Origin: Bacteroidales bacterium
GTDB lineage: Bacteria > Bacteroidota > Bacteroidia > Bacteroidales > DTU049
DNA: 60,744 nucleotides
Direction: 5' to 3'
NCBI GenBank assembly: GCA_026418905.1
Contig: JAOAAK010000004.1
Coordinates: 1 to 60,744, forward strand
A program made the position numbers and the translations under genes. Below the pieces are notes generated by a model that worked only from the letters and a program-made list of their open reading frames with translations, made no database searches and was not told where the DNA came from. Of the stretch, positions 1-60,744 are shown piece by piece (position 1 is the stretch's first letter; every line of letters starts with the position of its first letter).

Positions 1-20
1 CAGATGTGTATAAGAGACAG
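1..20. other. Nextera/Tn5 mosaic-end adapter remnant
   Basis: Bases 2-20 read AGATGTGTATAAGAGACAG, exactly the 19-base Tn5 mosaic end used in Nextera libraries. This is library sequence left at the contig edge, not genome. The minus-strand gene below reads through it, so the last residues of its translation are artificial. Confidence 0.95.
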
Positions 21-493
21 GTTGTAGTAGTAGGTGATACCTGAAATGGAGAACCTATACCAATAAGCATTCCACTTTCGTTGAACCAAAAATAAGTTGT
101 GGCTCCCGAAGCAATCAACGTTGCTGTTTGCCCTTGACATATCACTGTAGGGCCCGTAATAGAAAGAATAGGCTTAGGCTTAACAACAATGACAATGCTA
201 TCTTTTGCACGATCGTTGTTGCCGTCTATTACATTAAACCATAATCTGTAATTGCCAGGTGTGCTTCCAGTAAAAACCACTGTTTGAGCATTGGGATTGT
301 CTAAAAAACCAATATGACCTGTCCAGTAAAATGTATATGGTGGGATACCACCATTAAAGAAACCATGTAAAGTCACCGTATTATTTTGACACAAAAAAAC
401 TGTATCATCAGCTGGATCAATCCATGCAACAAGCTGTGCATTTATTCTCTCTATCATAAAAACAAGTATAAAGAGATATCTTAAAAGTTTCAT
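1..493 (-). CDS. Secreted PKD/Ig-like surface protein, 3'-truncated by contig end
   Basis: ATG at 491-493 on the minus strand begins a signal peptide (MKLLRYLFILVFMIERINA) with a likely cut before QLVAW. The following ~140 residues are PKD-like or Ig-like beta-sandwich modules of the kind found in Bacteroidota gliding and T9SS surface proteins: a first repeat around WTGHIGFLDNPNAQTVVF and a second beginning KPKPILSITGPTVICQGQ. The frame stays open into the adapter at 1-20, so the C-terminus is missing and the last six or so codons come from the adapter. It is probably a large adhesin or T9SS cargo protein, but no sorting domain is visible. Its exact function is unknown. Confidence 0.75.
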   Translation of the reverse strand, partial: MKLLRYLFILVFMIERINAQLVAWIDPADDTVFLCQNNTVTLHGFFNGGIPPYTFYWTGHIGFLDNPNAQTVVFTGSTPGNYRLWFNVIDGNNDRAKDSIVIVVKPKPILSITGPTVICQGQTATLIASGATTYFWFNESGMLIGIGSPFQVSPTTTTCLLYTS

Positions 494-647
494 TTTTCTT
501 AATTTAGCATTAATTATAACATTTTCCACATACAAAAGCATAGGTGCAATTACCATTTATTACAAAAAACATTTCTGTAATTTTTTTTTGTTCTTTTATG
601 TATTTTTACTTATAACACGATGCTGTGCATGGTTTTGCATTTATTTT

Positions 648-655
648 TAAATTTG
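648..655 (+). promoter_or_regulatory. Bacteroidota -7 promoter element (TAAATTTG)
   Basis: TAAATTTG matches the TAnnTTTG -7 consensus and lies 19 bases before the ATG at 675. No TTG is seen at the usual 17-23 base spacing, so only the -7 half is supported. Confidence 0.4.
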
Positions 656-674
656 TCCTCAGCAAAAAAAATTC

Positions 675-1262
675 ATGAAAAAAATTATTTTTTTATTAGC
701 TTTAATCATAAGTTTTAATACAACTTTTTCTCAGAATGACAGCTCAAAAAATGAAGATGTCATTTTCTACAAATTTGGAGCCGATTTGACACTTGGATTT
801 TACATGTACAATCAAAACATTTTTTTCGAACTCATACCCGGCGTTACTTATTTTCCAGTTTATTGGTTGGGCATCGGCGGAGGTTATTATTACCAATATA
901 GCAAAATTTTTTTTGAACAAGTAATCGATGATATCAACGTAAATGGTTTACGTACCATGATTAGACTTCATCCTATACCTCAGGGCTGCATACATTTTGA
1001 ATATAGATTTATGACCTATCGTACCAATATTTTTAATGCCCCCACTTACGAATACGAAAACATTTATTGTCATGCTTTCATAGCAGGAATAGGTTTTACC
1101 CGTTCTATCTCTGAACGGGTTTATGCTCATACCCTCATTATGATGGATTTCCTACAAAACTACAAGACACCTTACACCAACCCCATTATCCAAACTACTT
1201 TCGAGTACCGATTCAACTTACCTACATCTAAAATCACCAAAAAAAGCAAGAGAAAAAAATAA
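675..1262 (+). CDS. Hypothetical outer-membrane beta-barrel-like protein
   Basis: This is a 195-residue protein with a clear signal peptide (MKKIIFLLALIISFNTTFSQ). The rest alternates hydrophobic and polar residues with many aromatic residues (ADLTLGFYMYNQ, GIGGGYYYQYSK, IHFEYRFMTYR), and a penultimate strand (TTFEYRFNL) is followed by a basic tail. This is the pattern of a small outer-membrane barrel. No family could be named. It converges on the TonB-domain gene, with four bases between the stops. The basic KKSKRKK end is unusual for a barrel, which more often ends in an aromatic residue, so a periplasmic protein is possible. Confidence 0.6.
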   Translation: MKKIIFLLALIISFNTTFSQNDSSKNEDVIFYKFGADLTLGFYMYNQNIFFELIPGVTYFPVYWLGIGGGYYYQYSKIFFEQVIDDINVNGLRTMIRLHPIPQGCIHFEYRFMTYRTNIFNAPTYEYENIYCHAFIAGIGFTRSISERVYAHTLIMMDFLQNYKTPYTNPIIQTTFEYRFNLPTSKITKKSKRKK

Positions 1263-1266
1263 TTAT

Positions 1267-1689
1267 TTATTTACCTTCCTCGTAAGCTACAATAGGTATT
1301 GAGATCATCATATTCTGACGAACAGGTATGCCATTGGTAATAGCTGGTTCAAAAGGAAGAGTAGGAATAATTCTAACTACCTGTTCATCAATACCATAAC
1401 CTACTCCGTGAATAATTCGAACATCTTGAATCTTTCCATCAAAATTGACATCAAAACTAACTAACATAGTATCACGAAGATTGACTTTCTTAGCAGCTTC
1501 AGGAATGGTTATATTACTATAAATAATCTTATACATTTCTTTAACATCACCTTTATAACGAGCTTCTCTGCTATAAATAACATCCATGTTCTGTTTGTCT
1601 TTATACTTATTTGGGTCTGTGGTTGGATTGATCTGAGAAAACATGGCAGATATGAATGTAAGTGAAACGGAAAACAATAATGTTTTCAT
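1267..1689 (-). CDS. Secreted protein with TonB C-terminal-like domain
   Basis: This 140-residue protein has a signal peptide ending near FISAMFSQ. From about residue 55 on it resembles the TonB_C fold: IPEAAKKVNLRDTMLVSFDV, then FDGKIQDVRIIHGVGYGIDEQ, then a P-F-P type end (LPFEPAITNGIPVRQNMMI). In this family the domain contacts TonB-dependent receptors. Here it lacks the N-terminal transmembrane anchor and Pro-rich spacer of a true TonB, so it is one of the stand-alone periplasmic versions common in Bacteroidota. It is divergent from the ankyrin gene, with only 35 bases between starts. Confidence 0.75.
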   Translation of the reverse strand: MKTLLFSVSLTFISAMFSQINPTTDPNKYKDKQNMDVIYSREARYKGDVKEMYKIIYSNITIPEAAKKVNLRDTMLVSFDVNFDGKIQDVRIIHGVGYGIDEQVVRIIPTLPFEPAITNGIPVRQNMMISIPIVAYEEGK

Positions 1690-1706
1690 AGTTTATTAAT
1701 TTTATA

Positions 1707-1714
1707 CAAATTTA
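1707..1714 (-). promoter_or_regulatory. -7 promoter element (TAAATTTG) for the TonB-domain gene
   Basis: On the minus strand TAAATTTG lies about 18 bases before the ATG at 1689 and fits TAnnTTTG. The -33 element is not clear. Confidence 0.4.
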
Positions 1715-1724
1715 ATCAAAACTA

Positions 1725-3071
1725 ATGCCAAAAATTACATACGTAATATTTATCATAATATATTTTTCACCTTCATTTTCTCAAAATGAAGATACTATCT
1801 ATTCAAACGATCCGTGCTTATTGCTTCATCAGGCTTGCTACGACAATGATTTAGCAAAAGTAAAGATCTTATTTAAACAATATCAACTGGATGCTAATTG
1901 CGTTTTAGATGCTTTATCTCCGATTTTTCCAATACATTACGCTGTCACAAATGGAAATAATGCGATGATTTTATGGTTATTAAATCATGATGCTTACATC
2001 GATGCCCAGGATAAAGATGGCTATACTCCACTTCATCTTGCCATTTTGTTGCAAAAAGATACGATTTTCGATCTATTACTAGCCAATGGTGCTAATGTAA
2101 ACCTACAAGATAAATGGGGTAGAACTCCCCTCTTGCTAGCTATTGAAAAGGATCGACAAGATTTAGTTGAAAAATTGCTGCAGTTCCGCCCTAATGTTTC
2201 TATTAATGATTTTTTGCATCTTTCGGTATATGAGTATTGCACTTTATTCTCCGACACAAATATGGCAAATGTATTATACCATCATCATGTCCCATGCCCG
2301 TTTACTCATACTCAACTTAATGCTTTTCATATATCCAAACTAACATCTAACTTTTTGATGCAAAGGTGGTTATTAAACACATGTCAGATCAATGATACAA
2401 CGTTTCCTCTTTCTATTTGTCTTGAATTTTATAACATTGCTTGCTATTTTAACCAATCTCAATGGAAAAAAAACATCTTGTACTTTATGAAAACTCATTA
2501 CTCTTCAGATTCATTACTCATGTTTCGAAAAAACTTAATTCTAAAAAAAGATCTTAAAATAACACACGATCTAAATAAATTAAAGATGCCACGAGGCTAT
2601 TTTTTTGTGTTTCACCCTTTTATATCATTTGGTTTTCTTAGTAATGGTAGATTTTTCTTCGCTCGAACAGGGATCATTTTTTCTGATTACAACCACCTCT
2701 TGGACATGTCAGTTCATTTAAGCCTAACTTGCTGGCCTTCATGGAATAAAATTAACATGGAACCTTTAGTATATTACCAAATCAAGGAAAAAAGGTATAT
2801 GGTGTCTGCGATTTTCCAAAAAGGAATTTTCTTTCACGAAATTTTTCGACATACAGCACATCTATCTCCGGGTATTGAAATAGGCTATACATGGGGATTT
2901 TATCCCTCGCTTGAAAAAGAAGCTTTTAACTCATTTTATGTCTATCCTTTAGTTAAATACAACTACAATTTACGTTGGTTAACTCTGATGTCCTCCATAC
3001 ATTATATTAATTTTCATCAAAATAGTACAAAATGGTTTATTTCTCTTTCCTCCGCAATAAGGTTGCCATGA
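1725..3071 (+). CDS. Ankyrin-repeat protein with C-terminal beta-rich, barrel-like region
   Basis: This 448-residue protein has a signal peptide (ends near FSPSFSQ) and at least three ankyrin repeats between about residues 30 and 160. Hallmarks are FPIHYAVTNGNNAMILWLLN, GYTPLHLAILLQ, LLLANGANVNLQDKWGRTPL and LLLAIEKDRQDLVEKLL. A helical linker follows to about residue 285. The last ~160 residues are aromatic and strand-like (YFFVFHPFISFGFL, YNYNLRWLTLMSSIHYI, WFISLSSAIRLP), like an outer-membrane barrel. The combination suggests ankyrin repeats exposed in the periplasm and tethered to the outer membrane. The barrel call is inference. The stop overlaps the start of the next gene (ATGA). Confidence 0.7.
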   Translation: MPKITYVIFIIIYFSPSFSQNEDTIYSNDPCLLLHQACYDNDLAKVKILFKQYQLDANCVLDALSPIFPIHYAVTNGNNAMILWLLNHDAYIDAQDKDGYTPLHLAILLQKDTIFDLLLANGANVNLQDKWGRTPLLLAIEKDRQDLVEKLLQFRPNVSINDFLHLSVYEYCTLFSDTNMANVLYHHHVPCPFTHTQLNAFHISKLTSNFLMQRWLLNTCQINDTTFPLSICLEFYNIACYFNQSQWKKNILYFMKTHYSSDSLLMFRKNLILKKDLKITHDLNKLKMPRGYFFVFHPFISFGFLSNGRFFFARTGIIFSDYNHLLDMSVHLSLTCWPSWNKINMEPLVYYQIKEKRYMVSAIFQKGIFFHEIFRHTAHLSPGIEIGYTWGFYPSLEKEAFNSFYVYPLVKYNYNLRWLTLMSSIHYINFHQNSTKWFISLSSAIRLP

Positions 3072-3481
3072 AATCGAAATTATTCATTAAACTTTTGATT
3101 TTTTTTACACTCTTTATTCGTTGCACTACTGGAGAAGAGGAAGAATGTGATTATACAGGCTGCCAAACAATACCTCCTTCCACAGGTAATCTAACCATTA
3201 AAGTTTCACGCGATGAACAAAACCTGAAGGTGCCGATTTCTATCTATCTAGGTAAATGGGGAACGGGAATACTTTTAATTCAAGATACCCTAAAAGAAAG
3301 TAAGAAAACTTACATTGTACCTGTCGATCAGTACATCACAGCTTCAGCAACTTATTTTCATGATAACAAAAAAACAATTGTTATTAATGATGGCAAAATC
3401 AAATTAATAAAGGATAACGTTTGCGACTCAATTTGCTATCATATCATTGATCTTATATTAAATCTTCAATTAAACAAATAA
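3068..3481 (+). CDS. Small putative lipoprotein
   Basis: The ATG at 3068 overlaps the preceding TGA (ATGA), which favours this start over an upstream in-frame one. The 137-residue product starts MKSKLFIKLLIFFTLFIRCTT, and Cys19 could be the lipidated residue, although the box FIRC has an Arg at -1 and is imperfect. The acidic, Cys-containing start of the mature part (EEEECDYTGCQ) may act as a linker. The body (residues 40-137) looks like a small beta-sandwich (NLTIKVSRDEQNLKVPISIY). Function is not recognised. Translational coupling suggests that it works with the ankyrin protein. Confidence 0.6.
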   Translation: MKSKLFIKLLIFFTLFIRCTTGEEEECDYTGCQTIPPSTGNLTIKVSRDEQNLKVPISIYLGKWGTGILLIQDTLKESKKTYIVPVDQYITASATYFHDNKKTIVINDGKIKLIKDNVCDSICYHIIDLILNLQLNK

Positions 3482-3482
3482 A

Positions 3483-4130
3483 TTACCGACGCACGTTGTG
3501 ATTAATAATAACGTCAAAATACTTTGGATTCCAAAAAACTTCGAACTTAAGATGTTCGAATTGATTAAAATCCTTTCCTTCGAAAATATCTACATGAAAC
3601 ACATTCTTGAGGACCAACCATGGCAATTCTGAACAGTAAAATGAGGTGGTATCAGTAATATCGAATGAATGGTCAAATGGAACCTTCCGCTCTAAGTATT
3701 CAATAGCTTTCTTACTAATTAAGTGTCTTGTGGTGTCATTAGCAAATTTAAACCTTACCACCATGATTGAATTGAGTTGACTATCCCACAGAAATTGTGG
3801 AAAAGATTGTTCCTGAACACCATCTATTGGATAAAGTGATTGGGATACACAGTGAATAATTTTAAATCCATGCGGACATGTATCACAACTTACCAGTATA
3901 CCCACATGAGAAACATGGTAATCTTCGTTAAATGTCTGCACAATACCATCACTAACCAGACCATATCCATGACGAAGAATAAAATCTCCATCTTTTAAAA
4001 GGGAGTATTCTTCAGGATTAAGGTCATAACGAACTATATCACGTGTAGCACTCGAACGAACATTGTACGTAACAAAATACAATAAAAAAGCGGCAAGAAA
4101 AATTCCCGCTACCATGAGAGGTTTTTTCAT
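3483..4130 (-). CDS. YiiX/YebB-like NlpC/P60-type cysteine hydrolase
   Basis: This 215-residue protein has one N-terminal membrane or signal segment (residues 4-20). It then resembles the permuted papain-like YiiX family: LLKDGDFILRHG at ~44-55, the conserved HVGI (His75), and FYCSEL with the putative nucleophile Cys166 preceded by PFDHSFDI. Family members cleave amide or acyl bonds in lipid- or peptidoglycan-like substrates at the envelope, but the substrate is unknown. Both catalytic candidates are present in the permuted order, His before Cys, so it is probably active. It lies 20 bases downstream of the DUF4878-like lipoprotein gene and may be co-transcribed with it. Confidence 0.78.
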   Translation of the reverse strand: MKKPLMVAGIFLAAFLLYFVTYNVRSSATRDIVRYDLNPEEYSLLKDGDFILRHGYGLVSDGIVQTFNEDYHVSHVGILVSCDTCPHGFKIIHCVSQSLYPIDGVQEQSFPQFLWDSQLNSIMVVRFKFANDTTRHLISKKAIEYLERKVPFDHSFDITDTTSFYCSELPWLVLKNVFHVDIFEGKDFNQFEHLKFEVFWNPKYFDVIINHNVRR

Positions 4131-4150
4131 TGCCGCTTCTTTATAACTTC

Positions 4151-4603
4151 TTATTTCTTTTCAGTTGTTGGCTGGGTTTTGGTAGTGTCGTTTTCTTCTT
4201 CTACGTCATCCATGGGAGCATTCATATCACCACCCATTTCTTTGGGAACCTGAGAAACTTTCCACTTACCTTCGACCTGTTGAAGCATAATTTTGCCATC
4301 TTTGCCGTCCTGTTTATAAGTACATGTAGCTTCTTTGTCCTTAACTTCACACTTCATGTCTTTAATTTCAACTTCTTTTTTCTGATCTTGTTTCTTCACA
4401 CCAGCCTCTTTAGCAAAACCCTCGATCATGGTTACCAAGCTAGCTGCTTTTCCTGTAGCAAGTTCTCTAGCCTTAGCATATTCACCCTTTGCTAAGTACT
4501 TCAAGAAATCTTCTGCTACCTTTTCAGGTTTCTCTGCTTTTTTACAATTGCTTACAGCAATCATTACAAAAACTGCAACAAGAACACTCAAAATTCTCTT
4601 CAT
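4151..4603 (-). CDS. DUF4878-like lipoprotein
   Basis: This 150-residue protein starts MKRILSVLVAVFVMIAVSNC, with Cys20 as the likely lipidation site. The segment KPEKVAEDFLKYLAKGEYAK followed by RELAT is typical of DUF4878/NTF2-like lipoproteins, where a helix pair precedes a curved sheet. The sheet is suggested by EVEIKDMKCEVKDKEATCTY and the stretch around QQVEGKWKVSQVPKEMGG. The tail is acidic and Thr-rich. The cellular role of the family is unknown. A strong two-part promoter lies directly upstream. Confidence 0.75.
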   Translation of the reverse strand: MKRILSVLVAVFVMIAVSNCKKAEKPEKVAEDFLKYLAKGEYAKARELATGKAASLVTMIEGFAKEAGVKKQDQKKEVEIKDMKCEVKDKEATCTYKQDGKDGKIMLQQVEGKWKVSQVPKEMGGDMNAPMDDVEEENDTTKTQPTTEKK

Positions 4604-4625
4604 AAAATTATAATTTTTGGTAAGG

Positions 4626-4655
4626 CAAAAATAATCATTTTTGAATTATGTGCAA
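4626..4655 (-). promoter_or_regulatory. Bacteroidota promoter (TTG-N19-TATTTTTG)
   Basis: On the minus strand TTG (4655-4653) is followed after 19 bases by TATTTTTG (4633-4626). Both parts fit the phylum consensus TTG-N17-23-TAnnTTTG. It sits 22 bases before the lipoprotein ATG at 4603. Confidence 0.7.
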
Positions 4656-4777
4656 TAAAAAAATGAATTGAATATACGATTAACCACAATGGAAATGGTC
4701 ACACAATAGGAGAACTACCCTTGTTAAAACGTAAGAAAAAATACCTATATGTATTTTTTAGTTAAGTTTTGTTTTGC

Positions 4778-4785
4778 TACATTTG
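4778..4785 (+). promoter_or_regulatory. -7 promoter element (TACATTTG) that decides the def-like start
   Basis: TACATTTG matches TAnnTTTG and ends 12 bases before the ATG at 4798. Transcription would therefore start close to this ATG, which argues against the in-frame TTG at 4774 upstream of it. Confidence 0.5.
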
Positions 4786-4797
4786 CAAAAAGAAGTC

Positions 4798-5406
4798 ATG
4801 CGCAAAGTTTTAAACAAATTAATCTTTTCTTTATGCTGGAGTTTTTTAATAATATCTTGTGCAAAAAATGATGCACAGGTTTCAGACTTTAGCGCTAATG
4901 AAATAAAACTAATAACATCTGGTTCCAATTCTGATTCATTAAGAGTTTTAAATTATTTTATACAAGCCGATTCAATCATTTTACGCAAGAAAAGTTCAAG
5001 GATCACAGATCTGAATTCACCTTTCTTAAAACTTCTTATCAGCAGAATGTATAAAACTGTAATTATCGAACAGGGTGTAGGCATAGCAGCTCCCCAAGTA
5101 GGGATAAATAAGCGTGTCATTTGGGTCCAACGACACGATAAGCCGTCAAAGCCTTTTGAAGTTTATATTAACCCGTGGATTGTCAGCTATTCAGACACAC
5201 TGGAACAAAGAAATGATGGTTGCCTGAGCATTCCTGGTGTGTACGGAAAAAGTTGGAGAGCTATCTGGGTAGAAGTCGATTATTTTACTCCCGACGGTCA
5301 GCATATCAGAGAAAAAATTAAGCATAAGTATACAGCTCATATATTTCAGCACGAAATTGATCACCTTGAAGGTATTTTATGGATCGACAGAATCAATAAA
5401 CCTTAA
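4798..5406 (+). CDS. Peptide deformylase-family lipoprotein
   Basis: This 202-residue protein carries all three peptide-deformylase motifs: GVGIAAPQ (93-100), GCLS (141-144, preceded by Asp where the family usually has Glu) and HEIDH (185-189), so the Cys/His/His metal site and the catalytic Glu are intact. Deformylase normally removes the formyl group from new proteins in the cytoplasm. Here the N-terminus is a lipoprotein signal (hydrophobic residues 8-20, Cys21 in LIISC) followed by ~70 extra residues, so export to the periplasmic face is predicted. ATG 4798 is preferred because a -7 element lies just upstream. It may act on exported peptides or be a catalytically altered paralogue. Confidence 0.8.
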   Translation: MRKVLNKLIFSLCWSFLIISCAKNDAQVSDFSANEIKLITSGSNSDSLRVLNYFIQADSIILRKKSSRITDLNSPFLKLLISRMYKTVIIEQGVGIAAPQVGINKRVIWVQRHDKPSKPFEVYINPWIVSYSDTLEQRNDGCLSIPGVYGKSWRAIWVEVDYFTPDGQHIREKIKHKYTAHIFQHEIDHLEGILWIDRINKP

Positions 5407-5417
5407 TTTTTCTTCTC

Positions 5418-6563
5418 ATGTATACTATCGCCACAGTCGTTGGTGCTAGGCCTCAGTTTATTAAAGCTTCCGCTCTTAGCAGATTATTTAGTGTCCATTC
5501 CAAAATCAGGGAGATTCTTATTCATACTGGCCAACATTACGATTTACAAATGTCAGACGTTTTTTTTCGAGATCTTGAATTACCACGACCTCATTTTAAT
5601 TTGGAAATTGGTTCTCACGATCACGGCAAGCAAACTGGTCTCATGATTCAAAAACTCGAAGAAGTATTGGACGAAATTCAACCCAATGCAGTTATGGTTT
5701 ACGGAGATACTAATAGTACCCTGGCTGGTGCTTTGACAGCAGCTAAAAAACATATACCCATTTTTCACGTAGAAGCAGGTCTTCGCTCTTTCGAAAAGAA
5801 CATGCCAGAGGAAATCAATAGAATATTGACTGACCATATGAGTACGGTGCTCTTTTGTCCTACTTCAACAGCAATTCATAATCTGAAGAATGAAGGGCTC
5901 TTTCACCATGACAAATTACCTCATTCTATTAATCAACCAGGTATTTTCCTAACTGGTGATATTATGTATGACGTAGCCCTATATTACCAACATAAGGCTG
6001 AAACTGAATCGCTTATTCTACACCAACTTAATTTGCAACCCAATTCTTTTTTCTTGGTAACCATTCATCGAAGTGAAAATACGGATAATCGCTTAAAATT
6101 GGCATTACTAGTTGAACTGCTTGAAAAAATAGCTTCATATTTTCAACTCCCTGTTGTCTTCCCCATTCATCCACGAACACAAAAAATGATTCATGAATTT
6201 GAGCTATTCGATAAATTGAAAAAACTGAGTAATCTTGTTTTAACTAATCCCCTTTCTTATCTAGACATGATTCAACTTGAATCCAATTCTCGCCTTATAC
6301 TAACTGACTCAGGTGGCGTGCAGAAAGAAGCTTATTTTTTTAAAAAACCTTGCTACGTTTTAAGAAAAGAAACTGAATGGGTTGAACTTCTAGAACAAAA
6401 AAAGGCCCGCTTGTGGATGTATGACAATCAGAAAGCATTGGCTGATATAGAAGAATTAATTACTATTGACAACGAAAATTTTGCTGCTGTTTTTGGTGAT
6501 GGAATGGCTGCTAATCGAATTTTGTCCATCATTGAAAATGAAATTTTATTTAATGAACCTTAG
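5418..6563 (+). CDS. wbpI: UDP-sugar 2-epimerase, WbpI type (WecB superfamily)
   Basis: This 381-residue non-hydrolysing UDP-sugar 2-epimerase has the motifs GARPQFIKA (9-17), GQHYD, GDTNSTLAGALTAAK, HVEAGLRSF, MPEEINRILTDH, TIHRSENTDN and LTDSGGVQKEA. The ARPQFIKA start and the FFRDLELPRPHFNLEI region resemble WbpI, which converts UDP-2,3-diacetamido-glucuronic acid to the mannuronic form, more than WecB, which acts on UDP-GlcNAc and usually begins with GTRPE. The other four enzymes of that pathway are encoded at 13.1-17.1 kb, which supports the WbpI reading. WecB-type activity cannot be excluded. It follows the deformylase gene by 11 bases and overlaps the next gene. Confidence 0.85.
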   Translation: MYTIATVVGARPQFIKASALSRLFSVHSKIREILIHTGQHYDLQMSDVFFRDLELPRPHFNLEIGSHDHGKQTGLMIQKLEEVLDEIQPNAVMVYGDTNSTLAGALTAAKKHIPIFHVEAGLRSFEKNMPEEINRILTDHMSTVLFCPTSTAIHNLKNEGLFHHDKLPHSINQPGIFLTGDIMYDVALYYQHKAETESLILHQLNLQPNSFFLVTIHRSENTDNRLKLALLVELLEKIASYFQLPVVFPIHPRTQKMIHEFELFDKLKKLSNLVLTNPLSYLDMIQLESNSRLILTDSGGVQKEAYFFKKPCYVLRKETEWVELLEQKKARLWMYDNQKALADIEELITIDNENFAAVFGDGMAANRILSIIENEILFNEP

Positions 6564-6915
6564 GAATTCTATCATCTGGATTGGAATAAGTTGTTCAGTA
6601 GCTATTCTCATTGTCCTTCTACTAATGGGTTATATTTTTAATGTATGTCAGCAACTTTGGTTAGCTGCATTTATCATTATCACACTGTATTCTCTCATTG
6701 CTCCTGTATTAAATCAAAGATCTGAAATTAAACTTTCAAGCATTAACCTCATGCTTTTGACCAGTTCCTTACATCTGGATACTTTAATTTACGTTTGGCT
6801 TTTTGTACCTTGTAAATTGAGTGAAAGTGGCTTTAAATGGGAATATGTAATTTTCACTGCACTTGTTACTTTAGCCGGGAATTTTCTTAATTCCTTGTTT
6901 TATGAAAAATCCTGA
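6553..6915 (+). CDS. Small integral membrane protein
   Basis: This 120-residue protein has three or four predicted membrane helices (about 7-28, 35-52, 64-84, 96-113). ATG at 6553 lies 11 bases inside the preceding epimerase gene and the end overlaps the deacetylase gene by 14 bases, so translation appears coupled. An in-frame upstream start would add a segment overlapping the epimerase and is rejected. No family is recognised. Its place between an epimerase and a deacetylase suggests a role in envelope glycan synthesis. Confidence 0.6.
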   Translation: MNLRNSIIWIGISCSVAILIVLLLMGYIFNVCQQLWLAAFIIITLYSLIAPVLNQRSEIKLSSINLMLLTSSLHLDTLIYVWLFVPCKLSESGFKWEYVIFTALVTLAGNFLNSLFYEKS

Positions 6916-8227
6916 CTTACTTATTGTTACACCTCACTTGAATAGTCGACTTGAGTACGTATTGCATTACGTGTTCGAGCAACGCATGAATTTAAAATTC
7001 CAAGTACTTAACAACTCATATATTCAAAGTTTTCCATACCCAACGTTGTTTTATGGCTTCCCGACATCTCAAAGCGAAGTTATTTCCATTCCTTACTCGG
7101 GTTACCTTGATTTACCCATTGACAAGTTATATATTCCTCCTATTGAAAATCGAGAAGGAATCCCTGTCATTTTTGCTGGGAAAAAGTCCGACGAATTTTT
7201 ATTTGATATTTTTTCGGCTGTTTTTTTCATGCTAACACGCATAGAAGAAATTTTAAGTACTAAAGTTGATGAACATGGACGTTTCGATGCATGCCACAGC
7301 TTTATGCATTCAAATCATTTGCATCATCGAGCATTAGTGGATGAATGGATCATGATTTTATCTTCTACACTTTACAGTCGATTTCCGGGTTTACCCATAA
7401 AAAGAGTTAAATCTAATTTCAGCATTACGATGGATATTGATCAGCTTTTTTCGTACAAGGGAAAAGGCTTTATCAGAAACAGCGGTGGTTTATTTAGATC
7501 CTTTTTAACAGGAGAAAAAGAGAAAGTCAAAGAAAGGTGGCAAGTATTTTTAAATAAAATACCAGATCCCTTCGATATTTATAATAAATTATCAGACCTC
7601 ATTCCGTCGGAATTCTTGCCCATTCAAACTTTTATATTAGCTTCTCCTAAAAGGACTTTTTTCGACAAAAACACTTCATTTAAAACTATTACGGAAAAAA
7701 AAGCATTGAGCAAAATTAGTTCATATTCACTATTAGGGTGGCACAGCTCATATTATAGTCAGGTAAACTTTAATAAATTTAAATCCGAAAAAAAACACAT
7801 AGAAAACATCATTGGCCAACCAGTGAATAAACATCGAAGTCATTATCTTCGAATCCATATTCCCAAAACATATCAATGGCTTGTAGACTGCGGTATTACT
7901 GAAGATCATTCGTTGGGATTTGCTTGTGATTACGGCTTCCGAGCTGGAACAGGCAAACCTTTTCCTTTTTACGATATTACACAGGAAAAAGTCCTTCCCT
8001 TGACTATTCACCCATTTTGTATCATGGATGGAACATTGGTGGATTATCTTAAGCTTTCACTCGAAGAAAGTGAAGAAGTTCTTAAAAAAATGTGGAATTA
8101 CGCAAAAAATAACGATACAGACATGTGTATTCTTCTTCATAATGAAACTTTTTCAGAAAAAGGCCGTTGGGTAGGATGGTCTAACATGCTTGCGAAATTC
8201 TTCAAATATGTTCAATTGAGTCTATGA
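6902..8227 (+). CDS. Polysaccharide deacetylase-family protein
   Basis: The 441-residue protein resembles the Bacteroidota deacetylase-like group with an N-terminal DUF7033-type region (about 1-170, containing FDACHSFMHSNHLHHRALVD) and a C-terminal NodB-like barrel. The metal motif appears as TMDIDQ (TFDDD-like), followed by GWHSSYYS and KHRSHYLRI and the late segment LTIHPFCIMDGTL. Such enzymes remove N-acetyl groups from cell-surface glycans. There is no signal peptide, so it may act at the cytoplasmic side on a nucleotide- or lipid-linked precursor. It overlaps its neighbours on both sides (14 and 4 bases). Confidence 0.75.
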   Translation: MKNPDLLIVTPHLNSRLEYVLHYVFEQRMNLKFQVLNNSYIQSFPYPTLFYGFPTSQSEVISIPYSGYLDLPIDKLYIPPIENREGIPVIFAGKKSDEFLFDIFSAVFFMLTRIEEILSTKVDEHGRFDACHSFMHSNHLHHRALVDEWIMILSSTLYSRFPGLPIKRVKSNFSITMDIDQLFSYKGKGFIRNSGGLFRSFLTGEKEKVKERWQVFLNKIPDPFDIYNKLSDLIPSEFLPIQTFILASPKRTFFDKNTSFKTITEKKALSKISSYSLLGWHSSYYSQVNFNKFKSEKKHIENIIGQPVNKHRSHYLRIHIPKTYQWLVDCGITEDHSLGFACDYGFRAGTGKPFPFYDITQEKVLPLTIHPFCIMDGTLVDYLKLSLEESEEVLKKMWNYAKNNDTDMCILLHNETFSEKGRWVGWSNMLAKFFKYVQLSL

Positions 8228-9090
8228 AGAAACTATCTCATAACGAAATCAATAAAAAAAAATGGGATGAAGCTATTTTGAGTTATCAGGTATCTTTTCC
8301 ATATGCGTTGAGTTGGTTTCTGGATCTTGTCTCACCAGGTTGGGAAGCTTTAGTATGGGGTGATTACGAAGCAGTTATGCCATTACCAGTAAAAAGAAAA
8401 TGGGGTATTCCTTATCTTGTTCAACCTCCTGGTTGCCAACAACTGGGTATCTTCTGCAACGTCGATCCTACTCAATTCCTTTCTCAAGCCATAAATTTCA
8501 TCAATAAACATTATCCTTATGTTCACATTTATTTCAACTATACAAACTATCACCCTTCTTTTAAACAAAGAACAAATCTCATCTTACCTATTCACAAAAC
8601 TTATGAGGAAATCAGACAAAGCTATCATACTAATCTAAAAAGAAATCTTAAAAAAGCTCAATCTCACCAACTTATCATCTATGAAGAATCCGATTGGAAA
8701 AAACTTTTTACTGCATTCAAAAACGGACCATACGGAAAAAAGGTAAGTCACCTTTGGTTTCAAAAAATTGAACTCATTGGTAACGAAGCAATTAAAAGAA
8801 ATTGCGCTAAAATATTTTCTGCTTATTCAAAAGATAAGGAATATCTCGCAGGAATGATGTGTTTGCTGCATCAAAGCAGGGTTATTTTTTGGATTTCTAC
8901 CAACACAACTCAGGGTAGAAAACTTTCCGCGATGCATATGCTTCTGGATCATGCTATAAGAATTTTTTCAAAATCTTACAACATTCTAGACTTTGAGGGC
9001 AGTGAAAATCGTAACCTCGCCCATTTCTACAGACAGTTTGGAAGCATCCATCAAGATTATTTTGTGTATAAAAAATTTTTATTTTTTTAA
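8224..9090 (+). CDS. FemAB/GNAT-like acyltransferase
   Basis: The 288-residue protein fits the FemAB-like (BioF2/Acetyltransf_6) GNAT family: a basic YHTNLKRNLKKAQSH segment near residue 140, a core with EYLAGMMCLLHQSRVIFWIS, and the family-typical end ILDFEGSENRNLAHFYRQFG. Members transfer acyl or aminoacyl groups and are common in exopolysaccharide clusters. ATGA overlap with the deacetylase gene indicates coupling. A reasonable hypothesis is that this enzyme re-acylates an amino group exposed by the deacetylase, but this is inference only. Confidence 0.75.
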   Translation: MKKLSHNEINKKKWDEAILSYQVSFPYALSWFLDLVSPGWEALVWGDYEAVMPLPVKRKWGIPYLVQPPGCQQLGIFCNVDPTQFLSQAINFINKHYPYVHIYFNYTNYHPSFKQRTNLILPIHKTYEEIRQSYHTNLKRNLKKAQSHQLIIYEESDWKKLFTAFKNGPYGKKVSHLWFQKIELIGNEAIKRNCAKIFSAYSKDKEYLAGMMCLLHQSRVIFWISTNTTQGRKLSAMHMLLDHAIRIFSKSYNILDFEGSENRNLAHFYRQFGSIHQDYFVYKKFLFF

Positions 9091-9154
9091 GATAAATCTA
9101 TATTTTCTCTCACTCTAGCGAGAAATAGCTTTGCAACCTGCTAATTAATGAAAA

Positions 9155-9886
9155 TCAGTTGTTTTCTTTGACAGCAAGCAGAACAAGATTTAATGGCAAA
9201 ACTTTTCGCCTATCAGGAATCAAATAACCAATTAAGAAGCCAAGAAATTGCAGGGGGAAAATGAAAAGAAAATTAAAAAATGGTTTGATGAAAGGAATAC
9301 CGGGTAATCTTTGATGACGTATTTCGCTTGTTATAAGTTGCGTAATAGTATGGATAGTATTGGATGTTTTCTCAAGTTGCAGAACTTTAAATCCATTTTT
9401 TTCGAAAATATATCTTAGTCCAAATGACGTAAGACGTCGGAAATCGTATGGAATATTGTGCTCTCCCCATGCAAATGGAATGCTAATCAGCACATATCCT
9501 CCAGGTTTTAATATACGGTAAAATTCTTTAATAATTAGCTCAACCTCTGGTACATGTTCTAAAACTTCAGTTGCCAAGATCCCATCTAGTGAATTATTTG
9601 CGAAAGGCACTTCATTTCCATTGTAAAAAATAATTTCGTCCTTTCTATCATCTTCGAATTGAAAAGTCACTTCAAAATCTACTCTATAATATTTATTACA
9701 CGAAATGTAAGGACGATATGGAGAAATTCCACAACCAAAATCCATTACGTTTCCCTTTAAAAAAGGAAAATTTTTTTTCAATTTGCGAAAAAGGAAATAT
9801 CGTGCAATAAAAACAGGATTAAAAAAAATATCCCACACGTTTGGGATATAATCTCGATTTACGCGATATTTTTTATTCATGTTCAT
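9155..9886 (-). CDS. Class I SAM-dependent methyltransferase
   Basis: This 243-residue methyltransferase (Methyltransf_11 type) has motif I as VMDFGCGISPYRPY, then a motif-IV-like LATEVLEHVPEVE and the conserved FYRILKPGGYVLISIPFAWG. A hydrophobic stretch near the C-terminus (FLFIFPLQFLGFLIGYLI) could be a membrane anchor. The substrate is unknown. It lies on the opposite strand between sugar-related genes, so it may methylate a glycan or lipid. A second ATG two codons downstream (9880) is an alternative start. Confidence 0.85.
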   Translation of the reverse strand: MNMNKKYRVNRDYIPNVWDIFFNPVFIARYFLFRKLKKNFPFLKGNVMDFGCGISPYRPYISCNKYYRVDFEVTFQFEDDRKDEIIFYNGNEVPFANNSLDGILATEVLEHVPEVELIIKEFYRILKPGGYVLISIPFAWGEHNIPYDFRRLTSFGLRYIFEKNGFKVLQLEKTSNTIHTITQLITSEIRHQRLPGIPFIKPFFNFLFIFPLQFLGFLIGYLIPDRRKVLPLNLVLLAVKENN

Positions 9887-10026
9887 GTATTCTTATGAAA
9901 AAATCAGTAAAAATTTAAAGTACCAAATTTATTTAGTTTATTACATTGAAGCAAATCACAATTAAAAAAGTTCGTTCATTTATTCACAAAAAATAATATT
10001 TGTTTTAATTACTTTCTAAAAAAACA

Positions 10027-10034
10027 TATATTTG
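10027..10034 (+). promoter_or_regulatory. -7 promoter element (TATATTTG)
   Basis: TATATTTG fits TAnnTTTG and ends 16 bases before the ATG at 10051. A TTG at 10000-10002 lies 24 bases upstream, one base beyond the usual spacing. Confidence 0.5.
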
Positions 10035-10050
10035 TAATAAATTCATTTTC

Positions 10051-10794
10051 ATGGAAGGAAAAGGTAAATTATTTGTCACTCTTTTTTGGGGCGTTATTGC
10101 CATTCTTGTTGCTTACATATTAGGCCAAAGTTATGCTTCAAGAACCAAAAAATTACAAAGAACCGTTCAAGTAACCGGTTATGCTGAACGATCTTTTAAA
10201 TCGGATCAGGCTAGTTGGACAGCAGAATTTACACGTTATTCTGAAAAGCTTCAGGACGCTTCTTCTGCACTAAAACAAGATGCTGAAGTAATATACAATT
10301 TTCTAAAAGAAAAGGGATTTAAGCAAGAGGAAATATCTTTTTCAGCTGTAGATATTACTAAAGAATACGATTATGTAGACTGCGAGGACAAAGGTAGTGT
10401 TAAATCCAAGTTTAAAGGATATAGACTTTTTCAGAAAGTAACTATCCAATCCAATAACGTTGAAGCCGTAGATAATATTTCTCGTGAAATCTCTGATCTT
10501 ATTGAAAAAGGGGTTGAGATTACGAGCTATCCTCCGCTTTATTACTACAGTAAATTAAATGAGCTTAAGCTGGAATTAATTGCTGAAGCATCGAAAAATG
10601 CTCGGGACCGTGCTCAAAAAATATGCGAACAAACTGGTGGTAAAGTAAAAAAACCATTATCTGTTAAAATCGGTGTGTTCCAAATTACCAACAAAAACAG
10701 CAACCCCGAATACTCCTGGGAAGGTGTATATGATCTAGAAGCCAAAGAAAAAAACGCTACTATTACCGTAAAAGTAGAGTTTGAAATAAGATAA
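10051..10794 (+). CDS. SIMPL (DUF541) domain protein
   Basis: The 247-residue protein has an N-terminal membrane anchor (residues 7-26) and a SIMPL/DUF541 domain: RTVQVTGYAERSFKSDQASW at the start, FLKEKGFKQEEISFSAVDI in the middle, ARDRAQKICEQTGGKVKKPL near residue 195, and a final NATITVKVEFEI strand. Family members (for example E. coli YggE, B. fragilis BP26-like proteins) are envelope proteins linked loosely to stress tolerance. Length and motif order are normal. It appears monocistronic or paired with the following LVIVD gene. Confidence 0.88.
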   Translation: MEGKGKLFVTLFWGVIAILVAYILGQSYASRTKKLQRTVQVTGYAERSFKSDQASWTAEFTRYSEKLQDASSALKQDAEVIYNFLKEKGFKQEEISFSAVDITKEYDYVDCEDKGSVKSKFKGYRLFQKVTIQSNNVEAVDNISREISDLIEKGVEITSYPPLYYYSKLNELKLELIAEASKNARDRAQKICEQTGGKVKKPLSVKIGVFQITNKNSNPEYSWEGVYDLEAKEKNATITVKVEFEIR

Positions 10795-10844
10795 CATCCT
10801 AACTTACTTTAATATTGTTATGTGATTTTTCAAAGAATTCAATT

Positions 10845-13052
10845 ATGTCAAAAATATATCTTGCTATATTTTCTATTCATTTTATTTCTGTTAGTTTATA
10901 TTCTCAATCTGTTCAGTGGTTAGACGCTGCTTTTTCAGGGCCAGTCTTTTCCCTACAAGTAAAAGATACATTGGCTTTTATCGGAGCCGGAAGTGCTTTT
11001 ACTATTGTTAATGTTTCTAATCCTGCCTCACCACAAACCATCAGTCATTGCCACGTGACCGATTGCATCACCTACATCAAAGTACATGGGAATGTATGTT
11101 ATGTTGGAAATAACGGCATGGGTATTGCTATCATTGACATAACCAGCCTACAAAACCCAATTGTGAAGGGCTACATGTTTCACGGTGAAGCCACTGGTTA
11201 TGAACCCGTTATCTCAGGCAATGTTGCCTATTTTCCTCGTGGAAGTTCTGGCATTATGGTCATGGACATCACTGACCCTTTCCAACCCACTCAAATATCC
11301 TCCTGGAACCCAATCGGACATGATTTTACCATCGATGCTGAGCTGAAAGATTCAATTTTGTTCATAACTGATAGGGCTGGTGGAATATACAGCATCAACA
11401 TTCAACATTCTCCCCCACAAACCATACATTCATATCAAATTCCCGGCTGGAATTTTTTTGAATGTGCTTTAGATGAAACCAAGCAATATTTATTTGTTAC
11501 CGCCTACAAAAACACATTTCCTTTAAACGATACACTAAAAATTTTGGTCTTTAATGCTCAGAATTGGTCAAATCTAACTCCTATTGCACAATTTCACCAT
11601 AAAGTTTATAGCATACCTCTTGACTTAAAAGTAAAAAATGGACGATTATATGTTGCTTCATGGTCAGATGGTGTAGTAGTGGTAAACGCAACCAACGTCC
11701 ATTCCATGTATCATGAAATTTCCATTCCTTCAGCTAAGGAAACCAATTGGGTTGAAATACGAAATAATCTTATCTATAAAGCCGACTTGGCTGGTGGCTG
11801 GAATATTTATGACATTAGCCAACCACTTAATCCTACTTTAGTCTATTCATGGGACGATGCTGGCGATACGAAAGACATAGCCTTAAAAGATAATTTCATT
11901 TATGTGGCCATCGAAGATGAAGGCGTTGGAATTGCTGAAATCAAACCTAATGGTCAACTAGAAGAAAAACTGCTTTGGAAAGTCCCAGGTGGTGCTAATG
12001 GCTTGTACATTAAAGATACACTTTTGTTTATTGCATCTGGGTCAAAAGGCGTACTGGTTGCCTCCATTCAAAATCCAATGTTTCCTGATAGTATTACACG
12101 TTTAACTCACATAGGTGAAAACGGTGCATGGAAAGTTACCGGAAAAGATAACCTACTTATGGTTGGCGAAGTATTAGGAGTATCCGGAGGTCTTTATTGT
12201 TGGGATATTTCAAATCCTTTCAATCCTCTTTTAAAAAGTTCTCTTTTTTTTCTATTTGAGCCAGTTCATAATTTGCATATTTCGGGAAATCATATTGCAG
12301 TAGCTTGCTGGGTCCCTTACCAGGCAAAGACATTAAAAATCATTGACTTTTCTAATCCCACTAATCTCGTCGTTTCAGGTTCATTTAGTTGTTACTGTTC
12401 GGATGTAAAAATTTTCGAAAGGAACAATTTAAGTTATGCTGCTGTTTCGATCGGCAGTGGGCTACCACTCGTTCTTAATGGTTTGGCGATACTCAATATT
12501 TCCAATCCACAAAATATTATTCAAGAGGACTTTTATCAAACTGGTGTGTGGGGTAATATGACCGCCGCTGTGGCTCTTTACGATCATTATGCATTAACCA
12601 GCGAAGGTGGCATACAAGCATCAGGTATGCTAAGAATTTATGACATAAGTGATCCTCAAAACATCATTCATGGCGAATCATTTCAAATCGGAAGCAATAC
12701 ATCCAATAACACCATTTTAATTAAGAACAACCATATTATTCATTCATCGGGCTCTGCTGGAATTATGATATTCAAATGGAATCTACCTACTTACGTGGAT
12801 AATTTTTCTGAAAAAAATAACAAGATTCAGGTTCTGACTGATTTTGAACAAAATCAACTCAAAATACTCCACCACCAGCAACAAGGATTTATTTTCCGAT
12901 TATACGACCGAATGGGCCGTAAAATTTCGGAAGAAAACATTATATCATCACCCTATTACATTTCGTTGAATAAATATACTCAAGGACTTTACTTTTGGGA
13001 AGCTTGCTATGTTAACGATGAAAGAGTTACGGGTATTTTTTTGATCAAATAA
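10845..13052 (+). CDS. Secreted LVIVD-repeat beta-propeller protein with T9SS sorting domain
   Basis: ATG 10845 gives a signal peptide (MSKIYLAIFSIHFISVSLYS), so it is preferred over an in-frame TTG at 10815. The 735-residue protein contains many ~45-residue repeats with cores such as FTIVNVSNP, IAIIDITSLQNP, IMVMDITDPFQP, WNIYDISQPLNP and LRIYDISDPQN, the LVIVD family, which probably form a beta-propeller. The last ~75 residues (FRLYDRMGRKISEE to TGIFLIK) resemble a type A T9SS C-terminal domain, so export across the outer membrane and surface attachment are expected. The ligand is unknown. Confidence 0.85.
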   Translation: MSKIYLAIFSIHFISVSLYSQSVQWLDAAFSGPVFSLQVKDTLAFIGAGSAFTIVNVSNPASPQTISHCHVTDCITYIKVHGNVCYVGNNGMGIAIIDITSLQNPIVKGYMFHGEATGYEPVISGNVAYFPRGSSGIMVMDITDPFQPTQISSWNPIGHDFTIDAELKDSILFITDRAGGIYSINIQHSPPQTIHSYQIPGWNFFECALDETKQYLFVTAYKNTFPLNDTLKILVFNAQNWSNLTPIAQFHHKVYSIPLDLKVKNGRLYVASWSDGVVVVNATNVHSMYHEISIPSAKETNWVEIRNNLIYKADLAGGWNIYDISQPLNPTLVYSWDDAGDTKDIALKDNFIYVAIEDEGVGIAEIKPNGQLEEKLLWKVPGGANGLYIKDTLLFIASGSKGVLVASIQNPMFPDSITRLTHIGENGAWKVTGKDNLLMVGEVLGVSGGLYCWDISNPFNPLLKSSLFFLFEPVHNLHISGNHIAVACWVPYQAKTLKIIDFSNPTNLVVSGSFSCYCSDVKIFERNNLSYAAVSIGSGLPLVLNGLAILNISNPQNIIQEDFYQTGVWGNMTAAVALYDHYALTSEGGIQASGMLRIYDISDPQNIIHGESFQIGSNTSNNTILIKNNHIIHSSGSAGIMIFKWNLPTYVDNFSEKNNKIQVLTDFEQNQLKILHHQQQGFIFRLYDRMGRKISEENIISSPYYISLNKYTQGLYFWEACYVNDERVTGIFLIK

Positions 13053-13082
13053 GGCTTTTTTAAATTTTTCACGACTTTTCCA

Positions 13083-13090
13083 TACCTTTG
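13083..13090 (+). promoter_or_regulatory. -7 promoter element (TACCTTTG) of the sugar operon
   Basis: TACCTTTG fits TAnnTTTG and ends 11 bases before the ATG at 13102. It probably drives the eight-gene operon to 20860. No well-spaced TTG was found. Confidence 0.5.
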
Positions 13091-13101
13091 CAAAAAACTT
13101 T

Positions 13102-14235
13102 ATGCGACCTATTCGAATGGTAGATCTTCATTCCCAATATCTCAAAATTAAAGAGGAGATCGATGCAGCTATTCAATCTGTGCTTGATTCCACACAGTTT
13201 ATCAATGGCCCATTTGTAGAAGAATTTCAGAAAAATCTAGAAAAATACCTACAGGTTAGACATGTCATTCCATGTGCAAATGGAACGGATGCCTTACAAG
13301 TGAGCATGATGGCACTAGATTTAAATCCTGGTGATGAAGTAATAGCTCCAAGCTTTACTTTTGTTGCAACTGCAGAGGTAATTGCTTTGCTTCGACTGAC
13401 TCCTGTTTTGGTAGACGTAGATCCTAAAACTTTCAACATCTCACCAGATGCAATTCGCAAAGCTCTTACCCCACGAACTAAGGCTATCGTGCCCGTACAT
13501 CTTTTCGGTCAAGCTGCTCCTATGGAAGACATAATGTCCATAGCTCGTGAACATCATCTGTATGTCATCGAGGACGCATGCCAAAGTATTGGTTGTGATT
13601 ACATCTTCTCTAATGGATTAAGAAAAAAAACAGGTACTATTGGGGATATTGGATGTACGAGCTTTTTTCCATCTAAAAACTTAGGTGCTTTTGGCGATGG
13701 TGGTGCTATTTTCACCAACAACGACGAATTGGCTGAAAAGCTTCGTATGATAGTTAACCATGGCATGAAAATACGTTACTATCACGATGAAATTGGAGTT
13801 AACAGTCGTTTGGATGCTATACAAGCTGCCATTTTGAACGTAAAACTTAAATATCTAGACCGTTACATTGAGTCAAGACAAAAAGCAGCAGAGTATTATG
13901 ATAAAGCTTTTGGTAACCATCCTGCTTTGATCATTCCGTATCGTTCACCTTATTCAACTCATGTTTTTCATCAGTACACTCTCATTGCAAATGGTTTTAA
14001 TCGAGATGATCTGATTAATTATCTTAAGGAAAAAAATATACCGGTCATGATTTATTATCCAGTACCTATGCATTTACAAAAGGCTTATAGGAGTGAGAGA
14101 TACAAAGATGGGGACTTTCCTGTAAGCGAATGGCTTAGTAAAAATGTTTTCTCATTACCGATGCATACCGAACTTGATGACGAACAATTAGAATACATAA
14201 GCTATCATGTTTTAAAATTCGTTAATCAATTTTAA
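13102..14235 (+). CDS. wbpE: DegT/DnrJ/EryC1-family sugar aminotransferase, WbpE type
   Basis: This 377-residue PLP enzyme has CANGTDALQVSMMALDL, the EDACQSIG segment, FFPSKNLGAFGDGGA with the PLP lysine at 192, and the NSRLDAIQAAIL region, all typical of the family. Similarity to WbpE/WlbC is strong by memory, including NGTDALQ and VNSRLD. The predicted reaction is transfer of an amino group to the C3 ketone of UDP-2-acetamido-3-oxo-glucuronate. The immediate neighbours are WbpD, WbpB and WbpA types, which fixes the substrate more firmly than sequence alone. It is the first gene of the operon, with a -7 element just upstream. Confidence 0.88.
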   Translation: MRPIRMVDLHSQYLKIKEEIDAAIQSVLDSTQFINGPFVEEFQKNLEKYLQVRHVIPCANGTDALQVSMMALDLNPGDEVIAPSFTFVATAEVIALLRLTPVLVDVDPKTFNISPDAIRKALTPRTKAIVPVHLFGQAAPMEDIMSIAREHHLYVIEDACQSIGCDYIFSNGLRKKTGTIGDIGCTSFFPSKNLGAFGDGGAIFTNNDELAEKLRMIVNHGMKIRYYHDEIGVNSRLDAIQAAILNVKLKYLDRYIESRQKAAEYYDKAFGNHPALIIPYRSPYSTHVFHQYTLIANGFNRDDLINYLKEKNIPVMIYYPVPMHLQKAYRSERYKDGDFPVSEWLSKNVFSLPMHTELDDEQLEYISYHVLKFVNQF

Positions 14236-14251
14236 TAAATAAATATCTTCT

Positions 14252-14836
14252 ATGATGGAAGAAAAAGAATATTTTGCTCATCCTACGGCAGTTATTGATG
14301 AAGGTTGCAAAATTGGAAAAGGAACTAAAATATGGCATTTCTCACATATCATGACCGGGTGCGAAATAGGGGAAAACTGTAACATTGGACAAAATGTAGT
14401 CGTCTCGCCTGCCGTAAAATTGGGCAGAAATGTTAAAGTTCAGAATAACGTTTCAATTTACACAGGTGTAATTTGCGAAGACGATGTTTTTTTGGGTCCT
14501 AGTATGGTTTTTACCAACGTTTCTAACCCCCGAAGTGCTATCGTGCGACGTGATAAGTACGAACAAACAATCGTTAAAAGAGGTGCTACCATTGGTGCTA
14601 ACGCCACCATAGTTTGCGGAGTGGTAATTGGAGAATACGCTTTTGTTGGGGCTGGAGCAGTCGTAACTAAGGATGTTCCACCTTATGCTCTGGTAGTAGG
14701 TAATCCAGCTCGCCAGATTGGGTGGATGAGTGAATATGGACATCGCTTATTTTTTGACGAAAATAACTTGGCAGTTTGCCCTGAAAGTAATCAAGTATAT
14801 GAATTAAGAGATAATAAAGTCATTCGAATCAAATGA
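14252..14836 (+). CDS. wbpD: UDP-3-amino-sugar acid N-acetyltransferase, WbpD type
   Basis: This 194-residue left-handed beta-helix enzyme has hexapeptide repeats throughout ([54 protein letters not shown]) and the diagnostic stretches [14 protein letters not shown] and [13 protein letters not shown] shared with WbpD/WlbB. The expected reaction is acetylation of the 3-amino group of UDP-2-acetamido-3-amino-glucuronate using acetyl-CoA. It lies 16 bases after the aminotransferase gene and overlaps the dehydrogenase start by four bases. Confidence 0.9.
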
Positions 14837-15777
14837 GTTACAATTTTGCTCTTATTGGTGCGGCAGGCTATATTGCTCCACGTCATATGAAAGCCATCAA
14901 AGAAACTGGCAATAAGTTGGTGGCAGTTCTCGATCCTTATGACGGTATTGGAATTATTGACTCTTATTTCCCTGAAGCCGATTATTTTTCCGAACCAGAA
15001 AGATTTGATAGGCATCTCTATAAACTTCGTAAAACTGAAAATAAGATACATTACGTCAGCATTTGCTCACCCAATTACCTTCATGATGCTCATATTCGAC
15101 TCTCACTAAGAAACGAAGCACATGCTATCTGCGAGAAACCACTTGTTCTCAACCCATGGAATTTGGATGCACTCGCAGAATTGCAAGAAGAAACGGGTTA
15201 TCATATCTATAACATATTACAACTTAGACTTCACCCAGCTATACAAGAACTCAAAAAACAAATCGATCAGTCTCAACAAGAAAAACATACCGTTGACCTC
15301 ATCTACATAACAAGTCGAGGAAAATGGTACGCATGGTCGTGGAAAGGCGATGAAAAGAAAAGCGGTGGTATAGCTACAAACATTGGAATTCACTTTTTCG
15401 ACATGCTTATCTGGATTTTTGGGAAAGTCAAACACCACGAAGTATATCTCTATGAATCGAGCAAAGCCGCAGGGTATATGGAATTAGAAAAAGCTCAAAT
15501 AAATTGGTTTCTTAGTATTGACGCACAAGATCTTCCACCTAATTTATCTTGCAACAAAAGAACTTATAGATCTATCATCGTAGATGGCAAAGAAATCGAA
15601 TTTTCCGAAGGTTTCACAGATCTACATACAGAAAGTTACCGAAACATTCTTGCAGGAAATGGCTTTGGTATTGAAGATGTAAGACCTTCTATTGAATTAA
15701 CTTATCTTATTCGGAATAGTAAAGTCTCCTCCTCGGAAAAAAAATTTGTTCAATTTAGTAAAAACAAATTTATATGA
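14833..15777 (+). CDS. wbpB: UDP-GlcNAcA 3-dehydrogenase, WbpB type (Gfo/Idh/MocA family)
   Basis: The 314-residue oxidoreductase opens with [17 protein letters not shown], the WbpB/WlbA version of the dinucleotide-binding start. It also has [24 protein letters not shown] with the conserved EKP lysine, [15 protein letters not shown], and [14 protein letters not shown], each close to WbpB. It should oxidise C3 of UDP-N-acetylglucosaminuronate to the 3-keto sugar used by the aminotransferase. Both ends overlap neighbours by ATGA, consistent with translational coupling. Confidence 0.9.
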
Positions 15778-17075
15778 ACCAAACTTTTGAAAAATTGTTA
15801 GCAGGAAATGCAAAATTATCGGTGATTGGTTTGGGTTATGTAGGTTTACCCATAGCTCTTGAATTTGCTAAGTACATTCAAGTAATTGGTTTTGATATAA
15901 AAAAAGACCGTGTAGAAAAATTACGAAACCATATTGATCCTAATCGTGAAATACCCTCCTCCGACTTTGAAAACCGTAAAATCTATTTTACTTCAGAGGA
16001 AGATGACCTTAAAGAAGCTATCTTTCATATCGTTGCAGTTCCAACACCTATTGACCGCCATAATATGCCTGATTTGACCCCCTTACTTAAAGCAAGTGAA
16101 ACTATAGGAAGAATCATTAAAAAGGGAGACACTGTTGTTTTTGAATCCACAGTTTACCCTGGAGCTACAGAAGAAGACTGCATACCTATTATCGAAAAAA
16201 TCAGTGGTTTAAAATTCCCCGATGATTTCAACGTAGGTTATTCTCCTGAACGAATAAATCCAGGTGATAAAGAACATACGTTAACCAATACGGTTAAAGT
16301 TGTTTCCGGAAACAATTCCGAAGTGCTAGAACTCATTGCAAATGTTTATGGCCTTATTATCAAAGCAGGAATCCACAAAGCACCAAGTATCAAGGTAGCC
16401 GAAGCAGCGAAAATTATTGAAAATACTCAACGTGACATCAACATTGCATTGATGAATGAATTATCCATTCTTTTTAACCGTATGAATATCAATACATACG
16501 ATGTACTAGAAGCTGCTGGAACCAAGTGGAATTTTCTTAAATTTTCTCCTGGATTGGTTGGAGGACATTGCATAGGTGTCGATCCTTATTATCTTGTTTA
16601 CAAAGCACAAGAATATCGATATCACCCTCAAATCATTAAAGCTGGTCGTTTTGTCAATGACAGCATGGGTTTTTACGTCGCCAAACAAACAGTAAAAAAG
16701 CTCATTGCTGCCAATCGCAATGTGCTTCAAAGCCGCGTACTTGTCATGGGTGTAACTTTTAAAGAAAATGTAACCGACATTCGTAATACTCGCGTCGTCG
16801 ACATCATAACTGAACTTCAATCTTATGGTATCCACGTCGATGCCATCGATCCTCTTGCAGATCCCGAAGAATTTAAACAAGAATACGGTCTTACCCTTGA
16901 ACCCTATCCAAATGGAAAATATGAAGCTATCATTGTTGCCGTAATGCATGAACCTTATAAAAAACTTACAGAAGAAAAATTAGCCGAATGGCTTGTCGAT
17001 GAAAAGGCAATCGTGATAGATGTGAAAGGTATTCTTCGTCATAAAATCAACAACTTCTCTTATTGGTCTCTATGA
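15774..17075 (+). CDS. wbpA: UDP-GlcNAc 6-dehydrogenase, WbpA/TviB type
   Basis: The 433-residue UDP-sugar dehydrogenase has the NAD site VIGLGYVGLPIALEF (17-31), VAVPTPIDRHNMPDL, FESTVYPGATEE, the central EAAKIIENTQRDINIALMNE, and the catalytic Cys266 in GGHCIGVDPYY. The form is the UDP-GlcNAc/UDP-HexNAc group (WbpA, TviB, WbpO) rather than UDP-glucose dehydrogenase. It should make UDP-GlcNAcA, the entry substrate for the WbpB/E/D/I series and possibly for the TviC-like epimerase at 19.1 kb. ATGA overlaps are present on both sides. Confidence 0.88.
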   Translation: MNQTFEKLLAGNAKLSVIGLGYVGLPIALEFAKYIQVIGFDIKKDRVEKLRNHIDPNREIPSSDFENRKIYFTSEEDDLKEAIFHIVAVPTPIDRHNMPDLTPLLKASETIGRIIKKGDTVVFESTVYPGATEEDCIPIIEKISGLKFPDDFNVGYSPERINPGDKEHTLTNTVKVVSGNNSEVLELIANVYGLIIKAGIHKAPSIKVAEAAKIIENTQRDINIALMNELSILFNRMNINTYDVLEAAGTKWNFLKFSPGLVGGHCIGVDPYYLVYKAQEYRYHPQIIKAGRFVNDSMGFYVAKQTVKKLIAANRNVLQSRVLVMGVTFKENVTDIRNTRVVDIITELQSYGIHVDAIDPLADPEEFKQEYGLTLEPYPNGKYEAIIVAVMHEPYKKLTEEKLAEWLVDEKAIVIDVKGILRHKINNFSYWSL

Positions 17076-18103
17076 ATAAAAATAAATCTACTATCCTCGT
17101 TACTGGAGGTTTGGGCTATATTGGTTCTCATACAGTGATTGAACTTATTCAACATGGGTTCGATGTAGTTATCCTTGACAACCTTTCCAATTCAAGTATC
17201 GAAGTATTAGACTTATTGTATGAAATAACAGGAAAAAACATCCCATTCTATAAACTCGATCTCAGCCAAGATGATTTAAGTATTTTACCTGAAAATATTG
17301 ATGGAATTATTCATTTTGCTGCTTTTAAAAATGTGTTCGAGTCTGTAGAATACCCTCTACTTTATTATCAGAATAATGTAGACGCTATCTTTCGATTGTT
17401 GAATTGGATGCAAAGCAGAAACATAAAAAAATTTATATTTTCTTCATCGTGTACGGTATATGGAGAAGTAAAAGAATTACCCGTAAGAGAAGAGACGCCT
17501 TTTAACTTTCCACTTTCTCCTTATGCTCATACAAAACAAATAGGCGAAATAACCTTGCAGTATTTTATTCGTTCTTACCCTTCTCAGGTTATTTCTCTTC
17601 GCTATTTCAACCCTGCTGGTGCTCATCCATCAGGGAAAATTGGTGAAATTCATTATAAAGTTCCTCAAAACTTGTTTCCTTACATTACTCAAACTGCCTA
17701 CGGAATTCGTCCTAAACTATACATATATGGCGGGGACTACCCTACACCAGATGGAACTCCCATACGTGACTACATTCATGTCATAGATGTAGCTCGAGCC
17801 CATGTATTAGCCTACGAATATCTAGACCAACTACCTCTCCCCTCTTATGAAGTTTTTAACATTGGAAGTGGTAAAGGATATTCAGTTTTACAAGTTGTTC
17901 AAGCTTTTGAAAAATCAACTGGGATCCGAGTACCGTATGAAATTACTCATCGAAGACCAGGTGATGCTGCTATGATTTATGCAGATACTAGTAAGGTTCA
18001 GAAAGTTCTTAACTTCAAACCCATTTATACGCTTGAAGATATGGCCTTTGACGCATGGAAATGGGAACAATATTTTAGAGAAAAAATAAAAAAAAATGAA
18101 TAA
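17072..18103 (+). CDS. galE: UDP-glucose 4-epimerase
   Basis: The 343-residue extended SDR protein starts at ATG 17072, which overlaps the preceding stop (ATGA); an in-frame start nine bases earlier is less likely. Motifs are TGGLGYIGSHT (11-21), DNLSNSS, HFAAFKNVFESV, SSSCTVYG, and the catalytic YAHTK with Tyr151 and Lys155. RYFNPAGAHPSG and RDYIHVIDVARAH are typical of GalE. It interconverts UDP-glucose and UDP-galactose. Use with UDP-GlcNAc is also possible. Confidence 0.88.
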   Translation: MNKNKSTILVTGGLGYIGSHTVIELIQHGFDVVILDNLSNSSIEVLDLLYEITGKNIPFYKLDLSQDDLSILPENIDGIIHFAAFKNVFESVEYPLLYYQNNVDAIFRLLNWMQSRNIKKFIFSSSCTVYGEVKELPVREETPFNFPLSPYAHTKQIGEITLQYFIRSYPSQVISLRYFNPAGAHPSGKIGEIHYKVPQNLFPYITQTAYGIRPKLYIYGGDYPTPDGTPIRDYIHVIDVARAHVLAYEYLDQLPLPSYEVFNIGSGKGYSVLQVVQAFEKSTGIRVPYEITHRRPGDAAMIYADTSKVQKVLNFKPIYTLEDMAFDAWKWEQYFREKIKKNE

Positions 18104-19151
18104 ATGCATTGTAATTACAGGTGGTGCTGGATTTATTGGTTCACATGTAGTAAGACACTTTGTTAAATCCTATCCCGACTGGACTATTGTCAATCTAGAT
18201 GCTCTAACCTATGCAGGGAATTTAGAAAATTTGAAGGACATCGAGCATTATTCCAACTACCATTTTGAAAAAATAGATATTAGAAATTTTGAAGCTGTAT
18301 TTCAGGTATTATCCAACTATCAGCCCACAGGTATTATTCATTTAGCAGCTGAATCTCATGTAGATCGAAGTATTCTAAATCCTATAGAGTTTGTTCAGAC
18401 AAATGTGATTGGAACAGTTAACTTGCTAAATGCCGTTTTACATATCTGGAAAAATAATTTTGAAGGTAAAAAATTTTATCATATATCTACTGATGAAGTG
18501 TATGGTTCACTTGGTGAAACTGGCTATTTTACCGAAAAGACCCCGTATGATCCTCGCAGTCCCTATTCTGCATCCAAGGCCTCTTCAGATCATTTTGTAA
18601 GAGCTTATTTTCATACTTATGGATTACCTGTTATTATCAGTAATTGCAGCAACAATTATGGACCTTATCAATTTCCTGAAAAACTAATTCCTCTCATGAT
18701 CAACAACATCATTCATAAAAAACCCTTGCCAGTCTATGGGAAAGGAGAAAATATTCGAGATTGGATTTATGTCGAAGACCACGTCGAAGCTATCGACTTA
18801 ATCTTTTTTAAAGGTAAGATTGGTGAAACCTATAACATCGGAGGGAACAACGAATGGAAAAATATTGAGCTAGTTAAGCTATTATGCAAGTTAATGGATG
18901 AGAAATTAGGAAGGCAACCAGGAGAAAGCGAACAACTGATTACTTTCGTTAAAGACCGTGCAGGACATGACCTTCGATATGCTATTGATGCTAGCAAAAT
19001 TAAACAAGAATTAGGCTGGTTCCCCAAAACTCCTTTTAACAAAGGTTTGCAGCTCACGATCGATTGGTATTTAGCAAATGAAGAATGGCTACACAACGTA
19101 ACATCAGGAGAATATCAACTTTACTATCAAAAAATGTATGGACAACGTTAA
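18096..19151 (+). CDS. rfbB: dTDP-glucose 4,6-dehydratase
   Basis: The 351-residue protein has GGAGFIGSHVV (9-19), the substrate-selective NLDALTYAGNLENL, AAESHVDRSI, the dehydratase signature STDEVYGSLG (131-140), and Tyr157/Lys161 in YSASKASSDH. NCSNNYGPYQFPEKLIPLMI is also typical. It makes dTDP-4-keto-6-deoxyglucose for rhamnose or amino-deoxysugars. RfbA, RfbC and RfbD are not in the window, so the end product is open. Eight-base overlap with galE. Confidence 0.9.
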   Translation: MNKCIVITGGAGFIGSHVVRHFVKSYPDWTIVNLDALTYAGNLENLKDIEHYSNYHFEKIDIRNFEAVFQVLSNYQPTGIIHLAAESHVDRSILNPIEFVQTNVIGTVNLLNAVLHIWKNNFEGKKFYHISTDEVYGSLGETGYFTEKTPYDPRSPYSASKASSDHFVRAYFHTYGLPVIISNCSNNYGPYQFPEKLIPLMINNIIHKKPLPVYGKGENIRDWIYVEDHVEAIDLIFFKGKIGETYNIGGNNEWKNIELVKLLCKLMDEKLGRQPGESEQLITFVKDRAGHDLRYAIDASKIKQELGWFPKTPFNKGLQLTIDWYLANEEWLHNVTSGEYQLYYQKMYGQR

Positions 19152-20121
19152 GCTCAATTATTCTTTTCTTGTAACAGGAGGAGCTGGCTTTATAGGTTCC
19201 AATGTATGCGATTTTTTGCTTCATCATGGTGCAAAAAAAGTTGTCGTCGTAGACAATATTTCCACCGGTTCTTTGTATAATCTTCAGACTATCCTTGATG
19301 ATTCTCGTCTGCAGTTCGTCCAAACTGATATCAACAATGTTCGAGAATATGAAAAATATCTTTATGACATTGAAATAGTTTTGCATTTTGCTGCTCTTGG
19401 TAGCGTTCCTCGATCAGTCGAAGATCCCTATGGAACTAATCAGTCCAACGTTTCCGGTACTGTTGCTCTTATGCAAGCTATTTCAAAGCTTTCTATTAAA
19501 CCTTACGTTATTTTTTCTTCTTCTTCTTCAGTTTATGGCAACGATCCACATATTCCAAAACGCGAAGATCAACTTGGAACTCCCTTGTCACCATATGCCG
19601 TATCTAAACGCTCCACAGAACTCTATTTACAGGTATTTTCAAACCTTTATGAAATTGACATTACAGTTTTCAGGTTTTTCAACGTCTTTGGTAGAAGGCA
19701 AAATCCTAATGGACCCTATGCTGCGGTGATTCCACAGTTTATTCTAAAAATGATCCGCAATCTTCCCGTCACTATCTATGGCGATGGAAATCAAACTCGA
19801 GATTTTACATATATTGATAATATCTTGCATGCTATTGCTCTTGCCATAATTAAAAGACCACAAGGTTTTCACATCATGAACATCGCTGGTGGGAATTCTT
19901 ACTCTGTTTTGGATATGTATTACGTGCTTTGTGATTATCTGAACTATAAAATCAAACCAGTGTTTGCTTCTCCACGCCCTGGCGATATTAGACATTCCCA
20001 GGCAGATCTTTCTATAGCTCAGTCTACTCTCCAATATATGCCTCAAGTTTCCTTTGAAAATGGACTTATCTTAACCGCCGACTGGTACAAAAATCACATG
20101 AATGAATATGTTATTTCATAA
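19138..20121 (+). CDS. UDP-GlcNAc/UDP-GlcNAcA 4-epimerase, WbpP/TviC type
   Basis: The 327-residue SDR epimerase has TGGAGFIGSNVCDFLL, FAALGSVPRSVEDPYGTNQS, SSSSSVYGNDP, catalytic Tyr153/Lys157 in SPYAVSK, and the WbpP/TviC-like stretch NVFGRRQNPNGPYAAVIPQF. These enzymes act at C4 of N-acetylated UDP-hexosamines or their uronic acids. With the WbpA/TviB-type dehydrogenase three genes upstream it could yield UDP-GalNAcA, as in Vi antigen synthesis. The substrate cannot be fixed from sequence. It overlaps rfbB by 14 bases. Confidence 0.82.
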   Translation: MDNVKLNYSFLVTGGAGFIGSNVCDFLLHHGAKKVVVVDNISTGSLYNLQTILDDSRLQFVQTDINNVREYEKYLYDIEIVLHFAALGSVPRSVEDPYGTNQSNVSGTVALMQAISKLSIKPYVIFSSSSSVYGNDPHIPKREDQLGTPLSPYAVSKRSTELYLQVFSNLYEIDITVFRFFNVFGRRQNPNGPYAAVIPQFILKMIRNLPVTIYGDGNQTRDFTYIDNILHAIALAIIKRPQGFHIMNIAGGNSYSVLDMYYVLCDYLNYKIKPVFASPRPGDIRHSQADLSIAQSTLQYMPQVSFENGLILTADWYKNHMNEYVIS

Positions 20122-20860
20122 CAAAAAAAAGATTTATCCTCCACCTTTTCAGATTGATTTTCACAATCATATTTTGCCAGACGTTGATGATGGTTCTCGC
20201 AGCCTCGAAGAAAGCATTTATCTTATCTCAAGCATGAGCGAACTTGGGTATCGAGCGATCGTTTTCTCTCCGCACATTTCTATACACAATCACTCCACGA
20301 AAAAAGAAAGCATTCTCTCTCTTTATCAACAAATAACATCCCAGCTCAAAGTAAAATTCCCACACATTCATTTTTTGCTCTGTGGAGAATATATGATGGA
20401 TATAGATTTTCAAAAAACTTACGAAACTTCCTCATTGCTATCATTCGGGCTAAAACGTTATGTACTTATCGAATTTCCTCTCTATCATTATTCTGAGATT
20501 TTCCTACGTCACCTCCAAAATTTGATCTTTTCAGGTTACTCTCCTATCCTTGCTCATCCAGAAAGATACTGGTATATAGAGTCAGACGATTGGTTTTTAG
20601 AACTTCATCATGCTGGTGTGATGATGCAAATTAATTTTCTATCACTGATTGGATATTATGGTAAAGATTATCAAAAAAAAGCTGAAAAAATCATGCAAAC
20701 CTTACCCTCTTTCTATCTCTGTTCGGATCTCCACCATAGTGAACAGATACCCCACATTGACTATTTTTTCAAAAATTATACGTTTTCAGAATCTATTATT
20801 CATAAAATTGAAAACCAGAAACTATACGAAGAAATTACGAGTGAACTTATTTCTCCCTAG
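20102..20860 (+). CDS. CpsB/CapC-type tyrosine-protein phosphatase (PHP domain)
   Basis: The 252-residue PHP-family protein has the metal motif DFHNHILPDVDDGS near residue 20, SLEESIYLISSMSELGYRAI, SPHIS, the central FPLYHYSEIF, ILAHPERYWYI, and the late LCSDLHHS. This is the YwqE/CpsB manganese-dependent phosphatase family, which dephosphorylates the tyrosine kinase (Wzc/CpsD) that controls chain length of surface polysaccharides. No kinase is in the window. It ends the operon, overlaps the upstream gene by 20 bases and converges with a 14-base overlap on the minus-strand MORN gene. Confidence 0.85.
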   Translation: MNMLFHNKKKIYPPPFQIDFHNHILPDVDDGSRSLEESIYLISSMSELGYRAIVFSPHISIHNHSTKKESILSLYQQITSQLKVKFPHIHFLLCGEYMMDIDFQKTYETSSLLSFGLKRYVLIEFPLYHYSEIFLRHLQNLIFSGYSPILAHPERYWYIESDDWFLELHHAGVMMQINFLSLIGYYGKDYQKKAEKIMQTLPSFYLCSDLHHSEQIPHIDYFFKNYTFSESIIHKIENQKLYEEITSELISP

Positions 20861-22091
20861 TTTTTAGTAAACTCCACCAGTTCTCTTCTTCCCATGCGAG
20901 CTTTTGTATCCAACCATAAGGTAAAATTTTCCATTGATTTTCACCTTGTTCAAGATATATGAAAGGAAACTCCATGCGTTGTAACTTATTATAAAAACTT
21001 TTTACTTCTGGATAACTCTGATAAAGTAGTGGTAAATAAATCCAAGGACCAGCATAAAAGTGAAGCGTGCTATCCTCCTGGTAACTTGAAACCCATTGTA
21101 ATGCAATGGGGACATCATAATGCTGCCAAGTCTGTGCTAACCAAAATGATTTATATTTTACCAGAATTCCCCTGATATTTTTTGTAGAACCTTTTTCAGA
21201 TGGAAGTCCACTTATATCTGGTCTAGAAGAAGTTGCAAAATAAATCTTTCTAAGTAAAGGGTCAGCATATGTAGAAAGATTTCCACTTTTAAACCACGCG
21301 TCCATTTTATCAGGCCATGAATAGCCATCAGATGATCTGAAAACATCTAAATAAAATGATGTATCAATATAGAGATAAAAAGTTTTTGAATCAATAATTT
21401 CAGTCTGATCAATAAAAAAAACCGTGTTACTTTGATCGTACAACTGGACATAGGTTGTTCCATCCATGTGTGTTTTTTTTACTTCCCCTTGCGGAGAACC
21501 TTGTACGAATTGACCCTGAAACATGAGTATTCCATTAGGAAAATAGATGCTTCTTAATCCTTCATATAAACCTCTTTTAAAATGACTTATTGAATATTGT
21601 TGCCTGGTATTTTTGTAAAATTCAATGGCCTTACCTTCTTTGGTGCCATATCGAATTTTAATTTTTCCCTCTATTTTGGCCGAGAATTGTTCCTCTAAAT
21701 CTTTTAAAAAAAAATATCTAATATGTCCTCTTCCCCACCACACAAAACTGCCAGGTGAGCCATACAGTTTTCTAAAAAAAACATATCCTCTCGGACTGAA
21801 ATATAGAATTAATTTGCTATCATTGATTTTGTTTCTAAAAAACCAACGTCCTATTCGATGATGATTTGCAAGATTTCCTGAACTGATGAGCTTATTCTTA
21901 TGATATCTCTTAAATTTACCATAAAATTTCCCATTCTCCATAAAGAAAATGATGGAGTCTTTTCCTTCTACGTACGTAAATAATCCCGTTGTTTTAGGTA
22001 TGCTTTGTATGATGTCGAAACTTAATTCGCGTATAGGCTGAGAATAAGAATAAGATAAATAAAAAAATAAAGAAAGAAAAAGAAACCTCAC
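20847..22091 (-). CDS. Secreted protein with MORN-like (YwqK-type) repeats
   Basis: This 414-residue protein has a signal peptide (ends near SYSYSQ). The N-terminal half carries MORN_2-like repeats: GKFYGKFKRYHKNKLISSG, HHRIGRWFF, FKRGLYEGLRSIYFPNG and FQGQFVQGSPQGE. The C-terminal half (from about residue 250) is not recognised and is rich in Trp and Tyr. Its start overlaps the stop of the second PrkA gene by four bases, so it is coupled to the PrkA/DUF444/SpoVR cluster although it is predicted to be exported and they are cytoplasmic. Function is unknown. Confidence 0.7.
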   Translation of the reverse strand: MRFLFLSLFFYLSYSYSQPIRELSFDIIQSIPKTTGLFTYVEGKDSIIFFMENGKFYGKFKRYHKNKLISSGNLANHHRIGRWFFRNKINDSKLILYFSPRGYVFFRKLYGSPGSFVWWGRGHIRYFFLKDLEEQFSAKIEGKIKIRYGTKEGKAIEFYKNTRQQYSISHFKRGLYEGLRSIYFPNGILMFQGQFVQGSPQGEVKKTHMDGTTYVQLYDQSNTVFFIDQTEIIDSKTFYLYIDTSFYLDVFRSSDGYSWPDKMDAWFKSGNLSTYADPLLRKIYFATSSRPDISGLPSEKGSTKNIRGILVKYKSFWLAQTWQHYDVPIALQWVSSYQEDSTLHFYAGPWIYLPLLYQSYPEVKSFYNKLQRMEFPFIYLEQGENQWKILPYGWIQKLAWEEENWWSLLKTREK

Positions 22092-24364
22092 AAAGTCAAA
22101 TTTTTGTATTTATTCTGCAAATCTCTTTCAATTACATATTGAGCAATGTACAAAGCCCTCTTTTTACCTTCATCTTCGGTTATATCATACTCTACATTAT
22201 TTTCAACATAATACAAACGATATAATTTATCAATAAGGTGCTGAATGCTATAACGGATTTTTTCATCGTAGGTGGCAAAATCAGCACGATTAAAATCAAA
22301 TAGGGCCCGCCTGTAATTTTCATTTTTTGAAAAAGGTTCCAGTGTGTTTTTCTGAAGATTGAGCATGTAATTTTGATATAACTTATTGAAAAGTTCTGTT
22401 TCAAAGAGATTTTTATTTTGTAGTTTTATTTCCTGGGCCAGTGTTTTACTGACAAATTCTTTACGTACTTCATTTCTCATAGAAGAATATGAAGCTTCAC
22501 GTCCGTAAAGAAAAATTTCGATACCATTCCACCAATCGTCAGAAATAATAATCTGCTCACCAGTGTAGGGAGACTGAAACTCTTCGCCCTGATCTAGCAT
22601 TAGGGAAAAGAGATAATCGGCTATTTCATTCTTAATTTTCAGTTCATTTGGCTCAAACATGGCTTGACGTACTTCTTGTAAAATATTTATTTCATAGATC
22701 TTTATTAAGTCATCAATAAAAGATGGAGGTATAAGACTACGAGTTTTTTCAGGAAGAGATTGAAAAAACTCTTTAATCATATCCATAGTAATAAAAGGCT
22801 CATCCTCGTAGCGTTGAATAAGATCACTAAAAAGAACAAGTGATTGTCTGCCAGAAATTCCAGTTTTACCTTCTTTTTCAGCTTGATTCAAAATTTGCAA
22901 TCGAACTTGACGAGTAAAATTTTTTTCATCTTCGTGCCTTAACCAACGAGGAATATTACCTCTATAAAGCTCCAGCCGTAGCAACAACAAATTTTTATCA
23001 ATGAATTGAGTATAATAATCAACGCTTTTTAGCCATTTCCGCATTATCTCCATGTCGGTGGAAAGCCTCGTGCTGATGATAATTCTGGCAAAATTTTCTA
23101 ATACTCGTGGTAAAAATTTCTTTTTGATATTCGTACCAAATTTGTTTTCAAAAATTTTTACTTCAGTTTGATAATCTAAAACATAAGAAACTTGCAAGGA
23201 AACAATTCTGTCCTGGAAAGAGGGAATATTTTCAAAATGTATCCGATCTTCTGGATTAATTATTCCAACAAACAAGCTCAAAATCCGTTCTTCTAGATTC
23301 TCAACTTTATGTACTCCATCGGAAATGATTCCATGCAAATTCAAAAAGCGATGAATGTTGTTTTCTTTGACATCCATTAAAACGTATATGCCATTGTTGG
23401 AAAACGCATAGTCAGAATATTTGAAAGATACTTCGTCGCTTTTAAACAAACGATTCAATGCTTCTTCGACGCGTGTGTTTCTAAAATAGTTTTCGATACT
23501 TTTATCTCCAGGATTCCAGATCACTATCCCTTTGCCAAGAGAACGATCAAATACCATTGGCCTAGCATAAATCATTGTAAAAACATCCATGGGATTTTCA
23601 AGATACATGACAAGTTGATCGAAAATGGTCCTGCAAATTGGACAGGGTTGTGCTTTCAGAAGCCACCTGTATGAAGCTTGACTCAAAAGTTCAACTAATT
23701 TTTGGCCGTTCCCAAGTAAAGATTCTAAAAATTCGATTCTTGTTTCCTGAGGTATGAAAAAAATAGGATTATCATTGTGGGGGCAAGCAAACACATATTC
23801 ATCTTGAAAACGAAAACTTTTATGCTTTTCACCGTTTTCTAATACGGATAATTTAATTCTCCAAAGAGTAGTATAGATGGTTCCTTCTGGCCTTCGTGAA
23901 TAATCCTGAAGCTTTTTCAGAAGGTTATTTAAAAAAGTAGACTTTCCACTTCCTGCAGGACCTTCGATCAAGTAAATTTGATTTCGATATCCTCCTGTTT
24001 GTAATCCTTCTATGAGTTTCATAAATCGATTAGCAAATAGTCTGTCAGCAAAAAATGGCTCATCTACATCTTTTTCTAGGAGATTCTGCATATCGTAATG
24101 TAAAAAGCCTACCGAATCAGGTGTTTCTGGATATTCATCCTTTCCTTCAGGAACAAACGTCCTGACCATGTCGTGAAAATACTGAAAGATATTCCTCAAA
24201 TGAATTTGTGGAGCTTTGGCAACCTCACTTAGAAAATCATTGTAAGTTAAGCTAATTTGCAAATCTTTCTTCTCGTTGACGAAGTATTTTTTCAAAATAA
24301 GGTCTAGTTCTTTCCCAATTTTGAAACACTTATCTTCTCCTGAAAGATTATTTTCTTGAGTCAT
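22088..24364 (-). CDS. PrkA-family kinase/ATPase with Cys motifs (second PrkA of the cluster)
   Basis: The 758-residue protein aligns by eye with canonical PrkA (B. subtilis PrkA, E. coli YeaG). It has Walker A GPAGSGKS (135-142), CPHNDNPIFFIP (from 194) matching the CPMHEEPLHLIP-type segment, CPIC (241-244) matching the CPxC motif, a YAFSNNGIYVLMDVKENN stretch where PrkA has its acidic Walker-B-like motif, and a C-terminal PrkA-like part (SGRQSLVLFSDLIQRY, IKNEIADYLFSLML). PrkA proteins form AAA+ ATPases with reported Ser kinase or protease-like activity in stress and sporulation. Acidic residues in the Walker-B-like region are reduced. Its start overlaps the SpoVR stop (ATGA). Confidence 0.78.
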   Translation of the reverse strand: MTQENNLSGEDKCFKIGKELDLILKKYFVNEKKDLQISLTYNDFLSEVAKAPQIHLRNIFQYFHDMVRTFVPEGKDEYPETPDSVGFLHYDMQNLLEKDVDEPFFADRLFANRFMKLIEGLQTGGYRNQIYLIEGPAGSGKSTFLNNLLKKLQDYSRRPEGTIYTTLWRIKLSVLENGEKHKSFRFQDEYVFACPHNDNPIFFIPQETRIEFLESLLGNGQKLVELLSQASYRWLLKAQPCPICRTIFDQLVMYLENPMDVFTMIYARPMVFDRSLGKGIVIWNPGDKSIENYFRNTRVEEALNRLFKSDEVSFKYSDYAFSNNGIYVLMDVKENNIHRFLNLHGIISDGVHKVENLEERILSLFVGIINPEDRIHFENIPSFQDRIVSLQVSYVLDYQTEVKIFENKFGTNIKKKFLPRVLENFARIIISTRLSTDMEIMRKWLKSVDYYTQFIDKNLLLLRLELYRGNIPRWLRHEDEKNFTRQVRLQILNQAEKEGKTGISGRQSLVLFSDLIQRYEDEPFITMDMIKEFFQSLPEKTRSLIPPSFIDDLIKIYEINILQEVRQAMFEPNELKIKNEIADYLFSLMLDQGEEFQSPYTGEQIIISDDWWNGIEIFLYGREASYSSMRNEVRKEFVSKTLAQEIKLQNKNLFETELFNKLYQNYMLNLQKNTLEPFSKNENYRRALFDFNRADFATYDEKIRYSIQHLIDKLYRLYYVENNVEYDITEDEGKKRALYIAQYVIERDLQNKYKNLTL

Positions 24365-25974
24365 AGGAATGTCTTTTGAACTTTTCTATCCTTACACGAA
24401 TATAAAACAGGGCGGTATGAATACGATATGCCTTCATCAGATTTTTGTTCGCGTGATTTATTAACAACGATTTCCGTGGTTTCTAACTGTACCTCGCTAC
24501 CCCATAAATAATTGAGCCCAATAAGCACCTCAGGTATGAATTCTTGAATGAGTTGCTTTCCTTCGAATTGATGAACAAGGTAAAGTAAATTTTCATTGGT
24601 TTTTTCTGGATGTGGATAAATAACTGGGGGATGATAAAGATGTTCTATGAGCATGTTTTTATAATCTTCAGCATTACGACTTTTAATATAATACTCGATA
24701 ACCCCAGCGTCTTCCCTGATTCTTTTACCCACAACAAATAAATTATGTTTATCCACAAATTCCTGAGTTACAAAAGTTTTTATAAACATATAGTCATTAA
24801 AATATTTTCTCACGTTAAAGATAGCATCTTTTCCTTTGCCAGTGTTCAGATTGAAACTTTCTCGTTCATGAGCAAATTTTAATTGCTGATACTGATATGA
24901 AAACTTTCCCTTTTCTGCACATTCTTCGACGTATTCAAAAAGCCTTAGGCCAATAGCATAAGGATTAAGTCCTACTCTTGATAGCGAAGTTACTTGTGCG
25001 TTGAGCTTTGCGTAGTCCACTTCATGTCCTTGTAGGTAAGGATCTTGTCTGAAGAGATGATCGTGCCAATAGCTTGCCCAACCTTCATTCATAATCTTAG
25101 TACGAATCTGAGGTGCAAAATAGAGGGCAGTATTGCGAATAATCATTAAAATAGTTTTCATCCACTGATTGTTTTCTTTTTTCAAGAAAGGACTATTTTC
25201 TGATATAAATTCTAGTAAATCTCTACTTTTTTGCTTGCTCACAAAATTTCTAAAATGCGTATCAAATTCTGGATATTTCTTCATTACCTCACCTGAAAAA
25301 AATGTTAAGCCTATATCCTGCTGGTTTTGCACAATAGCATTATATTGTTCGAGTTCTTTATGAATTTCGAATTCATTTAAACCTATTACATCAGGTAAGA
25401 AAACATTGAAATAGTATTCGACCTGATGGGGCAACGAACGTTTATTCAGATCCTCATCCATCAAAATACCATAATCATAAGCTCCCACAATATTATCAAT
25501 GCTTCTTGCAAATTCTATAACATAATCCACCCAACGTCCATAACGAGATCGTAAACTATTGATGAGTCTTTTTTCGGCTAAAGCGACACCGACAAAATCA
25601 TCATTCCAGGTATGTTTAAAATATTGATTGTTTTGAAAAAAATCAATGTGTGCTAGAACGTGGTAGAATATCATCACATTCATCCAGTCTGGATTGTTAT
25701 CATTATAAAAAGATATAGCAGGTCTCGAGTTAATTACAGTCTCATACGGATTAATAGGGTATAATTTATACTTGGCATATTCTTTTAGAACCTCCACATC
25801 ATGAACCCAATAATCATAAAGGGTAGGAATCATAATCTTCGGACTCAACTCCAACAAATCTTTGTTGGTCACAATGTACTCAAGTGTTTCAGGATAAAAT
25901 GAAAGGCCAGCCTCACGAGCTTTCACTTTGCATCGTTCCATGATAGCTCTTGTTCTCTGATCAATCAAATACAT
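24361..25974 (-). CDS. SpoVR-family protein
   Basis: The 537-residue protein matches the SpoVR/YcgB family: an N-terminal helical region with FYHVLAHIDFFQNN, the hallmark NEGWASYWHDHLFRQ near residue 300, LNPYAIGLRLFEY, and a C-terminal part with FVDKHNLFVV and RIREDAGVIEYYIKSR. Length is near the family's ~500 residues. SpoVR is needed for cortex formation in Bacillus. In non-sporulating bacteria it travels with PrkA and DUF444 and has been linked to stress or peptidoglycan phenotypes. Here it sits between the DUF444 gene (11-base gap) and the second PrkA gene (four-base overlap). Its biochemical role is unknown. Confidence 0.9.
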   Translation of the reverse strand: MYLIDQRTRAIMERCKVKAREAGLSFYPETLEYIVTNKDLLELSPKIMIPTLYDYWVHDVEVLKEYAKYKLYPINPYETVINSRPAISFYNDNNPDWMNVMIFYHVLAHIDFFQNNQYFKHTWNDDFVGVALAEKRLINSLRSRYGRWVDYVIEFARSIDNIVGAYDYGILMDEDLNKRSLPHQVEYYFNVFLPDVIGLNEFEIHKELEQYNAIVQNQQDIGLTFFSGEVMKKYPEFDTHFRNFVSKQKSRDLLEFISENSPFLKKENNQWMKTILMIIRNTALYFAPQIRTKIMNEGWASYWHDHLFRQDPYLQGHEVDYAKLNAQVTSLSRVGLNPYAIGLRLFEYVEECAEKGKFSYQYQQLKFAHERESFNLNTGKGKDAIFNVRKYFNDYMFIKTFVTQEFVDKHNLFVVGKRIREDAGVIEYYIKSRNAEDYKNMLIEHLYHPPVIYPHPEKTNENLLYLVHQFEGKQLIQEFIPEVLIGLNYLWGSEVQLETTEIVVNKSREQKSDEGISYSYRPVLYSCKDRKVQKTFL

Positions 25975-25985
25975 GCTTTATATTT

Positions 25986-27245
25986 TTATTCACTTACTAA
26001 TTTTTTAATACTTTCTATCAAACGATTTTCATCGGCAGTTTCTGATTGAAAAACATCCATTCGAATTTCTTTGGGTCTAGTTTTGAGGAACTGGGATCGA
26101 TCTAGAGTCTTTTCTACTGTGGTAGGTTCTTCCCCTGTCCAAGAATTCTTTGCAATGGCAATCCCAACTCTGTTTGCTTTCGGCAATAGCCGACTTAATT
26201 CTTGAATAAGTTCCTTTCCATTGGTATCCCAATCATCACCGTCCGTTCCGTAGAAAACATATATATTGTAATCTTTCTCGAGACGTTCCTGCTCGATGAT
26301 ATCGTTGACAAGTTTAAAAGCAGGAGCAACACGAGTCCCGCCAGCTACTTGCAAATTAAAGTATTGATGGAAATTTTCTACCTCTTTGGCCTCAGTGTCA
26401 TGTACGATAAATCGAGTAATAACATTTTTCTGATATTGATACATCAACCAACTAAAGATAAAAACATGCAACGTCACTATAGTTTCAGCTGGCTTCCCCT
26501 GCATAGACCCCGAATAATCTCGAACAAAGAAGACCACAGCTTGATTCTCAAAATCCTTTTCAGGGGAAAGAATTCGATAAACAAGATCGTCGGGACCAAT
26601 CAACAGTGAAGAAGTATCTATGGGCTCTCCGGGAACTATCCTACCAAGCTGTAGGTTGGTTTCAACAATTCTACGCAAAGTAGCTTTTTTGTCCAATAAT
26701 TGACCAAAACGTCTGTTTCGATCCGTTAAATCATATGTATATTGTGTGAGACTTCTTTTTTTTCCTTTGGGCTTAATGTTAGGAAGATGAAACTTTTCAG
26801 TAAGTATCTTTCCTAGCTCATAGGCGCTGGTACCCATTTCATGTTCTCCCCCATCGCCAAGCCCTGCACCCGTACCTTCTCCTTCCTGAGGTTGAAGTGG
26901 TTGTTGTCCTAATACTTCTCCCTCTTTGCCATCTCCTGAACCACCAGTGGTTTGTTCTTCGGTTATGCTGTCATCGTGATAAAATTTGGGTTCCGTTGTC
27001 GTAGGAACAATAATCACTTGGTCTTCTTTGCCTTTACCTCGCTTTATGAGCTTACCCAACCGAATTCGCCTGTGAAAACCATCTTTTTCTCTTTGCTTGT
27101 CTTGTTCTAGAAGTTCTTCTAAAGTTTTGACCATCATTCTTCGATCAAAACTTACACGTAAGCCCATCCATTTTGCATCGTGATGATCATGAAAAGACAT
27201 TTCTTGTATGAAGTTATATAAGCAGTTGTTTTTTTTGTCTTTCAT
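25986..27245 (-). CDS. DUF444 (YeaH/YhbH-type) protein with vWA domain
   Basis: The 419-residue protein matches YeaH/YhbH: a basic N-terminus (RRIRLGKLIKRGKGKEDQVI), a Gly/Glu-rich linker (TTGGSGDGKEGE), and a von Willebrand A domain with an intact MIDAS DxSxS motif in VRDYSGSMQGKP. The family-typical IVHDTEAKEV, AGGTRVAPAF and YGTDGDDW also occur. YeaH-type proteins are encoded beside PrkA kinases and act in the same stress response. The vWA domain is a likely protein-binding or AAA+-coupling module, as in MoxR/vWA pairs. It is nine bases downstream of the first PrkA gene. Confidence 0.9.
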   Translation of the reverse strand: MKDKKNNCLYNFIQEMSFHDHHDAKWMGLRVSFDRRMMVKTLEELLEQDKQREKDGFHRRIRLGKLIKRGKGKEDQVIIVPTTTEPKFYHDDSITEEQTTGGSGDGKEGEVLGQQPLQPQEGEGTGAGLGDGGEHEMGTSAYELGKILTEKFHLPNIKPKGKKRSLTQYTYDLTDRNRRFGQLLDKKATLRRIVETNLQLGRIVPGEPIDTSSLLIGPDDLVYRILSPEKDFENQAVVFFVRDYSGSMQGKPAETIVTLHVFIFSWLMYQYQKNVITRFIVHDTEAKEVENFHQYFNLQVAGGTRVAPAFKLVNDIIEQERLEKDYNIYVFYGTDGDDWDTNGKELIQELSRLLPKANRVGIAIAKNSWTGEEPTTVEKTLDRSQFLKTRPKEIRMDVFQSETADENRLIESIKKLVSE

Positions 27246-27254
27246 AATAGATAT

Positions 27255-29324
27255 TTAATCTTTATCGCTCTGAGTGCAGAAATATTCGATGGTTTTCTCA
27301 GCACATGTTTTACAATAACCCAGTTTATTAATCATAGTTTCCATAATCCTATTATAAAGTCGGTTGTTTTCTTCGTTGTTTCTGTTGGACAAAGCTCCTA
27401 CCAAGCTGCCCGCTCCTGCTATATCGCTTTCCAGTCGAACGTCAGTTACCGCTTTGACCAATTCGTTGTTGTCCATAAAATTGTAGTTAGGATCGGTAAT
27501 CATTTTTTGTCCATAAATTTTAATGATGGTTGTCCTAAAGCTTTGTTTCTGCTCCTGTGTCTGTAAACCAAGCCGCTTTTCTACGCTATTAATAAAAGAT
27601 TCATCAATTTTGATAGATACGAGTTGTTTAGTTTGTGGATCTTGATATGTCCATATTTTATTAGGACCAAGATTTTTTGCTTCCAGGCCAACAATCATGT
27701 TTACATAGTTCATTACGTCTTTTTCTATAGCTTTGGGTTCGTTCATGTATGCATTAAACATAGATGTCATTATTTGCTTACGATAAAGTTTTTTGGCAAG
27801 TTTGATATCATTGAGAAACTTCTGACGATCTTGTTGGTCTTGAACGTAATCGATGACGACCTTTTCCAGTGCTTTGAAAACGTCGTAAGCAAACATACAT
27901 TCACCTTCTTGTGTTTCGCTTTGTTCGAGTAAAATTTGAATGGCCCGCCCCAGGTTACGATGCCCTAAACCCTTTTGTCCCCATCGCTTAGAAATGTCGG
28001 GATCTGTATTAAGTTCATTAATAACCTCAGCAAGGGTTCGGATACTTTTCTCTCCTGCCACTTCTCCTGCTGCTAGCTTCATCATTTCAATTTGAGTTAG
28101 TTTTTCATGAATAGGTATTCGGGTTAAAATTACAGCTGTTGAGAGTGCCTCGACAAGATTAGGATCTATATGCAATTGCTTGCCAAGCAGGGTGGTTTTT
28201 TCAATACTTCCGAGAGCATATTGAGTTAATTCTCGCTGCAAATGCAAGTTGGTGTTATGGGTCATATAAGTCAGACGACATCTGTCAATGATAGGAGCTT
28301 GTTCCTTTTCTTCTTGAAAACGAGCAAACTCAGCAATATTAGATGTCGCAATGATAAGAGTATCAAGCGGCCACTTATACCCTTCAATCTCAATGGTTCT
28401 ATTTTGAATAACACCTAAATACACTTGAACAAGGTCACGTTTATTTTTAAAGATTTCATCAGCAAAATGAATTCCACCGCCGGCTACCCGAGCCAGCGCC
28501 CCTCTACGCAAATCGAATCGATAAGGATTATCCGCATCAGCCAGGTGTAATAATCTCGCAATACTTTCATCCCCAAGCAAATCAACAGAAGAACTTGTAA
28601 TTTTATCCTTGGCAGCATATTTTCCTGTCAACACACCACGGCTTTCGCTCACTTCCACCGGAACTACTTCGATGTGTTTCAATGTCTCTTCTACACTACC
28701 ATAGTAGTTGAGCATTTGCTTATATATGTAGTAACTACATGAACCAAGTGGTCGATAATTTTTATAGACAGTCTCAATTTCTTTGCTAGTAAAGCCTTGT
28801 TTTTCAAGAAATGCTATGTTTTCTTCTTTTGTATCGTAGAGATTGAGTGCTAGTATCATCGGATCCTCGTAGGTTTGACTTTCGATTTCTTCTATTTTCC
28901 CATATCGCCCAAGGACACCTAAATCTTTAAATTTGAAAGTATATCGTCGATTTTCAGGTTTTGAGATAAATGCCCTATATTTTGCACTGAGAAAATCGAC
29001 AAAAAAAGTTTTACCATTTCCTGGTTCACCAATGAGTACAAAAGCCATTTCTGCTGAGCTACCACCATCAGCTGCATCTTTGACAAAAGAAACAAGAGAA
29101 TTAATTTCCTCATACATTCCAACGATGTGTTTTTTCCCCTCGCGAAACAAAGTAAAATCATACATCATGCGTCCGTTGACCATCACTTTACGCACCCTAT
29201 CTTCACCATCTAGGATCATTCTGCTAACCGACTGAAAAACGTTTTCAAATCGACGTTTTTTATCTTTGACTAGCTTTACATGTTCTTCTAATGAACATTT
29301 AGATAATTGTACTGTTTTGCTCAT
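27255..29324 (-). CDS. PrkA-family serine kinase/AAA+ ATPase (first PrkA of the cluster)
   Basis: The 689-residue PrkA-type protein has Walker A GEPGNGKT (99-106), FKDLGVLGRYGKIEEI, RRGALARVAGGGIHFADEIF with an intact acidic Walker B, IIATSNIAEFARFQEEKE as sensor-like motif, PIIDRCRLTYMTHN, and the PrkA C-terminal region (IDESFINSVEKRLGL, FMDNNELVKAVTDVR, MINKLGYCKTCAEK). It lacks the CPxH and CPxC segments seen in its neighbour at 22.1-24.4 kb, so the two are different subtypes rather than a recent duplication. It is the first gene of a five-gene minus-strand cluster with a -7 element upstream. Confidence 0.85.
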   Translation of the reverse strand: MSKTVQLSKCSLEEHVKLVKDKKRRFENVFQSVSRMILDGEDRVRKVMVNGRMMYDFTLFREGKKHIVGMYEEINSLVSFVKDAADGGSSAEMAFVLIGEPGNGKTFFVDFLSAKYRAFISKPENRRYTFKFKDLGVLGRYGKIEEIESQTYEDPMILALNLYDTKEENIAFLEKQGFTSKEIETVYKNYRPLGSCSYYIYKQMLNYYGSVEETLKHIEVVPVEVSESRGVLTGKYAAKDKITSSSVDLLGDESIARLLHLADADNPYRFDLRRGALARVAGGGIHFADEIFKNKRDLVQVYLGVIQNRTIEIEGYKWPLDTLIIATSNIAEFARFQEEKEQAPIIDRCRLTYMTHNTNLHLQRELTQYALGSIEKTTLLGKQLHIDPNLVEALSTAVILTRIPIHEKLTQIEMMKLAAGEVAGEKSIRTLAEVINELNTDPDISKRWGQKGLGHRNLGRAIQILLEQSETQEGECMFAYDVFKALEKVVIDYVQDQQDRQKFLNDIKLAKKLYRKQIMTSMFNAYMNEPKAIEKDVMNYVNMIVGLEAKNLGPNKIWTYQDPQTKQLVSIKIDESFINSVEKRLGLQTQEQKQSFRTTIIKIYGQKMITDPNYNFMDNNELVKAVTDVRLESDIAGAGSLVGALSNRNNEENNRLYNRIMETMINKLGYCKTCAEKTIEYFCTQSDKD

Positions 29325-29349
29325 AAAAAATTTTTATTAATTTTTTATA

Positions 29350-29357
29350 CAAACTTA
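29350..29357 (-). promoter_or_regulatory. -7 promoter element (TAAGTTTG) of the PrkA cluster
   Basis: On the minus strand TAAGTTTG fits TAnnTTTG and lies 25 bases before the ATG at 29324. No TTG at standard spacing was seen. Confidence 0.45.
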
Positions 29358-30218
29358 AGATAAATATTGTTTCATTCCATTAGAGTTTAATGAATACCAA
29401 GAATTGGTTGATGAACTTTAATAAAATCTCACTAGATCACAAAAAATTACAAAAACTTCTTTCCGATAAAAACGAAAAACTTTTTTAGAATTAAACAAGC
29501 TTACGAAAAAACTCGAGGATAGAAAATAAGTAGAATCTCGTAAACCACGTAAAATAATTCGCCTCATTGGCTATTCCAGTGATTTTATTAGTAGAGACTT
29601 CTTACACTTACCATGCAATTTTTTTCAAACAAAATAAACTGAAACAAGCATTTTTTAAATGTAGCTGTTGACAATCATTTGAATGATATGTCAAAAGTTA
29701 TAAATATCGACGTTGTGAAGAATAAATTTCAATAACTCTATGTTAAAAAATATCACGCAAAACATTCAAATGTGTATCTATAAAAAATTTGACGTAAACC
29801 TATTTGCATGGAATGGATTAGAAAAACCTAATATTTTCTCTACAACTTTATCGAAATATACAAACAAAAAAGAATAAAAACATTGAAAAAATTTTTTGCA
29901 AGAACATACTTTTTGAATCGATCATATGTTAACATTTTTCTTTTCATTTTAATATACAAAAAGGGATAAAAGACAATAAGTGGAAGAAAAAAATACATTT
30001 GTTCTAAATTTGCAACATAAATTCTTGAGAAATAATTCAAAATTGCTAGCATATGTAAGAAAATCACATTATGCGAGGCTAAAGTTAATAGGTTATAGTA
30101 AGATGAAACTTTTCATAAACAAAAAAGTATCATTCAAACGTAAACTTTTTTTTATAGTCCTATTATTTATATTTTTAAGTTTTATTTATTTTAAATAGAA
30201 AAATATTAATTTTACCAC
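29358..30218. other. Intergenic stretch with no recognisable intact gene
   Basis: About 860 AT-rich bases between the PrkA cluster and the histidine kinase gene. On the plus strand near 29390-29560 short open pieces in alternating frames read like a charged helical protein (EYQELVDEL, KISLDHKKLQKLLSDKNEKL, KKLEDRK) interrupted by stops, which may be a decayed gene, but no family was recognised. A 31-codon frame at 30103-30198 encodes a basic start and a hydrophobic stretch (LFFIVLLFIFLSFIY). It could be a small membrane peptide or chance. No RNA gene or repeat was found. Confidence 0.5.
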
Positions 30219-32270
30219 ATGAAACTCAAAATTCTTTTCCTTTTGATATTGACACATGGAGGCTGTTATGCATTCAATTTAAATCTTGACACCATTGATA
30301 GCTTATTGAATGTTTACACTCCCAAAAGCAAAGATAAGTATCATTTTATGTTACTCAAAGGAAAAGAAATGAAATATGTAAACCCTTTGGGTTCTCTGAC
30401 CTGTTTTCAAAACATCATTAGACAAAGTTCTGTAGAAGACAAATTTATCAAAGGTTTAGCATGGGAAGAGATAGGTAATATATTTTTTTATCTTGGATTT
30501 ACTGATTCTGCCTTCAAAGCATACAAAAAATCGTTTGCATACTACTTGGCGGAAAATTGTTACCCGTGTTTTGCTAGTTTAGCACTTGAAGTTGCAAAAT
30601 ATAAAAAAAGATTAGCTGATTATCCTTCTGCTTTGCAATTTTGTCTTATCGCTATACAAATTGCTCAGCAAACAAACCAAATCAAAATTATTGGCAAATC
30701 ATATGTTTTAATCGGGTCAATCTACTTAATGCAACAAAAATATCAAGAAGCTCTTAAATTTATGCAAAAGGCTATCAGCATTTTCAATAAAGACGAATTT
30801 ATTAAAGAAAAAATAATGACATACATTAACATAGCTGGAGTCTACAGAACTACTGGTAGAATTGATGATGCTTTTCAAACTCTTCAAAAATCTTACGAAA
30901 TTGCTTCGAAAAATAATTTTAAACGTGAAATGGCTGTTATACTGAATAATTTGGCTGACATTCATCTCGAACTTGGAAAATATGACGAAGCAATTAGACT
31001 TCTTTCAACGGCCTTTAATTTCGAAGAACACGATGCTGAAAATTCTTGCATTTTTCACATGAATCTGGGGATAGCTTATATGAAAAAAAATCAGCTTTAT
31101 GAATCTGAAAAACATCTGCTTAAATCACTAGAAATACTCTTCCATCTTAAAAATTTAAACCTACTTGCAAAAACCTACGCTTTGCTTTCTGATCTTTATG
31201 TTCTAAAACATGACTATCAAAAAGCATATCAATATAAAAATCAGCAAAAAAAATTGGAAGACAGTCTTTGTTTTGAGCAAAACGCACAAATGTTAAAAGC
31301 AACCGAAGAAAAATTCAAGATCAAAGAACTTGAAAATGAAAACAAGTTACTTCGCCAACAGCAATTAATAGATCAAATGAAAAGTTCATCACAAGAGAAG
31401 AACTTTATAATGCTGGTAGTGCTTTTGTTTCTAGCTTTACTGGCTTTAGGTTTTCTAATTTTCTTAAATCGCATGCAAAAAAAACACGAGCTGACACTAA
31501 ACAAATATAATAAAGAACTACTCGAAAAAAATGCTTTGCTTGCAAAACAAAAACTGGACATTGCTGAATCGATATTAGTAAGAGACAAATTGTTTAGCAT
31601 CATATCCCATGACCTTAGAAATCCGATGGCAAGCCTTATTAGTTTTGCAAGAATTATTCGAAGAGATTATCAAAAACTGACTCCAAAAGAATTAGAAGTC
31701 CTTGTCTCGGAAATGGAAAAAGTGGTCAACAAAATGTCAGACTTGCTTGAAAATCTCCTCTTATGGTATCGGACTCAAGGTGATAAATGGATATCTCAAC
31801 CTACAGTTATTCATCTTCAAAACATTATTCAAAAAGTTATTGAATACTACGAAAAATCCTTTCAATTGAAAAACATCTCAGTCGATATCACTTTAGATAA
31901 AGAACCGACTATCGTATATGCTGATGAAAAAATGCTCGAAACTATTCTGAGAAATCTTGTTTCAAATGCCATTAAGTATACACCCGAAAACGGAAAAGTT
32001 TTTATCTCATCCACAAAACATGAAAATGAATACATTATTCAAATTCAGGATACAGGTATAGGTATGGATCAAGATAAAATTTCTGAAATCATGTCTAATC
32101 AACCCATCGAAAGCACACCTGGAACAGCAGGCGAGAAAGGATCAGGCTTAGGACTCTATATTGTCAAAGAATTGATTGATAAAAACAAAGGACGTTTCTG
32201 GATTGAATCGACACTCGGTAAGGGAACATCTTTCTATTTTACACTTCCTGCCTTTGAAGACAAAGCATGA
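30219..32270 (+). CDS. TPR-containing sensor histidine kinase
   Basis: The 683-residue protein has a signal peptide (~1-18), a TPR-rich sensor part (about 60-345, for example AFKAYKKSFAYYLAENCYP, YQEALKFMQKAISIFNK, YDEAIRLLSTAFNFEEHD), a coiled coil, one membrane helix (~395-417), and a cytoplasmic kinase. The phospho-acceptor is His464 in SIISHDLRNPM. The ATPase domain has LRNLVSNAIKYTPENGKV (N box), DTGIGMD (G1) and GSGLGLYIVKELID (G2), so it should be active. No response regulator is adjacent, so its partner lies elsewhere. It overlaps the convergent membrane-protein gene by 37 bases. Confidence 0.9.
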   Translation: MKLKILFLLILTHGGCYAFNLNLDTIDSLLNVYTPKSKDKYHFMLLKGKEMKYVNPLGSLTCFQNIIRQSSVEDKFIKGLAWEEIGNIFFYLGFTDSAFKAYKKSFAYYLAENCYPCFASLALEVAKYKKRLADYPSALQFCLIAIQIAQQTNQIKIIGKSYVLIGSIYLMQQKYQEALKFMQKAISIFNKDEFIKEKIMTYINIAGVYRTTGRIDDAFQTLQKSYEIASKNNFKREMAVILNNLADIHLELGKYDEAIRLLSTAFNFEEHDAENSCIFHMNLGIAYMKKNQLYESEKHLLKSLEILFHLKNLNLLAKTYALLSDLYVLKHDYQKAYQYKNQQKKLEDSLCFEQNAQMLKATEEKFKIKELENENKLLRQQQLIDQMKSSSQEKNFIMLVVLLFLALLALGFLIFLNRMQKKHELTLNKYNKELLEKNALLAKQKLDIAESILVRDKLFSIISHDLRNPMASLISFARIIRRDYQKLTPKELEVLVSEMEKVVNKMSDLLENLLLWYRTQGDKWISQPTVIHLQNIIQKVIEYYEKSFQLKNISVDITLDKEPTIVYADEKMLETILRNLVSNAIKYTPENGKVFISSTKHENEYIIQIQDTGIGMDQDKISEIMSNQPIESTPGTAGEKGSGLGLYIVKELIDKNKGRFWIESTLGKGTSFYFTLPAFEDKA

Positions 32271-32668
32271 TAATATAAAGCATATGATCCAATGAAAGCA
32301 AAAGTTATGTATAAATCGGGTAAATCTGCCAAAAATGTAAGAAAAAAGTCTTTGTTCCATAAAAAGTAAGGAATTATAAGTAACATAACCTGAGCACTGG
32401 TATACAACCAAAAACCACGCCTTCTAAATAGAAAAATTTCAAAAGCACCCCACAATGAAATTGCATAGAGAAAAAGCTTGATGTAGGGATATGACCAATG
32501 AGCTTCTAAAGTTACCAATTTAATGTTAGCGTAACCAGGGATTTTTGAAATCCAATCTAAACCTGATGGATAAAGAATCGATATGAGAGAAATAACAATT
32601 CCCGTTGCACCTCCAAGTATAGAAAGCGAAGAAAGAAAACGAATGACTAAGCGGTCAATCTTTTTCAC
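32234..32668 (-). CDS. Small four-helix membrane protein
   Basis: The 144-residue product begins at a GTG overlapping the preceding stop codon by one base. It contains four likely membrane helices (about 9-31, 62-83, 88-105, 110-136), with a periplasmic-looking loop rich in Tyr and Trp between the first two (LDWISKIPGYANIKL). The arrangement is DoxX-like, but no diagnostic motif is visible. It may be co-transcribed with the TonB receptor/DUF5689 genes upstream. Function is unknown. Confidence 0.6.
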   Translation of the reverse strand: MKKIDRLVIRFLSSLSILGGATGIVISLISILYPSGLDWISKIPGYANIKLVTLEAHWSYPYIKLFLYAISLWGAFEIFLFRRRGFWLYTSAQVMLLIIPYFLWNKDFFLTFLADLPDLYITFAFIGSYALYYHALSSKAGSVK

Positions 32669-33924
32669 TATGGAAGTACTATTTTTACATCATCTACTTG
32701 CCAAGCAGAAAATTCTCCTGAATTACCACTCTTACTCATATATTTAAAAGCTATTCTAACTGTATTTCCTGCAAAAGACGAAAGATTTATGTCTCCGCTG
32801 GATGTCCACGTTTGACTGTCCTGAGCAGGAAGCGTTACCTGTAATTCAGTCCAAGTCGTTGTTAAGGGGTTACCTGTATAGTTTGTTGTTATAAGTACCG
32901 TAAAAGGTTTTGTCGTAAAATTATCCACATACCTTGTCCAGCTCATAAACTTAAGAATGGGTTGAGTTCCTGAGGGAATGGTAATAGCCGGTGAAATAAG
33001 ATAATCTTGACATGCAGTATCACTTCCTGATCCGTTGATGGTCATACAATTATATGCAGAATTGTAATACCAATCTTTATTTCCCGAAACATTGTAGATA
33101 ATCCAATTGGTAGGAGTTGTGTAAAATTGTTCATTTAATAGGTAATTCTGTGGTGGATTAGGGTTGCTCCAATTGACAAGATCGTTTAAATCACGCAGGT
33201 ACAATTGATATGTTCCGTTGTAAATACTGAGTATTCCACGAATGCTTCCGGTTCCCTCCGGAATAGGTGTTGATGCAAAATTTGCATAATTGCTTGTACG
33301 AACAATGAGAGTTTGACCATTTTTATCTTTGATAGTTCGGTTGGTAGTTGTTGTTGGTTCAGCAAAAGGTAGACCAGGAGTTGTAAATGAAACACTGTCA
33401 ATCTGTATTAACATACTGAGGTATGTTGAACTAAGAGACGGAATATCCAGCACAATAGGTTGTGGAGGATTTCCTGGAAAACTATCTTTAAAAATATGAT
33501 CATTTATCATCACTTCAGGAATCTGGCCAATTCCGTTGTTGTAGATATAACCAAGCTGAATGAGGCCACCATAAGTACCTAAGTATAAATCTTTGCATTT
33601 AATGAAAATTCTTTGACCTACTCGAAACATGGTATAAAGACTTGTTTTGTTAATTTTTACCTCTATTCCCCCTGTCTCGTCTTGAATGACTAGTGTTTTA
33701 TAAAAATTGCCACTTTCATCATTGGCAACCACTATGCCCTTAATAATGATACTGTCGGGTAATTTAATCAAGGAACCCTGATAGAGCGTTTTTAGTTGAG
33801 CAATAGTCATGTTTGCAGGAAAATCCACCTCAGGCATGTAGGGTTCTGGTTTATCAAAGTCATCATGAATGCAGGCTGTTAAAAAACAACACAATAAAAA
33901 TGGTAAAAAAACTCGTTTATTCAT
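32668..33924 (-). CDS. DUF5689 / choice-of-anchor J lipoprotein
   Basis: The 418-residue lipoprotein has a signal with lipobox LTAC (Cys18). The first half (about 35-245) matches DUF5689, an OB-fold-like domain: IAQLKTLYQGSLIKLPDSI, IIKGIVVANDESGNFYKTL, IQDETGGIEVKINKTSLY. The second half (about 260-418) is a carbohydrate-binding-like jelly roll of the choice-of-anchor J type: LLNEQFYTTPTNWIIYNV, YLISPAI, TVRIAFKYMS, AWQVDDVKI. It lies 16 bases after the TonB receptor gene. Such pairs are thought to form an outer-membrane uptake unit with the lipoprotein capping the receptor. The substrate is unknown. Confidence 0.85.
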   Translation of the reverse strand: MNKRVFLPFLLCCFLTACIHDDFDKPEPYMPEVDFPANMTIAQLKTLYQGSLIKLPDSIIIKGIVVANDESGNFYKTLVIQDETGGIEVKINKTSLYTMFRVGQRIFIKCKDLYLGTYGGLIQLGYIYNNGIGQIPEVMINDHIFKDSFPGNPPQPIVLDIPSLSSTYLSMLIQIDSVSFTTPGLPFAEPTTTTNRTIKDKNGQTLIVRTSNYANFASTPIPEGTGSIRGILSIYNGTYQLYLRDLNDLVNWSNPNPPQNYLLNEQFYTTPTNWIIYNVSGNKDWYYNSAYNCMTINGSGSDTACQDYLISPAITIPSGTQPILKFMSWTRYVDNFTTKPFTVLITTNYTGNPLTTTWTELQVTLPAQDSQTWTSSGDINLSSFAGNTVRIAFKYMSKSGNSGEFSAWQVDDVKIVLP

Positions 33925-33940
33925 GGTGTTAATTTTTTAT

Positions 33941-36625
33941 TTACAACGAAAAAGTGAATTGAATGAAATAATTTCTGCCCCACCCATAATAATATTTGGG
34001 TGGAAATTTAGATATGTTCTTATTTTCAAAATCAAACCGATATTGTTCAAAACCAGATGTTTTAAACTTTTTATTAAGTAAATTGTTGATCATAAGATTA
34101 AATCCAACTTGTCTTCCTTTTATTCGCCAGTTTTTTCCAGCCGAAAAGTCGAGGTAATATAGATCGTTCATTTTAACTTGTTGTGTAATAGCATCGATGA
34201 GTTCCTGTTGGGAAGGAGTAAGACCATCTAGTGCAGATTGCATACGTCGTTCCGGATTAAAATCCATGTACATGTTTGTTGCATAATGAGCAGTAATTGT
34301 AACTATCCAATTGCTCGGAGAAGTATATTTTATCCCCCCTGAAGCTATAATTTGAGGTATGTTAGGAACGTAAAAATATTTGATAAATACCAATCCAAAT
34401 GTATCAGGTTTTGATTGATTTTCAACATTGATATGAGCTGTTGGGCGAGAAATAAATCGATAATTGCCAACATTAGCTGCTGCCTGCAAAGCAAATCCGG
34501 GTATGATATTGATTTCTACACCCGATTCTAATCCTTGAAAAACTTTGTCAATACCCCACATCACCACATTAACATAAGTCTGCAGCTGATCATGATAAAA
34601 AGAAATGAGATCGGTTTGATCAAGAATAAAAGTTTGATAAGTACCGAATCGAGCATTCCATTTTAAACCTTTGTAAAAATACGTTGCATCGCCAGAAAAA
34701 ATCTTAACATTCTTTAAAACTGAAACCCACTCATTACTAAGATTGGGTGTAATAAAGACTTGATTGGTTTTAGGTGGAAGATATAATCCCCCTGCATTAA
34801 ACTGTAGATAATGTCTTCCTGTAATCTTATATGTAACACCTCCTTTAATGGCACCCATAGGGAAATACTTCACTTCTGATTTTCCCTGAGAATTATCTGG
34901 AAATCTACCATTTTTCATAAGACCATATCTATATGCCTGAGTAAAACCAACCTGGGCTCCAGCATATAAGTCAACTTTAGGAAAATAGAAACGATTAAGT
35001 CCATATGCGTTGAGAGTATTAGTATGGAGATAATAATTGTAACCAAAAATGTCGTTTTCCTTAACCTTACGGTTTGGGTAATTAAGGTCATTCTGTAAAA
35101 GTAATGTATTGCCCGGAAAATCACGTTCGGCAAACTGATCAATATCTAACCAATATTGAGCTCCCAGCAAATCATCAACAACCTTAAAATAATGTGTTCG
35201 TTGCAAAATTCCTTCAATACCTGCATTAAATAAAGCATGTTCTGAAAAAATTGAATGAAGGTAAGATCGTAACACAAAACGTTGCTCATCTTTCCTAACT
35301 TCTTCGAGTATGTAATGAGCTCTTCCATCTTCAGCAATGTTAGAAAGGTAATTAATTTGATAAAGTTGATTCCAGTTGATTTGTCTCCTTTCGAGTTCGT
35401 TCCGCCAAACATTTTCTACCATATTGGCAATAGTTGTATCGGTCTGATAGCTTGGCAAATAGCGGTAATAATCAGGACGTGGATCAGGAGCGTTGTACCA
35501 GTTCAAGCGAGTTGTTCCAAAACGACCAGCATTGAAACTCAAAACTGAATAAATTTTGTTTTTTTCATTGACTTTCCATGTATGATTAAGCATCAAGTAC
35601 GGTATGTGAATATTTCTAACACGTGCATTTCTGATTTTTCCTTCTTGAAAACCCCAATTGGGGTTATAAAAAATATCATCAGCAAGATTAAAAGCTTCAT
35701 CCGTAGCTGGAGCTTGTAATCCACGCCGATAAGGAGAACCAAAAAACGTAAATGCTAGTTGATGGGATGAGGTTATTTTTTTTTCAACTGATAAAAAATA
35801 TGCATATGCATCCATCCATGTACCGGGAATATATCCTTCTTCAGCCCATCTTTTGGAAAATGATAAAGCATAAGCCCATCCACTATTGGTTAAACCAGAA
35901 GAATAAGTAAACATAATACGATTATTATAAGTTCGATTAGAACGAGCTAAAGAAAGATGGATCTGTTTAGGTATTTGAGCCGCTGTTGAAAAATAATTGA
36001 CCAAGCCTCCAATGTTACCCAAAGAATAAGCAGCTGGAATGATTCCTTCACTGAATTCGTTAAAACGCACAACACGATTCAGACCAGAAAATTCAGTATA
36101 ACCCACCATTCCACTTTCATAGTCGTGCATGGGAACACCATTGATGTAAACTTCACTTAATCCTTGATCGTAACCACGATATTTGTATTTTAAATTAGTC
36201 CAAGCAAAAGATGAAAACTGCAAGAAAACATCCTTGCTGGCAGAAAGAATTCCGGCTACTGGTTGTATATACTTGTCATTTTCCAAGTCCATTTCTAATA
36301 ATGAAGGCACTTGATCATCAGTCTCGTCCTGTACTTTTCGGTCCATTTGATATTGTAAAACGACATCTTCTTTGATAGTAAGGAAAAAACTAAGAGATTG
36401 AAAGCCTTCAGCATAAATCTGAACCGGGTAAACTCCTGGTGTTAACTCAAAGGAGAAAAAACCGGTTGAGTCTGTCATTATCTCATTGTCAAAAATTTTT
36501 ATTTGTGCACCTTTTATGGGTTTATTTGTCAGTTTATCCATCACATAACCTTGAAAAGAGAGATTCTGAGCGAAACCTATGCTCCAGCAGAATAATAAAA
36601 TCCACCATAACCTTTCTTTCTTCAT
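33941..36625 (-). CDS. TonB-dependent receptor with CarboxypepD_reg-like domain
   Basis: ATG 36625 gives MKKERLWWILLFCWSIGFAQ, a signal peptide; an in-frame ATG four codons upstream is possible. Residues ~22-105 form a carboxypeptidase-regulatory-like domain (FQGYVMDKLTNKPIKGAQIK), followed by a plug region (GLSEVYINGVPMHDYESGMV) and a ~650-residue barrel ending YFIQFTFSL with the expected terminal aromatic pattern. It imports a substrate across the outer membrane using TonB energy. It is the first gene of a set with the DUF5689 lipoprotein. SusC-like sugar-specific features were not recognised. Confidence 0.85.
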   Translation of the reverse strand: MKKERLWWILLFCWSIGFAQNLSFQGYVMDKLTNKPIKGAQIKIFDNEIMTDSTGFFSFELTPGVYPVQIYAEGFQSLSFFLTIKEDVVLQYQMDRKVQDETDDQVPSLLEMDLENDKYIQPVAGILSASKDVFLQFSSFAWTNLKYKYRGYDQGLSEVYINGVPMHDYESGMVGYTEFSGLNRVVRFNEFSEGIIPAAYSLGNIGGLVNYFSTAAQIPKQIHLSLARSNRTYNNRIMFTYSSGLTNSGWAYALSFSKRWAEEGYIPGTWMDAYAYFLSVEKKITSSHQLAFTFFGSPYRRGLQAPATDEAFNLADDIFYNPNWGFQEGKIRNARVRNIHIPYLMLNHTWKVNEKNKIYSVLSFNAGRFGTTRLNWYNAPDPRPDYYRYLPSYQTDTTIANMVENVWRNELERRQINWNQLYQINYLSNIAEDGRAHYILEEVRKDEQRFVLRSYLHSIFSEHALFNAGIEGILQRTHYFKVVDDLLGAQYWLDIDQFAERDFPGNTLLLQNDLNYPNRKVKENDIFGYNYYLHTNTLNAYGLNRFYFPKVDLYAGAQVGFTQAYRYGLMKNGRFPDNSQGKSEVKYFPMGAIKGGVTYKITGRHYLQFNAGGLYLPPKTNQVFITPNLSNEWVSVLKNVKIFSGDATYFYKGLKWNARFGTYQTFILDQTDLISFYHDQLQTYVNVVMWGIDKVFQGLESGVEINIIPGFALQAAANVGNYRFISRPTAHINVENQSKPDTFGLVFIKYFYVPNIPQIIASGGIKYTSPSNWIVTITAHYATNMYMDFNPERRMQSALDGLTPSQQELIDAITQQVKMNDLYYLDFSAGKNWRIKGRQVGFNLMINNLLNKKFKTSGFEQYRFDFENKNISKFPPKYYYGWGRNYFIQFTFSL

Positions 36626-36675
36626 TTTTTTTGACAAATATCTAAAAAAACTTTAAACACGTGATTGAGCGAAAG

Positions 36676-37518
36676 TTAAATTTCCATGTTATCGATTAAG
36701 CGAACATTATCTATCCAGGCAGCCACCAAAGCTATGAGAGGCTCTTTTTTCTGATCCTTAACCGGTTTTAAGTTTTCAGCATTAACTATGGTAAAGTATT
36801 CCAATTTAAAATGAGAATTTGAGGTTATTTTATCTACACAAATTTCAATAACTTGTTCAATATTTTTTTTCTTAATCATTGCTTTTGCAAGTAAAAGTGT
36901 TTGATAAAGTAATACGGCTTCTTTTCTTGCTTCTGGTGATAATCTTACATTTCTGCTGCTCATAGCGAGTCCATCGTGTTCACGAATGATGGGCATAGGT
37001 TTAATTAAAACGTGAGGATATTCATTTTTGGCCAATTCGCGCACGATGAGATACTGTTGATAATCTTTCTTACCAAAATATGCAATGTTAGGGCTGATTA
37101 TGTCGAACAAGCGAGCAACTACGGTAGCAACCCCATTAAAATGTCCCGGTCTGAATTCACCTTCCAACAGATCATCCAATCCAGGAAAACGATATTCCCT
37201 CGTAGGACTAACGGGATACATTTCTTCATAAGGTGGAATAAATACAACGTCACATTTTTCTTTTTCCAAAAGTTCTAAATCTCTTTTTTCATCCCGTGGA
37301 TATTTTTCTAGATCTTCCTTGTTATTAAATTGGAGTGGATTGACGAAAATGCTACAGACAGTCAGATCAGCTTCTTTTTTCGACTGGCGAATAAGAGAGA
37401 GATGACCTTCATGGAGATAACCCATGGTGGGGACAAAACCTATTTTACTAGGAAAATGGTTATTTTGGAATTCTTCAAGAAAAAGCCGGTATGATGAAAC
37501 CGTTCTAAAAACTCTCAT
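36676..37518 (-). CDS. panC: Pantothenate synthetase
   Basis: ATG 37518 starts MRVFRTVSSYRLFLEEF, normal for PanC and giving the usual 280 residues; an upstream in-frame ATG would add a Lys-rich extension and is rejected. Motifs are GFVPTMGYLHEGHLSLI with the HIGH-type HEGH, FVNPLQFNNKEDLEKYPR, FGKKDYQQYLIV, and REHDGLAMSSRNVRLS. It condenses pantoate and beta-alanine with ATP for coenzyme A synthesis in the cytoplasm. It is divergent from the glycogen-synthase-like gene, an arrangement common in Bacteroidales. Confidence 0.95.
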   Translation of the reverse strand: MRVFRTVSSYRLFLEEFQNNHFPSKIGFVPTMGYLHEGHLSLIRQSKKEADLTVCSIFVNPLQFNNKEDLEKYPRDEKRDLELLEKEKCDVVFIPPYEEMYPVSPTREYRFPGLDDLLEGEFRPGHFNGVATVVARLFDIISPNIAYFGKKDYQQYLIVRELAKNEYPHVLIKPMPIIREHDGLAMSSRNVRLSPEARKEAVLLYQTLLLAKAMIKKKNIEQVIEICVDKITSNSHFKLEYFTIVNAENLKPVKDQKKEPLIALVAAWIDNVRLIDNMEI

Positions 37519-37540
37519 TTTCAATGATTTTAATTTGCTT

Positions 37541-37574
37541 TTGTTTTTTATGTAAACTTTTTTTATTATCTTTG
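37541..37574 (+). promoter_or_regulatory. Bacteroidota promoter (TTG-N23-TATCTTTG)
   Basis: TTG at 37541-37543 and TATCTTTG at 37567-37574 fit the consensus, with 23 bases between. The element ends 23 bases before the ATG at 37598. Confidence 0.6.
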
Positions 37575-37597
37575 CAAAAGAAAACAAAAGTAATAAA

Positions 37598-38425
37598 ATG
37601 GAAAAAGTAAGGGTATTATATGTAACGCAGGAAATGGTTCCTTACATGAGAGAAAGCCAAATGGCAATTATCTCACGATATCTTCCCCAAGGTACTCAAG
37701 AAAAAGGCAAAGAAATTCGAACCTTCATGCCACGATTCGGACTAATTAATGAAAGAAGACATCAATTACATGAAGTTATTCGTCTTTCTGGCATAAATAT
37801 CATCATCAACGAAACCGACCATCCACTCATTATTAAAGTGGCAAGCATTCAACAGGCAAGAATGCAAGTGTACTTCATAGACAGTGAAGACTTTTTTAAG
37901 AGGAAATTTTACTTACATGATGAAAATAACAAGTTTTTTGTAGACAACGACGAAAGAGCCGTATTTTTTTCTAGAGGCACTCTTGAAACAGTCAAAAAGT
38001 TAGGATGGGCACCTGATATTGTCCACCTTCATGGATGGATGTCCTTGTTGGTTGCACCTTATTTGAAAGAAGTCTATGCAAAACATCCTCTTTTTTCTGA
38101 AACCAAGGTCATAATTTCTCTTTATGATGATCATTTTGAAGATCCTTTATCAGAAAATATTGCCAATACCATTGCATTCGATGATCTTACAATAAAAAAA
38201 TTACCCCACCTTCAACAGAATCCTTCTTACATTTCCCTCGTAAAAGACACGTTAAATTATTGTGATGGTATTATTATTACCAGCTCAAATGTGCTTTCTG
38301 AAATTGTTGATTATGCACAGAACTTGAATGTCCCTGTTCTCACACATACCGATGAAGACAATTACATTGAAATTTATAATCAATTTTACGACAAAATATT
38401 TATCCCCGAAGCTATTTCATTCTAA
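37598..38425 (+). CDS. Short glycogen/starch synthase-like protein (N-terminal GT5 domain only)
   Basis: The 275-residue protein resembles the N-terminal catalytic domain of glycogen synthase (GT5): VRVLYVTQEMVPYMRES, YLPQGTQEKGKEIRTFMPRFG, YFIDSEDFFKRK, and PDIVHLHGWMSLLVAPYLK. The C-terminal ADP-binding Rossmann domain is absent and the usual KTGGL motif is not found. This short form next to panC is a recurrent Bacteroidetes arrangement, so the length is a family property, not a truncation. Whether it makes glycan or has another role is unknown. Confidence 0.8.
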   Translation: MEKVRVLYVTQEMVPYMRESQMAIISRYLPQGTQEKGKEIRTFMPRFGLINERRHQLHEVIRLSGINIIINETDHPLIIKVASIQQARMQVYFIDSEDFFKRKFYLHDENNKFFVDNDERAVFFSRGTLETVKKLGWAPDIVHLHGWMSLLVAPYLKEVYAKHPLFSETKVIISLYDDHFEDPLSENIANTIAFDDLTIKKLPHLQQNPSYISLVKDTLNYCDGIIITSSNVLSEIVDYAQNLNVPVLTHTDEDNYIEIYNQFYDKIFIPEAISF

Positions 38426-38469
38426 TATTGCTATTCTTATATTTTCTTACTTAAAGATAATGTTCGAAG

Positions 38470-39162
38470 CTAGTCTTTAATTTCTTTGAGCATCTCTAAA
38501 GTTAATTTCTCACCAAAAAGTTGTTTGTTTTTCTTTATTTTTTCAATACTCCAATCCCACCATCTAAGCTCAAGAAGCACATCAATAATTTCAGGGCTAA
38601 AACGATATTTGATAATTTGAGCTGGTACACCACCCACCACTGCATATGGTGGTATGTCTTTGACAACTGTAGAATTAGCTGCAATAACTGCCCCGTCGCC
38701 TATTTTCACCCCTGATAATATCTGTGCACCAGTGCCAATCCAAACATCATTACCAATTATGATGCTACCTTTTGAAATAACATCTTTTACTAAATCTTCT
38801 CCCCAAAAATTTCTATGAATATAATATATGGATATTTTAGAATGATCGTGAAAGTATTCCTGAATAGTGACATCTCTTGCAATCGAACAAAAATTGCCAA
38901 TCATAATAGGATGAATACAACTTAAAACTTGTATGTTCGGTCCCCAAAGAGTTGTAAAACGACCTATCTTAACATGACCACTGAGAATTGATCTGTAAAT
39001 TACAGAATATTCATCCACTGACACATAACCGTGTAATTCCGACGAAAATATTTTTGCTCTCCTATTAACTTCTGCACGATAATCAATAAAAGACAATCTT
39101 TGCAGAATTCTATGTTGGATATACTGATATAATTTATTACTTAATCGTTTATAAAATCGCAT
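38470..39162 (-). CDS. Hexapeptide-repeat acyltransferase (CatB/xenobiotic acyltransferase type)
   Basis: This 230-residue left-handed beta-helix protein has repeats such as VKIGRFTTLWGPNIQV, IGNFCSIARDVTI, IIIGNDVWIGTGAQILSGVKI and IGDGAVIAANSTVVKDIPPY. The AVVGGVPAQIIKYRFS end is typical of LbH acetyltransferases. The loop carrying HDHSKISIYYIHRNFWGED is probably the substrate lid. It probably O-acetylates a surface glycan, as its start overlaps the upstream glycosyltransferase gene by 22 bases. The substrate is unknown. Confidence 0.85.
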   Translation of the reverse strand: MRFYKRLSNKLYQYIQHRILQRLSFIDYRAEVNRRAKIFSSELHGYVSVDEYSVIYRSILSGHVKIGRFTTLWGPNIQVLSCIHPIMIGNFCSIARDVTIQEYFHDHSKISIYYIHRNFWGEDLVKDVISKGSIIIGNDVWIGTGAQILSGVKIGDGAVIAANSTVVKDIPPYAVVGGVPAQIIKYRFSPEIIDVLLELRWWDWSIEKIKKNKQLFGEKLTLEMLKEIKD

Positions 39163-40382
39163 AGTCTTTGAACAAAACGTGTATAATTCACTTCAGCATT
39201 AAAATTATTCAAAAAAAATTTTTTTATTTCTGATTTTGAAAAAGGAAAGTAAAGAGCTTTTTTTACAGTGGAAACCATATCTTTAACATCATTTGACATG
39301 GGCAACAAAAAACCTGTTAATTCATTAATAACTATCTCAGGAATTCCCCCTACTGGTTTCGCAACAATGGGTACTCCAAAACTGATAGCCTCCATCATAG
39401 ATACAGGTACACCTTCACTATCACTCAAAGACAAAAACAAATCTATTTCATACTGTTTGTAAAAATTTAAAAGATCCACGTTTGAGACTTTTCCCTTTAA
39501 TTCGTATTGAACCTGTTTACCCAAATACTTGCAATTTGCTTCTACATCAGGACGAGATTCTCCGTCGCCAAAATGAATCCAATACACAGCTTCATCAAGT
39601 TCGCTTAATAAAAGAGGAATTAGATGAATATTTTTGAGCGGAACTAATCTTGCTACTGATACGATGAGCTTTTTATCTGTATATCGTTTTTTTTCTGAGA
39701 CAGAATGATCGTTAACACCTAAGTAAGAAATTTCAATTTTATCATGAAATTTGGCTTTAACTTTCTTTTTTAAGTAAGTCGATCCAAGTGAACTAATAAC
39801 AAACAACTTTGAAATCATTTTCATTTTCCATACACGGAAAGGTACACCTATATCACCCCACCTTTCATCATACAAATCGTAGTTATGAACCCTTGAAATA
39901 AATTTGAACCCTTTATTAAGTTTCTTTTTCATCATAGCGATAGCCAGTACTTTATTGCAAAACCAATAGTCGTAAAACACAGCATTGGTCTTAGCTTTAA
40001 AAAAATGAAGCATCTTATCTTTCATGTATAATTGTTGAGCCAAATAATCTAATAGCAACTTATAATTTTTTAATACTTTCACAAGACCCTTATCTTTAAC
40101 CTCTGTGAATAGAATTTGAACGACCAAATCAATATTTTTAAAAATGAACAAAAATTTCTCGAACTTAGATAGTTCTTTCCACAAAAAAACATCAGAAACC
40201 TTTGCCTGGGGGGGTAAATCCCTCATGCCTTCTTTTCGCTGGGTTGGAAAAATCCATATTTCAGAAAAAAACCTAGCTAAATAAATAATTTCAATTTCTA
40301 AATATGGTTCACCCTCAATTCCGTACGGAAACTCGGAAGTAAACAAATATAAAATCGTATTATTCTTTTCCATTTTATTCAT
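39141..40382 (-). CDS. GT4-family glycosyltransferase
   Basis: The 413-residue protein starts at ATG 40382 (alternative 40373), just after hflX; longer in-frame starts would run into hflX. It has a GT-B fold typical of GT4: VSVARLVPLKNIHLIPLLL, WIHFGDGESRP, YELKGKVSNVDLLNFYKQY, and the donor-site E-x7-E-like region SLSDSEGVPVSMMEAISFGV followed by VAKPVGGIPEIV. A likely sugar transfer at the cytoplasmic membrane for a surface glycan. It is coupled to the acyltransferase gene downstream. Confidence 0.85.
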   Translation of the reverse strand: MNKMEKNNTILYLFTSEFPYGIEGEPYLEIEIIYLARFFSEIWIFPTQRKEGMRDLPPQAKVSDVFLWKELSKFEKFLFIFKNIDLVVQILFTEVKDKGLVKVLKNYKLLLDYLAQQLYMKDKMLHFFKAKTNAVFYDYWFCNKVLAIAMMKKKLNKGFKFISRVHNYDLYDERWGDIGVPFRVWKMKMISKLFVISSLGSTYLKKKVKAKFHDKIEISYLGVNDHSVSEKKRYTDKKLIVSVARLVPLKNIHLIPLLLSELDEAVYWIHFGDGESRPDVEANCKYLGKQVQYELKGKVSNVDLLNFYKQYEIDLFLSLSDSEGVPVSMMEAISFGVPIVAKPVGGIPEIVINELTGFLLPMSNDVKDMVSTVKKALYFPFSKSEIKKFFLNNFNAEVNYTRFVQRLCDFIND

Positions 40383-40395
40383 ATATGCTTTTTTA

Positions 40396-41535
40396 TCAAG
40401 AATACCATGGAATTGTACCGGGATAACGTTGAGTGTGAATTTCTTTGACCATTTCGAACAAAGAATTTTTGAGCAGTTCAATATGTATTTTTTTTAATGC
40501 AGAAATATAAATGGCTCTACATCGATATACATTTTCATATTCCAAGCATAATCGGTTCAAATACTCAATATCTAATTCAGGCAACGCGTCTATCTTATTA
40601 AAAACCATTAACATAGGCTTATCAATAGCACCAATATCTTCTAATGTAGTCTGAACAGTATGTATTTGTTCAGCGAAAGAAGGATGAGAGACATCAACCA
40701 CGTGAAGCAGAATATCAGCATCGCGTACCTCATCCAAAGTTGATTTGAAAGATTCAACAAGTTGATGGGGTAATTTTCGGATAAATCCGACGGTATCGGA
40801 TAATAAAAAAGCCAGCTGATTAAATGTTACTTTACGAACAGTCGTGTCGAGAGTTGCAAAAAGTTTGTTTTCGACAAAGACATTACTTTTCGACAACAAA
40901 TTCATCAAGGTAGATTTGCCAACATTAGTATATCCTACCAATGATACACGGATAAGATGTTTTCTGTGTTTTCGTTGAGTTTGCTTCTGGCGGCCTATGA
41001 ATTCCAATTCTTCCTTGAGTTTGGCTATTCGTTCTTTAATTCGACGACGGTCAGTTTCGATTTCTTGCTCACCAGGTCCGCGCAAGCCAATACCACCTCG
41101 TTGTCTTTCCAAGTGAGTCCACATTCGTGTTAATCTAGGCAGCATATACTGTAGCTGAGCAAGCTCAACCTGTGCTTTAGCATAAGCTGTACGAGCCCTC
41201 AAAGCAAAAATGTCTAAAATAAGATTTGTCCGATCAATTACGCGACAACGAAGCACTTTCTCGATTTCTCTAACTTGGGATGGAGTCAGATTATCATCAA
41301 AAATAGCAAGTTGAATCTGATTATCGTGAACGAAAGAGGCAATTTCTTCTAGTTTACCCTTACCAATAAAGGTTTGAGGATCTGGCTTAGGAAGTCGCTG
41401 GACGAAACGCGCGACCACCTCGGCCTGTGCTGTGTATGCTAAAAATTCCAATTCATCAAGATATTCTTTCGTTTTCTCTGCACTTTGCCCAAATAGTATT
41501 AACCCAACCAAAATAGTTCGTTCTCGAGCAACCAT
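40396..41535 (-). CDS. hflX: GTPase HflX
   Basis: ATG 41535 gives MVARERTILVGLI, the normal HflX start, and 379 residues; a longer upstream frame overlaps the preceding gene and is rejected. The N-terminal HflX domain contains PDPQTFIGKGKLEEI and AIFDDNLTPSQVREIE. The linker has the diagnostic RRGGIGLRGPGEQEIETDRR-type stretch (as RQRGGIGLRGPGEQEIETDR). G1 is GYTNVGKSTL, G3 DTVGFIRKLPHQLV, G4 NKID. It splits stalled ribosomes, especially after heat stress. Confidence 0.95.
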   Translation of the reverse strand: MVARERTILVGLILFGQSAEKTKEYLDELEFLAYTAQAEVVARFVQRLPKPDPQTFIGKGKLEEIASFVHDNQIQLAIFDDNLTPSQVREIEKVLRCRVIDRTNLILDIFALRARTAYAKAQVELAQLQYMLPRLTRMWTHLERQRGGIGLRGPGEQEIETDRRRIKERIAKLKEELEFIGRQKQTQRKHRKHLIRVSLVGYTNVGKSTLMNLLSKSNVFVENKLFATLDTTVRKVTFNQLAFLLSDTVGFIRKLPHQLVESFKSTLDEVRDADILLHVVDVSHPSFAEQIHTVQTTLEDIGAIDKPMLMVFNKIDALPELDIEYLNRLCLEYENVYRCRAIYISALKKIHIELLKNSLFEMVKEIHTQRYPGTIPWYS

Positions 41536-41537
41536 GA

Positions 41538-41876
41538 TTACTTGTTCCCAAGAGAGAAAAGAACAAAAGCAGATGAAGCTATCAAAAGATTTAGCACAAA
41601 ACTTATAGTCAAAGGAAAAGTAAAAGAAATGTAGCAATGATATAAAGCTATAATACCCAACCCAAGGGATGAAATCAAAGTCAAATCATGGGAACGAGAA
41701 AAACCTCCAATAAACAACGTTACGGACAAAGCTACAAAAAGAAAAGAAATCCAAAATGTGAATGTGTGAAATTCGAATTCTTTCAACTTATCCCAAAATA
41801 AAATATATGCTAATAGTAAAAAAGTTAATCTCATCATCCATGCAAATATGGGATATACATTTTTTGGAGGTTTCAT
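41538..41876 (-). CDS. Small four-helix membrane protein
   Basis: The 112-residue protein (ATG 41876, MKPPKNVYPIFAWMMRL) begins one base after the trpS stop; an upstream in-frame start would lie inside trpS. It has four predicted helices (about 9-28, 38-56, 64-82, 85-106). No family is recognised. It sits two bases before hflX and is probably co-transcribed with trpS and hflX. Its role is unknown. Confidence 0.6.
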   Translation of the reverse strand: MKPPKNVYPIFAWMMRLTFLLLAYILFWDKLKEFEFHTFTFWISFLFVALSVTLFIGGFSRSHDLTLISSLGLGIIALYHCYISFTFPLTISFVLNLLIASSAFVLFSLGNK

Positions 41877-41877
41877 G

Positions 41878-42873
41878 CTACCAATTTTTAAAGCCAATAA
41901 TTTCCCTTACCTGCCGAATTGTGTTTCTGGCACTAATACGAGCTTTTTCTCTCCCCTCACGGATAACTTTTATGATATATTCTTTGTTCCCAGCAATACT
42001 TAAAATTTTTTCACGAATGGGTGTAATAAAATTTATCATATCAGCGGCAAGTTGTTTTTTCATTTCGCCATAACGGATAGTACAAGAAGCATGCTGTTCA
42101 TAAAAATATTCAACAGTTTTCTTATCTGAAACTATCGACATAAGGGTGAATAAGTTAGCTACAGGAGGAGAAGGTGGTTGATTCATTTGAGTAGGACCCG
42201 TATCGGTAACTGCTCTCATAATTTTTTTCTCAATGGTTTTATCATCATCTGTAAGATATATGGCATTATGTTCGCCCTCACTTTTACCCATTTTTCCACT
42301 CCCATCAAGCCCAGGAACTTTGATTAATTCACCTTCAAAATTAAAAGCTACTGGTTCAGGGAAAAAATCAACCTCGTACATACGGTTAAAACGCTGAGCG
42401 AAATTACGAGTCATTTCAAGGTGCTGTTCTTGATCCTTCCCTACAGGAACTTTCTCTCCTTTATGAATTAAAATATCAGCAGCCATTAGGGTTGGGTATG
42501 TAAGTAATCCTGCATTCACATTATGAGGCTGCAAACGAGCCTTTTCTTTAAAAGTAGTTACCCGCATGAGTTCACCAAGATAGGCATTCATATTGAAAAA
42601 CAAGTACAGTTCTAATGTTTCAGGTAAATCACTCTGTAAATATAAAATAGCTTTTTCTGGATCTAGCCCACATCCCAAAAATTCAGCTACGACATGCATA
42701 ACATTGCCTGACAAATCATTTGGCTTGGGGTGGGTTGTCAGACTATGATAGTCAGCAACAAAAAAATAACAAGTATGTTCTTCCTGCAGACAAATAAAAT
42801 TACGGATAGCTCCGAAATAATTTCCCAGATGTAATTTTCCTGTGGGACGAATTCCACTAACGACTATACTCAT
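41878..42873 (-). CDS. trpS: Tryptophanyl-tRNA synthetase
   Basis: This 331-residue class I synthetase has RPTGKLHLGNYFGAI (HIGH-type site), FVADYHSLTTHP, the tRNA/Trp region with NMNAYLGELMRVTTFKEK, DILIHKGEKVPVGKDQEQHL, and KMGKSEGE as the KMSKS-type loop. It charges tRNA-Trp. The start overlaps the recJ stop by four bases (ATGA). The length is normal. Confidence 0.95.
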   Translation of the reverse strand: MSIVVSGIRPTGKLHLGNYFGAIRNFICLQEEHTCYFFVADYHSLTTHPKPNDLSGNVMHVVAEFLGCGLDPEKAILYLQSDLPETLELYLFFNMNAYLGELMRVTTFKEKARLQPHNVNAGLLTYPTLMAADILIHKGEKVPVGKDQEQHLEMTRNFAQRFNRMYEVDFFPEPVAFNFEGELIKVPGLDGSGKMGKSEGEHNAIYLTDDDKTIEKKIMRAVTDTGPTQMNQPPSPPVANLFTLMSIVSDKKTVEYFYEQHASCTIRYGEMKKQLAADMINFITPIREKILSIAGNKEYIIKVIREGREKARISARNTIRQVREIIGFKNW

Positions 42874-44663
42874 GGGGTATTATTTTGATGTTCATTACTT
42901 GATAGTCGCATATCTTTTACATTCAATTGAACAGTAACGTTACCATTCCATTCATTTTCTTCGATCGTGTAAACCATGTCAAATGAGTTACCCTTTTCCA
43001 ACAAAGGAAAATAATCTCCTAGTTGAAAAGCAATGCCAGGGATTCCAAAATCCTTATAATGCCTCTGGGTTACCATAAGTTTAATGTGATTATTATTCAG
43101 CAACCTGGAATAACCATTGTCATAAACTTCTTCGGTTATAAAGACTGGGTTAGGATTTTCAGGTCCAAAAGGAGCAAAAAGTTTAAGAGTATTGTAAAAT
43201 TTTTTGCTGATATCATTAAAGTCAAGATATGCATCTATTTCTATAACCGGGATAAGCATATCTTCACTTATACGCTCGTGTGCATAATTCTCAAAGACCT
43301 GACGAAATTCTTCAAAATTTTCTTGTTTAAGCGACAAACCTGCAGCATATGTGTGGCCACCCCAATGCTCAAGCAAATAACTGCTGTAATACAATGCATC
43401 ATAAATATCAAATCCCTTAATGGAACGAGCACTTCCTGTAATCACGCCATTTTCAGAATTTCCCGAGAAAACAATGGTAGGTTTATAAAAATACTCCGTT
43501 AAACGACTAGCTACAATACCTAGAATTCCCTTGGGCCAGTTTTCACCTAGTACTATACAGGTTTTTTTATTCTGAAAAGAAGGATCTGACTCGATCATTT
43601 GAATGGCTTGTGCTGTTACCTGTGCATCTATGTTTTTTCTTTCAATATTGAAGTCGTTAATTACACGAGCATAGTTTTTTGCTTCACTCAAATTGGTACT
43701 AATTAGTAGATCCACGGAATTTTTACCAGTATGCATACGACCAGCTGCGTTCACTCTAGGACCAACAAAATAAACCAAATCTGAAATAGAAATATAACGT
43801 GTAAAAACATAATTTGTTGTCAAAAGAGTTTCAGGTTTTCTTTTAATGCCAGCTGTTTCCAATAAGGCTTCTATGGCAGCAGAAGGGTTTTCGTTAATTT
43901 TCTTCAGTCCATAATAAGCTAATACTCTGTTCTCTCCAGTAATAGGTACGATGTCTGAAGCGATACTTAAAACTACCAGATCCAATAAATCATAAAGATC
44001 TTTGAAGTTAAATCGATGATAATGAGCAATTGCCTGCAAAAACTTAAACCCTACTCCACATCCCGACAATTCTTTGTAGGGATAAGAACAACCTTTTTGT
44101 TTAGGATTGAGGATGGCTTCAGCATCAGGTAGTACATCACCTGGCAAATGGTGATCACAAATAATAAAATCGATATTTTTTTCACGTGCATATGCGACCT
44201 TATCAGCATCTTTTATCCCACAATCAAGGGCAATAATGAGGCGAATATCTTTCGAAATTGCATATTCTATTCCCTGGAATGAAACACCATAACCTTCTTT
44301 ATACCGGTCAGGTATATAATAATCAACTTCTAAGTAAGGAAATTTGGAGGTTAAAAATTTATACATCATTGCTACGGCAGATGTACCATCCACATCATAA
44401 TCGCCGTATAATAAAATTTTATCTCTATTCTTTAAAGCTTTGTTGAAACGATTTACGGCCTTGTTCATGTTAAGCATCAGAAAAGGATCATGAAGATGGT
44501 AAAGCTCAGGTCGGAAGAAGCGACGTGCTTCTTCAACCGTCGTTATACCTCGCTGTGCAAGAAGATTAGCCAGAGTTGTATGGATATGTAATTGGTTTTC
44601 CAGCAAACGAACAATCTCTTTATTACCCGGCTTTTTTAAAACCCATCTTCGCAATTGTGGCAT
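42870..44663 (-). CDS. recJ: Single-stranded-DNA-specific exonuclease RecJ
   Basis: The 597-residue protein has the DHH-family motifs: GDYDVDGTSAV (87-97), IALDCGIKD, ICDHHLPGD, and the DHHA1-like GSARSIKGFDIYDALYYSSY and HWGGHTYAAGLSL. Length and order are normal for RecJ. It degrades ssDNA 5'-3' in recombination and mismatch repair. A -7 element (TAACTTTG at 44687-44680, minus) lies 17 bases upstream of the ATG. Confidence 0.95.
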   Translation of the reverse strand: MPQLRRWVLKKPGNKEIVRLLENQLHIHTTLANLLAQRGITTVEEARRFFRPELYHLHDPFLMLNMNKAVNRFNKALKNRDKILLYGDYDVDGTSAVAMMYKFLTSKFPYLEVDYYIPDRYKEGYGVSFQGIEYAISKDIRLIIALDCGIKDADKVAYAREKNIDFIICDHHLPGDVLPDAEAILNPKQKGCSYPYKELSGCGVGFKFLQAIAHYHRFNFKDLYDLLDLVVLSIASDIVPITGENRVLAYYGLKKINENPSAAIEALLETAGIKRKPETLLTTNYVFTRYISISDLVYFVGPRVNAAGRMHTGKNSVDLLISTNLSEAKNYARVINDFNIERKNIDAQVTAQAIQMIESDPSFQNKKTCIVLGENWPKGILGIVASRLTEYFYKPTIVFSGNSENGVITGSARSIKGFDIYDALYYSSYLLEHWGGHTYAAGLSLKQENFEEFRQVFENYAHERISEDMLIPVIEIDAYLDFNDISKKFYNTLKLFAPFGPENPNPVFITEEVYDNGYSRLLNNNHIKLMVTQRHYKDFGIPGIAFQLGDYFPLLEKGNSFDMVYTIEENEWNGNVTVQLNVKDMRLSSNEHQNNTP

Positions 44664-44679
44664 TTAACTTATTTATTTG

Positions 44680-44687
44680 CAAAGTTA
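44680..44687 (-). promoter_or_regulatory. -7 promoter element (TAACTTTG) for recJ
   Basis: On the minus strand TAACTTTG fits TAnnTTTG and ends 16 bases before the recJ ATG at 44663. The -33 element would lie inside the end of rseP and is not obvious. Confidence 0.45.
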
Positions 44688-44699
44688 GTCAAAAGCTCA

Positions 44700-46031
44700 T
44701 TATCTAAAAAGTTTCACCACATCATTGATGTTGGCATAAAGTAAAAGGAAAATGAGTATGATAAAACCAACATATTGAGCTATTTCAAGAACTTTATCCG
44801 AAGGCTTCCGACCTGTAATCATTTCAACAAGTAAAAATAAGACGTGCCCTCCATCTAGCGCCGGTATGGGTAAAATGTTAAGAATAGCTAAAGCTAAAGA
44901 AAGAAAGGCTGTTAATTGCCAAAAAGAAAACCAATCCCATTGCCCAGGAAAAATTTTACCAATCGTGATGAAACCACCAACATTTTCATATCCTTTGATT
45001 TCTTTACTAAAGATAAGTTTAAGTTGTTTCCAATAATTAGAAATTCCCTTGAAGGTCTTGGCAATACCAGCAGGTATTGCCTCAAAAAACGAATACTCTC
45101 TTTTTTCAAAACGATAAAATTTACTTAAATCTGTATCAACGATAATTCCAAGTTTTCCACTAGAATTGACAAAAGCAGGAATATGAAGAACCTCATTTTT
45201 TCGTAAAACTGTTAATATAACCGAATCTCCTGCATGCTTATGTAGTTCGTCTTTAAATTCATCATAAAACGAGATAAAGCGATGATTTACCCCAATAATT
45301 TTATCGTTAACCAGCAAACCTGAATTTTTGTTAGGAGAAGTATCTGGTATAGCGGCAACAAAGACTGGGAAACGAGGCATGAGCAAAGAAATTTTTTCAG
45401 CTTTGATGATATTTTTCAAAATATCTGGTGAAATAGGAAGTTTAATCGTATCGTTACCACGAATCACCGTAATACTTTGGGCTTTCTCAATCACCAGTGT
45501 CGGAATGATCTGGAAGAAATCTTCCACTTCTTTGTTTTCAATAAGATAAATTCTATCGCCGTTCTGCAAACCGGTTGACATTAGAAGGGAATCAACCATT
45601 ACCCCGTTTTTCACCTCTCTATTGGGCAGGTATGATTCACCGTATATCCAAAGCATAAAAATGTAAATTAAAAAAGCAAGCATGACGTTCATCAAAACTC
45701 CAGCTATCATAATGATAAATCGTTGCCATGCTTTCTTGCTACGAAATTCATCAGGTTTTGGTGGTTGTTTCATCTGTTCTTTGTCCATCGACTCATCGAT
45801 CATACCTGCTATTTTGACGTAGCCTCCAAGTGGAAGCCATCCAAGGCCATACTCAGTTTCACCCCTCCTAAATTTAAACAAAGAAAACCAGGGATTGAAA
45901 AAAATGTAAAATTTTTCAACTCTGGTTTTGAATAACCTTGCCGCAAGATAATGTCCTAATTCGTGAACCAATACCAAAATGGTTAAACTTAAAATAAGCT
46001 GAAGAATACGAATCGTTATCTCCATGTTCAT
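44700..46031 (-). CDS. rseP: RIP metalloprotease RseP (M50)
   Basis: ATG 46031 overlaps the dxr stop (ATGA) and gives 443 residues; seven-codon longer and two-codon shorter starts also exist. The membrane zinc motif is HELGH (23-27), followed by GLGWLPLGGYVKIAGM. Two PDZ-like regions occupy about 130-290. The third metal ligand lies in the C-terminal NILPIPALDGGHVLF motif. Four membrane segments are predicted. It cleaves membrane anti-sigma factors or signal-peptide remnants. Co-transcription with dxr is common in bacteria. Confidence 0.93.
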   Translation of the reverse strand: MNMEITIRILQLILSLTILVLVHELGHYLAARLFKTRVEKFYIFFNPWFSLFKFRRGETEYGLGWLPLGGYVKIAGMIDESMDKEQMKQPPKPDEFRSKKAWQRFIIMIAGVLMNVMLAFLIYIFMLWIYGESYLPNREVKNGVMVDSLLMSTGLQNGDRIYLIENKEVEDFFQIIPTLVIEKAQSITVIRGNDTIKLPISPDILKNIIKAEKISLLMPRFPVFVAAIPDTSPNKNSGLLVNDKIIGVNHRFISFYDEFKDELHKHAGDSVILTVLRKNEVLHIPAFVNSSGKLGIIVDTDLSKFYRFEKREYSFFEAIPAGIAKTFKGISNYWKQLKLIFSKEIKGYENVGGFITIGKIFPGQWDWFSFWQLTAFLSLALAILNILPIPALDGGHVLFLLVEMITGRKPSDKVLEIAQYVGFIILIFLLLYANINDVVKLFR

Positions 46032-47185
46032 ATATTTTTTAACGTTTGACAATAAGCAATGGTAAGCCTGTGTAAATCTATGATTTCCTCAATGGAAGAA
46101 GTATTATGGTTTGACAATTTTTCCAAACATTTTTCTACCATGACTTGCATATCAAGAAATGCGATCTGATTTTGCAAAAATAAAGATACGGCGTAATCAT
46201 TTGCTGCATTTAAGACACAACAAGCAGAAGGACCTGCTTTAAGTGCTTCATAGGCAAACTTTAAATGCTTAAAAACCTCGACATCTGGCTTGAAAAATTG
46301 CAATTCTGGAAAATCGACAACATTTTGATGTAGAAAAGAAGCATACAGGCGATTAGGATAAGTTAGAGCATACAAAATAGGAATCCGCATATCTGGAACG
46401 CTCATCTGGGCTTTCATCGATCCATCAACAAACTGAACCATGCTATGAATGATAGATTGAGGATGAATGATAACTTCTATTCGACTGGGATCAAGTCCGA
46501 AAAGCCAGTACGCTTCTATAACCTCAAAACCTTTGTTCATTAATGTAGCAGAGTCGATTGTAATTTTATCGCCCATCCTCCATGTCGGATGTGATAAAGC
46601 TTCATTTAAGGTAACATCGATCAATTCATTTCTTTTTTTACCCCAAAATGGACCACCAGAAGCTGTTATAAATATCTTTTCTACAAAATGTATCTTTTCA
46701 CCGAGTAGACACTGCAGTATGGCTGAATGTTCGCTATCGATAGGAACAATAGTGGCACCAGTTTGCTTAGCAAGTTGCATGATGATATGCCCTCCAGATA
46801 CCAACACTTCTTTGTTGGCAAGAGCTAACCTTTTACCGGATTTAACAACACTAACTGCCGGTTCTAAGCCATGAATTCCTACGTAAGCCAATACGACTAC
46901 ATCCAATGGTAATTCTTCAATTAACTGATATAGTTCATTCTCCGTATCGAGCACTTTGACCTCTTTTTGCTCAAGAGATTGCTTTAGAATTTGATTAGCT
47001 TTGGTATCATGCAAAAAAACCCATGAAGGTTTATACACACTTATTTGCTGAAGAAACAATTCCACATTTTGATTCGACGTCATTAAAACAACTTCAAAAC
47101 CATCCGAAAATGAAGATATAACTTGTAAAGTTTGCCTTCCTATGGAACCCGTGCTTCCCAACAAAGCTAACTTCACTGGTTTCAT
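46028..47185 (-). CDS. dxr: 1-deoxy-D-xylulose-5-phosphate reductoisomerase
   Basis: The 385-residue enzyme has the NADPH site LLGSTGSIGRQTLQVI, ALANKEVLVSGG, PIDSEHSAILQCL with the metal-binding Asp and Glu, ASGGPFWG, and HPTWRMGDKITIDSATLMNK. This is the second step of the MEP isoprenoid pathway. It overlaps the M23 peptidase gene by four bases (ATGA) upstream and rseP by four bases downstream. The length is normal. Confidence 0.95.
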   Translation of the reverse strand: MKPVKLALLGSTGSIGRQTLQVISSFSDGFEVVLMTSNQNVELFLQQISVYKPSWVFLHDTKANQILKQSLEQKEVKVLDTENELYQLIEELPLDVVVLAYVGIHGLEPAVSVVKSGKRLALANKEVLVSGGHIIMQLAKQTGATIVPIDSEHSAILQCLLGEKIHFVEKIFITASGGPFWGKKRNELIDVTLNEALSHPTWRMGDKITIDSATLMNKGFEVIEAYWLFGLDPSRIEVIIHPQSIIHSMVQFVDGSMKAQMSVPDMRIPILYALTYPNRLYASFLHQNVVDFPELQFFKPDVEVFKHLKFAYEALKAGPSACCVLNAANDYAVSLFLQNQIAFLDMQVMVEKCLEKLSNHNTSSIEEIIDLHRLTIAYCQTLKNI

Positions 47186-47979
47186 ATGGCAAAAAAGTGA
47201 GATGGATTCACAGGCATAAGATTATACCATAATTCAAAATGGAGATGAACACCTGTTGTGTTTTTACCAGTGTTTCCAATTACTGATATTGGTTCACCCC
47301 TCAAGACAGCATCACCTTTACGTTTCAACAATAATGAATTGTGCATATAAATTGATATCATGTTAGGTGTGTGTTGTAAGATAATAGTATTCCCTCCTTG
47401 AACTGTCCAATCAGCAAATATAACTACTCCATCATCCACAGCAACAGCAACACTACCTTCTTCAGCAGTTAAGTCAATTCCATAATGCCCTTTACTAACA
47501 TCAAAATCATTTAACAAAATTCCATTAGCAAGAGGCTTTACAAGAAACACATTACGAATACCTCTTTGCTTTTCTGTTTGAACATTATATGAAGTACCCA
47601 ATTCGTTCCTATATGAGATTAAGGTAGTTGCTAGAGAAGTATCTGTCATGCTCAATAGTCTAACAAATCTCATGAGAAATTGTTCTTGAACTTGCATAAT
47701 TCTTTCTAAGCTATCAGCTTTTTGTGAAAGCCGAATAATTGTCGACTTTTCTTTGACGTCACCATAACCAGGAATATATTCTCTGAGAGGGGTAAAAGCT
47801 ATAACAAAAGTGGTTAGAACAACCAACAAAAGTGAAACAAGTCCTACCACCACCACTACATTCCATCCAGAAAGTCGTAAAGAAAACATCTCCCCTAAGG
47901 TTTGGTCATCCATTATTACCAAGCGGTAAGGGTGTTTCCATAATTTTCGCCAAAAAGTCAAATTTAACCTTCGTCTCAT
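47182..47979 (-). CDS. M23-family metallopeptidase-like protein
   Basis: ATG 47979 (MRRRLNLTF) gives 265 residues; a TTG three codons upstream is less likely. One membrane anchor lies at about 38-62 (VVVVVGLVSLLLVVLTTFVI). A coiled coil follows to ~120. The C-terminal LytM domain has KGHYGIDLTAEEGSVAVAVD and VHLHFELWYNLMPVNP, so the H-x(n)-D and HxH metal ligands are present. It is a candidate peptidoglycan endopeptidase or a regulator. It is translationally coupled to dxr. Confidence 0.85.
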   Translation of the reverse strand: MRRRLNLTFWRKLWKHPYRLVIMDDQTLGEMFSLRLSGWNVVVVVGLVSLLLVVLTTFVIAFTPLREYIPGYGDVKEKSTIIRLSQKADSLERIMQVQEQFLMRFVRLLSMTDTSLATTLISYRNELGTSYNVQTEKQRGIRNVFLVKPLANGILLNDFDVSKGHYGIDLTAEEGSVAVAVDDGVVIFADWTVQGGNTIILQHTPNMISIYMHNSLLLKRKGDAVLRGEPISVIGNTGKNTTGVHLHFELWYNLMPVNPSHFFAI

Positions 47980-48010
47980 ATTAAACAATTATGCAAATAT
48001 CTGTATTTTT

Positions 48011-48039
48011 AAAAAAAAAGACCGTCACTTTGGACGGCC
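48011..48039 (-). terminator. Rho-independent terminator for the S46 peptidase gene
   Basis: Read on the minus strand, GGCCGTC and GACGGTC pair (seven pairs, one G-U) around a six-base loop and are followed by nine Ts. It sits 25 bases after the peptidase stop at 48064. Confidence 0.8.
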
Positions 48040-48063
48040 TTCCTAAAAAGTCTGACAAAAAAA

Positions 48064-50274
48064 TTAACGCACAATTGTTAATTCGTTAATTATATTCTTT
48101 GCATCTCCTAATTTTTCTATAACAAACAATACATAACGAATATCTACCGATATCGTACGCTGAACCTCAGGTTGATATTGAATATCGCTGCTCATTCCTT
48201 CCCAATTACCATCAAAAGCTAACCCAATCAATTCCCCATTGCCATTAAGTACAGGGCTACCTGAATTACCACCAGTGATGTCATTATTTGTTATAAAACA
48301 AACATATAAATTCCCATTCTCAGCATAAGAACCAAAATCTTTCTTAAGAAACAATTCCTTTAACTTAGAATCAACAATAAATTCCTCATTATCAGGATCT
48401 TCTTTCTGCAATATCCCTTCGTAAGTTGTACGATAGTCATATTTTACAGCATCATATGGATAATAATCTTGCACTGTCCCGTAAGTCATACGAAGACTAC
48501 TATTAGCATCTGGATAAAACTTCTTGTTGGGATTCATTTCACGCAAACCTCTAATGAACAAGCGACTCGCTTCTTTGATTTTGTTTTCAGAATCTGAATA
48601 TTTTCCATAAATGAATCTTATATTTTCAATAAAGGAAATTGTAATCGCAAACCCAGGATCTTTCGATATAACTTTATACGAAGGGTTCTTCAAAAAATTC
48701 ATGCATTTTTCCTGATTGACAAATATACTTGTAGAATAAACATAATCTGCCCATTTTTGAACATCACCTTTAAATTTCTTGCTGTATAACTGATCCTTAA
48801 TTACAGATGCTTGCAGAGAATCAGGAACATCTTTTATATACATTTTCATCATCTCTACAAAGATCTCCTTGTCAAGTGCTGGATTATAGTTCTTGAAGTA
48901 ATCTTCAGCCTTCTTGATGGCTTCATCAGCCGCACTCTTGATAGCATCAGCAAACTTATTTTTCTCGTTTTTAGTTGCTTTGCTTTGTTGCTCGAGTAAA
49001 TTATTTAATTGAAAAGCCATAAGAAAAGAATTATATATAAATTCAGGTCCTTGAAAAATTCCATCATTCAAATACCAAAAAGCGATGGTATAGCTCTTTA
49101 AGTTTTTATACCCTTCCTCAAAATCCTTCATAACATTTCCGTATACTTTCTGCCTTTCTAGGGAAGCATATACCCAGTTGAGAAATTCATTTTCCAGCTT
49201 TCTCCTCTCTTCCATTACATTCCAGCGTTTAAGCCCTTTCGATTGCCCTATGAAATATTTCCAATAATTAGCAGTTTGAGCATATTTAGAAGCATATTGT
49301 AATTTAGTCTTTGGATCAGCATCCATGTATTTTTTCATGATGGCTAACTTTTTATCACGAATCTTGACAATAGTAGGATTGTCTTGATCCAGTGCTAATT
49401 TGATCCCATAGGATGTAAGATATCTTTGTGTTTGACCCGGAAATCCAAATATCATGGTGAAATCATTCTTATGAACACCCTTGATGCTAACGGGGAGATA
49501 ATATTTTGGCTTTAAAGGAACATTGTTTTTGCTATATTCTGCAGGTGAACCATCTGGGGCAGCATAAACCCTAAAAATAGAAAAATCGCCCGTATGTCGA
49601 GGCCACATCCAATTATCGGTATCTCCCCCAAATTTTCCAATATTACTCGGAGGGGTACCAACAAGACGAACATCTTTGTACGTATGATAAACAAATAAAT
49701 AATATTCATTCCCTTCAAACATTTCCTTCACCACAACGTCATATTTCCCCTTCTCCGAAGCATCTTTTTCAATTTTCTTAATGTTTTTATTAACAATGGC
49801 ACCCCTTTCCGCACTAGACATACCTTCCGTTACACCTTTTAAAACTTGATCGGTCACATTCTCCATCCTAACAAAAAAGGAAATTGTCATGTCTTTGATG
49901 GGAATTTCTTCCTCCAACGATTTTGCCCAAAACCCGTTAGTTAGATAATCATGTTCGAGTGTACTTACCGATTGAATGGCATCATACCCACAGTGATGAT
50001 TGGTAAAAATAAGCCCCTGTGGCGAGACAACCACACCAGTACAAAAAAAGTTAGTTCCACCAGTCTGAGAGTTACCAAGTCCTACAATAGCATCTTTGAT
50101 ACTGGGCTTATCAATACTATAAATTTGCTCTGGAGTAAGATTGAGACCCAGTTTTTTCATGTCTTGGTAGTTCATCTCAGCAATATACATCAAAAGCCAC
50201 ATCCCTTCATCAGGCGGCACATAACTCCAAGCAAAAACGTAAGTAAATAACCATGCTACTAAAATCTTTTTCAT
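48064..50274 (-). CDS. S46-family dipeptidyl-peptidase, DPP7 type
   Basis: ATG 50274 gives a signal peptide (MKKILVAWLFTYVFAWS) and 736 residues; a longer frame with no signal is rejected. The S46 features are the start YVPPDEGMWLL, the His region FTNHHCGYDAIQ, GGDTDNWMWPRHTGDFSIFR, and GGNSGSP with the likely catalytic Ser671. Eighteen residues further is Gly689 in FDGNWEG, the position where DPP11 enzymes have Arg and DPP7 enzymes Gly. DPP7-like preference for hydrophobic P1 residues is therefore predicted. It acts in the periplasm, releasing dipeptides for use as carbon and nitrogen. Confidence 0.92.
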   Translation of the reverse strand: MKKILVAWLFTYVFAWSYVPPDEGMWLLMYIAEMNYQDMKKLGLNLTPEQIYSIDKPSIKDAIVGLGNSQTGGTNFFCTGVVVSPQGLIFTNHHCGYDAIQSVSTLEHDYLTNGFWAKSLEEEIPIKDMTISFFVRMENVTDQVLKGVTEGMSSAERGAIVNKNIKKIEKDASEKGKYDVVVKEMFEGNEYYLFVYHTYKDVRLVGTPPSNIGKFGGDTDNWMWPRHTGDFSIFRVYAAPDGSPAEYSKNNVPLKPKYYLPVSIKGVHKNDFTMIFGFPGQTQRYLTSYGIKLALDQDNPTIVKIRDKKLAIMKKYMDADPKTKLQYASKYAQTANYWKYFIGQSKGLKRWNVMEERRKLENEFLNWVYASLERQKVYGNVMKDFEEGYKNLKSYTIAFWYLNDGIFQGPEFIYNSFLMAFQLNNLLEQQSKATKNEKNKFADAIKSAADEAIKKAEDYFKNYNPALDKEIFVEMMKMYIKDVPDSLQASVIKDQLYSKKFKGDVQKWADYVYSTSIFVNQEKCMNFLKNPSYKVISKDPGFAITISFIENIRFIYGKYSDSENKIKEASRLFIRGLREMNPNKKFYPDANSSLRMTYGTVQDYYPYDAVKYDYRTTYEGILQKEDPDNEEFIVDSKLKELFLKKDFGSYAENGNLYVCFITNNDITGGNSGSPVLNGNGELIGLAFDGNWEGMSSDIQYQPEVQRTISVDIRYVLFVIEKLGDAKNIINELTIVR

Positions 50275-50291
50275 ATGAGTTAGTTTTCGGG

Positions 50292-50322
50292 CAAATTTAA
50301 AGAATACATTTTGACACCACAA
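50292..50322 (-). promoter_or_regulatory. Bacteroidota promoter (TTG-N20-TAAATTTG)
   Basis: On the minus strand TTG (50322-50320) and TAAATTTG (50299-50292) are separated by 20 bases, a full match to the consensus. The -7 element ends 17 bases before the peptidase ATG at 50274, which also supports that start. Confidence 0.7.
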
Positions 50323-50371
50323 AATATTTTTTTTAATATCAAAATCTCCCACATCAAAAAAATCTTAGGCT

Positions 50372-50403
50372 AAAAAAAAGAGCTACCCGCCATGGAGTAG
50401 CTC
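50372..50403 (-). terminator. Rho-independent terminator for the helical lipoprotein gene
   Basis: On the minus strand a perfect seven-base stem (GAGCTAC with GTAGCTC, 50403-50397 and 50386-50380) with a ten-base loop is followed by eight Ts. It lies about 30 bases after the stop at 50431. Confidence 0.8.
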
Positions 50404-50430
50404 ATAAAGAACTCCTAAACTAAAAAAAAA

Positions 50431-50955
50431 TTATTTCTTCTTACACTTCTTTACCTCTTCGGTGAAATAATTATATGCTTCAAACAAACCTGTATACTTG
50501 GAAGACAAATCTGATTCCAATGAAATGCAATTCAGTTCTTTGGTCAAATATTCTGTGGAAGATTTATCTTTAATTTTTTCTAGCTCTTCGTAGCATTTGC
50601 AAACAGATTCAATATCTTCCTTTTTGACTATATTTTGAGCGTATTTCTTTTTAGCATCTTCTATTTTCTCATCTAATTCACCTAATTTCTTAGTTCCAGA
50701 ACATTTTAAATATGCATTTTCAAAAGCCTTTTCTTTACTTTTACTTTTAACATCTTTGTATTTCTCATTTATTTGAGTAGCTATATCAAGTACCTTCTTT
50801 TCTTGAGCTTTTACGGAGTCAATGGGTGCATTTTTTTCCAACAATTCTAATAATTTTTTCTGGGCTTCACACAAGGTGATAGCATCCTTTTTTACTTCTT
50901 TGTTGCATGCCACCACTGCAACTGCAGCAATAACTAAAAAAACAATTTTTTTCAT
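50431..50955 (-). CDS. Helical lipoprotein of unknown function
   Basis: ATG 50955 gives a lipoprotein signal MKKIVFLVIAAVAVVAC (Cys17) and 174 residues. The mature part is Lys/Glu-rich and almost entirely helical, with likely coiled coil (LCEAQKKLLELLEKNAPIDS, LGELDEKIEDAKKKYAQNI) and a few Cys residues (VCKCYEEL). Periplasmic or outer-membrane location is expected. It has its own full promoter and terminator, so it is probably monocistronic and well expressed. No family is recognised. Confidence 0.75.
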   Translation of the reverse strand: MKKIVFLVIAAVAVVACNKEVKKDAITLCEAQKKLLELLEKNAPIDSVKAQEKKVLDIATQINEKYKDVKSKSKEKAFENAYLKCSGTKKLGELDEKIEDAKKKYAQNIVKKEDIESVCKCYEELEKIKDKSSTEYLTKELNCISLESDLSSKYTGLFEAYNYFTEEVKKCKKK

Positions 50956-50975
50956 ACAATTTATTTTTAGATACG

Positions 50976-51003
50976 CAAAATTAAAAAAAAAATAAATATG
51001 CAA
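50976..51003 (-). promoter_or_regulatory. Bacteroidota promoter (TTG-N17-TAATTTTG)
   Basis: On the minus strand TTG (51003-51001) and TAATTTTG (50983-50976) are 17 bases apart, a full consensus match 20 bases before the ATG at 50955. Confidence 0.7.
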
Positions 51004-51054
51004 TAAATATTTTTAATTTTTATAAATTAACTTTGAAAAAAACTTTCTAGACTA

Positions 51055-52495
51055 ACTCTTGGTATCAATTCAATGAACGTAGAAACGCATTTATAAATAA
51101 AGTAAATCTGGCTATTCAGAAACAACATTTTAAATGAAATTTTACAGTCAACGAATGACTTAACATGCTTTTTGACGTAGGAAGTTTTTTTCGAAATTAG
51201 AGCTTTGGTCGAATCTAGCGAAATCCAATTTACTTTAAAAACAAGCAAAACCTATTTTGGAGATGGTATCGTATCGGGATGAGTTTCATTCATAGCCGTA
51301 GTGCTTTTGCATTCTCCCAAAGTTTTACAGTCCGGCTGGCTTACTAGGTGAATCCCATTGAATCAAAGTAGCACGCATTCAAGAAATACCTCTATAACTT
51401 GGAGCTCCTCTTATCGGACTTATCAACTCCTTGTGGAGCAACCGTACAGAAAATTATCCCATGCCTAGCCGCCTATACTCGTATTTTCCGGAATAACGAA
51501 CACATTTCTGGTATAATCGCTCAAATCTCTCCGATCATAGAACCTGCAGCCGATGGAGCATTATATTTACCCGTCTTAACTGACTTCATTTTTATGATTG
51601 ATAAAACCCGCTATCTGTTCCCAGCTGGACCTGACGTGATATATTAAAAATATCTCTATGAAAGAATTCGAGGCACGTGTAAACAAATAAAAAGAGGTGT
51701 AACTCATTTGTTATACAATGATGAAAAGCATGCTTTACTCGTGTGAGAAAACCACTAATTTATAAAACAACTTCGAGCCACTTGCTATCACCTTAAATGT
51801 TGGTTTTTGAAAACAGACAAGCATTTTTTGAAAAATCATCACTGACGATCCTAAAAAAAGTTACAATAATAATTATTCATATCGTCGTAGATAGGATAGT
51901 TTCTTCAAAGTTTAAGCTAATTATGCCCCCTCATCAGATTCGTCCTTTTAAACAGTAACCTTATTGGTATCCTACTCAATCGGTCCAAAACATTAGCTGG
52001 CGTCCTCCACATTAAAGTATGTTATAAAGGTGTTCGTTTTGTAAGATTTTGGATGGATTTAAAATTCATCTTCAAGCTCTCAAAGATATATCCAACTTTC
52101 TACATGGTATTAATCAGGAATATGATGGCGTTATTCGTGATGGAGTTAAATTATCATTTGCTTTCTGTGAGGCTGCAATGCCTAAAATTGCTGGTATTCT
52201 CCTAAAATCATATGGAAGAGCCTACATAGTTGTGTATAGTAAAAACATTGGTGGCGACTTTATTTCACTTGACTTATAGCCGAAACAGCTGTAATGAGCC
52301 CAGAATGTAATAAAAAAGTTCGTAAAGGAACTTAAATCAACCGAAAATTCTAAAAAGCTACTCATAAAAAAAGCAAAATCGAAATCGATAATCCTTTTCA
52401 ACTGGAAGCTCTCGGACGTTATTGTAAAGTAATTTCTCCATTTCAACATATTAACATCTCATTATAGCTTTTGAAATCCATCAGATCAAATAATT
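51055..52495 (+). pseudogene. Decayed acyl-CoA carboxylase carboxyltransferase subunit (PccB/MmdA type)
   Basis: No frame is open throughout, but pieces in changing frames follow the order of propionyl-CoA carboxylase beta/methylmalonyl-CoA decarboxylase alpha. They are NKVNLAIQKQHFK, LNMLFDVGSF, KTYFGDGIVSG, FSQSFTV, GAPLIGLINS, LYLPVLTDFIFMIDKT (family: AGGAVYSPALTDFIFMV), GVTHLLYNDEKHALLV, KTLAGVLHIK, GVRFVRFWMDL, INQEYDGVIRDGVKLSFAFC and MPKIAGILLKSYGRAYIVV, ending near EALGRYCKVISPFQ. At least a dozen stops or frameshifts separate them. The living enzyme transfers carboxyl between biotin and propionyl-CoA. It is certainly non-functional as read. The order and spacing match a full-length gene of about 1.4 kb. 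Confidence 0.85.
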
Positions 52496-52519
52496 CAGTT
52501 TACTAAGGAAAACATGGAA

Positions 52520-52830
52520 ATAGCCCGAGTAAGCATAACTAAATATATAATCCAAAGAATATTAATAATAGCATTTTGAGTAATTAGAATAATTAAACAA
52601 TTGGGGCATGTTCCTGTGGCTTTCCGTAAGAACAAGGAGAAAGGTGTTTTGCACGCAGATCAAGATAATGAAACTATGGAATCTGAAAAAAGATTACATG
52701 ATCCCATTACATTTCTAAACGCAGCTAAAATCATCAAATTAGCAAAAGATATCAAATCGACATAGTTCATCCTTTCCTTGTTTATGCTTCTGAATATTTT
52801 TCTCATTGCAATTGCATAGGAAATATCGAT
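52520..52830 (+). pseudogene. Truncated, decayed biotin carboxylase (AccC/PccA type)
   Basis: Fragments match the start of biotin carboxylase: QRILIIAF, a stop, then VIRIIKQLGHVPVAFRKNKE and GVLHADQDNE (family: KILIANRGEIAxRVIRxxxxxG then VAVYSEADxxALHVxxADE). FLNAAKIIKLAKDIKST (family: SYLNxxKIIEIAKxxKADAIHPGYGFLSEN) is followed after a frame change by DIVHPFLVYASEYFSHCNC. Only about the first 100 residues are covered; the ATP-grasp core and C-terminal domain (about 1.1 kb) are missing, so a large internal deletion occurred besides point decay. Confidence 0.75.
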
Positions 52831-52919
52831 ATCAAACGAGATCACACAATTTCTGGATATTAAACAAAAAATTACGTTCATATGCCAGCAAAGTACGTTT
52901 ACAAAAAAGATGTTAGTCG

Positions 52920-53430
52920 TTTGTTTAACGCTTAACACAAGACGACAGAAAATTCAGAATTTACTTTTCTCAAAATTCTCATACCCTATCATCAATGATG
53001 AAATCGTGGAAATTACTTTGCTTGAATCTCGTCACGAGGGATTTTGTTTTTTATGGAATAATTAAAAATATTTTGATAAAATAAAATCCAAAAATCAAAA
53101 CAAATATACAGTTCTCGTCAATGGTGTAGAATACAACTTTTCTATTGAATCCATCTCTTCATATCTTAGAAAAAAAATGCTAGAAAATACTAATGGGACT
53201 AAAAAAAGTACTATTATCTTAGCAAGTATACCTAAGAAAAATCACCGAATTCATCGCGCAAGAAGGGGGATCTCGTTAAGGAAGGATAACCTCTTTTTCA
53301 ACTTTGAAGTTATAAAAATGCAAAATAAATTTTTCTTTCCTGTAATGAGTCATGAAGAAGGTAATTATTAGATCACAGCCTCTGTATCAAAGATGAACCC
53401 CTTAGAGAAATTTCAGATATAAATGAATAA
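52920..53430 (+). pseudogene. Decayed biotin carboxyl carrier protein (AccB/PccA-BCCP type)
   Basis: The readable pieces are EITLLESRHEGFCFLWNN, NKYTVLVNGVEYNFSIES, LRKKMLENTNGTKKSTIILA, DLVKEG (another frame), FEVIKMQNKFFFPV, and in a third frame DEPLREISDINE before a stop at 53428-53430. They match the carrier protein whose biotin site is normally EAMKMQN; here it reads EVIKMQN and keeps the lysine. Internal stops and frame changes make it non-functional. It is the third gene of the decayed operon. Its ancestral stop lies four bases from the convergent DUF3575 gene. Confidence 0.8.
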
Positions 53431-53433
53431 GCT

Positions 53434-54036
53434 TTAAAAAGCAAATCCTATACATGTACCAAAGCGAATAGAAAACCCATCAAATACAATCCCATTATAT
53501 TCATAATCAGAAGAACCAGAGTTAATTACTTTCTGGCTAGATGTATAATATGCTGGTCCAATAAAAAAATCAGCTACAATACGTTCGTTAATAATATATT
53601 CTTTTCCAATCAAAATTCCACCCCCAAACATCTGGAGAATAACTCGTGCTTCAAAAGTTTTTTCATCCACTTGAGGGGTGGAAGGATCATCTTGAATATA
53701 CACATCTCTTACAGACCAATTCTGATAACGTATGAAGGGAGCTACATAATAGTCTTCAAACACTTTATTAAAATAATAACGAAATTCTGGAGTTAAACCA
53801 AAGCCAGTATATCTGCTGTCTTGGGAGCCTGTCAAGTATGATGAATATGTGGTAAAATAAAAACCTATCTGAGCAGAGTGTAAATCGGTTAACTTTCTTT
53901 CATAAAAAGAACTAAATGTTGAAATAAGCAAACTTAGCGTATTAACCTTCACCACATTTTCTTGGGGAAAAGCTTGAACTACACACAAAAAAAACACACT
54001 TAAAGAAAATAACTTTTTCATTGACAGTTTTTTCAT
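53434..54036 (-). CDS. DUF3575 outer-membrane beta-barrel protein
   Basis: ATG 54036 is preferred (MKKLSMKKLFSLSVFFLCVV, signal peptide), with ATG 54021 as alternative. The 200-residue protein fits DUF3575: VVKVNTLSLLISTFSSFYER at the start, GFGLTPEFRYYF, and a C-terminal IRFGTCIGFAF ending in Phe, as outer-membrane barrels do. The family is of unknown role. It lies 27 bases downstream of the MFS gene and may be co-transcribed with it. Confidence 0.8.
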   Translation of the reverse strand: MKKLSMKKLFSLSVFFLCVVQAFPQENVVKVNTLSLLISTFSSFYERKLTDLHSAQIGFYFTTYSSYLTGSQDSRYTGFGLTPEFRYYFNKVFEDYYVAPFIRYQNWSVRDVYIQDDPSTPQVDEKTFEARVILQMFGGGILIGKEYIINERIVADFFIGPAYYTSSQKVINSGSSDYEYNGIVFDGFSIRFGTCIGFAF

Positions 54037-54063
54037 ATTTATCAAAACCTATGCCAATGGAAT

Positions 54064-55449
54064 TCAACCTTGTTTTATATTTGGTTTTTCTAGATCATAT
54101 CCTTTCTTACGGTCAATAGCTTTAAGAATAAATGCAAGGAAAATAGCGATTAATCCAAAACCCATAAAAATAAGCATTGGTAAGGTGTAATCATAAGCGG
54201 GACTATTGTCAGGATTAACAGATACCTTACAATAATTGTCAAGTACCCAACCTATTAAGTATGGAACACCCATAAGTCCAATGTTTTGTATCCAGAAGAT
54301 CATGGCATATGCAGTTCCTAACTGATTTTCAGGTATAATTTTGGGAACTGAGGGCCACATTGCTGAAGGAACAAGAGAAAAACCTATCCCTAAAATAATA
54401 AAAAGAAGAATGGCAAAGATTGGATTATCCAAACTTGGAATGCTAAACATACCATGAACAAAAGCAACCAAAAAAGCTCCAATGATCATGATCGTAGCTC
54501 CTTTTCCTTTTCGGTCATATACAGTTCCAAAAAGTGGTGTTAAAAGTATAGTACCAAAAGGCAAAAGAGTGGGAAACCATCCAGCTAATGTTCTCGAAAT
54601 ACCAAATTTCTGAATCATTAAATCCGAAGCATATTTAAGAAAAGGAAATACAGCTGAATAGAACAACACGCAAAGCAAAGCAATTAAAATCCAACCAGGA
54701 TTAACAATTATTTTTCCAATATCGGATATTCTGAACTTTTCAGACTCATCAGCTAATTCACCAGCTTCTGTTCCAATTTCAGTATCCAATTTTCTATCCA
54801 TGAAAACATACAAGAAAAATCCCAATAAGCCAATAACCAACATAAGTAACCCCACAAGCACTGAACTAGAAGCACCATTCCAATATTCTGCAATCATGGG
54901 AGAAAATCCGAGCGCTAAAGCAGTACCAATACGAGCAGTTGCCATCTCAAGTCCCATAGCAAGCGCCATTTCTTTGCCTTTAAACCATTTTACGATTCCT
55001 CGAGATACTGTAATACCAGCAACTTCAACTCCTACCCCAAAAATAGCAAAACCGATAGAAGCTAAAAAAACTTGCAAGTCGAACTCAGTCCATAAAAAAT
55101 AAATGGTATGTCCCCTTAAACTGGAATCTGAAATAGCATAAAATTTTAAAAAAGTTCCAATTATCATTACCAATATGGAACCTATTCCTGTGAGGCGAAT
55201 TCCTAACTTATCCAAAATAATCCCACCAATAATAAGCATAAATAAAAAAACATTGAACCATCCATAAGCACTGGTAAAAGTTCCATATTCTGTTGAACTC
55301 CAACCATTCTGAGTTTCAAGCAAATTTTTCAAAGGAGCCATAACGTCGGCAATAAAGTAGCCTGTAAGCATAGTAAAAGCTAGCAATGACAAAGCCAACC
55401 AACGTGCGCTTTTACTTTCCCTTAATGATTTTTTTACTTCTTCCACCAT
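54064..55449 (-). CDS. MFS transporter, MFSD1-like
   Basis: The 461-residue protein has about 12 membrane helices. The first (WLALSLLAFTMLTGYFIADV) is followed by the cytoplasmic loop typical of the family (GGIILDKLGIRLTG, a DxxG-type motif A). The middle loop is acidic and hydrophilic (DTEIGTEAGELADESEKF), and the second half has YDRKGKGATIMIIGA. The arrangement resembles bacterial relatives of MFSD1, an animal lysosomal dipeptide transporter. With a DPP7-type dipeptidyl-peptidase a few kb away, dipeptide uptake is an attractive but untested idea. A -7 element (TAGATTTG, 55471-55464 minus) lies upstream. Confidence 0.8.
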   Translation of the reverse strand: MVEEVKKSLRESKSARWLALSLLAFTMLTGYFIADVMAPLKNLLETQNGWSSTEYGTFTSAYGWFNVFLFMLIIGGIILDKLGIRLTGIGSILVMIIGTFLKFYAISDSSLRGHTIYFLWTEFDLQVFLASIGFAIFGVGVEVAGITVSRGIVKWFKGKEMALAMGLEMATARIGTALALGFSPMIAEYWNGASSSVLVGLLMLVIGLLGFFLYVFMDRKLDTEIGTEAGELADESEKFRISDIGKIIVNPGWILIALLCVLFYSAVFPFLKYASDLMIQKFGISRTLAGWFPTLLPFGTILLTPLFGTVYDRKGKGATIMIIGAFLVAFVHGMFSIPSLDNPIFAILLFIILGIGFSLVPSAMWPSVPKIIPENQLGTAYAMIFWIQNIGLMGVPYLIGWVLDNYCKVSVNPDNSPAYDYTLPMLIFMGFGLIAIFLAFILKAIDRKKGYDLEKPNIKQG

Positions 55450-55463
55450 AATATTAATTTTTG

Positions 55464-55471
55464 CAAATCTA
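55464..55471 (-). promoter_or_regulatory. -7 promoter element (TAGATTTG) for the MFS gene
   Basis: On the minus strand TAGATTTG fits TAnnTTTG and ends 14 bases before the ATG at 55449. No TTG at standard spacing. Confidence 0.45.
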
Positions 55472-55499
55472 AAAAAGTTATCATAGAAAAACTTTTTTT

Positions 55500-56141
55500 T
55501 TAAAAAATATGAAGTAAAAATTTTTCTTCAAAAAAGGGATCCGGATGGAAATGCTTTAGAGGGAAAGCCTCATACTTGCACGATAAATTTCTTAATTCTG
55601 AGAAAACATCTTGACCTTTGAGTAATACATAGCGTGGCATACCATGTTTAGCTAAAAAATTCAAGTTTTCAGTCCATTTAATTATTTTACCCAGAGGTGC
55701 AACAGCCCTTGCAACAATCATATCGACTTCCATTCGTAAATTTTCAACCCGTTCACATTTGGCAAATGTATTTTTTAAATCCAACGACTTTATAATATTT
55801 TCAACTGCCATTATTTTTTTACCAACTGAATCAATAAGCAAAAAACGAGTTTCAGGAAAAAGTATTGCAAGAGGTATCCCAGGAAAGCCACCTCCCGTGC
55901 CAAGATCCAAAATCAACTGATTCTTTATAATAGTAGTCTTCCAAGCAATAGATAAAGAATGAAGCACATGATGTTTATAAAGATGTAAAATATCTTTTCT
56001 CGAAACTAGATTAATCCTTTCATTCCATAAAGTATAAAGCTCCCATAAGGATTCAAAGCGTTTTTTTTGTTCTTCAGATAAATTCTTAAAACAGTCATAA
56101 ATCAAAAACAACTCTTCCCTCGCAAAATCTGGAACTTCCAT
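55500..56141 (-). CDS. rsmG: 16S rRNA (guanine-527 N7) methyltransferase RsmG
   Basis: The 213-residue protein has the RsmG pattern: LWELYTLWNERINLVSRKDI, LYKHHVLHSLSIAW, the SAM motif LDLGTGGGFPGIPLAILFPE, LIDSVGKKIMAVENI, and VARAVAPLGKIIKW. It methylates G527 of 16S rRNA in the cytoplasm. Its length is normal. It lies between the MFS gene and the giant T9SS gene, on the same strand as both. Confidence 0.95.
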   Translation of the reverse strand: MEVPDFAREELFLIYDCFKNLSEEQKKRFESLWELYTLWNERINLVSRKDILHLYKHHVLHSLSIAWKTTIIKNQLILDLGTGGGFPGIPLAILFPETRFLLIDSVGKKIMAVENIIKSLDLKNTFAKCERVENLRMEVDMIVARAVAPLGKIIKWTENLNFLAKHGMPRYVLLKGQDVFSELRNLSCKYEAFPLKHFHPDPFFEEKFLLHIF

Positions 56142-56155
56142 ATAATTAAGTAATT

Positions 56156-56180
56156 AAAAAGGGGGTAATCCCCCCCTTTT
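56156..56180 (-). terminator. Rho-independent terminator after the giant T9SS gene
   Basis: AAAAGGGGG and CCCCCTTTT pair around a short TAAT-containing loop, just 10 bases past the stop at 56190. On the minus strand the second arm ends in a run of Ts. Confidence 0.75.
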
Positions 56181-56189
56181 GATTTTTTA

Positions 56190-59100
56190 CTATTGAATCA
56201 CAGTGATTGGAATCTTCACAATTCCCTTGTCAGTTGTAAGTTTGATAAAATAATTTCCGGTAGGCAACACTGGAAGTGAAACTTTTAGTAAAAACTTATC
56301 CTGAAATGCCCAATCGACGTGATCTACTTTTTCCCCTAACATGTTATAGATGACAAGCGAGTGCACTCTCAACTCATGAGGACATTCGATAAATACGTTA
56401 TTTTGCACGGGATTAGGATAAATTTTTAGCATAGAATAAAGGTCATCAGATAGCCCCTGGTTAGTATAGGTCTGAAGCATTATACATGTAGTATCATTGA
56501 ACTTATAAGGATCATTTGAAACTACTGTATATGCACAAAGTTTATATGAAGGAATTGATGTGCTTGGACCGGGATAAGTATTAGGAAAGGTTACCTCGGC
56601 TATATGATCTGGTAGAAGAGTTCCTGTCCATGTCGTTGATTGTAACGGATAACCTGTACTTACCTTATAACGGACAGAAACGGAATTTAAAACATTCTTA
56701 CCAAAATTTTTAATTTTTACCTTTACTTCTACTTGAGATCCACTTAAAGTGGAATCGGTTGGAGAGATGATTTCTACAACACCGGCATCCTGATTGGCCT
56801 TAGGTGTTAAAATTCTGAAGTAATCAACTGCCATACCTTCAAAATTATTAGAAGCGTTTGATTTAAAGCCTATTCTTAGCTTGACATAAGGTCTGTTGGA
56901 GAGTTCAGCAGCACGATAGTATGCAAGTTTCCAACCATTGGTATTTTTACTCCACCCAGGGGTACCAGTGATATAAGAATTAAACCAATTATACCCCATA
57001 GCATCATTAATAGCACCCAAAGAATTCCATGTAACACCATCCAAACTATATTGAACAAAACCACCATCATAATTCTCTTCAGCATGTATCCAATAGTAGA
57101 AAACAATATGAGGAGTGTCAATTCCCAAAAAGTTCATGAGTGGTAGATCCAAATATGATTCTGCATTGTTTGGATAATTACCTGTTAAATTAGTAACCCA
57201 ACACTTTTGCCCAACAGCAGCATGATTAATAACAGTAGCACTTGGTTGACCATATTGCCAAAGCGTACCTGATGTAGTTAAAAGACTGTTGTTATCATTT
57301 GTATCAGCAAAGAAAATGATATTAGGTAGGCCGTATAAGTTCATACATGTTTTGTCATTGAAAGTATTACTATCTCCTACAACAACCGTATAGGCACAAA
57401 GTTGGTTTGTTCCATAATTCGGCACAATGTTTCCAATGGTATATTGCCTTGTAGTATCAGGCGGTAAAACATCTGAAATAGTAAACGTTACAGGATTTTG
57501 ATTGTTAAGCTTGTATGATACTGGTATAGCAAATAAAGTATCAGTTCCAAAATTTTTTACTTTTACTTTCAGCGGTATTTGATTTTGACTTATTTCGACT
57601 GGTGACGGAGATATTATTTGAACTACACCAGCATCTTGTGGTATTTTTGGCATTAATAGAACTCTATAATCTTCGACTTCACCCCAAGTAAATGTACCGC
57701 AAGGACCTGTATTGGAAGCATTTCCACTTTCACGAAGAACTACCCTTAATTTGGTAGTACCCATGTAAGTTTGAGGTGGAACAACTAAAGTTCCACTAAC
57801 CGTATTCTGAGACTGAGTTGCAGAGGAAAAGACCAATTCCCCAGCATCCTCAAAATCTCCATCTCTATTGTAATCAATGAAAACATTTACCCAACATGAA
57901 TACTGTGTCGAATAACCTGGTGGAAAACCACTTCTTACACTGATGGGATAAGAAAAACCATTGAAAAGTATAAATGGAGGCAAAGTATCGTAATTTTGAT
58001 AAGTTGCCCCAATAGCAGGATTATTATAAGTAACAGATCCTATGGTGATTCCAGTCAGATCTTCATAACCTGGACTTGTTGCTGATGCTGTACAATAGGT
58101 AAGCGGACTGTTAGTAACAGATTTGCTGGCAGTATCATTCACTTGTACATTATCTCCACTGTAACTCACAAAAGCCTTGATCTGATAAGTTTGAAATGCA
58201 CTCAGATTAGCTGTTTGATTGAACGTATACACAGACTCAGAACCATGATTTAAAGTAGCAGAGTATGTTTCGAAAACAGGTGATGTATTATTAATACGGT
58301 ATCCTACTTGAAAATTGCCTACAGGTTGAGTTCCTAAATTTTTAATTTTAATTTTTACCTGTTCTTGACTAGATAGTTCGATTCCACTGTTGGGTGAAAT
58401 GATTTCAAGACATGTAAGATCATAAAGTGGAGTTCCTGAAGTATAAACCACCTGAACACTGGGTTGACTATGACAACCGGGTTTTTTAATTTCTACTTCA
58501 TCAACGTACCACCCATCACCAGCTATACTACCATCCGAGTAAAAAATTAAACCTATCTGAAGAGTTGCTTGTGTTAAATTTAATGGTATTTTACCATATG
58601 TATTTATGTAATTTTGAGAATTACCACTAAAAAATCCTCCGCTGGTAGAACTACAATTTGCAATCGGGTCAACAGCTATAGAACCAGAACCCGTATAAGT
58701 ACCCTGATATGGTATGAGACGTTGCCAAGCCCCACCATTGATGCGGTAAGCAATATAAGCTTTATCGCAACAGGATTCTGTGTTATATTTATGCCTCATG
58801 TAAAAAAGTAAGGTATCTCCACCTACATTCATAACTGGGCTGAGGAGTAACTGAGAACTATTAGTTGAAGGATCCTGTGCAAAAGCCACCCCTATTCCCC
58901 CAGCTGAATTCCATTGCCAACTGTAGGTAGTATAGGTACAAGGAGTTAAAGATTGCCATCCCTGCAAATTATTATCAAACGTATAACGATATCTTATTTC
59001 TGACGAATTAACAACATAATAATACGTTGTATCATACAAAACAGGTGTAGTATAAGCATTACCTTGACCTAAAAGTTGAGTTAATAAAGGATCAGCAAAC

Positions 59101-60744
59101 CAATAAATATTACTTGTTCCCGTTGCTGAAACAACAGTAGAAGTTCCATAAGGTATAGTTACAGGATTCACAAGAGGTGAAGGTGGAACAATGAGCGAAA
59201 GTATATTTGTTTTTAAAGTATCATTGAAGCGTATAATATCAGAAGGTTCAGTAACATATACCTGCAACACAAAAGACGTATCGTTGACTGTTGCTGCAAG
59301 GTTTACTGGCGTAGTGAAAGTAAATACTCTGATCTGTCCTGGAGGAATAATGATATTGAGATTTTCTGTTACGGGAGAATTCTGATTGAGTCTGTATGTA
59401 ATTGTAGCCATGTTATTCAAAGGTAAAGTATCTGTTCCATTGTTTTTAATTCTAACAACTACAGGTTCTACTCCAAGACCACAACCTGTTACTGGAGAAG
59501 TAATATCAACAATTTGCAATTCATAAGGAAGTGGTGTAAATTCATCAGCTCCGATGTCTGGATTAGATAAACTTCTTGGTTCGTTGTCAATATCAAAAAG
59601 AACACCTACAGGAGTTCCAATATTATTTAAAACAGGATTAATGGTGTGTAAATTCTCAAGACTAAAATATTCTGGATGAGCACTTATTGAGTTACCATCT
59701 TTTCCCGTAGCTGATTGCCATGCAGCCAAATTGTTCTGATTACTCGTGTAATAACCAAGCACACTCCCAGTCGTGTACAAATCATTGTAATTCGATTCAA
59801 ATGTACCACCACTTACATATACACTATATCCACCACCCATGTTCGCCCAAATGTTGTTCTTGTAATCCACATTATTGCTATAATAATGATACAACGCCCT
59901 ACCACTAGTCGCACTCGTACTCCCAATACGAACCGAATTATGATATACATTGTAAAACGTAGAATAATACATGTAAATCCCATACGCCGTACCCGTACCA
60001 CCTACCACCACAAAATTGTTCTCCACCCTACCACGAACGCTCGCATCACCATCACAATAATACAAATACATCCCATAATACGACGGAATCACCACCCTGT
60101 TCCTACTAAATACACTATAATCACAATAACCACCATATATACCATACGGCGACGAATATGAAGTCCCAGTCTTCACATAATTCCCCTCACACAACAAACC
60201 ACGCTGATAATACACATACATACCACTATAATAAAAATCCCTTATATCATTCCCCTTCATCACTACACCACTATCCAACAACGTACTGCTATACCCATAC
60301 CAATATATACCATAACTACCATTCCGAATCTTATTACCCACTAACCTCACATTGTGCTCATTGTTACTACTCGAACTGTATACCACCGCATAATCCGTAG
60401 AAGTAGACGACACCACCAAACCCTCCAACTCGCAACCCTCCACCAAAATATCCCTCGAACCACCTTCCACCACCAAACACCTACCATAACTCGTACCATT
60501 CGACTTCAACTTCAAATTCCTTAACCCTACACCCTTCGTGCCCTGTAAATTCACTACATAATTCACCGAACTCGTGTTCGCATTCCTCAATACCACAGAA
60601 CTAGGTACACTACCCCCACCCTCAAATATCACCATACCCACTACCCCAGCCCCAGGTATCTGATAATTAATGTTCAATATCGTATCATACGTCCCAGGAG
60701 ATATCCTCATCACCACCGTGTCACTTATGCCACATTGCCTCAAC
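56190..60744 (-). CDS. Giant secreted beta-helix/GEVED/T9SS surface protein, 5'-truncated by window end
   Basis: At least 1517 residues are visible and the start is beyond the window. Order in the visible part: a Tyr/Gly-rich parallel beta-helix (about 1-400, repeats like GIYWYGYSSTLLDSGVVMKG); CARDB-like modules with LQIVDITSPVTGCGLGVEP, LTCLEIISPNSGIELSSQE, AGVVQIISPSPVEISQN and AGVVEIISPTDSTLSGS; an Ig-like module (~525-590); two choice-of-anchor/MAM-like domains (for example LLFYMRHKYNTESCCDKAYI); a GEVED domain with VFIDYNRDGDFEDAGELVF and GEVEDYRVLL; and a type A T9SS sorting domain at the C-terminus (MLKIYPNPVQNNVFIECP, LPTGNYFIKLTT). It is exported and attached to the cell surface, probably as an adhesin or glycan-binding protein. 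Confidence 0.88.
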   Translation of the reverse strand, partial: LRQCGISDTVVMRISPGTYDTILNINYQIPGAGVVGMVIFEGGGSVPSSVVLRNANTSSVNYVVNLQGTKGVGLRNLKLKSNGTSYGRCLVVEGGSRDILVEGCELEGLVVSSTSTDYAVVYSSSSNNEHNVRLVGNKIRNGSYGIYWYGYSSTLLDSGVVMKGNDIRDFYYSGMYVYYQRGLLCEGNYVKTGTSYSSPYGIYGGYCDYSVFSRNRVVIPSYYGMYLYYCDGDASVRGRVENNFVVVGGTGTAYGIYMYYSTFYNVYHNSVRIGSTSATSGRALYHYYSNNVDYKNNIWANMGGGYSVYVSGGTFESNYNDLYTTGSVLGYYTSNQNNLAAWQSATGKDGNSISAHPEYFSLENLHTINPVLNNIGTPVGVLFDIDNEPRSLSNPDIGADEFTPLPYELQIVDITSPVTGCGLGVEPVVVRIKNNGTDTLPLNNMATITYRLNQNSPVTENLNIIIPPGQIRVFTFTTPVNLAATVNDTSFVLQVYVTEPSDIIRFNDTLKTNILSLIVPPSPLVNPVTIPYGTSTVVSATGTSNIYWFADPLLTQLLGQGNAYTTPVLYDTTYYYVVNSSEIRYRYTFDNNLQGWQSLTPCTYTTYSWQWNSAGGIGVAFAQDPSTNSSQLLLSPVMNVGGDTLLFYMRHKYNTESCCDKAYIAYRINGGAWQRLIPYQGTYTGSGSIAVDPIANCSSTSGGFFSGNSQNYINTYGKIPLNLTQATLQIGLIFYSDGSIAGDGWYVDEVEIKKPGCHSQPSVQVVYTSGTPLYDLTCLEIISPNSGIELSSQEQVKIKIKNLGTQPVGNFQVGYRINNTSPVFETYSATLNHGSESVYTFNQTANLSAFQTYQIKAFVSYSGDNVQVNDTASKSVTNSPLTYCTASATSPGYEDLTGITIGSVTYNNPAIGATYQNYDTLPPFILFNGFSYPISVRSGFPPGYSTQYSCWVNVFIDYNRDGDFEDAGELVFSSATQSQNTVSGTLVVPPQTYMGTTKLRVVLRESGNASNTGPCGTFTWGEVEDYRVLLMPKIPQDAGVVQIISPSPVEISQNQIPLKVKVKNFGTDTLFAIPVSYKLNNQNPVTFTISDVLPPDTTRQYTIGNIVPNYGTNQLCAYTVVVGDSNTFNDKTCMNLYGLPNIIFFADTNDNNSLLTTSGTLWQYGQPSATVINHAAVGQKCWVTNLTGNYPNNAESYLDLPLMNFLGIDTPHIVFYYWIHAEENYDGGFVQYSLDGVTWNSLGAINDAMGYNWFNSYITGTPGWSKNTNGWKLAYYRAAELSNRPYVKLRIGFKSNASNNFEGMAVDYFRILTPKANQDAGVVEIISPTDSTLSGSQVEVKVKIKNFGKNVLNSVSVRYKVSTGYPLQSTTWTGTLLPDHIAEVTFPNTYPGPSTSIPSYKLCAYTVVSNDPYKFNDTTCIMLQTYTNQGLSDDLYSMLKIYPNPVQNNVFIECPHELRVHSLVIYNMLGEKVDHVDWAFQDKFLLKVSLPVLPTGNYFIKLTTDKGIVKIPITVIQ

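Follow-up and report, generated by a model that had tools for sequence, protein, structure and literature searches.

A predicted exported lipoprotein form of peptide deformylase in a Bacteroidales genome and in other Bacteroidota

A gene at positions 4798..5406 (+) of the window, which is the whole 60,744-nucleotide stretch of Bacteroidales DNA that was analysed, encodes a peptide deformylase (PDF) predicted to be an exported lipoprotein. The protein, henceforth referred to as the window protein, has 202 residues and starts at an ATG, and the coordinates include the stop codon. On balance we favour the reading that it is a functional PDF which would be exported by Sec, lipidated at Cys21 and turned towards the periplasm, acting beyond the reach of the cytoplasmic PDF. 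Export of PDFs of this type is well supported by the features of their sequences; the enzyme activity, the membrane and its side, and the natural substrate are what we infer.

An exported PDF family of Bacteroidota is apparently undescribed. Individual members probably already stand in public databases under the name "peptide deformylase"; what appears to be new is the recognition of the exported family and of its architectures. No exported PDF is described in the titles and abstract beginnings of the literature matches listed, which come from a largely open-access collection, and exact phrases such as "periplasmic deformylase" had no match in the literature searched. Accessory PDFs were surveyed in 2025 with regard to their copy number, mobile elements and inhibitor resistance (PMC12690207). 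Its main text contains no match for Bacteroid* or lipoprotein and uses "signal peptide" once, for substrates.

Peptide deformylase domain of the window protein

The identification of the open reading frame as a peptide deformylase, made in the initial annotation, was upheld by three profiles, each scoring above its cut-off: PF01327 (Pfam; E 1.4e-38, residues 56-201, 132.4 bits against a curated threshold of 22.8), TIGR00079 (NCBIfam; 117.9 bits against 103.95) and NF001159 (NCBIfam; 127 bits against 125). The domain was placed at 4963..5403 (+), from residue 56, where the PF01327 match begins. Motif I, GVGIAAPQ (residues 93-100; 5074..5097, +), was located in alignment A1. Motif II (residues 140-144; 5215..5229, +) contains the metal ligand Cys142 and reads DGCLS instead of the exact EGCLS, with Asp140 where the canonical motif has Glu. 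Motif III, QHEIDHLEG (residues 184-192; 5347..5373, +), supplies the metal ligands His185 and His189 and the catalytic Glu186. Cys142, His185, His189 and Glu186 are thus all present, under the residue numbers originally given, and none of the four varies among the 13 rows of A1. As to the variant motif II, exact PDF motifs are described as not essential for activity, or else the deviating sequences as containing errors (PMC12690207).

The best of five AlphaFold models of the window protein reached a pLDDT of 83 (the other four, 56-60). Residues 45-202 of this model matched solved PDFs with Z 20.6 to both 6jf3_B and 1lme_B over 142-145 residues, and the PDF fold is present in the predicted structure. 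The closest solved relatives in sequence and fold include 6jf3-6jf8, a class I type b PDF of Acinetobacter, and the PDF deposited as 1szz/1sv2, the Acinetobacter rows being 37-39% identical to the window protein over the structural alignment. A family-specific stretch lies between signal and PDF domain (residues 31-55; 4888..4962, +; A1 consensus FSxxEIxLIxSG...MR), and the model places a helix within it at residues 33-40. Compared to canonical cytoplasmic Def (PF01327, TIGR00079), the window protein has the same fold, motifs and metal ligands but adds a signal with a lipobox and about 50 N-terminal residues, and it falls in a separate clade. Its C-terminal tail, 13 residues after HEIDH, is shorter than that of its Bacteroidales Def cousins. 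Comparison of the gene with those of four relatives gave pN of 0.31-0.35 and pS of 0.85-0.88, the synonymous sites being saturated, and a pseudogene reading was rejected on these values.

Signal peptide and predicted location

Signals were assessed by eye and with an in-house scan for hydropathy and Cys residues. The window protein begins with MRKVLNKLIFSLCWSFLIIS, followed directly by CAKNDAQ. The scan confirmed the lipoprotein signal with Cys21 that had been proposed for it: the predicted signal peptide (residues 1-20; 4798..4857, +) comprises a positive n-region, MRKVLNK, a hydrophobic core and the residues LIIS, which complete a lipobox with the predicted lipidated Cys21 (4858..4860, +). 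The first eight residues of the protein contain three K/R and no D/E, and the 11-residue Kyte-Doolittle maximum at the N-terminus is 2.43. The signal has the same place in alignments A1 and A2, and a Cys comes after the hydrophobic segment in 32 of the 38 exported proteins in the tree described below and in 28 of 32 rows of A2.

A true start downstream of the signal would have undone the proposal, but the only in-frame ATG, GTG or TTG among codons 1-90 are codons 1 and 84. Codon 84 lies within the PDF domain, so that no shorter protein with the whole domain could arise from a downstream start; an upstream TTG at 4774 would merely lengthen the frame. The initial annotation had also put some 70 extra residues before the first motif. 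The extension is real, but its length is about 50 residues, with 92 residues preceding motif I in the window protein compared to 42 in the ordinary def of the same genome.

Surface export of lipoproteins in Bacteroidota is associated with the motif C-X-K-(D/E)2, or with several acidic residues in a row between +2 and +6 (PMC5080379). This motif is absent from the window protein (CAKNDAQ) and occurs in 2 of the 28 Cys-bearing rows of A2, while three or more acidic residues occur in 0 of 28. From this pattern the periplasmic face appears likelier than the surface for the window protein, and its surface display was set aside for lack of the export motif. Outer-membrane lipoproteins of Bacteroidota without a surface-export signal, such as wild-type SiaC, likewise have a lipobox Cys and no C-X-K-(D/E)2 (PMC5080379), although SiaC is a sialidase and the window protein a predicted deformylase.

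Ordinary def and distribution of the exported family

The source genome (2.11 Mb, 47 contigs, 97% complete) also contains a def without a signal (G000:C5:7262-7726; E 6.4e-47). The cytoplasmic copy expected elsewhere in the genome was therefore found, and the window gene is not its only def. Both fmt and lspA (signal peptidase II) are present in this genome.

A search of 59 genomes, own included, read out a signal-bearing PDF in 12 of the 58 others (G001, G004, G006, G008, G027, G030, G037, G038, G039, G044, G050 and G058). A match in G019 (L049) is cut by a contig end, which makes its N-terminus unreadable, and was left out. Ten of the resulting 13 carriers also have an ordinary def. In G008 the ordinary def lies in two pieces at contig ends, and none was found in G037 (97% complete) or G044 (95% complete). 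A short PDF-like type without a signal and with altered motifs (e.g. CMSF, CFSF) was observed in G047 and G051 (L036, L037, L040), genomes that also have an ordinary def.

Within the window's own family, 5 of 12 genomes, own included, carry the exported PDF; three of the seven without it are less than 85% complete. With 7 of 12 genomes lacking it, the distribution is patchy and the function dispensable. In a survey of the order with A2, 38 of 247 genomes, own included, matched at E 1e-45 or better, and the corresponding class survey gave 13 of 396 genomes, own included, at 1e-60 or better, with the next match at 5.5e-41. N-termini were read for 13 of 13 class-sample and 23 of 38 order-sample carriers, the other 15 resting on profile score. 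When other classes of the phylum were searched with A1, 0 of 149 sampled genomes reached 1e-40, the best match (4.5e-36) being an ordinary PDF when read, so phylum-wide spread is not supported. Among the matches listed, named carriers include Tamlana, Leeuwenhoekiella, Paucihalobacter, Parapedobacter, Tidjanibacter, Chryseobacterium and Epilithonimonas, together with Saprospiraceae and Dysgonomonas MAGs.

Phylogeny and signal types

A tree was built from 80 rows: 38 exported PDFs, 33 ordinary Bacteroidales PDFs, in which one protein occurs twice (L003, L042), and 9 PDFs of other phyla. L036 and L040, in which motif I is missing, were left out of the tree, and L037 (a short PDF without a signal) and L055 (the same as L043) were not used. 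A 99/93 branch separates all 38 exported PDFs from the ordinary and other ones, and a 99/98 branch holds the 33 ordinary Bacteroidales PDFs together. Because the "exported" labels preceded the tree and were given for N-terminal coverage and hydrophobicity, the tree demonstrates the coherence of the group and not the signal itself.

A hydrophobic N-terminal segment (at least 2.10) was found in 38 of 38 exported rows. It is followed by a Cys in 32 of 38 (the Parapedobacter row L060 is ambiguous) compared to 0 of 33 ordinary rows. The groups cannot be told apart by hydropathy alone: in frames taken from the previous stop, 5 of the 33 ordinary PDFs and 1 of the 9 from other phyla also exceeded 2.0, none of them with the Cys. 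The n-region is net positive in 31 of 32 rows of A2, the alignment that omits L039, L060, L065, L068, L072 and L074 from the 38 exported rows and has row L067 starting one codon late. A chance hydrophobic N-terminus is very unlikely, because the predicted export signal is kept throughout a group spanning several families and orders.

The exported rows differ in the type of signal. L056 and five Weeksellaceae rows resemble substrates of signal peptidase I. A hydrophobic N-terminus is present in 13 of 13 class-sample carriers, five of which have a lipobox-like Cys, whereas eight look secreted by eye (G495, G326, G572, G449, G496, G436, G354 and G070). The Cys scan can flag a Cys inside the hydrophobic core, as in G326, G572, G436 and G354, and those were judged by eye. 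Among the 23 order-sample carriers with the N-terminus read, the Cys is present in 19 and, by eye, absent in G641, G723, G788 and G718. With lipobox and secreted forms both represented, export would thus be what these PDFs have in common, and lipidation the version of it adopted by the window protein.

In five Weeksellaceae rows (L069, L071, L072, L074 and L080) and in G070 (L132/L175), motif II reads EGDLS for EGCLS, so that the metal Cys is replaced by Asp in 5 of 38 exported rows and in G070. These members keep motif I and HExDH and have no lipobox Cys. Such a change may adapt the enzyme to an oxidising compartment.

The C-terminal tail after HExDH has a median length of 16.5 residues in the exported rows and measures at most 38 in 37 of 38, the exception being the L068 fusion. 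The tail of the 33 ordinary Bacteroidales rows has 38-48 residues, and that of the nine PDFs of other phyla, presumed cytoplasmic, 12-37. The tail has been described as involved in the association of PDF with the ribosome (PMC12690207). Since the PDFs of other phyla have tails of comparable length, the short tail would be weak support for the function proposed below.

Fusions and adjacent peptidases

The genome G495 contains a signal, a PDF and a Peptidase_M1 domain in a single 830-aa frame (L191:5723-8212, +). By eye, the M1 part has HEAIH-18-E, the motif of that peptidase clan with its downstream Glu. This fusion is one case across all surveys. In G326, a Peptidase_C1_2 gene, signal-like by eye, lies 11 bases upstream of the PDF, and in G256 a Peptidase_S46 gene lies 140 bases upstream. 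A peptidase fusion or neighbour is thus found in 3 of 5 examined carriers of the family to which these three genomes belong, a small number and a pattern noticed post hoc; the family has 6 carriers in 13 genomes, the sixth (G604) being outside the neighbour count.

Other architectures were also observed. DUF1684 precedes the PDF in G449. Lipoproteins of G617, G778 and G704 (L215, L216 and L217) contain a tandem of PDF domains, of which the first has degenerate motifs and the second is intact. Long N-terminal regions without a Pfam match stand behind a signal-like start in G641, G723, G788 and G718. The exported PDF frame continues into a flavin-reductase domain at L068:5842-7098 (+) and into a deaminase domain in G741 (L214:3419-4537, -), each representing either a fusion or a lost stop.

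Proposed function and alternative readings

In the proposed mechanism, Sec would export the window PDF, lipidation of Cys21 would anchor it in a membrane, and it would probably face the periplasm. Its substrates would be N-formyl-Met peptides, cleaved signal-peptide fragments and the N-termini of N-out membrane proteins shielded by SRP. Nascent signal sequences bound by SRP escape deformylation, and it has been proposed that membrane proteins of the N-out type can stay formylated; a bacterial role of retained formyl groups, if any, is given as not known (PMC5454389). Removal of the formyl group would open these N-termini to aminopeptidases and dipeptidyl-peptidases, leading to degradation or salvage. 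N-formyl groups block aminopeptidases, so deformylation followed by trimming within one polypeptide would be the simplest reading of the PDF-M1 fusion. This fusion and the peptidase neighbours in two relatives would favour N-formyl peptides or N-termini outside the cytoplasm as the substrate. Weighing against the proposed function are the mostly unrelated gene neighbours, the single M1 fusion, the patchy distribution, the 8 of 13 class-sample carriers that look secreted by eye, the variant motif II with its Asp forms, and G037 and G044, where no ordinary def was found. We put forward only tentatively the wider proposal that many Bacteroidota possess an extracytoplasmic N-terminal processing step, in which a lipoprotein or secreted PDF clears the formyl groups left by SRP on exported and N-out proteins and on signal-peptide debris and hands the N-termini to periplasmic exopeptidases, sometimes within one polypeptide as in the PDF-M1 fusion.

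Deformylation is treated as cytoplasmic and co-translational. If the proposed function is correct, deformylation would be a two-compartment process. Counts of "second PDFs" may then mix two kinds of enzyme, PDF inhibitors may have a target in the envelope, and carriers could differ in the number of formyl peptides that they show to host receptors.

Recruitment of the exported PDF fold for some other amide or N-acyl hydrolysis outside the cell, acting on another N-formyl compound, a modified peptide, or a cell-wall or antibiotic molecule, is unlikely but has several observations on its side. These include the family-specific stretch ahead of the PDF domain, Asp140, the Asp in place of the metal-site Cys in Weeksellaceae and the tandem forms with a degenerate first domain. 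In addition, mreB-mreC-mreD-PBP2-rodA-like genes (names by eye) precede the exported PDF at three Flavobacteriaceae loci (L051, L052 and L063). However, the window protein keeps its metal ligands and exceeds the TIGR00079 equivalog cut-off, and the peptidase fusion and adjacency point to peptides.

We consider it improbable that the enzyme acts on its surroundings, either destroying the N-formyl peptides that alert phagocytes or scavenging those of other bacteria. Formyl peptides do attract neutrophils (PMC5454389), and the matches listed include members from animal guts (sheep colon Tidjanibacter, rumen Bacteroidales). The signals resembling those of signal peptidase I substrates, by eye, in 8 of 13 class-sample carriers and the long N-terminal regions of G641, G723, G788 and G718, which match nothing in Pfam, also speak for such a role. 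Against it, carriers among the matches listed include Tamlana, Leeuwenhoekiella and Paucihalobacter, presumably marine or free-living genera, and the surface-export motif is confined to 2 of 28 Cys-bearing rows and missing from the window protein.

That the protein stays in the cell, with its hydrophobic N-terminus serving as a cytoplasm-facing membrane anchor of a second cytoplasmic PDF, we hold to be very improbable. This reading gains from the signal having been called by the in-house scan and by eye, and from G037 and G044, where the failure to detect an ordinary def is hard to explain if the exported enzyme cannot serve the ribosome, unless these MAGs miss the gene. The combination of positive n-region, hydrophobic core and Cys argues for export of the window protein, as do the lack of an internal start and the occurrence of an M1 peptidase and of long N-terminal regions behind the same type of signal.

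The accessory PDFs of PMC12690207 (V. cholerae Def2, integron and plasmid PDFs) are likewise second PDFs beside an ordinary one, and they share with the window protein a Tyr near the Arg97 place; the exported family differs from them in bearing a signal and in having no close plasmid or phage match. In the window protein this is Tyr149, seven residues past the motif-II Cys, at what we infer to be the place of E. coli Arg97 and of the Arg-to-Tyr change given for reduced actinonin binding in Def2VCH (PMC12690207). Least probable of all is that the window protein is itself an accessory PDF for resistance to natural inhibitors such as actinonin, with an incidental export signal, since the Arg97 place is Tyr in 2 and Arg in 18 of the 38 exported rows, a PDF outside the cytoplasm could not stand in for the blocked one inside it, no plasmid or phage match has at least 60% identity at E 1e-10, and the exported PDF locus is syntenic within its own family.

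Gene neighbourhood of the window PDF

The downstream gene (5418..6563, +) encodes a non-hydrolysing UDP-GlcNAc 2-epimerase, WecB (TIGR00236, 306.7 bits), and its start lies 14 bases beyond the final sense codon of the PDF gene. It is absent from the gene clusters shared with other exported-PDF loci. No conserved operon was found: clusters occurring in at least three loci are mostly local to one family, and counts that include both L043 and L055, which are the same, drop by one. The window has five neighbouring gene clusters in common with L041 and L046 and four with L044, which argues for vertical descent within the family. A mobile-element origin was rejected, as the 61 plasmid and 131 phage records matching at E 1e-10 are all below 60% identity. 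A Nudix cluster lies near the exported PDF in five genomes, with a Pfam match on one; other neighbours include a ClC channel, a mutS2-like gene and glycosidases, and most neighbours are unrelated.

Several further genes of the window were observed. An ankyrin-repeat protein with a signal-like N-terminus (1725-3071, +) is syntenic in three relatives of the same family. The gene at 3483-4130 (-), which in NCBIfam weakly matches a YiiX-type permuted papain-like enzyme, adjoins a small lipoprotein-like gene (4151-4603, -); relatives also have both genes close to their exported PDF. Downstream of wecB, the gene at 6902-8227 (+) encodes a DUF7033 protein with a match, below cut-off, to the VimE deacetylase.
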